The translations under genes and the position numbers were made by a program. DNA of 64,000 bases from Limosilactobacillus coleohominis 101-4-CHN (lineage in GTDB: Bacteria > Bacillota > Bacilli > Lactobacillales > Lactobacillaceae). The stretch lies in assembly GCF_000161935.1 (NCBI RefSeq), contig NZ_GG698803.1, positions 206,888 through 270,887 on the forward strand. The letters run 5' to 3'. Within the stretch, counting starts at the first letter, position 1; each line of letters begins with the position of its first letter. Below the pieces are notes generated by a model. That model did no database searches. It was not told the DNA's origin and saw only the letters and a list, made by a program, of their open reading frames with translations. Positions 1 through 64,000 of this stretch are shown in pieces.

Positions 1-3000
1 AACCTAAGTATACAGTTGATGAAGCACGTGAACATGACGCTAATTATTCAGCACCACTCCACGTCACATTACGCTTAACAAGCCACGAAACTGGTGAAAT
101 CAAGTCACAAGATGTGTTCTTTGGCGATTTTCCACTAATGACTGATCAAGGGACCTTCATTATTAATGGTGCAGAACGGGTAATTGTTTCTCAATTAGTT
201 CGTTCACCAGGGGTCTATTATAATGAAGAAACCGACAAGAATGGTTGGCCAAGTTATGGTGCTAACTTCATTCCTAACCGTGGTGCATGGTTGGAATACG
301 AAACGGATGCTAAGGGAATTTCATATGTGCGGATTGACCGGACACGGAAATTGCCATTAACGGAGTTAGTCCGTGCGCTTGGCTTTGGTTCAGATGATGA
401 AATCATCGAAATGCTTGGTGGTAATTCTGACTCACTGAGCGCAACTCTGGATAAGGATGTTCATAAGGATGCTGAAGACTCCCGTGTTGAAGAAGCATTG
501 AAAGATATTTATGAACGGTTACGTCCAGGCGAACCAAAGACTGCGGATTCTGCACGGAGTCTTTTGACTGCGCGTTTCTTTGATCCAAAGCGCTATGATA
601 TGGCACCAGTTGGCCGTTACAAGACAAATAAGAAACTTAAGATGAAGTATCGTTTGTTGGGACAAACCTTGGCTGAAACCTTGGCTGACCCAGAAACTGG
701 TGAAATTTTAGCTAATAAGGGCGATGTAGTTACTAAGGAAGTCCTTAAAAAGTTAGAACCGGCTCTTGAAAGCGATGACTTTAAGATGGTGACGTACACA
801 CCTTCCGATGAAGCTGTAGTAACTGCACCAGTTAAGCTCCAAAAGATTCTGGTTTATTCTAAGAAAGACCCAGAACGAGTTGTGCCAATCGTTTCCAACG
901 GTCACATTCCATTGGAACTGAAGCACATTCAACCGGCTGATATTATTGCTTCAGTCAACTACTTCTTTAATCTTCAAGAAGGAATCGGTTCAACTGATGA
1001 TATTGACCACTTGGGTAACCGGCGGATTCGTTCTGTTGGTGAATTGTTGCAAAACCAATTCCGCATTGGTTTAGCACGGATGGAACGGGTTGTTCGCGAA
1101 CGGATGTCAATCCAAGATATCAATACGGTTACTCCACAACAATTAATTAACATTCGTCCAGTTGTGGCTTCCATCAAGGAATTCTTTGGTTCATCTCAAC
1201 TTTCACAATTCATGGACCAAACTAACCCACTGGGAGAATTAACTCACAAGCGGCGTCTTTCTGCCCTTGGACCTGGTGGTTTAACTCGTGATCGGGCTGG
1301 ATATGAAGTCCGGGACGTGCACTATACGCACTATGGCCGGATGTGTCCAATTGAAACTCCTGAAGGTCCAAACATTGGATTGATCAACAGTCTGTCATCC
1401 TATGCACGGGTAAATAAGTATGGCTTTATTGAAACGCCTTACCGGCGGGTTTCTTGGGAAACTCATAAAGTTACGGACAAGATTGACTACTTAACAGCGG
1501 ATGAAGAAGATAACTACATCATTGCGCAAGCCAACACTAAGCTAAACGATGATGGATCATTTGCCGAAGATGAAATTATGTGTCGTGATAAAGATGACTA
1601 TATTTCAACTACCGCTGAAAACGTTGATTACATGGACATTTCTCCTAAACAAGTAGTTTCTGTTGCTTCTGCATGTATTCCATTCTTGGAAAACGATGAC
1701 TCTAACCGTGCGCTGATGGGGGCTAATATGCAGCGTCAAGCTGTTCCACTTATTAATCCTCATGCTCCTTTGATTGGGACGGGGATTGAATATAAGGCTG
1801 CCCATGACTCTGGGGTTGCTTTAATTGCTAAGTATTCCGGAACTGTTGAATATGTCGATGCACGTGAAATTCGTGTTCGTCGTGATGATGACACTCTTGA
1901 TACTTACAAACTAATGAAATTCCGTCGTTCAAATGGTGGTAAGAACTATAACCAACGTCCAATCGTTAAAGTTGGTGAACATGTTGATGCTGATGATATT
2001 TTGGCTGACGGTCCATCAATGGAACAAGGTGAATTGGCATTAGGGCAAAACCCACTGATTGCATTCATGACTTGGCAAGGTTACAATTTCGAAGATGCCA
2101 TCGCAATTTCTGAACGATTAGTGAAGGATGATGTTTATACATCAATTCATATTGAATCTTACGAATCAGAAGCTCGTGAAACTAAGTTAGGACCCGAAGA
2201 AATGACTCGTGAAATTCCAAATGTTGGTGCTGATGCATTAAAGAATTTGGATGAAAATGGTGTTGTTCGGGTTGGTGCCGAAGTACATGATGGTGATATC
2301 TTAGTTGGTAAGGTTACACCAAAAGGGGTTACTGAATTATCAGCAGAAGAACGTTTACTGCATGCGATCTTTGGTGAAAAGTCCCGTGAAGTTCGTGATA
2401 CATCACTCCGGGTTCCTCATGGTGGTGGCGGAATTATCCAAGACGTTAAAGTCTTCACTCGTGAAAACGGGGATGAACTGTCACCTGGTGTAAACAAGAT
2501 GGTTCGGGTTTACATTGCCCAAAAGCGTAAGATTCAGGTTGGGGACAAAATGTCTGGTCGGCATGGTAACAAAGGGACGGTTTCAATCGTTGTTCCTGAA
2601 GAAGATATGCCATACATGCCAGATGGAACGCCAATCGATATCATGTTAAGTCCAATGGGTGTGCCATCACGGATGAACATTGGTCAGGTTATCGAATTAC
2701 ACTTGGGAATGGCGGCCCGTGAATTAGGGATTCACATTGCTACTCCAGTTTTTGATGGGGCCACTGATCAAGATGTTTGGGATGCCGTTAAGGAAGCTGG
2801 TTTGCCATCAGATGGAAAGACGATTCTTTATGATGGGCGGACTGGTGAACCATTTGAACAACGTGTTGCCGTTGGTGTTATGCACTATCTGAAATTAGCT
2901 CACATGGTTGATGATAAGATTCACGCACGTTCAATTGGACCTTACTCATTAGTTACCCAACAACCACTTGGTGGTAAAGCCCAATTTGGGGGCCAGCGGT

Positions 3001-3365
3001 TCGGTGAAATGGAAGTTTGGGCCCTTGAAGCATATGGTGCAGCTTACACCTTGCAAGAAATCTTGACTTACAAGTCAGATGACGTTGTTGGTCGGGTTAA
3101 TACCTATGATGCCATCATTAATGGTGACCAAATTCCAAAGCCAGGTGTTCCAGAATCATTCCGGGTATTGGTTAAGGAACTGCAATCACTTGGCTTGGAC
3201 ATGAAGGTACTCGACAATAACCATGAAGAAGTACAACTTAAAAACATGGACGAAGATGTGATTGATGTACGTAAGTCAGCGCAACACGCCCAACAAAAAC
3301 AACAAGAAACGGCAAATGCTGATCAATCAACGTCAGCTGAACCAAATGAAGCTAAGCAAGACTAA
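1..3365 (+). CDS. rpoB: RNA polymerase beta subunit (5' truncated by the window)
   Basis: Catalytic beta subunit of RNA polymerase. The reading frame is open from base 3, so the gene begins outside the window; about 80 residues are missing compared with the usual ~1,200. Visible hallmarks are the N-terminal [20 protein letters not shown] block (from about base 122), the rifampicin-pocket segment around bases 1190-1275 ([20 protein letters not shown] then LSALGPGG), and the catalytic [10 protein letters not shown] motif near base 2550. The Gln, Asp, His, Arg and Ser residues usually changed in rifampicin resistance are wild type, so a sensitive target is predicted. The tail is Gln/Glu rich. 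It is followed 17 bases later by rpoC behind an AAAAGGAGGA site, so the two are co-transcribed. Confidence 0.98.
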
Positions 3366-3382
3366 AAAAGGAGGACAGCTCT

Positions 3383-6300
3383 TTGATTGACGTCAATAAT
3401 TTTGAAAGTATGCAGATCGGATTGGCTTCACCTAACAAGATTCGTAGTTGGTCATATGGTGAAGTAAAGAAGCCAGAAACGATTAACTACCGGACTTTGA
3501 AGCCTGAAAAAGAAGGTCTGTTTGACGAACGAATCTTTGGTCCAACTAAAGATTATGAATGTGCTTGTGGTAAATACAAGCGAGTTCGTTTTAAAGGATT
3601 AGTATGTGACCGTTGTGGAGTTGAAGTTACAAGTTCTAAGGTTCGTCGTGAACGGATGGGACACATTGAGTTAGCTGCTCCGGTATCACATATTTGGTAT
3701 TTCAAGGGGATTCCATCACGGATGGGTCTCGTTTTGGACATGAGTCCACGGGCTTTGGAAGAAGTAATTTACTTTGCCTCCTATGTTGTTCTTGATCCAG
3801 GTGACACTCCATTAGAAAAGAAACAACTTTTGACGGAAGCAGAGTATCGTGATAAGAAGGCCGAATATGGTGACCGTTTCACTGCAGAAATGGGTGCAGA
3901 AGCGGTTCAGAAGCTCTTGAAAGATGTTGATCTTCAAAAAGAAGCTGACGAATTAAAGGCTGAATTGAAGGACGCAACAGGTCAAAAACGGACACGAGCA
4001 GTTCGGCATCTAGATATTTTGGAAGCATTTATCAAGTCTGGTAACAAGCCTGAATGGATGGTAATGGATGTGATTCCAGTTATGCCACCTGATTTACGAC
4101 CGATGGTTCAGCTAGAAGGGGGACGTTTTGCTACCTCTGATCTGAACGATTTATACCGGCGGGTTATTAACCGTAACAATCGTTTGAAGCGTTTATTAGA
4201 GTTAAATGCACCAGGCATCATTGTTCAAAATGAAAAGCGGATGCTCCAAGAAGCGGTCGATGCATTAATTGACAATGGTCGTCGCGGTCGTCCAGTTGCC
4301 GGGCCAGGTAATCGTCCACTGAAATCTCTTTCACACTTGCTAAAGGGTAAGCAAGGACGTTTCCGTCAAAACTTGCTTGGTAAGCGGGTTGACTACTCTG
4401 GACGTTCAGTTATCGATGTTGGTCCATCATTAAAGATGAATCAAATGGGATTACCAATTCCAATGGCGCTAGAACTATTTAAGCCATTTATCATGCACGA
4501 ATTAACTAAGCGTAACTTAGTTAATAACGTCAAGGCAGCCAAGCGCATGATTGATAAGCGTGATGATAAGGTATTTGATGTTCTGGAAGATGTTATTAAG
4601 GAACACCCAGTTCTTTTGAACCGGGCACCTACGCTGCACCGTTTGGGTATCCAAGCCTTTGAACCAATTTTGGTTTCTGGTAAGTCCATGCGGTTACACC
4701 CATTAGTATGTACAGCCTACAATGCGGACTTTGATGGTGACCAAATGGCCATCCACGTTCCGCTTTCTGATGAAGCACAAGCCGAAGCTCGTTTGTTAAT
4801 GTTGGCTGCTCACCATATTCTATCTCCTCGTGATGGGGAACCAATTGTGGCGCCTTCACAAGATATGGTTATCGGTAACTACTACATGACCACAGAAGAT
4901 AAGGGTCGTGAAGGTGAAGGAATGATCTTCAAGGATGCTGATGAAGCAGAAATGGCCTACCGAAATGGTTATGTTGCATTACAAACTCGTGTTGGGGTAC
5001 AAGTGGCTGCTTACCCTGAAAAGCCATTTACGGATGATCAACGCAACAAGATTATGGTAACAAGTGTTGGTAAGCTGCTTTTCAACAAGATCTTGCCAAA
5101 AGATTACACTTATATTAATGAACCAACTGATGATAACCTACAAAATGGGGTTCCTGATAAGTACTTTTTGGATAAGGGTGAAGACATTCATGATTACCTT
5201 GAAAATGCTCCACTTGTTCCACCATTTAAGAAGGGCTTCCTTTCAGATATCATTGCGGAAATCTACAAGATTTACAAAGTGACGGAAACATCTGAATTCC
5301 TAGATCGAATTAAGGACCTTGGTTATTATGAATCAACCATTTCCGGGTTAACGGTTGGGGTTGCCGATATTACCGACTTAAAGGAAAAGCCAGAAATTAT
5401 TGAAAAGGCTCATAAACAGGTTGCCTTAATTACGAAGCAATTCCGTCGTGGTTTAATCACTGATAACGAACGTTATGAACGGGTTATTGGTGTTTGGAAT
5501 GACGCTAAGGATGAAGTTCAAGAAAAACTGATTGAGCATATGGATATCCATAACCCAATTAACATGATGTCCGACTCCGGGGCGCGTGGTAACATTTCTA
5601 ACTTTACTCAGCTTGCCGGGATGCGTGGACTGATGGCTTCACCATCTGGTAAGATCATGGAATTGCCAATTCTTTCTAATTTCCGTGAAGGATTGTCTGT
5701 GCTGGAAATGTTTATTTCCTCCCACGGTGCTCGTAAAGGGATGACTGATACGGCTCTGAAGACTGCCAACTCTGGTTACTTGACCCGGCGGTTAGTTGAC
5801 GTTGCTCAAGACGTTATTGTACGGGAAGAAGATTGTGGAACTGATCGTGGATTGGACGTTTCTGCAATTACCAATGGTAATGAAATGATTGAACCATTGT
5901 ACGACCGAATTTTAGGTCTTTACACCATGAAGTCGGTCTTTGATCCTTCAACTGGTGAACGGATTGTGGGCAAGAATGTGCTAATTGATGAAGCAATGGC
6001 CCAGAAGATTGTCGATGCCGGAGTTAAGACGGTTACGATTCGTTCTGCCTTCACTTGTAACACTGAACACGGGGTTTGTGAACGGTGTTATGGTCGAAAT
6101 GCCGCAACTGGTGACAAGGTTGAAGCAGGGGAAGCAATTGGTACAGTTGCTGCCCAATCAATTGGTGAACCTGGTACTCAATTGACTCTTCGGAACTTCC
6201 ACACTGGTGGGGTTGCCGGAAATGAAGATATTACTCAAGGGCTTCCTCGTGTGCAAGAAATTGTTGAAGCGCGGAATCCAAAAGGTAAAGCAACGATTTC

Positions 6301-7048
6301 CGAAGTTACTGGTGAAGTAGAATCTATTGAAGAAAACCCAGCAGAACAAACTAAGGACATTACTGTTAAGGGTGAAAACGATACGCGGACTTACACTCTG
6401 CCAATCACAGCTCGTTTACGGGTTGCCGAAGGTGACTTTATTCATCGTGGGGCTGCTCTTAACGAAGGTTCAATTGATCCAAAGGAATTGATCCGAGTTC
6501 GGGATGTTCTTTCCACGGAAACATACTTGTTGGCCCAAGTTCAAGGTGTTTACCGGATGCAAGGGATTGATCTGTTAGATAAGCACGTCGAAATTATGAT
6601 TCGTCAAATGATGCGTAAGGTTCGGGTCATGGATCCTGGTGATACTGATGTGCTTCCAGGAGAATTAATGGATATTAGTCAATTCCGTGATGCTAACTAC
6701 AAGACGTTAATTTCAGGGGGCATTCCAGCAACTGCCCGTCCAGTAATTCTTGGGATCACCAAAGCTGCCCTTGAAACGAACAGTTTCTTATCTGCGGCTT
6801 CATTCCAAGAAACGACACGGGTTCTTACCGATGCTGCTATTCGTGGCAAGGAAGATCCACTTGTTGGGCTGAAGGAAAATGTTATTATTGGTAAGATTAT
6901 TCCAGCTGGTACTGGTATGAGTGCCTACCGGAACATCAAACCAAAGGAAGTTAGTGTTGGAGCAACTGCTGATAGCGCAGTGACTACAATGCCAAATGGC
7001 TCTATCCGTGAAATGGAAGAGCAAATGAAAGAAAATGACAATCAGTAA
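3383..7048 (+). CDS. rpoC: RNA polymerase beta' subunit
   Basis: Largest RNA polymerase subunit, 1,221 residues. It starts with TTG, chosen because AAAAGGAGG sits 8-18 bases upstream and the protein begins [17 protein letters not shown] as in relatives. The N-terminal zinc-binding cysteines are C60, C62, C75 and C78. The metal-chelating active-site loop NADFDGD is at residues 447-453. A second zinc cluster lies near residues 810-900 (DCGTDRG, then [15 protein letters not shown]). The bridge-helix/trigger-loop region follows ([21 protein letters not shown]). There is no sign of frameshift or insertion. A perfect hairpin terminator follows the stop codon. Confidence 0.98.
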
Positions 7049-7063
7049 TTTTCTTTAAATATC

Positions 7064-7102
7064 AATAAGACGTGAGTCAAGATGGCTCACGTCTTATTTT
7101 TT
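7064..7102 (+). terminator. Rho-independent terminator of rpoBC
   Basis: Perfect 13-bp stem AATAAGACGTGAG / CTCACGTCTTATT (7064-7076 with 7086-7098), 9-nt loop, followed by a T run to 7102. It lies directly after rpoC and closes the rpoBC transcript. Confidence 0.93.
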
Positions 7103-7162
7103 GCTTGTGTTTTCCTTAATAAAGGTGCTAATGTTATAAAGTTAATAGTGGGAGGAGATCAA

Positions 7163-8332
7163 TTGGAAAAATATCAGATTGAAATTCCAAAATCAGCGGT
7201 GAAACAGCTAGAATTAGATGGAACAGAGTATTCAATGCGGCTAGAGCATAATTCGATTTTGGTCCGGCCGGCAAATGTTGTTGATTTAATTCCGCAGATT
7301 CATTTTTGGTGGTATGGGAGTTTAGCATTTTTGTCTGCCGCTTGTTTTTTATTTTATATGCTTAATCAGCATTATCATGTGGTGCCTTTGAGCGGTAATT
7401 ATTCAATTGCCACGGCATCTATTTTGCTAAGTGCAATTTGTGGCACATTAGTATTTGCAATCACATTCATTATGCAGAAAATTAGGGGTACCGGTCCTGC
7501 TCGTTCCTTTTCTTGGCGAAGTTTACCCCCGCTAATTGTTGCATGTGCAATGATTATTGTGTTCATTATGCTGGCCGTATATTGGCTCTTTGGTGAACTT
7601 TTTAAGGGCCTAATGCTTGATATATATACATCGACAGTGTTGGTGTTTATTGCTGTAGCAGTAGTTAATTATTTAATGATTAACTTAGCAATGACGATTT
7701 CGCCGGGAATCATTACTAATTTGATGACCATTATGATTGTTGGTGGTGTTGGCTTTTCAATGTTGACAAACTCAACCAAAAATTGGTGGCGCCATAATTT
7801 TAGCTGTTTGGGAACTAACCAGAATAATACTCACTTTTCGTTTAATATCACGTTAGTTTTCTCAGGGCTGTTATTGATGATTTTGATTGACTATCTTTTC
7901 GTTAATTTGAACCACAAATATCATGGATGGAAAGTTAATACATTGCGGGGCTTATTATATGCGCTTGGTGGGTGTATTGGATGCATCGGTTTGTTTCCTA
8001 ATAATCCACAGTTCCACGTATTTCATGATCGAATTGCGATGTGGCTTGTGTACTTATTATTAATTTTAATTGCTACCGTTCGTTGGATTTTACCAGAAGT
8101 AACCAAAGAATTCTTAAAAGTTTCTTATATGATTGGTGGGGTAATTGCCGTTGACTATATTGTCTTCGAAGCCTTTACTTATTTATCATTAACCGCTTTT
8201 GAATTGATTGCATTTATATTGGCGTTTGCCTGGGTTTTGTTATTACTTCAATACATTGAAAACTTGGTTAATAATAATGTCCAAATTTTTCCCGTTACCA
8301 TTAAAGTGGTCGATGCTCAATCTGAAAAATAG
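7163..8332 (+). CDS. DUF998-like integral membrane protein
   Basis: About 389 residues. A short N-terminal soluble part (MEKYQIEIPKSAVKQLELDG onward, AbrB/MazE-like in feel, about 50 residues) precedes roughly nine hydrophobic segments from residue 50 to near the end. The block GLFPNNPQFHVFHDRIAMW fits the G-x-FP ... H pattern of DUF998 membrane proteins, but this is recognition from memory. The TTG start at 7163 was chosen because GGAGGAG lies 7 bases upstream; the longer frame from 7082 would begin inside the rpoC terminator and adds a non-conserved stretch. Function unknown. It stands alone between two terminators. Confidence 0.75.
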   Translation: MEKYQIEIPKSAVKQLELDGTEYSMRLEHNSILVRPANVVDLIPQIHFWWYGSLAFLSAACFLFYMLNQHYHVVPLSGNYSIATASILLSAICGTLVFAITFIMQKIRGTGPARSFSWRSLPPLIVACAMIIVFIMLAVYWLFGELFKGLMLDIYTSTVLVFIAVAVVNYLMINLAMTISPGIITNLMTIMIVGGVGFSMLTNSTKNWWRHNFSCLGTNQNNTHFSFNITLVFSGLLLMILIDYLFVNLNHKYHGWKVNTLRGLLYALGGCIGCIGLFPNNPQFHVFHDRIAMWLVYLLLILIATVRWILPEVTKEFLKVSYMIGGVIAVDYIVFEAFTYLSLTAFELIAFILAFAWVLLLLQYIENLVNNNVQIFPVTIKVVDAQSEK

Positions 8333-8344
8333 TTTTGTTAATTT

Positions 8345-8374
8345 AACACGTCCTAAAGCAGGACGTGTTTTTTT
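8345..8374 (+). terminator. Rho-independent terminator after the DUF998-like gene
   Basis: Perfect 10-bp stem AACACGTCCT / AGGACGTGTT (8345-8354 with 8360-8369), loop of 5, then a T run to 8374. The hairpin overlaps the 3' end of the convergent prepilin peptidase gene, whose stop codon is at 8353-8355. Confidence 0.9.
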
Positions 8375-9024
8375 ATAATGAGGCTTAAAAATAGTCCTAG
8401 CCAAAGAAAGGGGAGAAGCGGAATCGGAGCATGGCGATAGAGTTTAGGATGAAGGATGGATAAGAGGCAAGCGAAAAGGACTGCCTGGGTAGAAATATAC
8501 GGTCCACAACTTAAGGTAGTCATGATAATAAAATCAATGTCGCCATTACCAATTTGGGAGTAAAAATATCCAGTCATCCAAAATAGAGCGTAAAGGAGGA
8601 CTGTCATATGACTTGGATTAATAACATTTAAGTAGTGAAGTAGCCAGATGTTAAGTATCAAGTAACCATTAAATTCGTGGGTAAACCAATCCTGAGTACA
8701 CGTAATAATCATGCATGAGTCAACAATTAAGAAGATGATTAAATCTTGTGTGGAAAAGATTGGAAACTCAGCCCAGGAAAATGCTCCAACCACCTCACAT
8801 ATAAACCAATAGCAATTAATCCGTTTCCCGCAGTAGTGACACTTGCCTAGTTGAAGTAGATAGCCGATAAGTGGGATCAAGTAATACCAGCTAATTTTGT
8901 TTCGACAGTGATCACAAACGGAATAGAGCCCTAAGGAATGATTTGGGTCGAAAATAGTACGCCAGGTCCAAGTCGCCAAAAATGATGACCAGCAGGCACC
9001 AAATAATAGTAAAATGATAATCAT
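8353..9024 (-). CDS. comC: Type IV prepilin peptidase, A24 family (ComC-like)
   Basis: Membrane aspartic protease that would cleave and N-methylate prepilin-like competence pseudopilins (ComGC type) at the inner membrane; 223 residues. Visible are a first transmembrane segment, the paired zinc-type motif CDHC ... CHYC (residues about 37-65) of the cytoplasmic N-terminal methylase part, the first catalytic aspartate region (TQDWFTHE), and the second in IGNGDIDF (GxGD). Several further membrane helices follow. RBS AGGTGA is a few bases before the ATG. It is the only competence gene here, convergent with the preceding gene. Its stop codon lies at the tip of that gene's terminator hairpin. Confidence 0.88.
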   Translation of the reverse strand: MIIILLLFGACWSSFLATWTWRTIFDPNHSLGLYSVCDHCRNKISWYYLIPLIGYLLQLGKCHYCGKRINCYWFICEVVGAFSWAEFPIFSTQDLIIFLIVDSCMIITCTQDWFTHEFNGYLILNIWLLHYLNVINPSHMTVLLYALFWMTGYFYSQIGNGDIDFIIMTTLSCGPYISTQAVLFACLLSILHPKLYRHAPIPLLPFLWLGLFLSLIIKKHVLL

Positions 9025-9091
9025 GATGTCACCTCATTTTTTAATTACGAAAAAGGACCACTAACTCATGAAAAATCCTCGCGAATATCAT

Positions 9092-9120
9092 TTGACAATG
9101 GCCGCACCGCATGTTAAATT
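9092..9120 (+). promoter_or_regulatory. Promoter of the str operon (rpsL-rpsG-fusA)
   Basis: TTGACA at 9092-9097, 17-bp spacer, TAAATT at 9115-9120. The start site would be near 9127, giving a leader of about 140 nt before rpsL. Confidence 0.75.
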
Positions 9121-9126
9121 AGTCAA

Positions 9127-9240
9127 GGTGCTTTTGTTAGCAGCGATTGTGTCTGTCGTTGGGCAGACGAACGTCCGCGATAGCACAAATTAAATAACCA
9201 TCCATTTTTTTATAACCAAAAAAGAACCACCTGGATGTGT
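9127..9240 (+). ncRNA. Structured 5' leader of rpsL (candidate cis-regulatory RNA)
   Basis: The stretch between the promoter and rpsL contains nested complementary arms: GTGCT 9128-9132 with AGCAC 9182-9186, GCG 9143-9145 with CGC 9176-9178, and GTCTG 9151-9155 with CAGAC 9164-9168. A second hairpin pairs CATCCA 9199-9204 with TGGATG 9232-9237, with T7 facing A6 inside it. I do not recognise it as a named family. It may be an autoregulatory r-protein leader, but this is inference. Confidence 0.4.
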
Positions 9241-9269
9241 GGACTTAAATCAAAGAAAGGGGATTAATT

Positions 9270-9683
9270 ATGCCTACAATTAATCAACTGGTTCGTAAGG
9301 GCCGGAAGAGCCACAAGGACAAGTCAAAATCACCTGCCTTGGGCTTTGTTTACAACAGTTTCAAGAAGGAAGAAGTTAAGACACCATCACCACAAAAGCG
9401 TGGGGTTGCAACTCGTGTTGGTACGATGACACCAAAGAAGCCTAACTCAGCTTTGCGGAAGTATGCCCGTGTTCGTCTTTCAAACTTGATTGAAGTAACG
9501 GCTTATATTCCTGGGATCGGTCACAACCTTCAAGAACACTCAGTTGTTTTAATTCGTGGTGGTCGTGTTAAGGACTTGCCAGGGGTTCGTTACCACATTA
9601 TTCGTGGGACACTTGATACTGCCGGTGTTGAAGGTCGTCGTCAAAGCCGTTCTAAGTACGGTGCTAAGAAGCCTAAGGACTAA
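9270..9683 (+). CDS. rpsL: 30S ribosomal protein S12
   Basis: Decoding-centre protein of the small subunit, 137 residues. It carries the Gram-positive insertion (residues about 30-43) before the conserved loop [14 protein letters not shown]. The lysines of PKKPNS (K56/K57) and the [10 protein letters not shown] loop are wild type, so no streptomycin-resistance change is visible. The ATG is preceded by AAAGGGG. First gene of the str operon; rpsG follows after 23 bases. Confidence 0.98.
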
Positions 9684-9706
9684 TCTGCAAAGGGAGGAAA
9701 TAGGAA

Positions 9707-10177
9707 ATGCCTCGTAAAGGACATATTGCAAAACCAGAAGTATTACCAGATCCAATTTACAACTCAAAGCTGGTAACTAGTATGATTAACCACTTGATGT
9801 TAGATGGTAAGCGTGGTACTGCTTCTAAGATCTTATATCAAGCATTTAACGAAATTAAAGACCAAACTGGTAATGATCCAGTTGAAGTATTTGAACAAGC
9901 AATTGAAAATGTTCAACCAGCACTTGAAGTTAAGGCACGGCGGATTGGTGGTTCTAACTACCAAGTTCCAATTGAAGTTCGTCCAGATCGTCAACGGACA
10001 CTGGCTCTTCGTTGGTTAACTCAATTCGCACGTCTTCGTGGTGAACACACCATGGTTCAACGGTTAGCTGCTGAAATTATTGATGCTTCTAACAACACTG
10101 GTGCTTCCATCAAGAAGAAGGAAGATACACTGCGGATGGCCGAAGCAAACCGGGCATTTGCACATTACCGCTGGTAA
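9707..10177 (+). CDS. rpsG: 30S ribosomal protein S7
   Basis: Primary 16S rRNA 3'-domain binding protein that nucleates assembly of the small-subunit head; 156 residues, the standard length. Conserved blocks include [20 protein letters not shown] at the start and the [19 protein letters not shown] region. RBS GGGAGGAAA lies 7 bases before the ATG. It sits between rpsL and fusA; a hairpin with a T run follows it. Confidence 0.98.
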
Positions 10178-10212
10178 TAAATTGAAACTGGTCGTCGACC
10201 AAGTTTCGCTGA

Positions 10213-10249
10213 GGGCGACGCAATATACTTATAACGTCACCCTTTTTTT
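10213..10249 (+). terminator. Hairpin with T run between rpsG and fusA (attenuator candidate)
   Basis: GGGCGACG (10213-10220) can pair with CGTCACCC (10235-10242) with one mismatch, followed by seven T. It would partly terminate str-operon transcripts before fusA. Confidence 0.5.
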
Positions 10250-10281
10250 AAAGAAAGATTTGAAGGGAGATACACAAAAAG

Positions 10282-12369
10282 ATGGCTAACAAACGTGAAT
10301 ATCCACTTGCCAAGACCCGTAACATTGGTATTATGGCCCACATCGATGCCGGTAAGACCACTGCTACTGAACGGATCCTTTACTACACCGGTAAGATTCA
10401 CAAGATTGGTGAAACTCATGATGGTGCTTCACAAATGGACTGGATGGATGAAGAAAAGGAACGTGGTATTACTATCACTTCTGCAGCTACTACGGCGGTT
10501 TGGAAGGATCATCGGATTAACATCATTGATACCCCAGGACACGTTGACTTTACTGTCGAAGTTGAACGGGCATTGCGGGTTCTTGATGGTGCCGTAACGG
10601 TCTTGGATGCTCAAGCAGGGGTTGAACCACAAACAGAAACTGTTTGGCGTCAAGCGGATGACTTCGATGTTCCACGGATTGTTTTTGCAAACAAGATGGA
10701 CAAGATGGGTGCTAACTTTGATTATTCTGTTCAAACTATTAAAGATCGTTTGAACGTTACCCCATTACCAATTCAATTGCCAATTGGTGCCGAAGATGAC
10801 TTTGCAGGTGTGGTTGACCTTGTTAAGATGGTTGCTTACGTTTATGACGAAGACAAATTAGGTACTAACTGGGATACTGTTGACATTCCTGATGACCTTA
10901 AGGATGAAGCTGAAAAGCGTCATGATGAAATGCTTGAAACTCTAGCTGACGTTGATGACAACATTATGGAAAAGTACCTTGATGGTGCGGATATTTCTGT
11001 TGATGAAATTAAAGCTGCTATCCGTAAGGCAACCCTTTCACAAGAGTTATTCCCTGTTTTAGCTGGTTCAGCTTACAAGGATAAGGGTATCCAAATGATG
11101 CTTGATGCAGTTATCGATTACTTGCCATCACCATTGGATGTTAAGCCATTTGTTGCTCATGATGCAGATGGTAACGAAGTTGAATTAACTGCTGGGGATG
11201 ACAAGCCATTTGCTGCTTTAGCATTTAAGATTGCCACCGATCCATTTGTTGGTCGTTTGACATTCTTACGGGTTTACACTGGTTCACTCCAATCAGGTTC
11301 ATATGTTTTGAACGCAACTAAGGATAAGCGTGAACGGATTGGTCGTTTGCTTCAAATGCACTCGAACCAACAACACGAAATTCCTGAAGTGTTCTCTGGT
11401 GATATTGCAGCGGCAATTGGTTTGAAGAACACCACAACTGGTGACTCATTAACTGATCCAGATCATCCATTACAACTTGAATCAATGGACTTCCCAGAAC
11501 CTGTTATTCAGGTATCTGTTGAACCTAAGTCCAAGGCTGACCAAGACAAGATGGATAAGGGACTACAAAAACTTGCCGAAGAAGACCCAACGTTCAAGAC
11601 AGAAACTAACCCTGAAACTGGTGAAACTTTGATTGCCGGGATGGGTGAATTACACTTGGACATCATTGTTGAGCGTCTTCGTCGTGAATTCCATGCTGAA
11701 GTAACGGTTGGTAAGCCACAAGTTTCCTACCGTGAAGCATTCACTAAGCAAGCTAGCGCTCAAGGTAAGTTCGTTCGTCAATCTGGTGGTAAAGGTCAAT
11801 ACGGTGATGTATGGATCGAATTTACACCACTTGAAGAAGGTAAAGGCTTTGAATTTGAAGATGCCATTGTTGGTGGGGTTGTTCCTCGTGAATACATTCC
11901 AGCTGTTGAACAAGGTTTGAAGGAAGCAATGGAAAACGGAGTTCTTGCCGGTTACCCATTAGTTGACATGCATGCTAAGCTCTATGATGGTAGTTACCAC
12001 GAAGTCGACTCTTCTGAAGCTGCATTTAAGGTTGCTGCCTCACTTGCTCTGAAGAATGCTGCTAAGAAGGCTGATCCAGTGATCCTTGAACCGATCATGA
12101 AGGTTGACATTGTTACCCCAGAAGATAATTTAGGTGATGTTATGGGTCACGTTACTGCTCGTCGTGGTTCTATTGATGGGATGGAAGAACGTGGGAATGC
12201 CCAACTTGTTCATGCCTTTGTTCCATTATCAGAAATGTTTGGTTATGCCACTACGCTTCGTTCAGCAACTCAAGGTCGTGGTACATTCACAATGACCTTT
12301 GATCACTACTCAGCTGTTCCAAAGTCTGTTCAAGAAGATATTATCTCCAAGAATGGTGGCAACAACTAA
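10282..12369 (+). CDS. fusA: Translation elongation factor G
   Basis: GTPase that drives ribosomal translocation and, with ribosome recycling factor, subunit splitting; 695 residues, full length. GTP-binding motifs in order: AHIDAGKTT (G1, near residue 17), RGITI (G2), DTPGHVDF (G3), NKMD (G4) and GSA (G5). Domains II-V follow, ending with [28 protein letters not shown] is upstream. The last gene of the str operon; no tuf gene follows. Confidence 0.98.
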
Positions 12370-12386
12370 TAGTTTAATTTAAAAAG

Positions 12387-12415
12387 TTCGTACAAATTTG
12401 TACGGGCTTTTTTTA
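12387..12415 (+). terminator. Rho-independent terminator of the str operon
   Basis: GTTCGTACA (12387-12395) pairs with TGTACGGGC (12400-12408) with two G-T wobbles, 4-nt loop, followed by a T run to 12415. Confidence 0.85.
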
Positions 12416-12474
12416 TATCCAAAATTTTGTAACAGTTTTTTAACATAAAAATTGAAATTAATTATGCAAAACCC

Positions 12475-12503
12475 TTGCGGCGTCAATGATTCTCTAGTAT
12501 TAT
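12475..12503 (+). promoter_or_regulatory. Promoter of the S10 operon
   Basis: TTGCGG at 12475-12480, 17-bp spacer, TATTAT at 12498-12503. It lies 170 bases before rpsJ and starts the long ribosomal cluster; the predicted start is near 12510. Confidence 0.78.
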
Positions 12504-12509
12504 GGTTAA

Positions 12510-12660
12510 GTGCTTGAATTTACCAAGGGTGTAGTATGCACTAGAATGTAAGTTTAAGATCACAGGCGATGAAGTGGAAGGTTGCGACACACCCGGCCGC
12601 TTTGCCACAGGATGTGGCGGTAATTTCCATGGAGCTAGTCAAATTTTAAATCTGACGAAG
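12510..12660 (+). ncRNA. Leader RNA of the S10 operon
   Basis: About 160 nt of untranslated leader between the promoter and rpsJ. A clear hairpin is GCCACA (12604-12609) with TGTGGC (12613-12618), extended outward by CCGC/GCGG. The GC-rich CGACACACCCGGCCGC segment just before it stands out from the AT-rich surroundings. In Escherichia coli the equivalent leader is the target of L4 autoregulation; whether L4 acts here is inference. Confidence 0.5.
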
Positions 12661-12671
12661 GAGGGAACATA

Positions 12672-12980
12672 ATGGCAAAACAAAAGATTCGTATTCGTTT
12701 AAAGGCTTATGAACACCAAGTTTTAGACCAATCAGCTGATAAGATTGTTGAAACTGCTAAGCGTACTGGTGCTCAAATTTCAGGCCCAATTCCGTTACCA
12801 ACTGAACGGACTTTATACACGGTGCTTCGTTCACCACACAAGTTCAAGAAGTCACGGGAACAATTTGAAATGCGGACCCACAAGCGTTTGATTGACATTG
12901 TTGATCCTACGCCTAAGACGGTTGACTCATTAATGAAGCTTGACCTGCCTAGTGGTGTTGACATTGAAATTAAGCTTTAA
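12672..12980 (+). CDS. rpsJ: 30S ribosomal protein S10 / NusE
   Basis: Small-subunit head protein, also the antitermination factor NusE; 102 residues, standard length. Conserved [20 protein letters not shown] start and [20 protein letters not shown] loop. RBS GAAGGAGGG. First gene of the S10 operon, behind a long leader. Confidence 0.98.
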
Positions 12981-13030
12981 TTTGAAGCATTAAACGACAA
13001 AATAAATCAAAATAAATTGGAGGTGTACTC

Positions 13031-13693
13031 ATGACCAAAGGAATCTTAGGTAAAAAAGTCGGAATGACTCAAGTGTTCACTGACAATGGTGAACTGGTTC
13101 CTGTTACTGTAGTCGACGTTACACCAAACGTTGTTATGCAAATTAAGACTGTCGAAAATGATGGTTATAATGCTGTGCAACTTGGTTTCGATGACAAACG
13201 GGAAATCTTGAGCAACAAGGCTGAACAAGGTCATGCAGCAAAAGCAAACACGGCTCCTAAGCGCTTCATCGGTGAAATCCGCGACGCTGAATTAGGAGAC
13301 GACATTAAAGTTGGAGACGAAGTTAAGGCGGATATTTTTGCCGAAGGTGAAACAGTTGATGTAACTGGTATCACTAAGGGTCATGGTTACCAAGGTAACA
13401 TCCATAAGGATGGTCAATCTCGTGGACCTATGGCACACGGTTCTCGTTATCACCGTCGTCCTGGTTCATTAGGTGCAATTATTAACCACGTTTTCAAGGG
13501 AAAGAAGCTCCCAGGTCGTATGGGTGGTAATACCCGCACTATGCAACACTTACAAGTTGTAAAGGTTGATACTGAAAACAATGTATTACTCATTAAGGGT
13601 AATGTTCCAGGTGCCAACAAATCATACGTAACTATTAAAAACTCAGTTAAGGCTAACACTAAGAAGAGCCTTAGCAAACAACACAATAATTAA
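13031..13693 (+). CDS. rplC: 50S ribosomal protein L3
   Basis: Large-subunit assembly initiator near the peptidyl transferase centre; 220 residues, slightly longer than usual because of a C-terminal Lys/Asn-rich tail. It shows [16 protein letters not shown] at the start and the extended loop [13 protein letters not shown] that reaches into the catalytic centre. RBS TTGGAGGTG 6 bases before the ATG. Confidence 0.98.
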
Positions 13694-13711
13694 GAAAGGA
13701 GGAAGTAAATT

Positions 13712-14335
13712 ATGACTAGCGTTGCATTATTCAACCAAGATGGTAGCCAAAATGGCAATATTGATTTAAACGATGCAATTTTTGGTGTTGAAGTTAACGA
13801 AAATGCAGAATATGAATCAATTATTCGTCAACGGGCTTCACTTCGCCAAGGGACACACGCAGTTAAGAACCGTTCAGCAGTTCGCGGTGGTGGTAAGAAG
13901 CCATGGCGTCAAAAGGGTACTGGACGTGCTCGTCAAGGTTCTATCCGTTCACCACAATTCCGTGGTGGTGGGATTGTATTTGGACCTACTCCACGTTCAT
14001 ACAACTACCGTCTGCCTCGTAAGGTTCGTCAACTTGCTATTAAATCAGCTCTTTCTCAAAAGGTTGCAGATGATAAGTTTGTTGTAGTTGATTCAATTAA
14101 CTTTGATGCACCAAAGACGAAAGAATTTGCTAGTGTATTAGACAACTTAAAGGTCAACGAAAAAGTGTTGATCGTTGTAACTGACGATGATAAGAATGCG
14201 GGATTATCAGCACGTAACCTGTCAAAGGTTAATGTTGTTACACCTGCTGGTGTGAACATTTTGAACGTTGTTGATGCTCAAAAGATCGTCATTACTAAGT
14301 CAGCTCTTTCTCAAGTAGAGGAGGTGCTCGCATAA
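13712..14335 (+). CDS. rplD: 50S ribosomal protein L4
   Basis: Lines the peptide exit tunnel and is the S10-operon autoregulator in E. coli; 207 residues. The tunnel loop [19 protein letters not shown] is intact, with no change at the macrolide-contacting K/R residues. RBS AGAAAGGAGGA. The stop codon TAA overlaps the ATG of rplW by one base (14335), implying translational coupling. Confidence 0.98.
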
Positions 14336-14628
14336 TGGAAGCACGCGATATTATCTTACGTCCTGTTATTACAGAAGCATCTACTGCTGCAATGGACGAT
14401 AAGCGTTACACATTTGATGTTGATTTACGAGCAACTAAGACGCAAGTTAAGAATGCTGTCGAAGAAATCTTCGATGTTAAAGTTGTCAAAGTTAACATTA
14501 TGAACATTAAGGGGAAGCAAAAGCGTCAAGGTCGTTACGTTGGCTACACTAAGCGTCGTCGTAAGGCCATTGTTCAACTTTCTGCTGACTCAAAGGAAAT
14601 TAAGTTGTTTGCAGAAGACAACAACTAA
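14335..14628 (+). CDS. rplW: 50S ribosomal protein L23
   Basis: Exit-tunnel rim protein that docks trigger factor and SRP; 97 residues. Conserved [13 protein letters not shown] start and [10 protein letters not shown] near the end. It begins inside the stop codon of rplD (TAATG); the RBS GAGGAGG lies in the end of rplD. Confidence 0.98.
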
Positions 14629-14653
14629 ACTTAAAAGTTAGGAGGAAAAAATA

Positions 14654-15499
14654 GTGGGAATTCGTAAATATAAAGGAACCACTAACGGTCGCCGTAACAT
14701 GAACGGATTTGACTTCGCTAACATTACGAAGACTACTCCAGAAAAGTCACTGTTAGCACCTTTAAAGCATACCGCAGGCCGTAACAGTCAAGGTAAAATG
14801 ACTGTTCGTCACCGTGGTGGTGGTACAAAGCGTCAATACCGTATCATTGACTTTAAGCGGAACAAGGATAATGTTCCAGCAACTGTTAAAGCAATTGAAT
14901 ATGATCCAAATCGTACTGCTAACATTGCACTGTTAGTATACGCTGACGGAACCAAGGCATACATTTTAGCACCTAAGGGACTTGAAGTTGGTATGACTGT
15001 AGAGGCTGGTCCAGAAGCAGATATTAAGGTTGGTAATGCTCTTCCATTGAAGAACATTCCGGTTGGTACTGTTATTCATAACATTGAATTGAAGCCAGGA
15101 AAGGGTGGACAATTAACTCGTTCCGCTGGTGCTTCAGCTCAATTACTTGGTAAGGAAGAGAAGTATGTTTTAGTACGTCTTTCTTCTGGTGAAGTTCGGA
15201 TGGTATTAGCAACTTGCCGTGCTACGATTGGTTCAATCGGTAACGAAGAACGTGCTTTGCTTATCAAGGGTAAGGCAGGTCGCAATCGTTATGCAGGTCG
15301 TCGTCCACATGTTCGTGGTTCTGTTATGAACCCTAACGATCACCCACATGGTGGTGGTGAAGGTAAGCAACCAGTTGGTTTACCATCTCCACTTTCTCCA
15401 TGGGGTAAGAAGACTGTTGGTAAGAAGACGCGTTCACACAAGGCTCGTTCCAACAAGTTCATTGTTCGTGGTCGTAAGCGTGGTCCACATACTCGTTAA
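14654..15499 (+). CDS. rplB: 50S ribosomal protein L2
   Basis: Universal protein needed for subunit association and peptidyl transfer; 281 residues. GTG start, chosen by AGGAGGA upstream and the [16 protein letters not shown] beginning. The catalytic-site-proximal block [14 protein letters not shown] near residue 225 contains the conserved histidine. Confidence 0.98.
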
Positions 15500-15534
15500 T
15501 TTTAATTTGATAATACCTGAGAGGAGGTACAAAT

Positions 15535-15816
15535 ATGGCTCGTAGTTTGAAAAAAGGACCTTTTGCTGACGCATCTCTGCTAAAAAAGGTCGAAGCACAA
15601 GCCGATAACGAAAAGAAATCAGTTATCAAAACCTGGTCTCGTCGTTCTACGATTTTCCCAAGCTTCATTGGATACACCTTTGCTGTTTATGATGGTCGTA
15701 AGCATGTGCCAGTTTACGTGCAAGAAGATATGGTTGGTCACAAGCTTGGTGAATTTGTTCCAACACGGACTTTCCATGGTCATGCATCTGATGACAAGAA
15801 GACTAAAGCTAAGTAA
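15535..15816 (+). CDS. rpsS: 30S ribosomal protein S19
   Basis: Small-subunit head protein contacting S13 and the A-site tRNA side; 93 residues. [19 protein letters not shown] and [18 protein letters not shown] are family signatures. RBS GAGAGGAGG. Part of the S10 operon. Confidence 0.98.
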
Positions 15817-15835
15817 TTAAGGAGGGAATTGAGTA

Positions 15836-16183
15836 ATGGCTGAAAATGTTACTTCAGCTAAGGCAACTGCTAAGATGGTCCGTGTATCATCTCGGAAGGT
15901 TCGTTTAGTTTTAGATACTATTCGTAACAAGAGCGTTGCTGAAGCATTTGCTATTCTGAAGTTCACTCCTAATGGTGCTGCTTCAGATGTTGAAAAAGTA
16001 TTGAAATCTGCTGTTGCAAACGCTGAAAATAATTTTGACCTTGATCGTGCTTCATTGGTTGTTTCAGAAGCTTTTGCAAACGAAGGACCAACCCTTAAGC
16101 GGTTCCGTCCACGTGCTAAAGGTTCTGCTTCCCCAATTAATAAGCGGACAAGTCATATCACAGTGGTTGTTACAGAAAAATAG
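15836..16183 (+). CDS. rplV: 50S ribosomal protein L22
   Basis: Exit-tunnel protein, 115 residues. The C-terminal beta-hairpin that forms the tunnel constriction ([19 protein letters not shown]) is intact, without the insertions or deletions linked to macrolide resistance. RBS AAGGAGGG; 12 bases before rpsC. Confidence 0.98.
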
Positions 16184-16195
16184 GAGGAATGAATA

Positions 16196-16855
16196 GTGGG
16201 TCAAAAGATTAATCCTAATGGTTTCCGTGTTGGGGTCATTCGTCCATGGAGTGCTAAGTGGTACGCTGATAAAAAGCACTACGCTGAATACCTAAACGAA
16301 GACCTTCGGATCCGTAAATATATCGAAAAGCGACTTGCTGATGCCTCTGTCTCAACCATCGAAATTGAACGTGCCGCAAATCGCGTTAACGTTTCAATCC
16401 ATACCGCTCGTCCTGGGATGGTAATTGGTAAAGGTGGTTCAGAAGTTGAAGCACTTCGCCTTGAATTAAACAAACTAACTGGTAAGCGTGTTCACATCAA
16501 TGTTGTTGAAATTAAAAAGCCTGATTTGGACGCTCACCTGGTTGGTGAAAATGTTGCACAACAACTTGAAAATCGGATTGCTTTCCGTCGTGCAATGCGT
16601 GGGGCTATGCAACGTGCAATGCGTGCTGGTGCAAAGGGTATTAAGATCCAAGTTGCTGGTCGTTTAAATGGGGCAGATATGTCACGGGTTGAATCATACT
16701 CTGATGGTACTGTTCCGTTGCATACACTTCGTGCAGATATTGATTACTCATGGGATGAAGCTCGTACTACCTATGGTGCTTTAGGTATTAAGACCTGGAT
16801 CTACCGTGGTGAGGTTCTTCCTGAAAAGAAGAATAATTCAAAAGGAGGGAAGTAA
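16196..16855 (+). CDS. rpsC: 30S ribosomal protein S3
   Basis: mRNA entry-tunnel protein with ribosomal helicase activity together with S4; 219 residues. KH domain with GKGG (residues about 79-82: [15 protein letters not shown]). GTG start with AGGAGG upstream; protein begins [18 protein letters not shown]. Confidence 0.98.
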
Positions 16856-16858
16856 AAC

Positions 16859-17293
16859 ATGCTAGTACCAAAGCGAGTTAAACACCGTAAGGTTCAACGT
16901 GGTCACCTTCGTGGTGAAGCTAAAGGTGGTAAGACGGTCGCTTTCGGTGAATACGGTTTGCAAGCATTAGATTCACATTGGATTTCAAACCGTCAAATCG
17001 AAGCTGGCCGTATCGCAATTACCCGTTACATGAAGCGTGGTGGTAAGGTATGGATTAAGATCTTCCCACACCTGTCATACACTAGCAAGGGTGTTGGTGT
17101 CCGGATGGGTAACGGTAAAGGTGCTCCCGAAGGTTGGGTAGCCCCTGTTAAGCGTGGCAAGGTATTGTTTGAAGTTGCAGGTGTTTCTGAAGAAGTTGCA
17201 CGTGAAGCTTTACGTCTTGCCGGTACCAAGATGCCAGTTCGCACTAAGATTATCAAACGTGAGGAAGTAGGTGGACAATCTCATGAAGAGTAA
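16859..17293 (+). CDS. rplP: 50S ribosomal protein L16
   Basis: Large-subunit protein at the A-site tRNA elbow; 144 residues. Starts [20 protein letters not shown]; the loop [15 protein letters not shown] and the [13 protein letters not shown] segment are typical. The start is 3 bases after the rpsC stop, with GGAGGGAAG inside the end of rpsC. Its 3' end overlaps rpmC by 11 bases. Confidence 0.98.
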
Positions 17294-17489
17294 AGATTTT
17301 GTAAAAGAGCTGAATGGATTAACCACTGATCAATTGCTTAGCCGTGAAAAGGAATTGAAGGAACAATTGTTTAACTTACGTTTCCAATTAGCAACCGGCC
17401 AGTTGGAAAACACTGCAAGCCTTAAGAACGTTCGCAAGGACATTGCTCGGGTTAAGACAGTTCTTCGCCAACAAGAATTAAATAAATAA
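17283..17489 (+). CDS. rpmC: 50S ribosomal protein L29
   Basis: Small exit-tunnel protein near L23, 68 residues, two helices; contains [20 protein letters not shown]. The ATG at 17283 is preferred over a GTG at 17271, because the family starts MK..DF..EL and GAGGAAGTAGG precedes it. It overlaps the last 11 bases of rplP. Confidence 0.95.
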
Positions 17490-17513
17490 GAATACGAAAA
17501 GGAGGATTAGCGC

Positions 17514-17780
17514 ATGAGTGACGAACGTAATGCACGTAAGGTGTACCAGGGTCGCGTTGTTTCAGATAAGATGGACAAGACCATTGTTGTCTCAGTTGAT
17601 ACTTACAAGAGTGCTCCAATTTATGGTAAGCGTGTAAAGTACTCAAAGAAATTTTATGCCCATGATGAAAACAATGAAGCTCACACTGGTGACACCGTTC
17701 AAATCATGGAAACTCGGCCGCTTTCTGCAAAGAAGCGTTTCCGGCTTGTTAAGGTTGTCAAGAAGGCAGTTATTCTTTAG
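17514..17780 (+). CDS. rpsQ: 30S ribosomal protein S17
   Basis: 16S rRNA binding protein with an OB fold, 88 residues. [21 protein letters not shown] and [20 protein letters not shown] are signatures. RBS AAAGGAGGA. A 70-base gap without recognisable signals separates it from rplN. Confidence 0.98.
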
Positions 17781-17850
17781 TGCTTTCTATTGCAATCCAA
17801 TTTAATTCGTATTCTAATTCTTATAAAAAGATGGAAGGAGGACATTAACC

Positions 17851-18219
17851 GTGATTCAACAAGAAAGTCGGTTGAAGGTCGCTGATAACTCTGGTGCCCG
17901 TGAGATTTTAGTAATCAAGATTCTTGGCGGTTCCCGAGTTAAGACCGGTAATATTGGTGATATTATTGTTGCTACTGTTAAACAAGCAACACCAGGTGGC
18001 GTTGTCAAAAAGGGTGACGTTGTCAAAGCTGTTGTTGTACGGACTAAGCATGGTCTGCACCGTAAGGATGGTTCATACATCAAGTTTGATGAAAACGCTG
18101 CTGTTTTGATTAACAACGACAAGAGCCCTAAGGGTACCCGTATTTTTGGCCCAATCGCTCGTGAGTTACGTGATGACGACTTCATGAAGATCGTTTCACT
18201 GGCCCCAGAAGTTCTTTAA
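17851..18219 (+). CDS. rplN: 50S ribosomal protein L14
   Basis: Large-subunit interface protein (B8 bridge, RsfS target), 122 residues, exactly the standard length. GTG start with GGAAGGAGGA upstream; begins [20 protein letters not shown] and ends APEVL. Confidence 0.98.
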
Positions 18220-18250
18220 GATTACCAAAAATAAGGAGGTGCACTACCAC

Positions 18251-18559
18251 ATGTTTTTAAAGACAGGTGACAAAGTTCGCGTCATTACCGGTAAGGACAA
18301 GGGTAAGGAAGGTACTATCAAGAAGACCCTTACTAAAGAAAACCGTGTAATCGTTGAAGGAATTAACAAAATTAAAAAACACCAGAAGCCAAGTAATTCT
18401 AACCCTAACGGTGGGATTGTTGACACTGAGGCGCCAATTCAAGCATCAAATGTGATGTTAATTGATCCATCAACTAACGAACCAACTCGTGTTGGCTTCA
18501 AAGTTGTTGACGGCAAGAAAGTTCGGATTGCCAAGAAGTCTGGTAAGCAAATCGATTAA
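18251..18559 (+). CDS. rplX: 50S ribosomal protein L24
   Basis: Assembly initiator of the 50S subunit with a KOW motif ([16 protein letters not shown]); 102 residues. The ATG at 18251 is chosen: an in-frame GTG at 18239 is part of the Shine-Dalgarno GGAGGTG itself, and the family begins M-x-L/I-K-x-GD. Confidence 0.96.
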
Positions 18560-18588
18560 TATAAAAAGAAAGGAGGAAATTATTTCTC

Positions 18589-19131
18589 ATGGAAAACCGT
18601 TTAAAGGCTAAGTACGAAAATGAAGTTCGTCCATCATTAATTGAAAAGTTTAATTACTCTTCTGTAATGGCTGCTCCTAAGATCGAAAAGATCGTTCTTA
18701 ACATGGGTGTTGGGGATGCAACTCAAAACTCAAAGAACCTTGATGAAGCAGTTGAAGAATTAGGTTTAATCGCTGGTCAAAAGCCTGTGATTACTAAGGC
18801 AAAGAAGTCCATTGCCGGTTTCCGTTTACGTGAAGGTATGAAAATTGGTGCCAAGGTTACATTACGTGGTGAACGTATGTATGACTTCTTGGACAAGTTA
18901 GTTAACGTTTCACTTCCTCGTGTTCGTGACTTCCACGGTGTTTCAAATAAATCATTTGATGGTCGTGGTAATTACACACTTGGTGTACGTGAACAATTAA
19001 TTTTCCCAGAAATTAATTATGATAACGTTAAGCGTGTTCGTGGTTTAGATATTGTTATTGTTACAACCGCAAACACCGATGAAGAATCACATGAATTATT
19101 GGCACAATTGGGTATGCCATTCGCTAAGTAA
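18589..19131 (+). CDS. rplE: 50S ribosomal protein L5
   Basis: 5S rRNA binding protein of the central protuberance; 180 residues. Contains [11 protein letters not shown] and the [16 protein letters not shown] end block. RBS AAAGGAGGA about 10 bases before the ATG. Confidence 0.98.
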
Positions 19132-19149
19132 AAGGGAGGTTTCACAAAA

Positions 19150-19335
19150 GTGGCTAAAAAATCAATGATCGCTAAGTGCAAGCGTCCAGCTAAGTTTTCA
19201 TCACGTGAATACACACGTTGTGAACGTTGTGGCCGTCCGCACTCAGTTTACCGTAAATTCCACCTATGCCGGCTTTGCTTACGCGACCTTGCCCATGAAG
19301 GTAAAATCCCTGGCATGAAGAAGGCTAGTTGGTAA
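19150..19335 (+). CDS. rpsZ: 30S ribosomal protein S14, zinc-binding (type Z)
   Basis: Short zinc-dependent form of S14, 61 residues. The two CxxC pairs CERC and CRLC (residues about 24-43) bind zinc. GTG start with AAGGGAGG upstream. Lactobacilli often carry a second, zinc-free S14 elsewhere; none is in this window. Confidence 0.97.
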
Positions 19336-19364
19336 ACAATTCGACAAAAGGAGGAAAAACATCG

Positions 19365-19763
19365 ATGTCTATGAGTGATCCAATTGCAGATTTCTTAACT
19401 CGTATTCGTAATGCTAATATGGCACACCACGAAACAGTTGAAGCACCTGCATCAAAGATGAAGAAGGACATTGCTGAAATCTTAAAGCAAGAAGGTTTTG
19501 TACGCGATGTTGAATATGTTGATGACAACAAGCAAGGCATCATCCGTGTATTCTTAAAGTATGGTCAAGATGGCGAACAAGTAATTTCTGGCTTAAAGCG
19601 TATTTCTAAGCCAGGTCTGCGGACATACGTTAAGGCTGACGCGGTACCAAAGGTTCTGAATGGTTTAGGCATTGCTATCATCTCAACATCAAATGGTGTT
19701 GTTACTGATAAAGTTGCTCGTGCCAAGAAGGTCGGCGGCGAAGTTATTGCTTACGTTTGGTAA
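19365..19763 (+). CDS. rpsH: 30S ribosomal protein S8
   Basis: Central-domain 16S rRNA binding protein and spc-operon autoregulator in E. coli; 132 residues. The ATG at 19365 is preferred over a start at 19329, because AAAGGAGG sits at 19347-19354 and the family begins M[15 protein letters not shown]. The C-terminal [20 protein letters not shown] block is conserved. Confidence 0.97.
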
Positions 19764-19790
19764 AAAGAATAGTCGATAGGAGGTGTATTT

Positions 19791-20327
19791 ATGAGTCGTA
19801 TTGGTTACAAGGAAATTGACTTGCCAGAAGGCGTTGAGGTTTCACAAAAGGGTAATGTTGTTACTGTTAAGGGACCAAAGGGGACTTTAACTCGTGAAAT
19901 TTCACCACTAATTACGATGACCGTTGATGGCAACGTCGTAAAGTTCGACCGTTCCAGTGATGATAACCGTAACCGTTCATTACATGGTACTACCCGTGCT
20001 AATGTTAATAACATGGTTGAAGGGGTTGTTAATGGTTACTCCAAGACCTTGAAACTTGTTGGGGTTGGTTACCGTGCACAAATGAAGGGTAAGACATTAG
20101 TTTTAACTGTTGGTTATTCAAACCCTGTTGAAGTTGATGTTCCTGAAGATCTTGAAGTGAAAGTTCCAAACAACACTACTATTGAGATTAGTGGTATTAA
20201 TAAGGAGGAACTTGGAGAATTTGCGGTTTATGTACGTTCAATTCGTTCACCAGAACCTTACAAGGGTAAGGGAATTCGTTACGAAAATGAACACATTATC
20301 CGTAAGGAAGGTAAGACTGGTAAGTAA
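19791..20327 (+). CDS. rplF: 50S ribosomal protein L6
   Basis: Sarcin-ricin-loop-side protein made of two similar domains; 178 residues. Ends with the [18 protein letters not shown] signature. RBS TAGGAGGTG. Spc-operon position between rpsH and rplR is standard. Confidence 0.98.
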
Positions 20328-20376
20328 TAGCTTATTAGTTAGTTAAATAATCATATAAAATATAGAGGTGACAGTT

Positions 20377-20733
20377 GTGATTTCAAAACCAGATAAAAAC
20401 AAAGTCCGTCAACGTCGTCATAAGCGCGTTCGCGGCAAAATCTCTGGTACTGCAGAGCGCCCACGTTTAAGTGTTTACCGTTCTAACAAAAACATTTACG
20501 CTCAAGTTATTGATGACGTAAAGGGTGTGACGCTCGCAAGTGCCTCAACTTTAGACAGTGAAGTTAGCGGCAAGACTAAGTCAGAAAAGGCTGCAGGTGT
20601 TGGTGCATTAGTTGCAAAGCGTGCTAATGAAAAGAATATCACTAACGTTGTATTTGACCGTGGGGGCTACCTTTACCATGGTCGTGTTCAAGCCTTGGCT
20701 GAAGCTGCTCGCGAAAACGGACTGCAATTCTAA
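20377..20733 (+). CDS. rplR: 50S ribosomal protein L18
   Basis: 5S rRNA binding protein, 118 residues. The GTG start at 20377 is preferred over GTG 20368, which overlaps the Shine-Dalgarno AGAGGTGA. Starts [19 protein letters not shown] as in relatives; ends [20 protein letters not shown] then ENGLQF. Confidence 0.95.
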
Positions 20734-20754
20734 AAGAAGGAGGAAAAACCCGTA

Positions 20755-21264
20755 ATGGCTAAATCAACTTATATTGACCCAGCTAAATTAGACCTTGATG
20801 ATCAAGTTGTAGCTATCAACCGGATTACTAAGGTTGTTAAAGGTGGTCGTCGGATGCGGTTTGCTGCCTTAGTCGTTGTTGGTGATCGGAACGGTCACGT
20901 TGGCTTCGGTACTGGTAAGGCGCAAGAAGTTCCTGAAGCAATTCGGAAGGCTTCTGCTGCGGCACAAAAGAACTTGATTGAAGTACCAAAGGTTGGTACA
21001 ACAATTCCACATGAAGTTATTGGTACTTTTGGTGGTGGTAAGATTATGCTTAAGCCTGCTGTTGAAGGTTCTGGGGTAGCTGCTGGTGGTGCCGTACGTA
21101 ACGTTATGGAACTAGCTGGTATTGATGATGTTACTTCAAAGCGTTTGGGCTCTAATACGCCAATTAATGTTGTGCGTGCAACATTTGAAGGCTTGAAGTC
21201 ATTGAAGAGTGCCGATGAAGTTGCTAAGCTTCGTGGTGTTTCTGCTGAACACCTCGCTGAATAA
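20755..21264 (+). CDS. rpsE: 30S ribosomal protein S5
   Basis: Decoding-fidelity protein at the mRNA entry, 169 residues. The double-stranded-RNA-binding-like N-terminal domain includes the spectinomycin loop ([18 protein letters not shown]), wild type; then [28 protein letters not shown]. Confidence 0.98.
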
Positions 21265-21279
21265 TAGGAGGACAAAATA

Positions 21280-21462
21280 ATGGCTAAAGTTAAAGTTACT
21301 TTAATCCGGAGTGCTGCCCACCGTGAACCAACTCAACGTCGGACAGTTAAGGCATTAGGCCTCGGTAAATTACACAGCTCCGTTATTCTCCCAGATAACG
21401 CAGCTACTCGTGGTGCAATTTTTAAAGTTGCTCACCTGGTTTCAATTGAAGAAGTTAAGTAA
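21280..21462 (+). CDS. rpmD: 50S ribosomal protein L30
   Basis: Small large-subunit protein, 60 residues. Signature: [20 protein letters not shown] followed by LGLGK. RBS ATAGGAGGA. Between rpsE and rplO as usual. Confidence 0.97.
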
Positions 21463-21491
21463 TACATTTTTACACAAGGAGGTGCAACCTA

Positions 21492-21926
21492 ATGAAATTA
21501 AATGAATTAAAGCCTTCTGAAGGTTCCCGTTTTAAGCGTCTTCGTAAGGGACGTGGGTTATCATCAGGTCATGGTTTTACTTCTGGTCGTGGTACTAAAG
21601 GTCAAAAGGCTCACGGCAAGACCCGTCTTGGATTTGAAGGGGGCCAAATGCCTCTGTACCGGCAAAAGCCAAAGCGTGGTTTTACTAGTATGAATCATAA
21701 GGACTATGCTTTAGTTAACTTGGCAGCGCTCAACAAGTTTGATGATGGTGCTGAAGTTACTCCTGACACATTAGTTGAAGCTGGTATTGTTAAGAATGCT
21801 AAGAATGGTGTTAAGGTTCTTGGTAGTGGCAAGCTAGCTAAGAAACTGAATGTAAAAGCTAACAAGTTCTCTGCTTCAGCTGTAGAAGCAATTGAAGCTG
21901 CTGGTGGTAAGACTGAGGTGATCTAA
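21492..21926 (+). CDS. rplO: 50S ribosomal protein L15
   Basis: Late 50S assembly protein, 144 residues. The basic Gly-rich N-terminal extension ([20 protein letters not shown]) is typical. RBS AAGGAGGTG. Its stop overlaps the secY ATG by one base (TAATG at 21924-21928). Confidence 0.98.
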
Positions 21927-23224
21927 TGTTCACAACCGTCAAAAATGCATTTAAGGTTAAAGAAATTCGAAGTAAAATTCTGTTTACCTTATTTGTATTG
22001 ATTGTTTATCGGTTAGGTGCATCCATCACTGTTCCAGGTGTTAATGCTGCAGCATTAGCGCAAATTTCCTCAACTGGTTTAGCTTCAATTTTGAATACGT
22101 TTAGTGGTGGTGGATTGGAGAATTATTCCGTCTTTGCAATGGGAGTTTCTCCATATATCACTGCACAAATTGTTGTTCAGTTGTTGCAAATGGACATCGT
22201 GCCAAAATTTGTTGAATGGAGTAAACAAGGGGAAGTTGGTCGTCGAAAACTGAATCAGGCAACACGATGGTTAACAATCCTTTTAGGTTTCATCCAGTCA
22301 ATCGGAATTACGGCCGGATTCAATGCATTAAGCACTATTAAATTGGTGAACAATCCGGGTGTGAGAACATATTTGACAATTGGTCTGATTTTAACTGCCG
22401 GAACAATGTTTGCTACATGGCTTGGTGATATGATTACCGAGCGGGGGTTAGGAAACGGTGTTTCAATGTTAATCTTTGCCGGAATTGTTGCTCAATTTCC
22501 GAAGGGATTACAGCAGCTATGGGATGACCAAATTGTTGGCGAATCCGGATCAGCACTATGGGCTGGAACTGGGTTTATTGCAGTGGTCGCACTTTGTTTG
22601 TTGATCATCGTTGCTTTTGTAACGTGGGTTCAACAAGCAGAACGGCGTTTACCAATTCAATATACAAGAAGAACAACTACTTCGCCAAAAAGTAGTTATT
22701 TGCCGTTAAAAATCAACGTTTCGGGAGTGATTCCGGTTATTTTTGCTGGATCATTTATTTCTACGCCACAGACAATTTTAATGGCTTTTCAACGAACTCA
22801 CGGTGGCGATTCTTGGTATCAAATAATGACTAATATTTTTAATATGCAGTCAGGACCAGGGATTACATTGTATACATTACTGATTATTATTTTCACTTTC
22901 TTCTATGCATTTGTACAGGTTAATCCTGAGAAGTTAGCTGAGAATTTACAGAAACAAGGGAGTTATATTTCTGGTGTTTGGCCAGGTAAGGGAACGCAGA
23001 CATTTGTTTCCCACCTGTTAATGCGGCTTTCAACAGTTGGTTCCCTTTTTCTAGGAATTATTTCATTAATTCCATTGATTGCAAGCAATGTGTGGAACCT
23101 TAGCCAATCAATTGGTTTAGGTGGTACTAGTTTGTTGATCGTTGTTCAAATTGCTTTGGATGTAAACCGGCAATTAAATGGATTAACAATGAAACGTGAA
23201 TATATTGGATTTATCCATGATTAA
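21926..23224 (+). CDS. secY: Preprotein translocase subunit SecY
   Basis: Channel-forming subunit of the SecYEG translocon, 432 residues with ten membrane segments. Conserved RLGASITVPGV, the plug/pore region GGGLENYSVFAMGVSPYITA, and the cytoplasmic loop QQAERRLPIQYTRR are visible. Translationally coupled to rplO; adk follows. Confidence 0.98.
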   Translation: MFTTVKNAFKVKEIRSKILFTLFVLIVYRLGASITVPGVNAAALAQISSTGLASILNTFSGGGLENYSVFAMGVSPYITAQIVVQLLQMDIVPKFVEWSKQGEVGRRKLNQATRWLTILLGFIQSIGITAGFNALSTIKLVNNPGVRTYLTIGLILTAGTMFATWLGDMITERGLGNGVSMLIFAGIVAQFPKGLQQLWDDQIVGESGSALWAGTGFIAVVALCLLIIVAFVTWVQQAERRLPIQYTRRTTTSPKSSYLPLKINVSGVIPVIFAGSFISTPQTILMAFQRTHGGDSWYQIMTNIFNMQSGPGITLYTLLIIIFTFFYAFVQVNPEKLAENLQKQGSYISGVWPGKGTQTFVSHLLMRLSTVGSLFLGIISLIPLIASNVWNLSQSIGLGGTSLLIVVQIALDVNRQLNGLTMKREYIGFIHD

Positions 23225-23228
23225 GTAG

Positions 23229-23903
<675 letters not shown>

Positions 23904-23918
23904 ATTGCGACGATACTC

Positions 23919-23947
23919 TTGCGTAAAACAACGGTCTATGTTAAACT
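23919..23947 (+). promoter_or_regulatory. Internal promoter before infA
   Basis: TTGCGT at 23919-23924, 17-bp spacer, TAAACT at 23942-23947. It would drive infA-rpmJ-rpsM-rpsK-rpoA-rplQ independently of the upstream S10-spc transcript. Confidence 0.65.
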
Positions 23948-23970
23948 ATGCAAGGTTTATCTAGCTCGTA

Positions 23971-23999
23971 GTGGGTAGCGTTTAGCAACCCACCTTTTT
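23971..23999 (+). terminator. Attenuator hairpin in the infA leader
   Basis: GTGGGT (23971-23976) pairs with ACCCAC (23988-23993), with an inner GC/GC extension, then CTTTTTA. It lies between the infA promoter and the infA RBS, so it can act as a partial terminator or attenuator. Confidence 0.6.
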
Positions 24000-24034
24000 A
24001 CGTAATTTTAAGTCCGGCAAGGAGGAACCATTCA

Positions 24035-24253
24035 GTGGCAAAAGCTGATGTAATCGAAGTCGAAGGTAAAGTGACTGAAACTTTACCGAATGCAATGTTT
24101 AAAGTTCAACTGGAAAATGGGGTAGAAATTTTAGCTCACGTTTCTGGTAAGATTCGGATGCACTACATTAAAATTTTACCTGGAGACCGTGTTAAGGTTG
24201 AAATGTCCCCTTATGATCTGACCAAAGGTCGGATTACTTTCCGGTTTAAATAG
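24035..24253 (+). CDS. infA: Translation initiation factor IF-1
   Basis: S1/OB-fold factor that occupies the A site during initiation, 72 residues. GTG start with AAGGAGGA upstream; [20 protein letters not shown] and ends RFK. Behind its own promoter and attenuator; rpmJ follows 32 bases later. Confidence 0.98.
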
Positions 24254-24285
24254 GTCTTAGTCTATACCAGAGGAGGATTTTCATA

Positions 24286-24402
24286 ATGAAAGTACGACCA
24301 TCAGTAAAAAAGATGTGCGATAATTGTAAGATTGTTAAGCGTCGTGGTCGGGTTATGGTTATTTGCTCTAACCCTAAACATAAGCAACGTCAAGGTAAGT
24401 AA
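24286..24402 (+). CDS. rpmJ: 50S ribosomal protein L36
   Basis: 38-residue zinc-ribbon protein beginning [20 protein letters not shown] and ending KHKQRQGK. The zinc ligands are CDNC and the later C and H (ICSNPKH). RBS AGAGGAGGA. Short, but unmistakable by sequence and position between infA and rpsM. Confidence 0.97.
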
Positions 24403-24427
24403 TTTTTAAGGAAACGGAGGTGTAAAA

Positions 24428-24793
24428 ATGGCTCGTATTGCTGGTGTCGATTTACCTCGTGATAAGCGAATCGTAATCGGCTTAACATACATTTATGGTA
24501 TTGGTAACTCAACTGCACAAAAGATTTTGGCAGATGCTGGCGTATCTGAAGATGTTCGTGTACGTGATTTAACACCGGATCAAGAAGAAAAGATTCGTTC
24601 GCAAGTTGAAAACATCAAGGTTGAAGGTGATCTTCGCCGTGAAGTTTCGTTGAACATCAAGCGTCTGCAAGAAATTGGTTCTTACCGTGGGATGCGTCAC
24701 CGTCGTGGTTTACCTGTTCGTGGTCAACACACGAAGAATAATGCACGTACTCGTAAGGGTAAGGCAGTTGCAATTGCTAACAAGAAGAAATAA
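24428..24793 (+). CDS. rpsM: 30S ribosomal protein S13
   Basis: Small-subunit head protein forming the inter-subunit bridge B1 and touching P-site tRNA; 121 residues. [20 protein letters not shown] start and the [20 protein letters not shown] basic tail. RBS CGGAGGTG. Confidence 0.98.
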
Positions 24794-24818
24794 TTAAGTA
24801 AAGGAGGTTAGTTAGTTT

Positions 24819-25205
24819 ATGGCAGTCAAAAAAACGCGTAAGCGTCGTGCAAAGAAGAATGTTGAAACTGGTGTTGCTCACATTCACTCAACATTTAACA
24901 ACACTTTAATTATGATTACTGATGTCCAAGGTAACGCTGTTGCCTGGTCTTCAGCAGGTGTTTTAGGCTTTAAGGGTAGTCGGAAATCCACTCCATTTGC
25001 TGCACAAATGGCTTCTGAAGCCGCTGCAAAGCAAGCTATGGAACATGGTATGAAGACTGTTGAAGTTGCTGTAAAGGGTCCAGGTTCTGGTCGTGAATCT
25101 GCTATTCGTGCACTTCAAGCAACTGGTCTTGAAGTTACTGCAATTCGTGATGTAACTCCAGTACCACATAACGGTTCTCGTCCTCCAAAGCGTCGTCGTG
25201 TTTAA
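24819..25205 (+). CDS. rpsK: 30S ribosomal protein S11
   Basis: Platform protein of the 30S subunit, 128 residues. [20 protein letters not shown] and [18 protein letters not shown] are signatures. RBS AAAGGAGG. A hairpin lies in the gap before rpoA. Confidence 0.98.
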
Positions 25206-25209
25206 TAGT

Positions 25210-25247
25210 GCATCATTAACGGCGGTGTTTAAGCCAGATGCCTTTTT
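25210..25247 (+). terminator. Possible attenuator between rpsK and rpoA
   Basis: GCATC (25210-25214) pairs with GATGC (25237-25241), with an inner GGC/GCC pair, followed by CTTTTTGG. Weak, but it could set the ratio of rpoA to ribosomal protein mRNA. Confidence 0.35.
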
Positions 25248-25288
25248 GGGAAATACGATCCACGTTTTGAAAGGGGTACTAGAGTAGA

Positions 25289-26230
25289 ATGATCGAATTT
25301 GAAAAACCAAACATTCACAAAGTTGAAGAAACCGATAATTACGGTAAGTTTGTTGTAGAACCACTTGAACGTGGTTATGGGACAACCCTCGGGAACTCTC
25401 TTCGTCGTGTTATGCTCGCTTCGTTACCGGGAGCTGCAATTACAAGCATTAATATTGATGGTGTATTGCATGAATTTAGCACTGTTGAAGGGGTTACGGA
25501 AGACGTTACTCAAATCATTTTGAACTTAAAGAAAGTATCCTTGCGGATCGACTCTGAAGATCAAAAGAATTTGGAATTAGACGTTAAAGGTCCTGCAGAA
25601 GTAACAGCCGGGGACATCCAAGGTGATGGCGACGTTACTGTTTTGAATCCGGATCTCCACATTGCAACAGTCGCGGATGGTGCAGAATTGCATATTCAAA
25701 TGACTGCTGATAAGGGGCATGGATACTCCTCTGCTGATGATAATAAGACACGGATGGATTTAGCGATTGGAGTTTTACCAATTGATTCCATCTATACCCC
25801 AATCGAACGTGTAAATTACACCGTTGAAAACACTCGGGTTGGTCAAAATAATGACTATGACAAGTTGACTCTTGATGTTTGGACCAATGGTTCACTGACA
25901 CCAACAGAGGCTGTAAGTCTTGCTGCTAAGATTCTGACGTCACACTTAGCAATGTTTGTTAACTTAACTGAAGAAGCTCAAAGCGCCCAAGTTATGGTTG
26001 AACGGGAAGAATCACATCAAGAAAAGGTACTTGACAAAACAATTGAAGAATTTGATCTATCAGTACGTTCATACAATTGTCTTAAGCGGGCAGATATTCA
26101 AACCGTTAAGGACTTAACTGAAAAAACTGAGGCTGATATGATGAAGGTTCGTAATTTAGGACAAAAATCACTTGATGAAATTAAGATCAAGTTAAATGAA
26201 CTTGGTGTTGGATTTCGCCAGGAAGATTAA
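25289..26230 (+). CDS. rpoA: RNA polymerase alpha subunit
   Basis: 313 residues. The N-terminal dimerisation domain is marked by [21 protein letters not shown] linker follows, then the C-terminal domain ([20 protein letters not shown], then [10 protein letters not shown]) that binds UP-element DNA and activators. Start ATG with GAAAGGGG upstream. Between rpsK and rplQ in the alpha operon. Confidence 0.98.
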
Positions 26231-26258
26231 TTTTTAATTTAAAAGGAGGGAGCACTTC

Positions 26259-26639
26259 ATGAGTTACCGTAAGTTAGGACGTACAAGTTCACAACGTAAA
26301 GCTTTATTACGTGACTTAACTACTGATTTAATTGTTAATGGTTCAATTAAGACCACTGAACCAAAGGCAAAAGAAGTTCGTAAGACCATGGATAAAATGA
26401 TCACTCTTGCTAAGCGGGGTGACCTAGCATCACGTCGTAAGGCAGCGGCATTTGTTCGCAATGTTGTTGCAGACGTAAAAGAAGATGGCGATGACATTAA
26501 GGTACAATCAGCTCTTCAAAACCTGTTTGAAGAAATTGGACCTAAATATGCTGATCGTAATGGTGGTTACACACGGATTTTGAAGACCATGCCACGTCGT
26601 GGTGATGGTGCCCAAATGGTTATTTTAGAACTTGTTTAG
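26259..26639 (+). CDS. rplQ: 50S ribosomal protein L17
   Basis: Exit-tunnel-side protein, 126 residues. [20 protein letters not shown] and [17 protein letters not shown] are conserved. RBS AAAGGAGGG. Last ribosomal gene of the alpha operon. Confidence 0.98.
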
Positions 26640-26721
26640 TAGTTTAATTAAGAATCACTATGATTGCTGGTATAAAGCGTTATGATGATGGGATTTTTCC
26701 TTAGTCTAGCTTGAATGTGAG

Positions 26722-26754
26722 AAATCACGCGCCACAATTGTAAGTGATTTTTTT
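26722..26754 (+). terminator. Probable terminator of the alpha operon
   Basis: AAATCAC (26722-26728) pairs with GTGATTT (26744-26750), 15-nt loop, followed by T to 26754. Confidence 0.6.
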
Positions 26755-26774
26755 ATACATATAAATGGATCTTT

Positions 26775-26783
26775 TGGTAAAAT
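26775..26783 (+). promoter_or_regulatory. Extended -10 promoter candidate for ecfA1
   Basis: TGG-TAAAAT (26775-26783) fits the TGn extended -10 form; no good -35 is seen. It lies between the alpha-operon terminator and ecfA1. Confidence 0.4.
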
Positions 26784-26814
26784 AAAATCAGCAAACTAAC
26801 GGAGGGACAAGAAC

Positions 26815-27651
26815 ATGGCAATTGTTGATGTCCATAATGTGTCTTACACATACCCTGGCAATCAAGAAATGACATTAAAGAATGTTTCGGTTGCTTTCAA
26901 CCAAAATGAGTGGACAACCATTATTGGTCATAACGGAAGTGGGAAAAGCACTCTTGCACGATTGATCGATGGTCTATTGCCCCTCGACCAAGGATCCATA
27001 ACGGTTGATGGAGTTCCGGTAAATGAAGATCATTTGTCTGATATTCATCAAAAAATCGGTTTTGTTTTTCAAAACCCAGAAAATCAATTTGTTGGGACTA
27101 CAGTTGAGGATGATGTGGCATTTGGTTTGGAAAATCATCAGGTACCCAGAAGTGAGATGCAATTTCGTATCAATCAAGCTTTAGCTGATGTAGCGATGCA
27201 GAGTTATGCCCATAAAGAACCAGGAATGCTATCAGGTGGTCAAAAGCAACGGGTAGCGATTGCTGGGATTCTCAGTCTTCGTCCGAAAATATTAATTTTT
27301 GATGAAGCAACTAGCATGCTAGATCCAGTGGCTAGGCGAACTGTTTTGCAGTTGTTAAAGCGATTAAAAGTTGAGAAAGGTTTTACGATTATCGCAATCT
27401 CCCATGATCCAATTGAAGCAACCTATGCCGATAATATTGTGATTATGGATCAGGGACATGTGGTTGCTCATGGAAGAGCTACAGACATTTTGGGTAATTA
27501 TAATCTACTTAATAAGTATCAGCTGACATTGCCGTTTACTGAGCAACTAAAAAGAGCTTTACAAGCTCGAGGGATGCAATTACCTGCGGAGTACATGACT
27601 GAGGAGCAAATAATTAAATGGGTAAGCCAGCAATTAATATTCAAAAACTAA
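26815..27651 (+). CDS. ecfA1: ECF transporter ATPase EcfA1
   Basis: One of two ABC-type ATPases of the shared energy-coupling module that powers uptake of vitamins and metal ions by interchangeable S components. 278 residues; Walker A GHNGSGKST (near residue 40), Q-loop VFQNPENQF, signature LSGGQKQR, Walker B ILIFDEATSMLDP, switch His in ISHD. RBS CGGAGGGA. The end overlaps ecfA2 by 34 bases. Confidence 0.96.
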   Translation: MAIVDVHNVSYTYPGNQEMTLKNVSVAFNQNEWTTIIGHNGSGKSTLARLIDGLLPLDQGSITVDGVPVNEDHLSDIHQKIGFVFQNPENQFVGTTVEDDVAFGLENHQVPRSEMQFRINQALADVAMQSYAHKEPGMLSGGQKQRVAIAGILSLRPKILIFDEATSMLDPVARRTVLQLLKRLKVEKGFTIIAISHDPIEATYADNIVIMDQGHVVAHGRATDILGNYNLLNKYQLTLPFTEQLKRALQARGMQLPAEYMTEEQIIKWVSQQLIFKN

Positions 27652-28496
27652 ACTATATTTATGGTGGTGAAACGGCATTTGCTTACCAGGCACTGCACAA
27701 TATCAACTTGGATATTATGGAGAATGAAATAACAGCAATTGTCGGTCAAACAGGTAGCGGAAAATCTACCCTGATGCAGCTGGTTGATGGATTATTGGTG
27801 CCAACTTCGGGTAAAATTCAATTAAACGGGGTGACGGTGACTAGCCAATCTAGTAAAGCGGATTTTACTAAATTGCGTCAGCAGATCGGTTTTGTCTTCC
27901 AATTTCCTGAGTCACAACTATTTGCGGACACTGTTTTGCAAGATGTAATGTTCGGACCATCGAATTTGGGCATGTCGCAAGATCAAGCGCGGCAGCAAGC
28001 AATCGATGCACTTCAATTACTTAAGTTTCCAAGTGATTTGTTTGATCAGTCACCTTTTCAACTTTCTGGCGGACAAATGCGACGGGTGGCGATTGCAGGG
28101 GTTCTGGCAATGAAACCGAAAATTTTAATTTTAGATGAACCAACTGCTGGTTTAGATCCAAATGGTCAGCATGAGCTCATGCAATTAATAAAACAGCTTC
28201 ATGAGCAGGAAACCACGATCATTTTTATCACTCACCAAATGGAACAGGTGGTTCAGTATGCCAATCGAGTAGTGGCGTTGCAAAATGGGAAAATTGCCTT
28301 TGAAGGAACACCGCGGCAGTTATTTGATAATCAGGATTTAGTACTTAAAATTGGCTTGGCAGAGCCACACACATTGAGTTTTGCTCGACAGTTAGAGAAG
28401 CAGGGGCTGTCACTACATACCCCGCTAACGATAACCGAACTAGCGGATCAAATCGCTAGCACAAAAAGGAAAAGGATGATTAATGATGGGAAATAA
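27618..28496 (+). CDS. ecfA2: ECF transporter ATPase EcfA2
   Basis: Second ATPase of the ECF module; 292 residues. Walker A GQTGSGKST, Q-loop VFQFPESQLF (the FPE form typical of EcfA2), signature LSGGQMRR, Walker B ILILDEPTAGLDP and switch His ITHQ. It overlaps both neighbours (34 bases with ecfA1, 14 with ecfT), indicating a coupled operon. No S component gene is in the window. Confidence 0.96.
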   Translation: MGKPAINIQKLNYIYGGETAFAYQALHNINLDIMENEITAIVGQTGSGKSTLMQLVDGLLVPTSGKIQLNGVTVTSQSSKADFTKLRQQIGFVFQFPESQLFADTVLQDVMFGPSNLGMSQDQARQQAIDALQLLKFPSDLFDQSPFQLSGGQMRRVAIAGVLAMKPKILILDEPTAGLDPNGQHELMQLIKQLHEQETTIIFITHQMEQVVQYANRVVALQNGKIAFEGTPRQLFDNQDLVLKIGLAEPHTLSFARQLEKQGLSLHTPLTITELADQIASTKRKRMINDGK

Positions 28497-29286
28497 AGTA
28501 ATTTTCGGCCGGTATGTGCCAACAACTTCTTTAATTCATCATCTTGATCCACGATTTAAATTTATTGCCTGTTTTTGGTATGTAATTTTAGTTTTTTTTG
28601 CAAATAATTTGTGGACTAATTTGTGGCTAGGCTTGGTTTTACTTTTTATTATTCAACTGAGTCACGTTGCGTTGAAAATGTATTGGGCGGGAATTAAGCC
28701 GTTAATGTGGATTATTATAATTACTGCGGCAGTTCAATTATTTTTTTCAACCGGTGGTCATGTCTACTGGCAATGGCACTTCATGAGCATTACTTCTGTC
28801 GGTGTGATTCAATCTTTATACTTAATTCTTCGCTTTGCGTATATCATTACAATTTCAACTGTATTAACGGTGACCACAACCACATTGCAACTGGCAGATG
28901 CGATTGAGAGTTTGATGAAACCGTTGAAGCATTTAAAGGTACCGGTAAATCAGATTGCAATGATGCTTTCCATTGCGTTGCGTTTTATTCCGACTATTAT
29001 GGATGAAGTCACCACGATTATGAATGCTCAACGTGCTCGTGGAATGGATTTTTCTGCTGGGAATCTTTATCAACGGGCACGAAAGTTGGTGCCAGTAATG
29101 ATCCCATTATTTGTATCTTCGTTTAAACGAGCTGAGGAACTGGCCATCGCAATGGAAGCTCGGGGGTACAGCCCAGATGGTCAGCGGACTAAATATCGAC
29201 TCTTGGTGTGGCACCACCAAGATACGGTAGCAGTTGTAATTCTGCTTTTGATCACAGTAATCCTTGTTACTTTAAGAATATTTTGA
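28483..29286 (+). CDS. ecfT: ECF transporter transmembrane protein EcfT
   Basis: Scaffold membrane subunit linking ATPases to S components; 267 residues, several N-terminal membrane segments and one at the C-terminus. The two coupling-helix Ala-Arg-Gly motifs are visible: QRARGMDF and MEARGYSPDG. Two adjacent ATGs (28483, 28486) could start it; RBS AAAAGGAAAAGGA. Followed by truA after 12 bases. Confidence 0.95.
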   Translation: MMGNKVIFGRYVPTTSLIHHLDPRFKFIACFWYVILVFFANNLWTNLWLGLVLLFIIQLSHVALKMYWAGIKPLMWIIIITAAVQLFFSTGGHVYWQWHFMSITSVGVIQSLYLILRFAYIITISTVLTVTTTTLQLADAIESLMKPLKHLKVPVNQIAMMLSIALRFIPTIMDEVTTIMNAQRARGMDFSAGNLYQRARKLVPVMIPLFVSSFKRAEELAIAMEARGYSPDGQRTKYRLLVWHHQDTVAVVILLLITVILVTLRIF

Positions 29287-29298
29287 TAGGAGCTAGCT

Positions 29299-30060
29299 TT
29301 GATTCGTTACAAAATTACCTTTGCATATGATGGAACTAATTTTTCTGGATTTCAAATTCAACCACATAAACGGACAATTGAGCAAACATTGAAAACAATT
29401 GTCAACCGAATGGCTAAAAATCCTGACCCAGCCATTTCAATTATTGGTTCCGGGCGAACGGATGCTGGTGTCCATGCCTTAAATCAAGTTGCTCACTTTG
29501 ATTTTCCTTATCATATTCCAGAGCAATCAATGGTGCGAGCTTTGAATAGTCAGTTACCTTTGGACATTATCGTTAAAAAAGCCGAAATTGTTTCAAATGA
29601 ATTTCACGCACGATACAACGCTCACCGAAAAAGATATCGCTACCGTGTAACTCAAGGGGAGTTTGTTGATCCGTTTAAGCGTAATTACACTGCCCACTTT
29701 AAATATCCAGTAGATATTGCTCACATGAATCGAGCGGCACAGGATTTGGTTGGAACACATGACTTCACCAGTTTTGTTGCCTCTGGATCGCAGGCGAAAA
29801 GTAATATCCGGACGATTTATGAAGCAAAAGTTTACTATGAAGACCATGATCACGAAGTTATCTTTGAATTTGTTGGAAATGGCTTTTTGTATAACCAGGT
29901 CAGAATCATGGTGGCTTTATTATTAGAAATTGGTAGCGGACAACGCCCAGTTGACGATGTCCAGCGTGTATTAGCAGCACGTGATCGACAGGAGGCACGG
30001 ATGACTGCACCCGCCAGTGGTTTATATTTGGTTAACGTAGATTATGGTGGTAATAACTAG
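29299..30060 (+). CDS. truA: tRNA pseudouridine(38-40) synthase
   Basis: Modifies uridines 38, 39 and 40 in the anticodon stem of many tRNAs; 253 residues. The catalytic aspartate is in GSGRTDAGVHALNQVAHF. TTG start with TAGGAG upstream; protein begins MIRYKITFAYDGTNFSGFQ. Last gene of the ecf transcript; rplM has its own promoter. Confidence 0.95.
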   Translation: MIRYKITFAYDGTNFSGFQIQPHKRTIEQTLKTIVNRMAKNPDPAISIIGSGRTDAGVHALNQVAHFDFPYHIPEQSMVRALNSQLPLDIIVKKAEIVSNEFHARYNAHRKRYRYRVTQGEFVDPFKRNYTAHFKYPVDIAHMNRAAQDLVGTHDFTSFVASGSQAKSNIRTIYEAKVYYEDHDHEVIFEFVGNGFLYNQVRIMVALLLEIGSGQRPVDDVQRVLAARDRQEARMTAPASGLYLVNVDYGGNN

Positions 30061-30069
30061 AATAAACCA

Positions 30070-30098
30070 TTGACTGACAAGGGATAATCAAGTACACT
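30070..30098 (+). promoter_or_regulatory. Promoter of rplM-rpsI
   Basis: TTGACT at 30070-30075, 17-bp spacer, TACACT at 30093-30098. Confidence 0.75.
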
Positions 30099-30103
30099 AG
30101 TAG

Positions 30104-30163
30104 CTGGTATTTCTTTTCCATAAATTACTCGGTACACAATTTATTGTAAAAGAAAGACAAAAA
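30104..30163 (+). ncRNA. L13-type leader of rplM-rpsI
   Basis: Between the promoter and rplM, TTTCTTTT (from about 30109) is complementary to AAAAGAAA (from about 30147), with an inner ACAAT/ATTGT hairpin. Firmicutes carry an autoregulatory L13 leader at this position; the match here is by location and general shape only. Confidence 0.5.
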
Positions 30164-30178
30164 TTGGAGGACTTAATC

Positions 30179-30622
30179 GTGAGAACGACATACATGGCAA
30201 AACCTGGTGAAGTTGACCGTAAGTGGTACATCGTTGATGCCAAAGACGTTTCTTTGGGTCGTGTAGCATCCGTTGTTGCTTCCATCTTACGTGGTAAGAA
30301 CAAGCCAACGTTCACCCCTCACGTTGATACAGGTGACAATGTTATCGTAATCAACGCAGCAGATGTTAAGTTAACTGGTAAGAAAGCTAGTCGGAAGATT
30401 TACTACCGTCACTCTAACCACCCAGGTGGTTTAAAGCAACGGACTGCTGGTAACTTCCTCGCTGAAGAACCAGCCAAGATGGTTGAACAAACCATTAAAG
30501 GGATGCTTCCACACACCCCACTTGGCCGCAAGATGGGTATGAAGTTGCACGTTTACGCTGGTGAAGACCACAGTCATGCAGCTCAAAAGCCTGAAAAACT
30601 CGATATCACTAACTTAATCTAA
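30179..30622 (+). CDS. rplM: 50S ribosomal protein L13
   Basis: Early 50S assembly protein, 147 residues. GTG start at 30179 chosen: the family begins MRTT-x-MA, and the in-frame TTG at 30164 is inside the Shine-Dalgarno TTGGAGG. Conserved [19 protein letters not shown] and HPGGLKQRT blocks. Confidence 0.95.
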
Positions 30623-30635
30623 GGAGGGAACGGAA

Positions 30636-31031
30636 TTGGCTCAACAAGTACAATACAGCGGTACTGGACGTCGTAAGGATTCTACTGCACGTGTCCGCTT
30701 AGTACCAGGTTCTGGTAAGATTACTATGAACGGCAAAGCAATCGAAGACTACATTCCGTTTGCTAACTTACGTGCCATTGTTAACCAACCATTTGCAGTA
30801 ACGCAAACTGAAGGTCAATATGACGTATTAGTTAACGTTAACGGTGGTGGCTTCTCTGGCCAAGCTGGAGCAACTCGTCATGGGATTGCTCGTGCTTTAC
30901 TCGCCGTCGACCCTGACTTCCGTGATGCCTTGAAGAAGGCAGGTCTCTTAACTCGTGACCCACGGATGAAGGAACGTCGTAAGCCAGGTCTGAAGAAGGC
31001 TCGTAAGGCTGCTCAATTTAGTAAGCGTTAA
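30636..31031 (+). CDS. rpsI: 30S ribosomal protein S9
   Basis: Small-subunit head protein whose C-terminal tail touches P-site tRNA; 131 residues ending AQFSKR as required. TTG start with AAGGAGGGA upstream. [20 protein letters not shown] is the N-terminal signature. Co-transcribed with rplM and closed by a strong terminator. Confidence 0.97.
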
Positions 31032-31053
31032 TTTCGATTATCGTTTCAAATTA

Positions 31054-31085
31054 AAAGCATCAGGATTTTTCCTGATGCTTTTTTT
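31054..31085 (+). terminator. Rho-independent terminator of rplM-rpsI
   Basis: Perfect 12-bp stem AAAGCATCAGGA / TCCTGATGCTTT (31054-31065 with 31070-31081), TTTT loop, T run to 31085. Confidence 0.93.
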
Positions 31086-31097
31086 GTTGACAAAATA

Positions 31098-31941
<844 letters not shown>

Positions 31942-31957
31942 AATCAATTTTGATTTG

Positions 31958-31986
31958 CGGTTGGTTAATAGCCAACCGTTTTTTTT
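31958..31986 (+). terminator. Terminator after butA
   Basis: CGGTTGG (31958-31964) pairs with CCAACCG (31972-31978), 7-nt loop, eight T. Confidence 0.88.
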
Positions 31987-31999
31987 ATATTAAATTCAT

Positions 32000-32028
32000 T
32001 TAAATTCTTACTGAAAATGCGGTAAAAT
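32000..32028 (+). promoter_or_regulatory. Promoter candidate for the glucosaminidase-xpt operon
   Basis: TTAAAT (32000-32005), 17-bp spacer, TAAAAT (32023-32028). The -35 is weak. No purine riboswitch-like structure is seen in the short leader. Confidence 0.4.
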
Positions 32029-32067
32029 TGTTACATTAGAATACTAAATAAAAGGAGTCAACGAAGC

Positions 32068-32697
32068 GTGGCACGTAAAAGAAGACGGCGAACGAGTCCT
32101 CGTCGCAAGAAACGTTCGAGTGCATCAAAATGGCTAACGGTTGTTTTAGTCATCTTAATCGTTTTGACAGCTGGTTATGTGGGACACCATCTCTACCAGC
32201 GGCATTTGCAGCAAGAAATTATCGAAAAACAGCAACATTCTAAGCAACTCTTTATCAAAGCAATTGCTCCTGAAGCGCAAGCAATGCAGAATCAGTATCA
32301 CATTAAAGCTTCCATTACGATGGCCCAGGCGATTTTGGAATCCAATTGGGGCACGAGTAAATTAGCTAGTGATTATCACAACCTCTTTGGCATTAAGGGG
32401 ACGGGTCCCAATTCTAAATTGATGACCACCAAAGAGTATACGCATGGTAAGTGGGTTGTAATTAAGGATCGCTTTAAGGTCTACTCGAGCTGGTCTGCTT
32501 CAATTAAGGACCATACTCAATTGATGCTGAATGGGACGCAGTATAAGAAAGAAAATTATCAAAAGGTAATTGATGCAGATAACTATCGTGAGGCTGCTCA
32601 AGCATTACAGGATGCCAATTATGCGACCGATCCAGATTACGCTAGTAAGTTAATCAGTGTTATTAAAACCTATCACTTAGACAAATACGACCAATAG
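32068..32697 (+). CDS. Membrane-anchored N-acetylglucosaminidase (GH73 family)
   Basis: Peptidoglycan hydrolase, 209 residues. A very basic N-terminus (about 22 residues, RKRRRR... RRKK) is followed by one membrane anchor (WLTVVLVILIVLTAGYVG) and an extracytoplasmic GH73 domain. The putative catalytic Glu lies in SITMAQAILESNWGTS, followed by YHNLFGIKG and the YSSWSASIKDH block. No cell-wall binding repeats, unlike larger autolysins. GTG start, AAAGGAG about 10 bases upstream. Nine bases before xpt. Confidence 0.88.
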   Translation: MARKRRRRTSPRRKKRSSASKWLTVVLVILIVLTAGYVGHHLYQRHLQQEIIEKQQHSKQLFIKAIAPEAQAMQNQYHIKASITMAQAILESNWGTSKLASDYHNLFGIKGTGPNSKLMTTKEYTHGKWVVIKDRFKVYSSWSASIKDHTQLMLNGTQYKKENYQKVIDADNYREAAQALQDANYATDPDYASKLISVIKTYHLDKYDQ

Positions 32698-33276
<579 letters not shown>

Positions 33277-33294
33277 AAAAGTGAAGGTGTGGTT

Positions 33295-34443
33295 ATGAGT
33301 ACGGATGTTTTATATCAAGGCAATACCCTTGGAATTATGGAAATTGACCGAAATGGAAAGAAGTTAATTTTAGCTGCTAAGGAAGCCGGCTTAAACGTTG
33401 GGGTCTATCTTGATCATCCTGAACCAGAGATTACTAAACAAGCAGACTTTACAGTGATTGGTAATTATCGTGATAAGGATAAGCTAACTGAGTTTGGTCA
33501 AAATTGTAATGCAGTGATCTATGAAACGGCAGCTATCGACTCCATCGTTATTAAATATTTGAGTCAATATACAGCGATTCCACAGGGATTAGATCCACTA
33601 GAGATTATGCAAGACCGCTTAATGGAACGGGCCTTTTTGAACCAAATCAACGTTAATGTTGCTCCATATGTGACGGTAATTAGTTTAGATGACATTTATC
33701 AATCAATTGATTCTATTGGTTATCCGGCCGTTTTAAAACCAATTCAACGCGGCGTTGGCGAGAACTCATTAGTAATCCACAAAGAATCTGATATTGCGCG
33801 GGCTGCTGATTTTATCCAAGCGGGAACCTATTTACTTGAATCATGGATTGATCATACCGCAGAGTATGCAATTACAATGGCGATTGATGCTGATGGAAAT
33901 CACCTTTATCCATTGAGCGAGTTACAATATGGGACTGGACACCGATTACAGGCGGTTAAGTCGCCAGTGGTCGTTCCTGATGAAATGCATCAAGAAATGA
34001 AACGGATTGCTAATTCAATCGGTAACCAACTTGGTTATAAGGGAATTATTTCAGTTAATTTCTACGTAACCAGTACTGGCAATCTTTATGTGAAGGATCT
34101 GGAGCCCGGGGTTTCGACGAGTGGCAACATCTTCTCGGAAAGTACGAACGTTAGTCAGTATGATCAACAAGTACGGATCTCCGCTGGGCGGCCAGCGCAC
34201 TTCATTAAAGAAGTTCAACCTGCAATCTTTTTGATTGGGCGCCAAGCACAACTTTCGGCACTGGAACGGCAGGTATTAATTCGGGATAACTGGAAGTTTA
34301 GTTTCTTTGCCGCCAACCGTCATCAAGAGAATCCTGTGGTTGCCTACGTGTGGGCAACTGCTGAAGACGGCACGATTGATGAAATTCAAAGTCAGGTTGA
34401 TGATACCGAAGTTTGGTTTGATCAGGGAAAGGCTGCTGAATAA
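33295..34443 (+). CDS. Divergent PurK-like ATP-grasp protein
   Basis: 382 residues with the order of a carboxyaminoimidazole ribonucleotide synthase: dinucleotide-like N-terminus (TLGIMEIDRNGKKLILAAKE), QDRLMERAFL, ATP-grasp core (GYPAVLKPIQRGVGENSLVI; LLESWID), C-terminal SQYDQQVRISAGRPA. The signature that binds ribonucleotide in true PurK (NE-x-APR-x-HNSGH) is replaced by VKDLEPGVSTSGNIF, so the substrate may differ. ATG 33295 chosen over GTG 33289, because GAAGGTG is the RBS. Sits behind xpt without purE or other de novo purine genes. Confidence 0.7.
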   Translation: MSTDVLYQGNTLGIMEIDRNGKKLILAAKEAGLNVGVYLDHPEPEITKQADFTVIGNYRDKDKLTEFGQNCNAVIYETAAIDSIVIKYLSQYTAIPQGLDPLEIMQDRLMERAFLNQINVNVAPYVTVISLDDIYQSIDSIGYPAVLKPIQRGVGENSLVIHKESDIARAADFIQAGTYLLESWIDHTAEYAITMAIDADGNHLYPLSELQYGTGHRLQAVKSPVVVPDEMHQEMKRIANSIGNQLGYKGIISVNFYVTSTGNLYVKDLEPGVSTSGNIFSESTNVSQYDQQVRISAGRPAHFIKEVQPAIFLIGRQAQLSALERQVLIRDNWKFSFFAANRHQENPVVAYVWATAEDGTIDEIQSQVDDTEVWFDQGKAAE

Positions 34444-34478
34444 TTTAATCCATGTTCATCAATTGATATTGGTACCTT

Positions 34479-34527
34479 GAGGGTGATAATGAACTAATTA
34501 AATTAGTTCTATCGAACCCTCTTTTTT
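34479..34527 (+). terminator. Terminator of the xpt operon
   Basis: Long hairpin: GAGGGT (34479-34484) with ACCCTC (34516-34521), then GATA/TATC and GAACTAAT/ATTAGTTC inside, followed by six T. Confidence 0.85.
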
Positions 34528-34536
34528 AATATAACT

Positions 34537-34557
34537 CAAACTTAAGTTTGGTATAAT
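34537..34557 (+). promoter_or_regulatory. pcrA promoter -10 with abutting SOS-box-like palindrome
   Basis: TATAAT at 34552-34557 is preceded by the perfect 14-bp palindrome CAAACTTAAGTTTG (34537-34550). It fits the Gram-positive LexA box CGAACNNNNGTTCG except for one symmetric base pair in each arm. The -35 is poor. Confidence 0.55.
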
Positions 34558-34592
34558 ATTCACTGACTGATTTTAAGAGAGGATGGAATGGT

Positions 34593-38905
<4,313 letters not shown>

Positions 38906-38909
38906 GCTC

Positions 38910-40016
38910 GTGAAAGTTAAAAAATTACTGATCACTGGGTCAGTATTGCTTGCAACGTTTATACTGGCTTCTTGTGGTAAAAGTTCTAGTAAGGGTAATT
39001 ACACGACCACTGGTTCATCAAGCGGTACGTATCAAGGTGTAATTAAGGGTGGCCGTTACCGAACTAGCAAGGCCCGGGGAGTCAATACCAGTCAAAACAA
39101 CAATCAATATAATTTGAAGAGTTTTGAAAATGGCCTTACAGAGGTTTCAAAACGGGTCTTCTCGACGAAAAACTATATTTTCCAAGAAGGCCAGTATTTA
39201 AGTTCAGATACGATTGAGAGCTGGCTTGGTCGGAAGTCTAGCAGTAATCCCAATGGTTTGAATCCTAAGCAAGGGAAAAAGAGTAACCCGAACCCTGAGT
39301 ATATTCAGCAAATTGAAGAACAGGATTACATGACCGAAAGTGGTAATTCCTTAAAGCTCAAGGGAATGACGATCGGAATTGGAATCAATAGTGAATATCG
39401 CTACCAAAAGAAGACGGATGGCCCATACTACACTAAGAAGATCTCCGATTCTGAAGTTGAACAGCAGGGTAAAATTGCGGCGGCCAAGATTTTAAAGCGG
39501 CTCCGCCAGAGGAAAGCTCTAAAGAATATTCCAATTGTAATTGCTCTTTATAAACAAGCCCCTGATGATAGTTTAGTTGGTGGGACGTTCTTTGCTTACA
39601 GCAATAACAAGGGGAAGACAGTATCTAGTTGGACCAAGTTGAATTATCGGAACGCTGTTTTGCCAAAGGCTAGTGCAGAAACTAGTGAAAATTCTGGTAG
39701 TTCAACTGACAACGACAGTTTCTCCAACTTTAAGAGTCAAGTACAGAATTTCTTCCCGAACTTGAGTGGTGTTACTGCGCAGGCTCAGTATCACAATGGT
39801 AATTTGTCCGGGATGCACATCACTATTACTACGCAGTTCTACAGTCAATCGGAAATTACCAGCTTTACGCAATACATTACCCGGGCCGCTAAACGCTACT
39901 TGCCACATGGGATTCCTATCGATATTAAGATTCAATCAGATTCCGAAATGCAGGCTGTGGTTTACCGGAATTCCGGCTCTGATAATTTCCAATCACATGT
40001 CTTTAACTCATATTAA
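38910..40016 (+). CDS. camS: CamS-family lipoprotein
   Basis: Exported lipoprotein of 368 residues. The signal peptide MKVKKLLITGSVLLATFILA ends in lipobox LASC with Cys22 as the lipid-bearing residue. The mature part starts with a Ser/Gly/Thr-rich linker and continues as the CamS fold (GNSLKLKGMTIGIGINSEY; PIVIALYKQAPDDSLVGGTF). In enterococci and staphylococci the signal peptide of CamS releases pheromone cAM373. The heptapeptide just before the cysteine here (residues 15-21, ATFILAS) is nearly identical. GTG start with AAGGAGGA. Biological role of the mature protein is unknown. Confidence 0.92.
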   Translation: MKVKKLLITGSVLLATFILASCGKSSSKGNYTTTGSSSGTYQGVIKGGRYRTSKARGVNTSQNNNQYNLKSFENGLTEVSKRVFSTKNYIFQEGQYLSSDTIESWLGRKSSSNPNGLNPKQGKKSNPNPEYIQQIEEQDYMTESGNSLKLKGMTIGIGINSEYRYQKKTDGPYYTKKISDSEVEQQGKIAAAKILKRLRQRKALKNIPIVIALYKQAPDDSLVGGTFFAYSNNKGKTVSSWTKLNYRNAVLPKASAETSENSGSSTDNDSFSNFKSQVQNFFPNLSGVTAQAQYHNGNLSGMHITITTQFYSQSEITSFTQYITRAAKRYLPHGIPIDIKIQSDSEMQAVVYRNSGSDNFQSHVFNSY

Positions 40017-40024
40017 TTTTTCAC

Positions 40025-40051
40025 AAAGGCTGGAGAGCATTCCGGCCTTTT
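40025..40051 (+). terminator. Terminator of pcrA-ligA-camS
   Basis: AAAGGCTGGA (40025-40034) pairs with TCCGGCCTTT (40041-40050), one G-T wobble, then a short T run. Confidence 0.7.
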
Positions 40052-40095
40052 GATCGTAAAAAGCGCTTTGAAGAGCGGTAAAAGGCCCGGGCTTG

Positions 40096-40104
40096 TGATA
40101 AAAT
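40096..40104 (+). promoter_or_regulatory. Extended -10 promoter candidate for gatCAB
   Basis: TGA-TAAAAT at 40096-40104, directly after the camS terminator and 45 bases before gatC; no clear -35. Confidence 0.5.
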
Positions 40105-40148
40105 AGTTTCGTGTAATATTTTTGAAGGAATGGAAAGAGGTTAAGAGA

Positions 40149-40460
40149 ATGGCTGAAAAAATCGATCGGCAAGAAGTAAAGCACGTCGCTGACCTCGCCA
40201 AATTATCATTTGATGATGCGGCATTAGATAAGATTACTCCGCAGTTGGAAGAAATTATCGATCTTTTTACTGACTTGCAAAAGGTTGATACGGACGGTGT
40301 TGAACCAATGTATACACCAACAACCGAACATAATGTAATGCGTGAAGACAAGGGAGTGCAGAGTGGTCAACGAGATGAACTGTTGGCAAATGCACCTGAA
40401 ACGCATGATGGCTTAATTAAGGTTCCAGCAATTATTGACGAAAGTGAGGATGGCGAATAA
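40149..40460 (+). CDS. gatC: Asp/Glu-tRNA amidotransferase subunit C
   Basis: Small subunit of the GatCAB amidotransferase that makes Gln-tRNA(Gln) and Asn-tRNA(Asn) from misacylated precursors; 103 residues. [14 protein letters not shown] start and the DGVEPMYTP loop are typical. ATG 40149 chosen over the upstream in-frame GTG/ATG region because of AAAGAGGTTAAGAG spacing and family length. Stop overlaps gatA ATG (TAATG). Confidence 0.95.
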
Positions 40461-41932
40461 TGAATTTTAATGAAACCAACATTACGGATCTTCACAATCA
40501 ATTAGTTAATGGTGAAGTGAGTGCCACAGAGTTAACTAAGGAATCTTTCAAGCAAATTAAAAACACCGAAGATGATGTTCAGGCATTTCTGACGTTGAAT
40601 GAAGAGGCGGCACTGAAACAAGCGGCTGCTTTAGATCAATCTGGTATTCAGGATGATCAAATTCTGGCGGGAATTCCGTTTGCAACCAAGGATATGATCA
40701 GCACTAAAGGACTTCGCACAACTGCTGCTTCCAAGATTTTGAAGGACTTTAAGCCTATCTACAACGCTACAGTGATTGAAAATCTAAACCATGCTGGTTC
40801 CATCAACGTTGGTAAGACGAACCTTGATGAATTTGCGATGGGTTCTTCAACAGAAAACTCTGGTTTTAAGCCAACTAAGAATCCATGGGATCTGACGCGG
40901 GTTCCTGGGGGCTCTTCTGGTGGTTCCGCAGCTGCAGTGGCTGCAGGAGATGTTTTAGCCGCATTAGGGACCGATACTGGTGGATCAATTCGGCAACCAG
41001 CTTCCTTTAATGGCATTGTCGGAATGAAGCCAACTTATGGTCGGGTTTCTCGGTGGGGAGTCATTGCCTTTGCTTCTAGTTTTGATCAAGTTGGTTGGTT
41101 AACTAAGAATGTTAAAGACAATGCTCTTTTGATGGAAGCAATCAGTGGTGTTGACCATCATGATATGACCTCTGCTAACCGACCGGTACCACACTGGGCA
41201 GCTAATTTGGATCAAGCAAGCGTAAAGGGCTTAAAGATCGCCGTTCCCGAAGAATACGTGAGCGATGCAATTGATGAAGATGTGCGTGAAGTAGTTCAGG
41301 CAGCACTGAAACATTATGAATCATTAGGGGCCACGATTGATACCGTCTCATTGCCACATACGAAGTACGGTGTTTCTGCATATTACATTTTGGCTTCCTC
41401 TGAAGCATCCTCAAACTTGCAGCGGTATGATGGAATTCGTTATGGCTTCCGTGCCGATGATTTTAAGAATCTGGAAGATGTATATGTACGAACCCGGACT
41501 GAGGGATTTGGTGAAGAAGTTAAGCGGCGGATTATGTTGGGAACGTTCTCCCTTTCTGCTGGTTTTTACGATGCTTACTTCAATAAAGCAGCTAAAGTAC
41601 GGCGTTTGATTGCGGATGACTTCAACAAGGTCTTTGAGGACTATGATGTCATTATGGGGGCAACGGATGCTTCGACTGCCTTTCCATTTGGCGATAAGAT
41701 TACCGATCCTACGAAGATGTACATGAATGATGTGTTAACCATTCCTGTCAACATGGCGGGATTACCAGCAATGTCATTGCCAGCTGGTTTCTCCAAGAAG
41801 GATGGTATGCCTGTTGGGCTGCAAATTATCGGGAAACCATTTGATGAACAAACGATTTACGATGCAGCATACGCATTTGAACAAACCACTGATTTTCACA
41901 AAAAGAATGCTAAGTTAGGGGGTCAAGACTAA
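40460..41932 (+). CDS. gatA: Asp/Glu-tRNA amidotransferase subunit A
   Basis: Amidase subunit producing ammonia from glutamine; 490 residues. Catalytic triad: Lys in ATKDMI, cis-Ser in [14 protein letters not shown], nucleophile Ser in [12 protein letters not shown]. Translationally coupled to gatC and followed 2 bases later by gatB. Confidence 0.97.
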
Positions 41933-41933
41933 G

Positions 41934-43358
41934 ATGAATTTTCAAACAACCATTGGTCTTGAAGTCCACGTTGAATTAAAGACTAACTCCAAAATTTATA
42001 GTCCTTCCCCAGTTCAATATGGGGTGGAACCAAACCTCAATACTAATGTGATTGACTGGGCCTATCCAGGAACCTTGCCAACCCTAAATAAAGGGGTTGT
42101 TAGAGATGGGATCATGGCAGGATTAGCATTGCACGCTAATATTACCAAGCACATGCACTTTGACCGGAAAAACTATTTCTATCCAGATAACCCAAAGGCT
42201 TACCAGGTTACTCAATCCGATACGCCGATTGCAACGGATGGTTGGGTTGAAATTGAAGTCAACGGCAAGAAAAAGAAGATCGGGATTGCCGAAATGCACA
42301 TTGAAGAAGATGCCGGAAAGAACACGCACACTGGGCAATATTCTTATGTCGACTTAAATCGGCAGGGAACGCCATTGATTGAAATTGTTTCTAAGCCGGA
42401 CATTGCTTCAGCAGATGAAGCAGTTGCTTATTTGGAAGCACTGCGTCAGCGAATTCAATTTACTGGGATCTCTGACGTGAAGATGGAAGAAGGGTCCATG
42501 CGGGTGGACACCAACATTTCTATCCGGCCATTTGGTTCTGATCAATTTGGTACTAAGACGGAAATGAAGAACATCAACTCCTTCAACTACGTTAAGAATG
42601 CGCTTGAATTTGAAGAGAAGCGGCACCAACAAGTTATCTTATCTGGTGGTACGATTGCCCAAGAAACCCGGCGGTATGATGAAGCCACTAAGGAAACCGT
42701 CTCAATGCGAAGCAAGGAAGGAAGCGAAGATTATCGCTACTTCCCTGAACCTGATATTCCACCATTGGACGTTTCCGATGAATGGATTAATGAGATTAAG
42801 GGTGAAATGCCAGAAATGCCAGGTGAACGGCGGAAACGTTACACTAATGATTTAGGGCTTTCTGACTATGACGCAATGGTCTTAACCCAAACTAAGGAAA
42901 TGTCTGACTTCTTCGACGAAGCGGTTAAGGATGGGGCAGATCCAAAGCGGGTTGCTAACTACTTGATGAATGACGTTAATAGCTATCTGAACGATGAACA
43001 AGTGGATCTTCAAGATACGAAGTTAACACCAGCTAACTTAGCGGGAATGGTTAAGTTAATTACGGATGGTACGATTTCATCGAAGATGGCTAAGAAGGTC
43101 TTTAAGGGAATTATTGCTGGTGAAGAACCTGCTGCCTATGCCAAGGCGCATGGTTTGGTTCAATTATCTGATCCTAAGGAATTGCAACCAATCATTGATG
43201 ATATTTTGGCAAATAACCAACAATCAATTGAAGACTTTAAGAATGGTAAGGATCGGGCAGTTGGCTACTTAGTCGGTCAAATTATGAAGCAGACCCGTGG
43301 TAAGGCAAACCCACAAGTGGTTAACCAACTGTTAATGAAGTCATTGAATGCACAATAA
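41934..43358 (+). CDS. gatB: Asp/Glu-tRNA amidotransferase subunit B
   Basis: Kinase/transamidase subunit that phosphorylates and amidates the mischarged residue; 474 residues. [13 protein letters not shown] start, [27 protein letters not shown], and a C-terminal tail-body tRNA-binding domain (YqeY-like). Directly after gatA; RBS inside its end. Confidence 0.97.
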
Positions 43359-43372
43359 TCAGGAGGTCAGCA

Positions 43373-44380
43373 ATGCGGAAACGAGCACGGATTATTTATA
43401 ACCCAGTCGCTGGTCGTGAAGCGATGCATGATGATCTGGCTGACATCCTGGCAATTTATGAACTGGCAGGGTATGAAACGAGTGCCTTTGCGACTACACC
43501 GGAACCAAATTCCGCCAAAAACGAAGCAGCGCGGGCGGCCCAAGAGGGCTTTGACCTAATCATTGCTGCGGGTGGTGACGGAACGTTGAATGAAGTAATC
43601 AATGGGATTGCCGGTTTAGATCAACGACCACGCCTAGCAATTATTCCTGCCGGAACCACGAATGACTATGCGCGGGCCCTGCACGTTCCACGAGAAGATC
43701 CAGTTGCCGCTGCTAAGCTAATTTTAAATCCCCAGAATCATTTTAAGATTGACTTGGGAAAAGCGGGCGATAACTACTTCATGAACATTGCGGCGGGTGG
43801 AACATTGACCGAATTAACTTACGATGTTTCCAGCCAAATGAAGTCTCTCTTCGGCTATCTAGCTTACTTTGCCAAAGGGGCTGAAATGCTACCCCAGGTA
43901 AAGCCGGTTAATATGAACATTAAATATGATGGTCATGAATTCGATGGGATGGCTTCGACGGTGTTCTTAGCGCTAACTAACTCAGTTGGTGGTTTTGAGC
44001 AAATCGTTCCAGACGCGGCCTTGGATGACGGAATGTTTTCCTTGATTATCGTGAAGGATAGCAATATGGTCGGCCTAATGCAATTGATGGCAAAGACCCT
44101 CAAGGGAACCCATATTGGTGATCCACGAGTAATTTATGTGAAGGCCAAGGATGTCGAAATTACACCGGTTGAACAAAATGAACGGTTGATGATTAACCTT
44201 GATGGTGAGTATGGTGGGGACGCACCAATGCACTTTCAAGCATTACGTCAGCACCTGGATATTGTTGCCGATGTTGATGCGATTCCTAATCAAGCCATTT
44301 CAACGTTGACGCCAGATATGAAAAAGGCGGAAGATGATTTTGTTCGCGGTGTCGATCAAATTAAACAGAACGATAAATAA
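43373..44380 (+). CDS. dagK: Diacylglycerol kinase, DgkB type
   Basis: Soluble lipid kinase that returns diacylglycerol from lipoteichoic acid synthesis to phosphatidic acid; 335 residues. Motifs: YNPVAGRE, AAGGDGTLNEVINGI (ATP-binding GGDGT), PAGTTNDYARAL, and C-terminal INLDGEYGG. RBS AGGAGG, 14 bases after gatB. The same gatB-dagK-rlmD neighbourhood is common in Bacilli. Closed by a terminator. Confidence 0.93.
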   Translation: MRKRARIIYNPVAGREAMHDDLADILAIYELAGYETSAFATTPEPNSAKNEAARAAQEGFDLIIAAGGDGTLNEVINGIAGLDQRPRLAIIPAGTTNDYARALHVPREDPVAAAKLILNPQNHFKIDLGKAGDNYFMNIAAGGTLTELTYDVSSQMKSLFGYLAYFAKGAEMLPQVKPVNMNIKYDGHEFDGMASTVFLALTNSVGGFEQIVPDAALDDGMFSLIIVKDSNMVGLMQLMAKTLKGTHIGDPRVIYVKAKDVEITPVEQNERLMINLDGEYGGDAPMHFQALRQHLDIVADVDAIPNQAISTLTPDMKKAEDDFVRGVDQIKQNDK

Positions 44381-44392
44381 TTGATGGTAGTC

Positions 44393-44428
44393 AAAAAACG
44401 ACTTCAGGAGATCCTGAAGTCGTTTTCT
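44393..44428. terminator. Bidirectional terminator between convergent dagK and the NAD(P)-binding protein gene
   Basis: AAAACGACTTCAGGA (44395-44409) pairs with TCCTGAAGTCGTTTT (44412-44426). The arms end in T on the plus side and A on the left, so it works on both strands. Confidence 0.9.
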
Positions 44429-44444
44429 TATCTCGTGGAATCAT

Positions 44445-45086
44445 TTAAATTTGCTGGATTGCTTCTGCAATTGGGGTGTCACCAGCCCGCATCATAATGA
44501 CTTTTTTAATGGTGTTCGGTGCATTTAAGACATCAGCGAGGACTTGCGCCACGTCTGCAATAGAATTGGTGGTATCTTGACCTTCGCCAAACGTAACTTT
44601 ACCAGTTGCGGGCGTTTCCGTGAGTAAAGCCGGTTGGATAATGGTGTAATCTAAGTCGGTACTGCTTACCAGATAATCATCCGCAAAGAATTTTGCGATG
44701 TTGTAATCGGTAATTGCGGCTAAGGCTGGATAATCTTGCCACTTTTCAGGTTGGAGCGCGTACATCGAACTCAGCATGATGTAGCGTTTGATGCCAACTT
44801 GATCAGCTGCCTGAATCGTTTTAACTGCACCCATGGCGTCCGTTTGCAGTAGATCTTGACCCCGTGATCCAGCCACAAAATAAATGGCATTAGCACCATT
44901 GAATTGCTTGGCAATTTCTGAAACATCACTGTGCAGGTCTAGTTTGAAGGCCGTAACATGGTCATTTTGCCAGACTTTCTCGGGATGACGAGCACCGGCG
45001 ATGACGTCATGCCCTGCATTAACAAGATCTTTAATTAAGTCAGTTGCAACCCGGCCTGATCCGCCAACAACAAAAATTTTACTCAT
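44445..45086 (-). CDS. NAD(P)-binding atypical short-chain dehydrogenase (SDR_a5 type)
   Basis: 213 residues. Rossmann motif VVGGSGRVATDLI at the N-terminus, NAIYFVAGSRGQDLL and YIMLSSMYALQPE in the middle, a YTIIQPALLTE block near the end. It lacks the classical YxxxK at its usual place, as in the NmrA/SDR_a5 group of quinone- or stress-related proteins. RBS TGGAGGTGAC. An inverted repeat (45122-45140) overlaps its promoter region, so it is probably controlled by a repressor encoded elsewhere. Substrate unknown. Confidence 0.82.
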   Translation of the reverse strand: MSKIFVVGGSGRVATDLIKDLVNAGHDVIAGARHPEKVWQNDHVTAFKLDLHSDVSEIAKQFNGANAIYFVAGSRGQDLLQTDAMGAVKTIQAADQVGIKRYIMLSSMYALQPEKWQDYPALAAITDYNIAKFFADDYLVSSTDLDYTIIQPALLTETPATGKVTFGEGQDTTNSIADVAQVLADVLNAPNTIKKVIMMRAGDTPIAEAIQQI

Positions 45087-45121
45087 CAGATTGTCACCTC
45101 CAAAGATTGTATCTTTATTAT

Positions 45122-45140
45122 AACTTACAATTAGTAAGTT
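45122..45140. promoter_or_regulatory. Operator-like inverted repeat before the SDR_a5 gene
   Basis: AACTTAC-aatta-GTAAGTT: 7-bp perfect arms (45122-45128 and 45134-45140). It lies next to the minus-strand TATAAT (RC of about 45118-45123). The arms resemble operators of HxlR-type redox/quinone sensors; the link is inference. Confidence 0.5.
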
Positions 45141-45156
45141 TGAAAGTAAACCAAAT

Positions 45157-45183
45157 AAAAAGGCTGGGGAGCACTTCCCAACC
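45157..45183 (-). terminator. Terminator of the glsB-like remnant (minus strand)
   Basis: On the minus strand GGTTGGG (45183-45177) pairs with CCCAGCC (45168-45162) with one G-T wobble, then five T. Confidence 0.65.
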
Positions 45184-45193
45184 TGATCATTAT

Positions 45194-45448
45194 TTAAGCA
45201 GGATCTTTCTTAACCCCGAAAATGAGCGAGACAATTAATACTAGGATGATGGCTCCCACTAATGACGGGATAATTGCCATACCAGCGAGGCTTGGTCCCC
45301 ATGATCATAATAATGCTTGACCCAGGGAGGAGCCAACTAATCCTGCAATGATGTTAGCGATCCAGCCCATGGAGCCACCCCGTTTAGTAATTGCTCCCGC
45401 AACTAATCCGATTAAACCACCTACGATTAATACCCAAATCCAGTACAT
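45194..45448 (-). pseudogene. GlsB/YeaQ/YmgE-family stress membrane protein, interrupted by a stop codon
   Basis: An 84-codon frame beginning MYWIWVLIVGGLIGLVAGAI and ending FGVKKDPA, with the GlsB/YeaQ features: three hydrophobic segments, Gly-rich turns, and KRGGSMGWIANIIAGLVGS in the middle. Codon 48 (45305-45307) is TGA inside QALL-stop-SWGPSLAGM, where relatives have a sense codon, possibly Gly. Everything else is intact, including RBS AGGTGA and a downstream terminator. So the lesion is recent, or a sequencing error. Only a 47-residue peptide would be made. Confidence 0.8.
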
Positions 45449-45474
45449 ATTTTCACCTATGGTCTTTCTTTGCC

Positions 45475-45497
45475 ATGAATCAAAAATGATGATTCAT
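45475..45497. promoter_or_regulatory. Inverted repeat upstream of the glsB-like remnant
   Basis: ATGAATCA (45475-45482) and TGATTCAT (45490-45497), 8-bp perfect arms with a 7-base spacer, 27 bases before the start codon on the minus strand. Could be an operator or a leader hairpin. The rest of 45498-45700 shows nothing but AT-rich DNA. Confidence 0.4.
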
Positions 45498-45701
45498 TGA
45501 GTGAATACGATATTGCAGGGTTTGACCATGATAACGAGTTCCTCAGAAATATGTGGTTATTTAGTATCTTAATCATACCTGAATGTTTTATAAAAAGATA
45601 TATTTACGAAACCGTCTTATGAAAAACATAATATAAAATAACTTTTCCTTAAATCGGGGCGAAATGCTTTTTGAAAATGTCGGTATCTGCTACACGAGCT
45701 T

Positions 45702-45710
45702 TGTTATAAT
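45702..45710 (+). promoter_or_regulatory. Extended -10 promoter of rlmD
   Basis: TGT-TATAAT at 45702-45710; the -35 region is not recognisable. 37 bases before the rlmD start. Confidence 0.55.
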
Positions 45711-45746
45711 GAAAACATTACAAACGTTAATAATGGAGGAAGAACT

Positions 45747-47123
45747 GTGAAACGCCAAATTCCAGTACACAAAAATGAAGAATATTCAGCAACGATCACT
45801 GATTTAACTTACGAAGGCAATGGCTTAGTTAAAATTGATGACTTTCCCGTGTTTGTCCCAAACGCGCTTCCGGGAGAGCAAATTACGGTTCGGATTACGA
45901 AGGTTGCTAGTCATTTCGCGTGGGGACGGGTGATGGATTGGCAAACTAAAAGTGCGGATCGAGTTGATGTGCAAAATAAAAAATATATTCAGACGGGCAT
46001 TGCGCCACTTGGCCATCTAAAGTATGAAGCACAACTAAAGTTTAAGCAGCATCAGATTCAAGAACTTTTAGCAAAGGCGCATTTAGATAATATCGAAGTG
46101 TTGCCAACTTTAGGGATGGAAAAGCCATACCATTATCGTAATAAGGCTCAGGTACCAGTAAAAATGATTCGTGGTCAGCTAGAAACGGGATTTTATAAGC
46201 GGGGTAGCCACACCCTTGTCCCAATTGAAGATTTCTATATTCAGGATCCTGCAATTGATCAGGCAATTGTGGTCGTTCGAGATCTGCTTCGGAAGTATCA
46301 CGTGACGCCGTATAATGAACAAACTGGTAAGGGAATTATTCGGACAGTTATGGTGCGGCGTGGTTATTACAGTCATGAAGTGATGGTTGTTTTGGTTACT
46401 AATACTAAGCACTTACCGATGAAGCAACAGATTGTGGATGGCATCGTGGCTGGCGTCCCAGAAGTGAAAAGTATTGTGCAAAATATTAATGATCGCCGTA
46501 CGAATCGATTGCTTGGCGATCAGGATGTGACGCTTTGGGGAGCGGACGAAATTCATGACCAATTATTAGGGATTGATTTTGCAATTTCGCCATTATCTTT
46601 CTACCAGGTTAATCCGCAACAGACGGAACGGTTGTATCAAGCAGCCATTGATAATGCAGAACTTGATGGTTCTCAGACCGTGATTGATGCTTATTGTGGA
46701 ATTGGGACGATTTCTCTAGCAGTTGCTAAGCATGCCAAGCAGGTTTATGGGGTTGAAATTGTACCGGCCGCGATTGCAGATGCGAAGAAGAATGCGCAAA
46801 ACAATGAGATTACGAATGCGGAGTTTGTTGTTGGCAAGGCAGAAGAGCAGTTTGCCAAGTGGCAAGCGGAAGGGTTGAAACCGGATGTTGTGATTGTGGA
46901 TCCACCACGGAAGGGGCTCGCTGAATCATTAATTGAAGCCACTGGTAAGATGGCACCGAAAAAGGTAATTTATGTTAGCTGTAACCCGGCGACCTTGGTT
47001 CGTGATATTCAACGGTTTGCGGAACAGGGCTACCACGTCACGAAGCCAATTCAGCCAGTCGACCAGTTCCCACAGACGACGCATGTCGAGAGTGTTACTG
47101 TCCTTGAACGTACAGAAAAATAG
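45747..47123 (+). CDS. rlmD: 23S rRNA (uracil-C5)-methyltransferase, RlmD/RlmCD type
   Basis: 458 residues. N-terminal TRAM domain (YSATITDLTYEGNGLVKIDD), central domain, and a class I SAM fold: DAYCGIGTISLAVAK, VIVDPPRKGL, and the nucleophile Cys in YVSCNPATLVRDI. The iron-sulfur cysteine cluster found near residue 80 in many RumA proteins is absent; the corresponding segment reads GIAPLGHLKYEAQL. This looks like the lactobacillus subtype. GTG start with AATGGAGGAAG upstream. Modified uridine positions (747 and/or 1939) are inferred from family. Confidence 0.92.
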   Translation: MKRQIPVHKNEEYSATITDLTYEGNGLVKIDDFPVFVPNALPGEQITVRITKVASHFAWGRVMDWQTKSADRVDVQNKKYIQTGIAPLGHLKYEAQLKFKQHQIQELLAKAHLDNIEVLPTLGMEKPYHYRNKAQVPVKMIRGQLETGFYKRGSHTLVPIEDFYIQDPAIDQAIVVVRDLLRKYHVTPYNEQTGKGIIRTVMVRRGYYSHEVMVVLVTNTKHLPMKQQIVDGIVAGVPEVKSIVQNINDRRTNRLLGDQDVTLWGADEIHDQLLGIDFAISPLSFYQVNPQQTERLYQAAIDNAELDGSQTVIDAYCGIGTISLAVAKHAKQVYGVEIVPAAIADAKKNAQNNEITNAEFVVGKAEEQFAKWQAEGLKPDVVIVDPPRKGLAESLIEATGKMAPKKVIYVSCNPATLVRDIQRFAEQGYHVTKPIQPVDQFPQTTHVESVTVLERTEK

Positions 47124-47162
47124 CCGATAAACCGCGCTCTGACGGTATTTATAGATGATTGA

Positions 47163-47205
47163 AAGTGTACTTTTTTCCTTCTGAACTATTGGAAATAGTA
47201 CACTT
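47163..47205 (+). terminator. Long hairpin after rlmD
   Basis: AAGTGTACT (47163-47171) pairs with AGTACACTT (47197-47205), with TTTCC/GGAAA pairing inside. The following TCTTCTATTT is only moderately T-rich, so termination is likely but not certain. From here to 47417 I see no gene or signal. Confidence 0.5.
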
Positions 47206-47417
47206 CTTCTATTTGAAGCTGGCGGGTCGAGTGTTCTATGTCCTATTTCGATAGTCGAGTAGACGATTGTCCAGTTTGGCAGGTCGTGTCGATTAGGGTA
47301 GTGGAAGTAGAGGTGAGCCTTGATATGGTAGCGTTTGTGGTATGTACGAATCGGTCAGTTTTGTACTAAGGATTGAGTTAACAAAAATAATATTGAATTT
47401 ATGCTAATTCGGTTAGA

Positions 47418-47467
47418 ATATCGAAAATTCGCAGGAGAGTTGTATACTCGACGTATATGACAAAAAT
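47418..47467. repeat. 50-bp direct repeat, copy 1
   Basis: Identical over 50 bases to 50006-50055, in the same orientation and 2,588 bp apart. It contains CGAAAATTCG and the dyad TATAC-TCGAC-GTATA. Together the copies bracket the MFS remnant and the DUF389 gene. Confidence 0.95.
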
Positions 47468-47587
47468 TATTCTTTTTAAATACATATAGAATAAACATGA
47501 TGATTACGAACGAAGGTGCTTTCATGAAAAATAAAATAAGTGATAAGAATATGTTTCAGAATTTTGAGGTAAAGGCCTACTGGTTTC

Positions 47588-48343
47588 TTAATGACAATCA
47601 AAATTCCGGCTCTTCCGGTTTTTTAAAATGGCCTTTAAGAATTTCGATGGAAGTCCCCATTTTTTACCAATATGTTTTTGAATTAATTTCTGGGCCTTTT
47701 TATGTTTACCTTGACTAGCCAACCAACTTGGCGAGGCTGGTAGTTTAGCAACCGAACGAAAAACAGCAGTCACTAAGCCTAAAATGGCTGATGAATCTAA
47801 AATAATTTACCAATTGCGGCTACCAAAGCCATGAATTGTTATTCCGGCTATGTAAGAAAAGATAAAACCAATAGTCCAATAGATTATCAATTGGCTCTGT
47901 TTTTTTCCACTTTCATTGAGTGGCAGCCACTCTACTAACAATGAATTACCAACAGTGTAATCAATAGCAATCATTAATCCAATAAAGAAGCAGATAAGAA
48001 ATAAAGCCAATTGATTTATTGTTAGCAGCTGAAGAAGGGAGAAAAGAGAAAATACATACATATCAATCATAAGCATTTTTCGCCGACCAATACGGTCTGC
48101 AATTCTACCTATAATGGTACTCCCCATCAATCCCAGTAAACTACCAGCTCCAATTAGGCCAACCCAAAAGTCATTAATATGGATATAATTTTGGGCTTCG
48201 CTGAGGGCGGTTCCACTAATACCTAATGCATATCCACACGCCATCTGTCCAAGGATAATAGCTAATAGTACCTTTAAGTGAACCTTCTTTATTGGTGCCC
48301 TTTTATAATTCTTTTTGGAATAGTTTTGATTAATTATCGTAAT
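47588..48343 (-). pseudogene. Decayed MFS (sugar-type) transporter, N-terminal half
   Basis: Reading in one minus-strand frame from about 48343 gives KKVHLKVLLAIILGQMACGY, then the MFS signature GRIADRIGRRKM after transmembrane segment 2, and TM segments 3-5. At 47807-47809 there is an in-frame TAA. The same frame then resumes with family-like sequence (AKLPASPSWLASQGKHKKAQ, the usual ESPRWL loop) until 47588. The C-terminal half is missing. No ATG/GTG/TTG follows the AAAGGAG site at 48353-48360; the codon at the expected place is ATT (48341-48343). At least three lesions make it non-functional. Confidence 0.85.
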
Positions 48344-48535
48344 CTTTATCTTCTCCTTTCTTCGATCAACTTAATAAAACGCAATGGGCAAAAAATAAGT
48401 ACCATATGTTAAAATTTCCAGATAGTTGGCTATACATAACTAACAAGTCTTAATACATCTCGCTATTTTTTAATGGCGGGACCTTATTATCAGTTAGTCA
48501 ATAAGTAATTAAAATTACAAGGAGGCAGGACCATT

Positions 48536-49762
48536 ATGTTAACTAATACTTTTATCAAAAAGCTTACGAATGACAGTAAACTAAATATTGAGAATCTTGT
48601 AATCCTAACATGTGCAATATTCATTGCTAGTATTGGATTGAACATGAACTCAACAGCAACGATTATCGGGGCAATGTTGATTTCACCACTTATGTCTCCT
48701 TTATTAGCTATTGGTACTGGACTGGCTATTTACGACATAAAATTAATTAAAAACGGTAGTACGACAATCCTCGTAGAAATCATTATTAGTCTTTTAGCTT
48801 CAACCAGTTATTTCTTTTTTTCACCGCTTTCTTATGCAAGTAAAGAAATTATCGCTCGAACTAGCCCAACTATTTGGGACGTAATGATTGCATTCTTCGG
48901 AGGAGTAGCAGGAATTATTGGTGCTAGCAAAAAAGAAGCTACTAACATTGTACCAGGCGTTGCTATCGCTACGGCATTAATGCCTCCGCTTTGTACAGTC
49001 GGCTATGGAATTGCTTCGCATAATTTAACATTCTTTCTAGGTGCCTCTTATCTCTTTTTAATTAATGCAGTATTTATCATTTTAACTGCATTTTTAGGAG
49101 TTAAGGCTATGCGGTATTTAAGCCATGCTAATAATTATTCTACTAGCTTTTTTCGTTTGCCTACTAGAAAAGAGTTTTTCTTTATAATCGCCATATTATC
49201 ATTGACTATTCCAAGTATATTTTCTGCAAAACAAATGGTACAACAATCAATTATTGAAAATAATGTCCATAAATTAGTTGCGTCCGAATTTGCTGATTCA
49301 CTAGTTATTAAAGAAGATATTGATAACCAAAATAAAACTATTAACCTGACAATCTCTGGCTCCAAAGAAAATTCTCAAAAAATTAAACGTATCAAAAAAA
49401 GATTAACCAATTATAACCTTAAAGACTATTCATTAAATGTTATCCAGGTAGCGCAGCTTAATGTAGCAACTGAGAGGCAGCTAAATAATCAGGTAACAAG
49501 TATCATTAACCGACAAAGACAAACAGAAGATGAGAAGAATAAAAGGCGTTTAATCAAGCAAAATAAACAAAACAAGAAAATTGCTAAGTTATCACATAAT
49601 ATTAATTCTGTCACTTCAGTTAGTGACACTAACAACAATCATTCCATCATTGTGGAACTTCACAAGAAAATAAATTGTGAACAGAAGGAGCAATTGACGA
49701 TAAAAATAAAAAAGAACTTTCCTCATATTGATAAAATTGAATATGTATTAGAGGATTCCTAA
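48536..49762 (+). CDS. DUF389 (TIGR00341-type) membrane protein
   Basis: 408 residues. N-terminal membrane domain of about six segments with the family blocks GAMLISPLMSPLLAIGTG and NIVPGVAIATALMPPLCTVG. A hydrophilic C-terminal domain of about 180 residues follows, with a coiled-coil-like Lys/Gln/Asn-rich stretch (RQRQTEDEKNKRRLIKQNKQ). RBS CAAGGAGG. Function unknown. Noticeably AT-rich with Lys/Asn/Ile codons compared with the core genes. Together with the flanking repeats this suggests acquisition by transfer. 48361-48535 before it shows no clear promoter. Confidence 0.85.
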   Translation: MLTNTFIKKLTNDSKLNIENLVILTCAIFIASIGLNMNSTATIIGAMLISPLMSPLLAIGTGLAIYDIKLIKNGSTTILVEIIISLLASTSYFFFSPLSYASKEIIARTSPTIWDVMIAFFGGVAGIIGASKKEATNIVPGVAIATALMPPLCTVGYGIASHNLTFFLGASYLFLINAVFIILTAFLGVKAMRYLSHANNYSTSFFRLPTRKEFFFIIAILSLTIPSIFSAKQMVQQSIIENNVHKLVASEFADSLVIKEDIDNQNKTINLTISGSKENSQKIKRIKKRLTNYNLKDYSLNVIQVAQLNVATERQLNNQVTSIINRQRQTEDEKNKRRLIKQNKQNKKIAKLSHNINSVTSVSDTNNNHSIIVELHKKINCEQKEQLTIKIKKNFPHIDKIEYVLEDS

Positions 49763-49818
49763 AAAAGCCACTATTAACAAAGATTATTGCTTAATATCTG
49801 TCATAAAGCGTAATGAAA

Positions 49819-49940
49819 CACAAAATAGTAATCCAATTACTATGTCGATCTCTTTGTGATTTCTAAAGACTTACTTCGCTTCGACGGAGGGTTCCCTACA
49901 GGCTAGCTTCGTGTCGAAAAACGAACTAGCAAGCTAGTTC
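49819..49940. other. Hairpin-rich non-coding stretch after DUF389
   Basis: Contains CACAAA ... TTTGTG (49819-49824 / 49853-49858) enclosing ATAGTAAT-cca-ATTACTAT (49825-49843). About 80 bases on, GAACTAGC-aa-GCTAGTTC (49923-49940) appears, whose left arm can instead pair with GCTAGCTTCGT upstream (from about 49901). No coding potential; no family recognised. 49941-50005 and 50056-50212 hold nothing else I can name. Confidence 0.45.
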
Positions 49941-50005
49941 TGTCTCCTTTTTCAGTCTGTGATATTTAACTCGAAAGCGATTCGATGCGGATCTGTTTTA
50001 TAATC

Positions 50006-50055
50006 ATATCGAAAATTCGCAGGAGAGTTGTATACTCGACGTATATGACAAAAAT
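50006..50055. repeat. 50-bp direct repeat, copy 2
   Basis: Identical to 47418-47467. It lies about 160 bp outside the terminator that closes the phage-like element's recombinase operon. Confidence 0.95.
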
Positions 50056-50212
50056 ATTCGGCTTTATGGTTAGAATCTTTATTTTACAAAAATTAGGGAT
50101 AACCATTGATAAACCAAAGATACTTAATAAATTTAAGAATGTTTTAACTACTCATTACTATTAAGTAACACGAACTTACTGTAAATTAGGTTTAATAAAG
50201 ATCAGAATGTTT

Positions 50213-50243
50213 AAAATAGCACCCAGCCAAAATAGCTGAGTGC
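50213..50243 (-). terminator. Terminator of the recombinase operon (minus strand)
   Basis: On the minus strand GCACTCAGC (50243-50235) pairs with GCTGGGTGC (50227-50219), one G-T wobble, then ATTTT. Confidence 0.8.
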
Positions 50244-50258
50244 CGTACACCATAAATT

Positions 50259-51836
50259 TCACATATTAACTCTAATTACTTCACCATCTTTGAACGTGAA
50301 TTCCATGTAGCGTTGGAAGATGGTGATTTTTTCTACTAAGCGACGAACCAATTGTTCATCAAAGTCAACTAAGCCATACTTGTGCAATTCGACTAATTTG
50401 TTGATTTCATCAAGGTTGTGTAGTTTGGCTTGTTGATCAGTTTCACGACTTTGGACTTTTTCTTTTTGCTTCCGCAGGTCCATGATTTGCTGGGTTAGTG
50501 CGTCGCAGTCTTGATGCTGGTTAGCAGCTTGAATTAATTTCATCTGCACTTCTTCTAGTTGCTTATCGAGCTGGTCAAGTGTTGGTCCTTTGGAGCTTTT
50601 GATGACTTTCATGATGTTAGCTTTGATTTGTTTGCTGGCCAGCTCATGCCCTTCAATGAGCTGGTTGAAAGCTTCAACGGTAGCTTCCTTGAGAAGGGGC
50701 TCTTTAACATTTCGGATCATGCAGCGGCGACCAGTCCTGCTTCTTCTTATTCGGCTGGCACAACGCCACACAGCCACTTTTTCTGGCCGATACCACATGT
50801 TTCGCTGCAAAATATCACCGCATTTGCCACAGAATATTTTTTGAGAGAAGCAGTATTTGCCGTTAAGTCGCCGATGCTTACCGTTTTTAGTGGTGATTCC
50901 GTTACGTCGTTGTTTGATGATCTGCTGCACTTGCATGAAAACAGACTTGGGAATAATCGCCGGGTGATCATTTTCCACGTAGTATTGTGGCATGATACCT
51001 TCATTCTTCACTCGTTTTTTATTAAGAAAATCAACGGTGTAAGTCTTTTGTAAAAGGGCATCACCCATATATTTCTCGTTTTTAAGTATTTTAGCCACGC
51101 CGCTAGAGCGCCAATTTTTTGTTTTGCCACCGGTCAAGATACCATCAGCTTTGAGCGAATCGGCGATTTGTTTCATCGTCATTCCGTTTAGGTAGCTATA
51201 GAAGATCCGTTTAATGACCTTGGCTTCCTCTGGTTCAATTACTAGATTTCCCTGATCATCTTTAGTGTAACCGAGGAAGTGATTATGATTGACAAACACT
51301 TTACCTTGTTGGTAACGGTATTGAATCCCCATTTTAACGTTTTGCGATAAGGACTCACTTTCTTGTTGGGCGAGGGAAGCCATGATGGTAATTAAAACTT
51401 CACCCTGGGCATCCATGGTGTTGATGTTTTCTTTTTCAAAGAAGATCGCAACATTGATGGCCTTTAAGTCCCGAATGTACTTCAGACAATCAATGGTATT
51501 CCGGGATAACCGGCTGATGGACTTGGTGACAATGAGGTCGATCTTGCCAGCTTTACAGGCGGCGATCATTTTATTAAATTGTTCCCGTTTCTTGGTGTTG
51601 GTTCCGGAGATTCCATCATCAGCATAGATACCTGCAAATTCCCAGGTTGGTTCCTTTTGAATTAGCTCTTTGTAGTGAGCTACCTGAGTTTCGTAGGAGC
51701 TAGCCTGCTCATCATAGTCGGTCGAAACCCGGCAATAAGCAGCTACCCGGAGCTTTTCAAAAGGTTGTGAACTACGTTGATGATGGACGCTGTTTCCTTT
51801 TGGCTGATGGGCAGGAATAATGCGTACTTTACCCAA
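50259..51836 (-). CDS. Large serine recombinase 1
   Basis: 525 residues. N-terminal resolvase domain with catalytic Ser38 in AAYCRVSTD and the full active-site helix KSISRLSRNT (R109, R112). A recombinase domain (FYSYLNGMTMKQIADSLKAD) follows, then a zinc ribbon (CGKC ... WRC ... RRC near residues 345-385) and a C-terminal coiled coil (about 430-480). TTG start overlaps the end of recombinase 2 by 8 bases, with AAGGTGA upstream. It would carry out integration and/or excision of the element by cutting att sites through a phosphoserine link. Tandem pairs of this kind occur in Firmicutes phages and integrative elements. Confidence 0.92.
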   Translation of the reverse strand: MGKVRIIPAHQPKGNSVHHQRSSQPFEKLRVAAYCRVSTDYDEQASSYETQVAHYKELIQKEPTWEFAGIYADDGISGTNTKKREQFNKMIAACKAGKIDLIVTKSISRLSRNTIDCLKYIRDLKAINVAIFFEKENINTMDAQGEVLITIMASLAQQESESLSQNVKMGIQYRYQQGKVFVNHNHFLGYTKDDQGNLVIEPEEAKVIKRIFYSYLNGMTMKQIADSLKADGILTGGKTKNWRSSGVAKILKNEKYMGDALLQKTYTVDFLNKKRVKNEGIMPQYYVENDHPAIIPKSVFMQVQQIIKQRRNGITTKNGKHRRLNGKYCFSQKIFCGKCGDILQRNMWYRPEKVAVWRCASRIRRSRTGRRCMIRNVKEPLLKEATVEAFNQLIEGHELASKQIKANIMKVIKSSKGPTLDQLDKQLEEVQMKLIQAANQHQDCDALTQQIMDLRKQKEKVQSRETDQQAKLHNLDEINKLVELHKYGLVDFDEQLVRRLVEKITIFQRYMEFTFKDGEVIRVNM

Positions 51837-53490
51837 TTAAATCACCTTCACTTTCGATAATGCTGTACAAATATTCGGCTTGCTTGATTGGATCGTTATA
51901 ACGTTGTTTGATGATACTACGAAAGAAGTGTTCATCGATGGTGGCAGCTTTGTTTAGCTTTTCAGGTAACGCTAATCCGCATTTCAAGATGAAGGTTGCT
52001 TTGTTTGAACTGTTAACCACAATCTGTTGGACGAACTCTTGAAATATACCTTCATCAAATTCAGTAAGCTGTTTCCCTTGCTGGCACCAATTCAACAAGG
52101 TACGAACATCTTCAAAATTATTTGCTGAATCGGTATTCTTACCATTGAGCTGTTTAATCTTTTCCTGACATTGGTAAGTGTCTTGCTCGAGCTTAGTGGT
52201 TTGATTGATATAGATGGCTCGGTCGAGTAACCCAGTTTGCATCAATTGGGTTAATGTTTCAGCCTTATGGTCGTTGGACTTGATTTGCTTATTTAAAGAA
52301 ATGAGTTGACCATCGCTGTTGGCATTAGCTTCTTCTTTCAGGGCTTCTAACAATGGCTGTAATAAGAACTTCCGACTGTGAACCAGTTTATTCATCATAT
52401 TACAGAAGGCTGCTTCCAAACCTGCTTCAGACACTGCTTTAGTTGGGCATTGTTTAGCAGACCTTAAATGTTTTTGACAGGCCCAGTAAATTTTATGGGG
52501 ACGTGTTTGCCGCTTAAAAGTAGTCCCACAATTACCGCAGATGATTTTTCCAGAAAAAAGGTAATGGTGTTGGTATTTATGGCTACCAGTTTCGATATGG
52601 CGTTTTTGGGCTGCTTCTTTAAGCAAGACTTGAGCCCGGTTAAAAGTTTCGTGGTTAACCAAACTAGGGTGATGCTCTTCAATTAAGTATTGGGGGAGTT
52701 CACCTTGGTTAAAATGACGGTGATATTGATCATCACGGTAAGTTTTCTGACAGAGCATATCACCGGTGTAATTGATATTTCGTAAGATATTAATAATGGT
52801 GTTACTACGCCATTGGCCACTACGCTTTGTTGGTATGTGTTTATGATTCAATCCTTTAGCAATTTGACTAGCTGACATCCCGCTTAAAAATTGTTGAAAA
52901 ATTTCTCGCACAACCCCGGCTTCCACTGAATCGATAACTAAGTTGCCATCCTCAATTGAATATCCATAGGGAGCAGATGATACTCGAAACTCACCACTAG
53001 CGAAACGTTGTCTGATTGACCAGCGTAAATTTCCTGCAGTCGAATGAGATTCATCCTGAGCAATACTGCTGAGAATTGATAGAAATAATTCGCTGGCCAT
53101 TGCTCCAGTATTGATGTGTTCCTTTTCAAAGATAATTGGAATGTTCAACTGCTGCAGTTCTCGAACTATTTGTAAACAGTCGGTTGTATTCCGTGATAAG
53201 TGGCTGATCGACTTGGTAATTACGAGGTCAATTCGGTGATTATGACAATCAGCTAGTAATTCTTTTAAGGCATCACGCTTCGTCAATTTGGTACCCGAGA
53301 TTCCTTCATCGTAATAGATCTTAGCTAACTGCCAGTTTGGTTGATTGCTAATGTATTTTTGATAGTGTTCACGCTGATTCTCAAGACTTTCAAGTTGTTC
53401 AACGTGGTCAGTTGAAACTCGACAATAGGCCGCTACACGGAGTTGCTTGGCATCACGATGGTAGCTTTGAATTTTAGTAATGGTCGACAT
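51829..53490 (-). CDS. Large serine recombinase 2 (missing one catalytic arginine)
   Basis: 553 residues with the same domain order as recombinase 1: Ser26 in AAYCRVSTD, recombinase domain (FQQFLSGMSASQIAKGLNHK), zinc ribbon (CGNC ... WAC ... QC) and a coiled-coil region. The active-site helix reads KSISHLSRNT. The arginine equivalent to R68 of gamma-delta resolvase is histidine (H97, codon at 53200-53202); the second arginine (R100) is kept. It may be a poor catalyst acting as partner or directionality subunit for recombinase 1. First long gene of the operon, preceded by the SHOCT-like gene; RBS GAAAGGAGGA. Confidence 0.9.
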   Translation of the reverse strand: MSTITKIQSYHRDAKQLRVAAYCRVSTDHVEQLESLENQREHYQKYISNQPNWQLAKIYYDEGISGTKLTKRDALKELLADCHNHRIDLVITKSISHLSRNTTDCLQIVRELQQLNIPIIFEKEHINTGAMASELFLSILSSIAQDESHSTAGNLRWSIRQRFASGEFRVSSAPYGYSIEDGNLVIDSVEAGVVREIFQQFLSGMSASQIAKGLNHKHIPTKRSGQWRSNTIINILRNINYTGDMLCQKTYRDDQYHRHFNQGELPQYLIEEHHPSLVNHETFNRAQVLLKEAAQKRHIETGSHKYQHHYLFSGKIICGNCGTTFKRQTRPHKIYWACQKHLRSAKQCPTKAVSEAGLEAAFCNMMNKLVHSRKFLLQPLLEALKEEANANSDGQLISLNKQIKSNDHKAETLTQLMQTGLLDRAIYINQTTKLEQDTYQCQEKIKQLNGKNTDSANNFEDVRTLLNWCQQGKQLTEFDEGIFQEFVQQIVVNSSNKATFILKCGLALPEKLNKAATIDEHFFRSIIKQRYNDPIKQAEYLYSIIESEGDLIG

Positions 53491-53525
53491 GACAATCCTC
53501 CTTTCGTCAGTGTGGTATGTTAGCT

Positions 53526-53756
53526 CTAGAACCTTGATGTATCAATATTTCCAGGTCCTAATAATGGTAGAAATGATTGTTTATTTAGAGTATCTATTTC
53601 ATTAAATTCAGTAGTCGAAATTAGTCCCTTGTTGAGTAGACTTTGAATAATTTGTTTTGATTGTTGATAATGCAAATCATTCATTAATTGCTCTGAGCTA
53701 ATATTCTTACTTGTTATTAGTGGTTGATGGGTTACTGGTTGTACTTTCTTCACCAT
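53526..53756 (-). CDS. Small SHOCT-like protein
   Basis: 76 residues. The middle (LHYQQSKQIIQSLLNKGLIS, then TTEFNEID) fits the short C-terminal oligomerisation (SHOCT) motif, with a Thr/Gln-rich N-terminus. Small proteins of this type often precede tandem serine recombinases and may be partners, but this is inference. The start ATG (53756) is preceded at 9 bases by GGAGG, which is locked in a hairpin (53766-53789). Confidence 0.65.
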   Translation of the reverse strand: MVKKVQPVTHQPLITSKNISSEQLMNDLHYQQSKQIIQSLLNKGLISTTEFNEIDTLNKQSFLPLLGPGNIDTSRF

Positions 53757-53765
53757 GTTTAATTA

Positions 53766-53789
53766 CCTCCACTGATAAGCCAGCGGAGG
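53766..53789 (-). promoter_or_regulatory. Hairpin masking the Shine-Dalgarno of the SHOCT-like gene
   Basis: On the minus strand CCTCCGCTG (53789-53781) pairs with CAGTGGAGG (53774-53766) around a 6-base loop. GGAGG at the 3' arm is the only RBS for the downstream gene, so translation of the recombinase operon's first gene is probably gated by opening this hairpin. Confidence 0.7.
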
Positions 53790-53813
53790 TCGAAAAGTAA
53801 ACCATGGTAAAAG

Positions 53814-53840
53814 AAAAAAGCTGACAGAAAACTGCCAGCT
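53814..53840 (-). terminator. Minus-strand terminator upstream of the recombinase operon
   Basis: On the minus strand AGCTGGCAG-tttt-CTGTCAGCT (53840-53819), 9-bp stem, then a T run. It is the second minus-strand terminator after the toxin-like RNA and insulates the recombinase genes. Confidence 0.85.
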
Positions 53841-53846
53841 AAAAAG

Positions 53847-53875
53847 TTGAAAAAACAGGATAGATCAGCTATCAT
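53847..53875 (+). promoter_or_regulatory. Plus-strand promoter of the antisense RNA
   Basis: TTGAAA (53847-53852), 17-bp spacer, TATCAT (53870-53875). It is a strong sigma-A match on the strand opposite to every gene of the element; the start is expected near 53882. Confidence 0.75.
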
Positions 53876-53879
53876 AATA

Positions 53880-53918
53880 AAAGAAAAGAGAGCAACGAGC
53901 TGCATCTCGTTACCCTCA
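53880..53918 (-). terminator. Terminator of the toxin-like RNA (minus strand)
   Basis: A 12-bp stem with two wobbles, 53918-53907 paired with 53900-53889 (core AACGAG/CTCGTT), followed on the minus strand by TTTTCTTTT. Confidence 0.7.
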
Positions 53919-53971
53919 AGCGTGATCAGGAATGATCGAGGATGAAGCTAACCGTTATGGTTGGCTTTTTT
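53882..53971 (+). ncRNA. Antisense RNA, candidate type I antitoxin
   Basis: About 90 nt, from the promoter at 53847-53875 to a terminator AGCTAACC-gttat-GGTTGGCT followed by seven T (53948-53971). It is fully antisense to the 3' part of the minus-strand toxin-like RNA, including the peptide's stop codon (53949-53951). It carries hairpin AACGAG/CTCGTT and direct repeat DR1 (53921-53942). The same repeat (DR2) occurs at 54088-54109 next to the peptide's Shine-Dalgarno. So the RNA could pair at both ends of its target, as in Fst/par-type systems. Confidence 0.6.
53921..53942 (+). repeat. Direct repeat DR1 (in the antisense RNA)
   Basis: 22 bases, 18 identical to DR2 at 54088-54109, same orientation; shared core ATCAGGAAT and GAGG at the end. 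Confidence 0.85.
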
Positions 53972-54075
53972 TATTATCGCGTAGGCTTTGGCGCAGTCAA
54001 TGATCAACTGGCCGACTGCCACGATAACTATGGCGGCAGTAATGCCGAGTCCTCGATTCTTTCCAAATTAACATA
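53949..54075 (-). pseudogene. Short transmembrane toxin-like peptide, frameshifted
   Basis: A minus-strand frame ending at TAG (53951-53949) encodes GLGITAAIVIVAVGQLII then DCAKAYAIIKKANHNG: one hydrophobic helix plus a basic polar tail, the build of small type I toxins and holin-like peptides. RBS GAGGTGATG (54087-54079) and ATG (54075-54073) are in place. The ATG is one base out of frame, and an in-frame TAA precedes the peptide. Removing one base in ATGTTAATTTGG would give an intact ~41-residue peptide. So it is an inactivated toxin gene, or there is a sequencing error. No named family recognised. Confidence 0.6.
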
Positions 54076-54087
54076 GTCATCACCTCG

Positions 54088-54109
54088 CGTTATCAGGAAT
54101 AGTTGAGGG
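54088..54109 (+). repeat. Direct repeat DR2 (next to the toxin-like Shine-Dalgarno)
   Basis: 18 of 22 bases identical to DR1 (53921-53942). On the minus-strand RNA its complement lies immediately upstream of GAGGTGATG. Confidence 0.85.
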
Positions 54110-54180
54110 GTGATGCGACCATGTCCTTATCACTAAGCCTTCCATGTTGGGAGCGACCCACCATTTCAGACCTGATGATA

Positions 54181-54189
54181 TTTTACCAT
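54181..54189 (-). promoter_or_regulatory. Extended -10 promoter of the toxin-like RNA (minus strand)
   Basis: Minus-strand TGG-TAAAAT (54189-54181). The start would be near 54174, giving a 5' untranslated leader of about 100 nt before the ATG at 54075. Confidence 0.45.
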
Positions 54190-54200
54190 AGAAACAACAA

Positions 54201-54227
54201 AAAGCCTGCAGACCGCAGTCCACAGGT
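54201..54227 (-). terminator. Terminator of the head-holin operon (minus strand)
   Basis: Minus-strand CCTGTGGAC (54227-54219) pairs with GTCTGCAGG (54214-54206) with two wobbles, then CTTTTTG. It lies a few bases after the holin stop. Confidence 0.75.
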
Positions 54228-54232
54228 AAAAG

Positions 54233-54643
54233 TTAGTTATTATCGTCCTTATCGTGCAATTGTTGGAGAACACTTTTCAATTTATCAGGTACGGGTAGCC
54301 CCAGACGGCTTATATTTTCTAATAGAGAAATGCCCTCATTAGAGATATAGAAGAAAATCGTAGCAGTACGGATCGCTGAACCATTCTTTAATAGGTAAAT
54401 ATCAAGGCAATGTGCAATACCGACCAATAATAGAATTAACACTTTGCGCGTAAGCCCACGAAAGCCAATTTCACTGGAGAGTTTATGTTCGTTAATGGCA
54501 CAAAGCACTCCGGTGATATAGTCCACTACCATGAAAATGAGTAGAACATATAGAAAACCATCCAGTCCGCCTAAGAACCAGCCGAGGAAAGCCCCAATTG
54601 CACCAAAGCATGAATTAATTACTGTTAAACTAGTTGTCTTCAT
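54233..54643 (-). CDS. Phage holin (holin_4 / toxin secretion-lysis type)
   Basis: 136 residues with four hydrophobic segments; family blocks are FMVVDYITGVLCAINEHKLS and GFRGLTRKVLILLLVGIAH, plus FFYISNEGISLLENISRLGL and a hydrophilic tail. It would permeabilise the membrane at lysis. The ATG at 54643 is chosen (14-base overlap with the head closure gene; AGAGGAG 12 bases upstream); ATG 54652 is possible. No endolysin gene follows, which is unusual for a complete lysis cassette. Confidence 0.85.
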   Translation of the reverse strand: MKTTSLTVINSCFGAIGAFLGWFLGGLDGFLYVLLIFMVVDYITGVLCAINEHKLSSEIGFRGLTRKVLILLLVGIAHCLDIYLLKNGSAIRTATIFFYISNEGISLLENISRLGLPVPDKLKSVLQQLHDKDDNN

Positions 54644-55013
54644 TCGGATCATCAACTCCTCTCGAATATTCAGCCTTAATTTCCAGATACTCATGGTTGT
54701 ACTTAACGTCATCAATAAAGCCAATATTGTAGCCACGACCTTCAAACCAAATGTTGGTTTCTTCGTCAATATCATCACGGTATCGGATGATGAATGACAG
54801 TTGTTTTTCCAATTTCACCGTGACCGCTGTGTAGTATTCCTGACCGTGTAGGGCAGAAACTTTTGCCCACACATCGCCTAAGCGAACATCCTTGTACATC
54901 GACATTCCGGTATTAGGATTTTCGCCGACATATTTCTTTTTCATCAGCGTAATGCGGCGATCTAGTTCACCAATATCAGCAATCTTACTGACCCGTTTAT
55001 TTTGCTGTTGCAT
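54630..55013 (-). CDS. Phage head closure protein (head-tail joining family)
   Basis: 127 residues; IGELDRRITLMKKKYVGENP and VWAKVSALHGQEYYTA fit the SPP1 gp16/HK97 gp10-like adaptor family that closes the portal channel after packaging and offers the docking face for a tail. The start overlaps the previous stop by one base (TAATG). In ordinary siphophages tail-completion and major tail genes would follow; here the holin does. Confidence 0.82.
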   Translation of the reverse strand: MQQQNKRVSKIADIGELDRRITLMKKKYVGENPNTGMSMYKDVRLGDVWAKVSALHGQEYYTAVTVKLEKQLSFIIRYRDDIDEETNIWFEGRGYNIGFIDDVKYNHEYLEIKAEYSRGVDDPNEDN

Positions 55014-55291
55014 TAAAATTCCTCCTTCCGGTAAGGGGACAAGATGGCCCGAAGAAACTTGATCATGGCATCAAAATCAGCCGTTTCCCGATATTCGTAA
55101 AGGTAAGCTACGGTATAGAGAATCGCGGTATGAATATCATCAGGGAGAGGATCAAATGCTGATAGAGGCTGACGAAGGACATTTTCGACGGTAGCAGTCG
55201 CCGATCCAATCAACTTTGTGATGAGGTCATCTTCAACAGTGTTATCAACTCTTAGGTAGGCTTTTGCTTCGGCCAAAGTAATAGCAGCCAC
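55013..55291 (-). CDS. Phage head-tail connector protein (gp6-like)
   Basis: 92 residues, ITLAEAKAYLRVDNTVEDDL and an all-helical pattern of the HK97 gp6 / SPP1 gp15 family that forms the first ring below the portal. Placed between capsid and head closure genes as usual. Confidence 0.85.
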   Translation of the reverse strand: MAAITLAEAKAYLRVDNTVEDDLITKLIGSATATVENVLRQPLSAFDPLPDDIHTAILYTVAYLYEYRETADFDAMIKFLRAILSPYRKEEF

Positions 55292-55307
55292 ATTTCATCA
55301 GTCCTTT

Positions 55308-56486
55308 CTACTTAGCAGCCATGGCAAGAGTTTTAATGGCTTCTGGGAGGATGACTTTGCCATCTACTCGTTGCGAGCCCAAGAAACCGACTTGACCAGT
55401 TACAGCATAAAGTTCATTAAGTCGTTTAAAGGTTCGACCTTGACGATCAGCAATCCAATAGTAATTGAAATCACCAAAGAGCACTGGTTTATTAGATGCG
55501 GCCATGGATGGCATGAACGGACTAGTATAAACTGGGCAATTGAGGATTCGATCTGGTTGGCCAGCTTGAACAGAAGGCTGCCAGATATATTGACCATTGT
55601 TATCCTTCATTTTGCGAATGGTTTTCACGGTATCATCATTCATTAAGAAAACAGCATTTTGACGGTATGGTGCTCTTAAGGAATAGAAAAGTTCGATCAA
55701 ATCATCAAAAGTCAATGTATCGGCCTTAGCAGCTGTGGATCCCGCAGACGCACCATTAGTGTCGGTTAAGATACCAGTTGGTTGGCCAGTGCCGGTACTC
55801 GTTAGGAAGGCTTGTTCTTCAGCATTACCAAGTCGACGACCAAATTCATCAGATAAATAGGACATCAAGTCGAAGGCGGAGTCATTCAGTAGTTCTTCCG
55901 ATACCTTGATCAGAGTCCCCAATTTGTGAGCACTGAGGGATACTTGACTAAATTGAGTATTAGATTCTGTGTAGGCTGCTTCTTCCTCGAGCCAAGCAGC
56001 TGTTCCTTCGCTCGCGACAACCGGAATCTTATGTTCACCGCTATTTGTTTGAATGACATGGCTGATGGTTCGCAGGACGTTGGCTTCTTTAAGCTTTTGA
56101 ATCAGTTGATTTTCAAACTCATTTGGCACTAGGAAGCCACCATCTGGATCCGTACCTTCTTTTAGTGCATCAACGACCGCATGACCACGCATCATTTGCC
56201 AAAAGTTCTGCGCATAAGCATCCTGACCCTTTGGTAATTCTCCAGCAGTCGGGGTATTAGTAAGGGCTTTAGTTGTGGGCTGATTGAGTTCTACTTCAAT
56301 TTGGGCTTGCTTATGGAGCCGATCGATTTCCTTACCCAAGTTGACGACGTCTTGTTCCATCTTTTCGTAGGTAGCGTTGTCCTCAGCAGAAAGTACATCA
56401 GCTTCTTTTTGTTTAGTGTCCAGGAAATACTTTGCTTGCTTCCAAATACGGGCACGCTTTTCTTGTAATTCAGTAATCTTGTTCAT
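55308..56486 (-). CDS. HK97-fold major capsid protein
   Basis: 392 residues. The N-terminal ~100 residues form a charged coiled-coil delta domain (scaffold; KITELQEKRARIWKQAKYFL) expected to be removed by the protease. The HK97 fold begins near GTDPDGGFLVPNEFENQLI and continues through EEAAYTESNTQFSQVSLSAH and AFLTSTGTGQPTGIL. RBS TTAGGAGGA. Builds the icosahedral shell. Confidence 0.92.
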   Translation of the reverse strand: MNKITELQEKRARIWKQAKYFLDTKQKEADVLSAEDNATYEKMEQDVVNLGKEIDRLHKQAQIEVELNQPTTKALTNTPTAGELPKGQDAYAQNFWQMMRGHAVVDALKEGTDPDGGFLVPNEFENQLIQKLKEANVLRTISHVIQTNSGEHKIPVVASEGTAAWLEEEAAYTESNTQFSQVSLSAHKLGTLIKVSEELLNDSAFDLMSYLSDEFGRRLGNAEEQAFLTSTGTGQPTGILTDTNGASAGSTAAKADTLTFDDLIELFYSLRAPYRQNAVFLMNDDTVKTIRKMKDNNGQYIWQPSVQAGQPDRILNCPVYTSPFMPSMAASNKPVLFGDFNYYWIADRQGRTFKRLNELYAVTGQVGFLGSQRVDGKVILPEAIKTLAMAAK

Positions 56487-56504
56487 TGATAAGTTCCTCC
56501 TAAA

Positions 56505-57176
56505 TTAGTGTGATAACAAAGAAAGCCGCTTTTGCAGCGACTTTACAGAAATAGTAGATTTTGCTTTAGGCTTGAGTTTATTCAATAACACCAGGTCAGA
56601 TTGCTTATCGGAATACGAGTAACAATCTGTGACATTCTTATTGTCACCCAGCATGGCATCAGCAAAGCCTAATTCGATAGCTTTATTGACGTTCATCCAA
56701 GTTTCGTTATCCATCATTGTTGAAATCTTTTCACGGGGCAGGTTGGTTTTCAGCTCATAGGCATTGATGATCGACTCCTTGGTTTCAGCTAGCATTTGCG
56801 CAGCGTGGTCGAGATCTCTTTCTTGACCGCCGACAATAGTCAGTGGATTGTGGATCATTAGCATAGCCGCAGGAGCCATTGAAACAGTAGTTCCAGCCAT
56901 CGCAATTACCGAAGCAGCAGATGCCGCAATACCTGAGATTTTGACATTGACTTCATTCGGGTAATTCATCAGCATGGTATAAATTTGACTGGCAGCGGTA
57001 CAATCACCACCAGGGGAGTTCAGCCAGAGATCGATTGGATCCTGACTTTCATTAAGTTCGTCTTGGAATACCTGTGGTGAAACATCGTCATGCACCCAGC
57101 TATCAGGAGCAATTACCCCAGAGATAGCTAGTTGCCGCTGATCACCATTTTGTTTCCAGTTCCAGAAACGTTTCAT
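56505..57176 (-). CDS. ClpP-like prohead protease
   Basis: 223 residues, Ser-protease of the S14/ClpP fold. The nucleophile Ser is in GIAASAASVIAMAG and the His in MLMIHNPLTIV; LNSPGGDCTAASQIY precedes them. Removes the capsid delta domain during maturation. It overlaps the portal gene by 4 bases (ATGA). Confidence 0.92.
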   Translation of the reverse strand: MKRFWNWKQNGDQRQLAISGVIAPDSWVHDDVSPQVFQDELNESQDPIDLWLNSPGGDCTAASQIYTMLMNYPNEVNVKISGIAASAASVIAMAGTTVSMAPAAMLMIHNPLTIVGGQERDLDHAAQMLAETKESIINAYELKTNLPREKISTMMDNETWMNVNKAIELGFADAMLGDNKNVTDCYSYSDKQSDLVLLNKLKPKAKSTISVKSLQKRLSLLSH

Positions 57177-58384
57177 TCTTTTGGTTCCTCACTTTCTTTG
57201 GTTGTTTGCGTGTTATAGAAATTACCGGCTTGGTTAAGTGGCAGCATGTTACCGTTAACCAAGTACTGATCACCACCTTCATCAGTAGGGATGCGGTTAA
57301 GATCTTCAAGTTCCCGAATATCATTTGCAGACAACCAACCATTTTGGCGTCCAATTGCATAGCCATTCATTCGGCTTTCGTAGTCGCCACGTAGTAGTCC
57401 ATCAACATTGAATTTAACGAAAAACTTTCGTTGATCATCAGCGGAAAGTAGCTGTTGATTCATAGCTTGTTCCCAGCGAATACACCAAGGGTTCAGGGTG
57501 TACTTTACAAATTCGAGTGATTGTTGCTCGATATTTGAGAAAGTCGAACGATCTAGGTCACCAACCATATGCGGTGGTACACGAAAAATTCTGGCAATTT
57601 CGTCGAGTTGGAATTTTCGAGTATCAAGAAATTGCGCTTGGTCGGGTGGAATGGAAAGCTGGTGAAAAGTCATTCCTTCTTCCAAGACAGCAATGCTGTG
57701 ATTATTAGATCCCGAAAATTGTGACTGCCAACTTTTCCGAAGCCGTTCAGGGTCTTTGACTACATTAGGGTGCTCTAGAACACCACCAGGCGTGGCATCA
57801 TTTTTGAAGAAAGTGGCTCCGTATTGTTCGGCAGCCATGGATAATCCAATCGCATTCTTAGCCATAGCAATGGGACTGTAACCAATCAAACCATCAAAAC
57901 CCAATCCGGCGATATGAAGGACTTCATCGGACAAGAGAATTACTTGTTTCGATTTATTTTTTGCCTGGTAATCATCGTAGTTGCGAGTATAGGTATAGTA
58001 GATTTCACCGTTGGCAGCTCTGTTAACGTCCATTCGATCAGGCATCAAAGGATAGAGTCCGGTGATCTTGCCTTGACCGTTTCGAATGATTTGTGCATAG
58101 GCATTACCCCACAGTAATAAATGGTTCATCATGGTTTCACGAAAGATAAAACTGGTCATTTCTGGATTTGGCGCATCATGAAGCAAAAAATAAAGTGGGT
58201 GGTTAATTGCCCGCTGTTTACCACCATCGCTGGTGTATTGATAAATATGAAGTGGTAGTTCAGCTAATCCTTCAGCCAAGACTCGAACACAAGCATAAAC
58301 TGCAGTATTTTGCATTGCAGTACGTTCGGTCACATTTTGGCCAGCCATCGAACTGCCGAAGAAAAATGACATGGTGCTAGACAA
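57173..58384 (-). CDS. Phage portal protein (HK97 type)
   Basis: 403 residues from the first usable TTG (58384); ATG 58372 is another option. Family blocks are RTAMQNTAVYACVRVLAEGL, LYFLLHDAPNPEM and FRVPPHMVGDL. It forms the dodecameric ring through which DNA is packaged. The normal N-terminus seems to start further upstream (58438, good AAAGGAG), but that frame has a TAA at 58397-58399. The present protein would therefore need reinitiation. Confidence 0.88.
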   Translation of the reverse strand: MSSTMSFFFGSSMAGQNVTERTAMQNTAVYACVRVLAEGLAELPLHIYQYTSDGGKQRAINHPLYFLLHDAPNPEMTSFIFRETMMNHLLLWGNAYAQIIRNGQGKITGLYPLMPDRMDVNRAANGEIYYTYTRNYDDYQAKNKSKQVILLSDEVLHIAGLGFDGLIGYSPIAMAKNAIGLSMAAEQYGATFFKNDATPGGVLEHPNVVKDPERLRKSWQSQFSGSNNHSIAVLEEGMTFHQLSIPPDQAQFLDTRKFQLDEIARIFRVPPHMVGDLDRSTFSNIEQQSLEFVKYTLNPWCIRWEQAMNQQLLSADDQRKFFVKFNVDGLLRGDYESRMNGYAIGRQNGWLSANDIRELEDLNRIPTDEGGDQYLVNGNMLPLNQAGNFYNTQTTKESEEPKE

Positions 58385-58438
58385 GGTGTTTTTAGGTTAA
58401 GCTTTATTGGTATGGAATAATTTATTAAATAAACCCAT
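58385..58438 (-). pseudogene. Severed N-terminus of the portal gene
   Basis: ATG 58438 behind AAAGGAGTTG gives MGLFNKLFHTNKA, then TAA (58399-58397), then PKNT leading in the same frame into the portal frame. The beginning is typical of portal proteins, so TAA is likely a mutated CAA codon. Confidence 0.7.
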
Positions 58439-58466
58439 GGCATCAACTCCTTTCAGTCCTACGCAA

Positions 58467-60086
58467 TTACAACATCAATAGGCCTCGACCATCATAAACA
58501 GAATCACCATTATCCTCATTTCGGATAGCACGATCCAGTCCCATAATGGTGGCCACTACGCCATCAATTTTTTCGGTTGACTTAGCCTTATCCGGTTTAA
58601 TATTTCCGGCTGGGTCAGTGCGGATGTAGATGTTATCCATCATCCAGCGTAAGACCGGATGACCACCATGAGCGATCTTCTTTTCCAGAGTTAATCGCAT
58701 TAGTTCTTTAGTTGGAGGCGTCATGTCCTTAAATCCCTGGCCAAACGGGACCACGGTGAATCCCATACCTTCAAGATTTTGAACCATTTCGACAGCTCCC
58801 CACCGGTCGAAGGCAATTTCACGGATGTGATATTTCTTTCCCAGATCATCAATAAAGTGTTCGATGAATCCGTAGTGAACTACATTACCTTCTGTTGTTT
58901 GCAGATAACCTTGTTGTTTCCAAATATCGTATGGAACATGATCACGCCGAACTCGTAAGTCAACATTATCTTCGGGAATCCAGAAATAGGGTAGAAGGGT
59001 ATAACCTTCAGAATCATCCCTTGGTGGAAACACTAGAACAAAAGCAGTGATATCAGTAGTCGACGACAGGTCGAGTCCACCGTAACAATCTCGTCCCCGT
59101 AGTTCATTAGGATCAACTGGGAAAGCACAAGCATCCCATTTATCCATCGGCATCCATCGGACATCTTGTTTAACCCACTGATTTAAACGGAGTTGACGGA
59201 AGGTGTTTTCTTCAGCAGGATTTTCTTTGGCTGAATTATAGGCATCTTTTACTTTCTCCATTTTGACTGTAATTCCTAAAGAAGGATTAGCTTTTTTCCA
59301 GACTTCGGGGCTCGACCAATCTTCATCCCGACCAGCACCATAAATTACCGGATAAAAGCGGGGATCATGTTTGCGACCTTTCATGATATCAATTGCTTTT
59401 TGATGGACTTGATAACAGATTGAATTTTCATCATTACCAGCAGTGGTTATTAGAAAGTAAAGAGGTTGCGTTCTGGCATCCCCTGATCCCTTCGTCATAA
59501 CGTCATAGAGTTTCCGGTTCGGTTGGGTATGCAGTTCGTCAAAGATAACTCCGGACACATTGAACCCATGTTTAGAATAAGCGTCAGCAGATAGAACCTG
59601 ATAGAAACTATTAGTGGGTTCATAGATCAGCCGTTTTTGTGAAGCGAGAATTTTGCATCGTTTCTTCAAAGCCGGGTTCATTCGTACCATATCAGCGGCC
59701 ACGTCGAAAACAATCGCTGCTTGTTGCCGATCAGCGGCACAACCATACACTTCGGCTCGTTCCTCACCATCTGCACAACAAAGCAAAAGAGCGACTGCTG
59801 CCGCTAGTTCTGATTTTCCTTGTTTCTTTGGAATCTCAACATAAGCAGTATTGAATTGGCGGTAGCCATCAGGCTTCAGAATACCGAAGATGTCACGAAT
59901 AATCTTTTCTTGCCAATCAATCAAGTCAAAGGGTTTTCCTGCCCAAGTTCCCTTAGTATGGCAGAGACATTCAATGAAAGAAACTGCAAAATCAGCTGCA
60001 TCTTTGCTGTAAGTGGAATCCTTAGCCATAAAACGAGTTGGTTTATAATCTTTTAACTTTCTCAAGAAAACATCACTTCCTTTCAT
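58467..60086 (-). CDS. Terminase large subunit
   Basis: Packaging motor ATPase-nuclease, 539 residues. ATPase: Walker A-like EIPKKQGKSELAAAVALLLC, Walker B GVIFDELHTQ, coupling ITTAG. Nuclease: YGGLDLSSTTDITAFVL (Asp), later Asp residues near VVATIMGLDRA. Related to HK97/P27-associated TerL. RBS AAAGGAAG. It lies between DUF5049 and the portal. Confidence 0.93.
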   Translation of the reverse strand: MKGSDVFLRKLKDYKPTRFMAKDSTYSKDAADFAVSFIECLCHTKGTWAGKPFDLIDWQEKIIRDIFGILKPDGYRQFNTAYVEIPKKQGKSELAAAVALLLCCADGEERAEVYGCAADRQQAAIVFDVAADMVRMNPALKKRCKILASQKRLIYEPTNSFYQVLSADAYSKHGFNVSGVIFDELHTQPNRKLYDVMTKGSGDARTQPLYFLITTAGNDENSICYQVHQKAIDIMKGRKHDPRFYPVIYGAGRDEDWSSPEVWKKANPSLGITVKMEKVKDAYNSAKENPAEENTFRQLRLNQWVKQDVRWMPMDKWDACAFPVDPNELRGRDCYGGLDLSSTTDITAFVLVFPPRDDSEGYTLLPYFWIPEDNVDLRVRRDHVPYDIWKQQGYLQTTEGNVVHYGFIEHFIDDLGKKYHIREIAFDRWGAVEMVQNLEGMGFTVVPFGQGFKDMTPPTKELMRLTLEKKIAHGGHPVLRWMMDNIYIRTDPAGNIKPDKAKSTEKIDGVVATIMGLDRAIRNEDNGDSVYDGRGLLML

Positions 60087-60128
60087 TAGTACTAAAAAAG
60101 CACTGAGAATGAACTCAATGCTTAATGA

Positions 60129-60335
60129 TTAATTGAATTTACCAGTTAAAATCAAATTGACATAGCCGGCCCGTTCAGTAGTCAGGTAATCGATCAAATC
60201 GTGGCAGTTGTAATAGTAGGCCAGTCGTTTAACATTCTCGATATCAAACATGTTTACTTCGCCAGTATTGCGAATTTGTAAGACCTGCTGGCGAATGCGG
60301 TCACGTCTAGCTAGTTCATTTTTGATTCTGCTCAT
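60129..60335 (-). CDS. DUF5049-like small phage protein
   Basis: 68 residues; RQQVLQIRNTGEVNMFDIEN and LIDYLTTERAGYVNLILTGK match what I remember of DUF5049, which commonly sits just before TerL. No function known. Two bases after its upstream neighbour. Confidence 0.7.
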   Translation of the reverse strand: MSRIKNELARRDRIRQQVLQIRNTGEVNMFDIENVKRLAYYYNCHDLIDYLTTERAGYVNLILTGKFN

Positions 60336-60337
60336 GA

Positions 60338-60958
60338 TTAGGCCTCCTGATTCTTAAAAGCAGCTGATCCGGCTAAATTTCGTAACAGTACTTTCCGTTG
60401 TGTTTTGTATTCGGGACCGATAAAACCCAGGCGTAGTAGAAAACAACGAAAAGCATATTTCTCATTGCTTTCTTCATGAGGTTCTGACACAATCCGTTGA
60501 TGATTTTTTGCATATTGCACAAGTTTGTCGATAAATTGTTGATAAGCTGTGGCATCATCAAGATTTACCTTGTTGAACCAGTTAAATGTCACCTGTTGAT
60601 CATCAACGTCTAGTTTTAGCGAATCGAGCTGACAAGCATCTTTGATTAGCTGTCCCTTGGCCCAAATTAGGTGACGCAGGTTTTCTAAGGCTTGATCGGT
60701 AAAGTCGTCTCGACGGTAAGCAAGATGCAATTTGATAATGTTAGCGGGCCGGAAACCAAGTTGTTTAAGTTTGTCGATTAGGTTGGATGGAATCTCATCA
60801 GGGGATGAAAGGTTCCCATCTTTACTGACAGTGTATTTGCCAATCTGGTATGCGTAGGTTGGTGTGTACTGATATTCAGCTTTTTGTTGAGTATAGTTAG
60901 CAATCTGTTCGACTAGCTTTTTACGCTGTTGACCATGAACATTAAAATTAATTTCCAT
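60338..60958 (-). CDS. Phage 'virulence-related' family protein
   Basis: 206 residues. MEINFNVHGQQRKKLVEQIA start, YQIGKYTVSKDG, and the end FRCFLLRLGFIGPEYKTQRK then LLRNLAGSAAFKN recall a family in Firmicutes phage packaging modules that is often named virulence-related without experimental support. No catalytic motif recognised. Lies between the methylase and DUF5049. Role unknown. Confidence 0.6.
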   Translation of the reverse strand: MEINFNVHGQQRKKLVEQIANYTQQKAEYQYTPTYAYQIGKYTVSKDGNLSSPDEIPSNLIDKLKQLGFRPANIIKLHLAYRRDDFTDQALENLRHLIWAKGQLIKDACQLDSLKLDVDDQQVTFNWFNKVNLDDATAYQQFIDKLVQYAKNHQRIVSEPHEESNEKYAFRCFLLRLGFIGPEYKTQRKVLLRNLAGSAAFKNQEA

Positions 60959-61030
60959 ATTCTGTACCTCCTTGTTTGATCACTGTATACATCACTCTAA
61001 AAGGCGCAGATAGCAAGGCTTTCCCGCGCT

Positions 61031-62257
61031 TTAGGCCGGCTTCTTTAGATTACTGTAAGGAATTATATGACCATCTCTTTCCACACTGATATCTTGATCC
61101 GAATTGACTTGTTTGATGTAGCGATTAACAATCACATCACAGTATTTAGGATCCAGTTCCATCATGTAACAAATCCGATTAGTTTGCTCGCATGCAATCA
61201 GAGTTGAACCGGAACCACCGAATGGATCGAGAACGGTACAGTTGGACATGGTGGAATTCATGATTGGATAGGCTAGTAGTGGGATTGGTTTCATCGTTGG
61301 GTGTTCCTTACTCTGCTTTGGGCGATCAAATTCCCAGATGGTGGATTCCTTTCGCCCGGTGTACCATTCGTGTTTGCCATCTTTCTTCCATCCATAGAGT
61401 ACGGGTTCATGTTGCCACTGATAGGGAGAGCGACCAAGTACTAATGATTGCTTCTTCCAGATACAGCAACCGGATAAATAAAATCCAGCATCTTGGAAAG
61501 CACGGCGGAAGTTAAGGCCTTCCGTATCGGCGTGAAATACATAGATGCTGGCATCGTTAGCCATTGCTTGATTCATATTTTGAAAAGCAGCAAGCAGAAA
61601 CTGGTAGAACTTGTCATCGGCTTGATGATCATTCTTGATCTTGCCAGCTTTGCTAGAGTAATCGACATTGTATGGAGGATCGGTTAATACTAGGTTGACC
61701 TTATGATCACCCAGTAATTTCTGGTAGCTTTCTGTTTTAGTAGCGTCACCACATAATAAAGTGTGTTTACCTAAGTGCCATAAGTCACCAGGCTTTGAAA
61801 AGGTCGGTTTATCCAATTCGCTATCAACGTCAAAATCATCATCATGCGTATCGTCAGCGGTGCTAAGAAGGTCTGAGATCTCATTCTCGTCAAAGCCAGT
61901 TAAGGAAACATCCAAGTCGCTGGCTTGTAAGTCAGTCATTAGCAAGGCCAACTTGTCTTTATCCCAATCACCGCTGATTTTATTGAGGGCAACGTTGAGA
62001 GCTTTTTCTTTGTCTTCATTTAAATTAACGACAACACACTCGGCTTCTTTGATCCCTTCATCCTGGAGAATCTTTAACCGCTGGTGTCCGCCAACCACGC
62101 GACCAGTTTGCTGGTTCCAGATGATTGGATCAACGTAGCCGAATTCTTTCATTGAGTGTTTTAGCTTTTCGTAGTCAGGATCACCTGGCTTTAAGTCTTT
62201 TCGTGGATTGTAATCCGCGGGGATGAGGTCCGGTATTTTTTTCTTAACAAATTTCAT
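61031..62257 (-). CDS. ParB-like nuclease domain / DNA methyltransferase fusion
   Basis: 408 residues. The N-terminal ~90 residues form a ParB/sulfiredoxin-like domain (LIPADYNPRKDLKPG, then GGHQRLKILQDEG). An acidic linker (DDTHDDDFDVDSELD) follows, then an amino-methyltransferase with TDPPYNVDY (motif IV) before DPFGGSGST (motif I), the beta-class order. An orphan enzyme with no restriction partner, which probably protects element DNA or marks the packaging site. Overlaps terS by one base. Confidence 0.9.
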   Translation of the reverse strand: MKFVKKKIPDLIPADYNPRKDLKPGDPDYEKLKHSMKEFGYVDPIIWNQQTGRVVGGHQRLKILQDEGIKEAECVVVNLNEDKEKALNVALNKISGDWDKDKLALLMTDLQASDLDVSLTGFDENEISDLLSTADDTHDDDFDVDSELDKPTFSKPGDLWHLGKHTLLCGDATKTESYQKLLGDHKVNLVLTDPPYNVDYSSKAGKIKNDHQADDKFYQFLLAAFQNMNQAMANDASIYVFHADTEGLNFRRAFQDAGFYLSGCCIWKKQSLVLGRSPYQWQHEPVLYGWKKDGKHEWYTGRKESTIWEFDRPKQSKEHPTMKPIPLLAYPIMNSTMSNCTVLDPFGGSGSTLIACEQTNRICYMMELDPKYCDVIVNRYIKQVNSDQDISVERDGHIIPYSNLKKPA

Positions 62258-62799
62258 TAGTTCATTCCTTTCCGACTTCTTAAGAGTCTTTCCATGACAT
62301 CATCTTGTGGTGTTGATCCTTGATAAGTCGTGGCATTGTTTTCTTTAACCACTTGAAAAATCTGAAACCATAATTGGCTCGATTGCTTCATGTAGTCACG
62401 ACTCATGGAAACATATGGTGAAGCAATTGCATTACCAGTGGTAGGGTGGCGAGCGAGAAAACCAAACTTAGAGATACATTCTTCGCACTGGATCCACCGG
62501 CTAACGCTAACGGCATAGTGTTCAATCAGCTGAGTGTTAACTAGCTTTTCACAACCACGTTCGACCAACCATTCCCAGGTTTCTTTGAAAATATCAGCGG
62601 CGTCAAATTCTAAACCATTCTTCTGTTTGGCCTTGAGGTATTTCTTGACTGGCGGCATCACGTGGCCTTCCAGATTAGCTGGCTCTGGCAAATCAATGAC
62701 GGTTGCTTCTTGGCCAGCTTCGAGCTTATCGTGAAGTGACTTAGGTTTACGTCCAGCACCAATTCGGGATCCACCACGATTCGTACCATCTTTAGCCAA
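62257..62799 (-). CDS. Terminase small subunit (P27 family)
   Basis: 180 residues; NRGGSRIGAGRKPKS N-terminus, GLEFDAADIFKETWEWLVER, and a late block (RHPTTGNAIASPYVSMSRDY) typical of P27-type TerS, which recognises the packaging site. RBS GAAGGAGGGAG. Follows the GC-rich candidate cos region. Confidence 0.88.
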   Translation of the reverse strand: MAKDGTNRGGSRIGAGRKPKSLHDKLEAGQEATVIDLPEPANLEGHVMPPVKKYLKAKQKNGLEFDAADIFKETWEWLVERGCEKLVNTQLIEHYAVSVSRWIQCEECISKFGFLARHPTTGNAIASPYVSMSRDYMKQSSQLWFQIFQVVKENNATTYQGSTPQDDVMERLLRSRKGMN

Positions 62800-62857
62800 A
62801 TCTCTCCCTCCTTCCGGCAGGGGTTAATACCCTGTTTGATTTCGATTTTTTGTACAC

Positions 62858-62892
62858 GAAGGCCCAGGCCCGCTCCCGCGCGAAAAATTTTT
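62858..62892. other. Candidate cos/packaging region
   Basis: A short, very GC-rich run (62861-62882, GGCCCAGGCCCGCTCCCGCG and neighbours) followed by the palindrome AAAAATTTTT (62883-62892), located between HNH and terS. In cos-type HK97-like phages the cos site lies here. No experimental or repeat evidence. Confidence 0.35.
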
Positions 62893-62918
62893 AAGGATTT
62901 GATGGCCCCCTCCGTGGT

Positions 62919-63296
62919 TTAGTAATGATATCGACGTGGCTTTTTATGCCAGCGATCATCCATCTGGGCGGTGATGCGGGAGTGGCATGGCTTACATAAT
63001 GCCATCAGGTTCTTGAACTCGTTGGTGCCGCCGTGTTCCAGAGGCAGAACGTGATGGACCTCGGTGGCTTGGGTATACCTTCCTTGGCTTAGGCACATCT
63101 CACAGAAGGGATGGTGGAGCAAGTAGCGTTGACGGATCTTTGGCCAGCCGTAATGATAGCGCGGACGACTACGCTTTGGTCGTTGGTAACGATTATAGTG
63201 AGAGCTGACTTGCTTGGCGTGCGCGTCACAATAAGTGTTGTGGGTTAATCGTGGGCAGCCAGGGTAGCGACAGGGTTTCTTAGGTGAGTAAGGCAT
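62919..63296 (-). CDS. HNH endonuclease
   Basis: 125 residues from ATG 63296 (AAAGGAGGAG upstream); the frame extends further but without RBS. N-terminal zinc knuckle CRYPGC ... YCDAH, then CEMC, the HNH core EVHHVLPLEHGGTNEFKNLM and CKPCHSRI. In cos phages and some satellites this nuclease works with terminase in cos cleavage. Adjacent to the candidate cos region. Confidence 0.92.
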   Translation of the reverse strand: MPYSPKKPCRYPGCPRLTHNTYCDAHAKQVSSHYNRYQRPKRSRPRYHYGWPKIRQRYLLHHPFCEMCLSQGRYTQATEVHHVLPLEHGGTNEFKNLMALCKPCHSRITAQMDDRWHKKPRRYHY

Positions 63297-63319
63297 GACA
63301 CTCCTCCTTTCTGAGGTTA

Positions 63320-63353
63320 TAAGAAAAGCCCAGCAGTTTGCACCGCCAGGCTT
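63320..63353 (-). terminator. Terminator-like hairpin before HNH (minus strand)
   Basis: AAGCC-TG-GCGGT pairs with ACTGC-TG-GGCTT around GCAA (63353-63326), followed on the minus strand by TTTTCTT. It separates the regulator from the packaging operon. Confidence 0.75.
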
Positions 63354-63398
63354 CAATGTTATAAAGCAAATGCCTTTATCCTAATTTTCTACACTACT

Positions 63399-63407
63399 AT
63401 CGTAACA
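63399..63407 (-). promoter_or_regulatory. Candidate late promoter (minus strand)
   Basis: Minus-strand TGT-TACGAT (63407-63399), extended -10 form without a clear -35, just after the ArpU-like regulator gene. It would need an activator, plausibly that regulator. Confidence 0.35.
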
Positions 63408-63443
63408 TGGATAGGCTGATTGTTTGTTCTGCGTTTTACCTTT

Positions 63444-63911
63444 CTAATGATGGGATCCATAAAGTAAGAGCGTGAGGTGATCGAGTGCTTTGTTCTTTCG
63501 ATTGTAAGCAGTGGTTTTCGCAATGAAGTACTTGTCCATCACGATGGTTAGTCCCTCGTTCATTGACTGGTTTGGAGTGCGATAGCAGACATCTAAAACA
63601 AAGCGCTCGTCTTCAGATAACTCTTGCCAGGCTGGCTCGAACCACTTGAAGTAAAGTTGGGCTTGTTGGTAGCGTTCATTCAGCTTGGTTGTCTCATCGA
63701 TGCCATGCAGCAGGCGATGCTCAGTTGGGTTATCTTTTTTACTGCCGCCAGGTACGAAACCGTAGCGTGGCGAACTGACACCAATCATTTGTTCCCTGGC
63801 TAGCTTCAAGTCGTCTTGGTAAGAGTCAATGATGAACTTCATACCATCGTAATCTTTCAAGGCTGCAACGGTTGCTCGCCGTTTGTCTAAGTAATTCCAC
63901 ATGATACTCAT
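63444..63911 (-). CDS. ArpU/RinA-like phage late transcription regulator
   Basis: 155 residues. The C-terminal part (ERFVLDVCYRTPNQSMNEGL onward, ending AKTTAYNRKNKALDHLTLLL) is a sigma-region-4-like helix-turn-helix, as in ArpU/RinA activators of late genes. ATG 63911 overlaps the previous stop (ATGA); GGAAG lies 9 bases upstream. Position right before the packaging operon supports the role. Confidence 0.75.
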   Translation of the reverse strand: MSIMWNYLDKRRATVAALKDYDGMKFIIDSYQDDLKLAREQMIGVSSPRYGFVPGGSKKDNPTEHRLLHGIDETTKLNERYQQAQLYFKWFEPAWQELSEDERFVLDVCYRTPNQSMNEGLTIVMDKYFIAKTTAYNRKNKALDHLTLLLYGSHH

Positions 63912-64000
63912 GCCATAACACTTCCTTTCAGGTTGGCTTTCACTGCGTTAATTAAAGCTAACTGGGTTTTATCTTTACGTTTCAAGGCAGCCAGAATGTT
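63908..64000 (-). CDS. C-terminal end of an upstream phage gene, probably a SNF2-type helicase
   Basis: The last 31 codons of a gene that continues beyond the window: LAALKRKDKTQLALINAVKA then NLKGSVMA. Such an ending (D-x-TQ-x-ALI-AVKA) is what I recall at the tail of phage SNF2/DEAD-box helicases placed before an ArpU/sigma-like gene. Stop TGA overlaps the next ATG by 4 bases. Confidence 0.5.
   Translation of the reverse strand, partial: NILAALKRKDKTQLALINAVKANLKGSVMA

Follow-up and report, generated by a model that had tools for sequence, protein, structure and literature searches.

A cAM373-like heptapeptide in the CamS signal peptide of Limosilactobacillus coleohominis is probably a coincidental likeness

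The camS gene of Limosilactobacillus coleohominis 101-4-CHN encodes, directly before the cysteine of its lipobox, the heptapeptide ATFILAS, which is a single residue away from the enterococcal conjugation pheromone cAM373, and the question it raises is whether this likeness marks a pheromone, inherited or in use, or an accident of a signal peptide. The known cAM373 peptides read AIFILAS in Enterococcus faecalis and AIFILAA in Staphylococcus aureus (PMC7157817, in part; a review also gives AIFILAS), and an earlier note on this DNA had quoted both correctly. It had also derived the enterococcal peptide from CamS, which is wrong: two papers place it in camE, a gene of 501 bp (PMC5231353, PMC6209644), and an enterococcal CamS was therefore rejected as its source. 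Of the two peptides, only the staphylococcal one stems from CamS. In a review, the two precursors are said to be without homology, and the likeness of the two peptides is postulated to be coincidental (PMC7117660). A third peptide with reported activity, SVFILAA, comes from the lipoprotein CamG of Streptococcus gordonii (PMC5462765, in part, citing Vickerman 2010). That lactobacilli have CamS orthologues, with the pheromone meaning unknown, is already in print (PMC6284299, in part), and ATFILAS itself was not found in a search of the literature that covered open PubMed Central papers.

The window, by which we mean the whole 64,000-nucleotide stretch of DNA analysed, belongs to a genome of 1.73 Mb (12 contigs, 99.97% complete) with a single CamS match. 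The features that the argument needs are the following.

34593..36878, + strand: pcrA-like helicase, upstream neighbour (UvrD-helicase and PcrA_UvrD_tudor domains)
36881..38905, + strand: ligA, NAD-dependent DNA ligase, directly upstream of camS (DNA_ligase_aden and others)
38891..38897, + strand: AAGGAGG, Shine-Dalgarno-like sequence of camS within the end of ligA (by reading; identical in the sister species)
38910..40016, + strand: camS, CamS-family lipoprotein of 368 aa with a GTG start (ORF reading, PF07537)
38910..38972, + strand: signal peptide, residues 1-21, with n-region MKVKK, hydrophobic region and lipobox (direct reading)
38952..38972, + strand: ATFILAS, residues 15-21, cAM373-like heptapeptide (reading and comparison)
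38964..38975, + strand: lipobox L19-A20-S21-C22 (direct reading; Lsp gene in the genome)
40122..40460, + strand: gatC ORF (PF02686), called mechanically from a TTG that probably lies ahead of the true start
40460..41932, + strand: gatA (Amidase)
41934..43358, + strand: gatB (GatB_N, GatB_Yqey)
43373..44380, + strand: diacylglycerol-kinase-like gene, dgkB-like (DAGK_cat, YegS_C)

The setting of camS, between pcrA and ligA on one side and gatCAB on the other, is a housekeeping cluster, and the 30 bases upstream of its start are identical in the nearest relative. The ORF matches the Pfam CamS family (PF07537) over profile positions 1-315 of 316 with 408.3 bits (E 2.9e-122, cut-off 25); an NCBIfam search of the protein assigned no family. 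Lipoboxes follow the motif [LVI][AST][GAS]C, and the N-terminus, MKVKKLLITGSVLLATFILASC, reads as a typical lipoprotein signal peptide, with a charged n-region, a hydrophobic region and a conforming lipobox (MKVKK...LASC), on which Lsp cleavage and Lgt lipidation are predicted. The codon of Cys22 (38973-38975) follows ATFILAS immediately. The central observations of the earlier note, a CamS protein with this heptapeptide at residues 15-21 before Cys22 and its one-residue difference from AIFILAS, are thus borne out on reading the sequence.

A pheromone that matters to its bearer could be expected to be kept among close relatives, and the comparison of CamS proteins bears directly on this. CamS was present in all 50 Limosilactobacillus genomes, in all 151 sampled genomes of the family, in 81 of 118 of the order and in 103 of 200 of the class. 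Within the genus, 49 of the 50 genomes had one match; the remaining one, G008, has two pieces of a single split gene, and its CamS, divided over two frames (L080, G008:C2:22249-23176), represents a frameshift or an assembly error. The orthologues compared in the genus are 63-97% identical to the window CamS and have a lipobox, and their heptapeptides differ from ATFILAS, e.g., ATLVLAS, ATIVLAS, STIVLAS and CTVLLAS, with 25 kinds among the 50 genomes and a different one even in the sister species. At its closest to AIFILAS or AIFILAA, the window lies at one residue, and the other genus rows at three (4 rows), four (42) or five (3); the window alone has F-I-L at positions 3-5. By column, counted back from the cysteine (n = 50), L stands at -3 in 50 rows, A at -2 in 46, T at -6 in 30, F at -5 in three and I at -4 in one. 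Freedom is therefore limited in some columns: L at -3, which is invariant, and A at -2 are kept as lipoboxes favour, and T is commonest at -6, which is position 2 of the heptapeptide, so that the one residue in which the window departs from cAM373 is the usual residue of its genus.

The wider comparison drew on 276 CamS ORFs, which gave 267 heptapeptides after nine were dropped, eight without a lipobox cysteine and one (L235, LLMAGC) that failed the filter. A pool of 187 rows was made from 50 of the genus, 61 of 70 of the family, 47 of the order and 29 of the class, the last three sets being the best-scoring CamS loci plus chosen ones, with the family represented mainly by one per genus; genome G016 contributes two rows (L067, L212), and two genomes of the order set (G016, G062) are Lactobacillaceae. 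Eighty named loci and 20 further class rows were counted apart. In the pool, the window alone comes as near as one residue to AIFILAS, AIFILAA or SVFILAA, 12 rows stand at two, and none of the 186 other heptapeptides has F-I-L at positions 3-5. None of the 80 named loci, which overlap with the genus rows, comes within two residues of AIFILAS or AIFILAA. Among the 20 further class rows, one is within one residue of AIFILAA: the AIFILSA of a Staphylococcus-like genome (G469, L346), which, with its kin, we infer from the sequences to be staphylococci. Other CamS proteins of its family or genus read AIFVLSA, AILVLTA, AVVMLSA, LSLVLSA and more, so the heptapeptide is not generally kept even around the staphylococcal case; the Staphylococcus-like signals at L343-L345, L348-L352 and L312 are two to six residues from the staphylococcal cAM373.

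Eight of the 70 Lactobacillaceae family loci (L246, L251, L254, L255, L256, L257, L258, L259) encode a CamS that lacks the lipobox cysteine and is apparently anchored by a hydrophobic helix at its N-terminus. Such a CamS should be no lipoprotein, nor yield a lipoprotein-type pheromone. The protein thus persists where the peptide route should not operate, which argues that it is the protein that is kept and not the heptapeptide, in agreement with the finding in S. aureus that the protein moiety of CamS has a function distinct from that of the peptide (PMC10769083).

The nearest sequences indicate how the resemblance may have arisen. The closest CamS, at 97% identity, is that of the metagenome-assembled 'Candidatus Limosilactobacillus excrementigallinarum', with the heptapeptide ATLVLAS, and in a maximum-likelihood tree of 52 rows, built from the CamS sequence that follows the heptapeptide, the two form a pair with support of 99/99. 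The genes differ at 76 bases (window versus L081), with 62 synonymous and 10 non-synonymous codons; a further copy of the sister gene (G009, L014) has the same first 600 bases as L081. Codons 17-18 are TTT ATA in the window and TTA GTA in the sister, with F-I and L-V set apart by two neighbouring bases, and two next relatives that were compared have I-V there (ATC GTG, ATT GTA). Isoleucine at residue 18 is thus probably derived in the window lineage, and the ancestral state at residue 17 is ambiguous, the sister having L and the next relatives I. Three of the 22 signal-peptide codons carry non-synonymous changes from the sister, against seven of 346 elsewhere (Fisher p = 0.017), and all three residue changes are conservative (K/R, F/L, I/V). 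By this comparison the signal peptide appears as a loosely constrained part of CamS.

How surprising a near match should be was estimated per CamS under a model that treats the alignment columns as independent. A heptapeptide that differs from AIFILAS or AIFILAA by at most one residue is expected at a rate of 4.4e-4 from the 61 family rows and 8.5e-4 from the 186 pooled rows without the window, and the genus rows by themselves put the rate at 0, or at 7e-6 with pseudocounts; with SVFILAA added as a target, the rates (with pseudocounts) are 1.9e-4, 4.2e-3 and 3.2e-3 for genus, family and pool. For a single protein such a match is uncommon, yet many lipoproteins and peptides were open to matching. 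One genome has tens of lipoproteins, and several pheromones are known that a peptide might match. In the order, A-x-F-I-[LF]-A-[AS]-C was matched at nine places in nine of 395 genomes (reversed control 0), and in the class at 13 places in 12 of 398 genomes (reversed control 13, by our count), the window included in both. Besides the window, three of the nine places (L321, L322, L323) and three of the 13 (L330, L338, L339, the last two alike) are lipoprotein-like, and by eye none of the six is a CamS. Their signal peptides end in AVFILAA, ALFILAA or AVFILAS, themselves chance cAM373-like candidates, and such peptides thus arise occasionally in other genes. In the genome of the window, the shorter pattern F-I-[LF]-A-[AS]-C is confined to a single place, in camS; as a DNA pattern it matched 62 of 301 family genomes, at 70 places against about 25 in the reversed control (our count). 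Thirty of the 70 places, on both strands, were read and yielded none that looked like a lipoprotein precursor, most being short ORFs; among them, L176 is a 20-residue ORF that ends in AAFILASCTA and has no charged start.

For a peptide to matter outside the cell it must be released. In S. aureus, cAM373 activity in supernatants requires camS, lgt, lspA, eep and ecsAB, a requirement that mass spectrometry bore out for eep and ecsAB (PMC7157817, in part). The genome of the window encodes an RseP/Eep protein (224 bits; HEFGH and LDGG can be read in it, and the adjoining genes read as cdsA-like and proS-like), which answers the earlier note's call for an Eep-like protease to be looked for, as well as EcsB (304 bits, with an ABC ATPase gene adjoining by reading) and Lsp (140 bits). 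With these genes encoded, it is plausible, by analogy, that some peptide would be released from the CamS signal. The five quantified S. aureus peptides (ALLLLVAA, ALSLFLAA, GSLLILSA, GLVILLSA, AIFILAA) start with A or G, which would be compatible with a cut before A15 in the window CamS. Against a simple transfer of this route, and unlike the S. aureus case, Eep is named in a review (PMC7117660) as a processing step that pAM373 does not share.

Whether pAM373-type plasmids would respond turns on position 2 of the heptapeptide. It is I or V in the active natural peptides (AIFILAS, AIFILAA, SVFILAA) and T in ATFILAS. Threonine and valine are near-isosteric, threonine being more polar than isoleucine or valine. 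Active peptides vary at position 2 and ATFILAS retains the F-I-L-A core, so that enterococcal plasmids may recognise the predicted peptide. S. aureus mutants with F13A,I14V and L15V have inactive peptides, according to the section of PMC10769083 concerned, so that positions 3-5 of cAM373 matter, and these are the positions at which ATFILAS is unaltered. A review's table gives 50 pM for cAM373, by microtiter dilution assay. By analogy with the known peptides, we would rate the chance that ATFILAS is active on pAM373-type plasmids at roughly one in three.

On the receiving side, the query was a pAM373 protein of 337 aa that its record calls hypothetical; it was taken as TraA from its size, its place beside a substrate-binding gene and its matches to annotated TraA and PrgX. 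At E <= 0.001 it had no match in the genome of the window, i.e., no TraA/PrgX-type receptor by that threshold. In the genus it gave weak matches of 18-24 bits, in the N-terminal part, at 16 places in 14 of 50 genomes, which are possibly Rgg-type regulators; eight of the 16 (L313-L320) are mostly located in open reading frames some 280-300 aa long. A TraA-like gene was found at E <= 1e-5 in 415 plasmid records, 413 of them from Enterococcus and two from Carnobacterium. Nothing in these searches suggests that the window lactobacillus listens via a TraA-type receptor.

Taken together, the heptapeptide is unconserved while the CamS protein is kept, and the likeness to cAM373 is best read as a coincidence in a drifting hydrophobic segment, not as an inherited or selected pheromone; to the reading as coincidence we give a probability of about 85%. 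The signal peptide would be that of a CamS lipoprotein which is in itself ordinary and was inherited vertically; cleavage along the Sec/Lgt/Lsp route would fall before Cys22 and leave a remnant embedded in the membrane, which RseP/Eep would probably cut and EcsAB probably export as a short hydrophobic peptide, both steps being carried over to this species from S. aureus. Selection would maintain the CamS protein and, ahead of it, a hydrophobic stretch that closes with a lipobox, but not the heptapeptide, and adjacent base differences in one lineage would have put F-I in place of L-V or I-V, one residue from cAM373. Counted against coincidence are the rarity of such a match for one protein, the columns that are not free to vary, and the excess of A-x-F-I-[LF]-A-[AS]-C over its reversed control in the order, though not in the class. 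The match also sits in the very family of the S. aureus pheromone precursor, which is a further coincidence to accept. Activity gained recently and in this lineage alone would be indistinguishable from drift, since a single assembly of the species was analysed. That family membership, with the AIFILSA of G469, could also speak for a cAM373-like sequence that was ancestral in CamS and retained in both the window and S. aureus. Such an ancestral pheromone was rejected, and is the least probable of the readings, since F-I-L is present in none of the 186 other pooled heptapeptides and one of the 20 further class rows; other Staphylococcus-like CamS proteins depart from it, and the chain of intermediate lineages that it would need is lacking among the CamS rows read. 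An error in the assembly at codons 17-18 would account for both differences from the sister being in adjacent bases and is very improbable, as the assembly, in 12 contigs, has a completeness of 99.97%, and with 62 synonymous and 10 non-synonymous codons differing, two together are unremarkable.

The remaining readings concern use. That the heptapeptide is a genuine pheromone sensed by the lactobacillus or its plasmids, the 'own variant' that the earlier note had entertained, would draw on the peptide-release genes and on the RRNPPA-type regulators known in Lactobacillales (PMC9765709, in part); it was rejected as an own signalling system, and we hold it highly unlikely, since the heptapeptide varies through the genus and changes between sisters, no TraA match was found in the genome, with weak ones in 14 of 50 congeners, and TraA-like plasmid genes lie so largely in Enterococcus. 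An accidental but active mimic, i.e., a peptide that is released and answered by pAM373-type plasmids with no selection in the lactobacillus, has considerably more in its favour: the F-I-L-A core common to AIFILAS, AIFILAA, SVFILAA and ATFILAS, a sole difference from AIFILAS at the position where S. gordonii has V, a residue much like T in shape, the processing genes, the fit of the cut before A15, and the tabulated 50 pM. It has to contend with the polarity of T, with the inactive S. aureus mutants, though these are at positions 3-5, and with a route that may differ if Eep is unshared for pAM373, and we regard it as unlikely overall. It is compatible with the coincidence explanation, which concerns origin and not activity. 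That this Limosilactobacillus, a gut lactobacillus, would thereby supply a further natural mimic, after S. aureus and S. gordonii, by releasing ATFILAS to responding enterococcal plasmids is likewise doubtful.

Either outcome would be of use. If the peptide is active, plasmid transfer by enterococci could be set off by a commensal lactobacillus, position 2 of cAM373 would be permissive, with a receptor that accepts a polar residue there, and drifting lipoprotein signal peptides would generate pheromone mimics by chance. If it is inactive, ATFILAS would offer an inexpensive natural variant with which to map the specificity of the receptor. In either case, 'CamS sex pheromone cAM373 precursor', as Pfam names the family, claims too much for most of the members seen, in which the heptapeptide is not conserved and the lipobox is in some Lactobacillaceae absent.

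Set beside the known systems, ATFILAS is identical to no peptide of shown activity, with one mismatch to AIFILAS, two to AIFILAA and three to SVFILAA, and it has at positions 3-6 the F-I-L-A core of all three. The nearest in kind is the S. aureus system, likened here by description, in which CamS shares with the window the PF07537 family name, the place of the peptide before the lipobox cysteine and the F-I-L-A core, with RseP/Eep and EcsAB common to S. aureus and the genome of the window; its AIFILAA has I where ATFILAS has T at position 2, and A for S at position 7, and its release and activity have been shown (PMC7157817, in part), whereas the window peptide is a predicted one. The nearest in letters is the E. 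faecalis peptide AIFILAS, identical at six of seven positions and likewise directly before a lipobox cysteine. Its precursor CamE, the product of the 501-bp gene, is said in a review to be non-homologous to the staphylococcal one (PMC7117660), so that the likeness of cAM373 to the window CamS peptide would be convergent. The S. gordonii SVFILAA differs at positions 1, 2 and 7 and comes from a lipoprotein of another name, CamG, and it too has the F-I-L-A core in common with ATFILAS.
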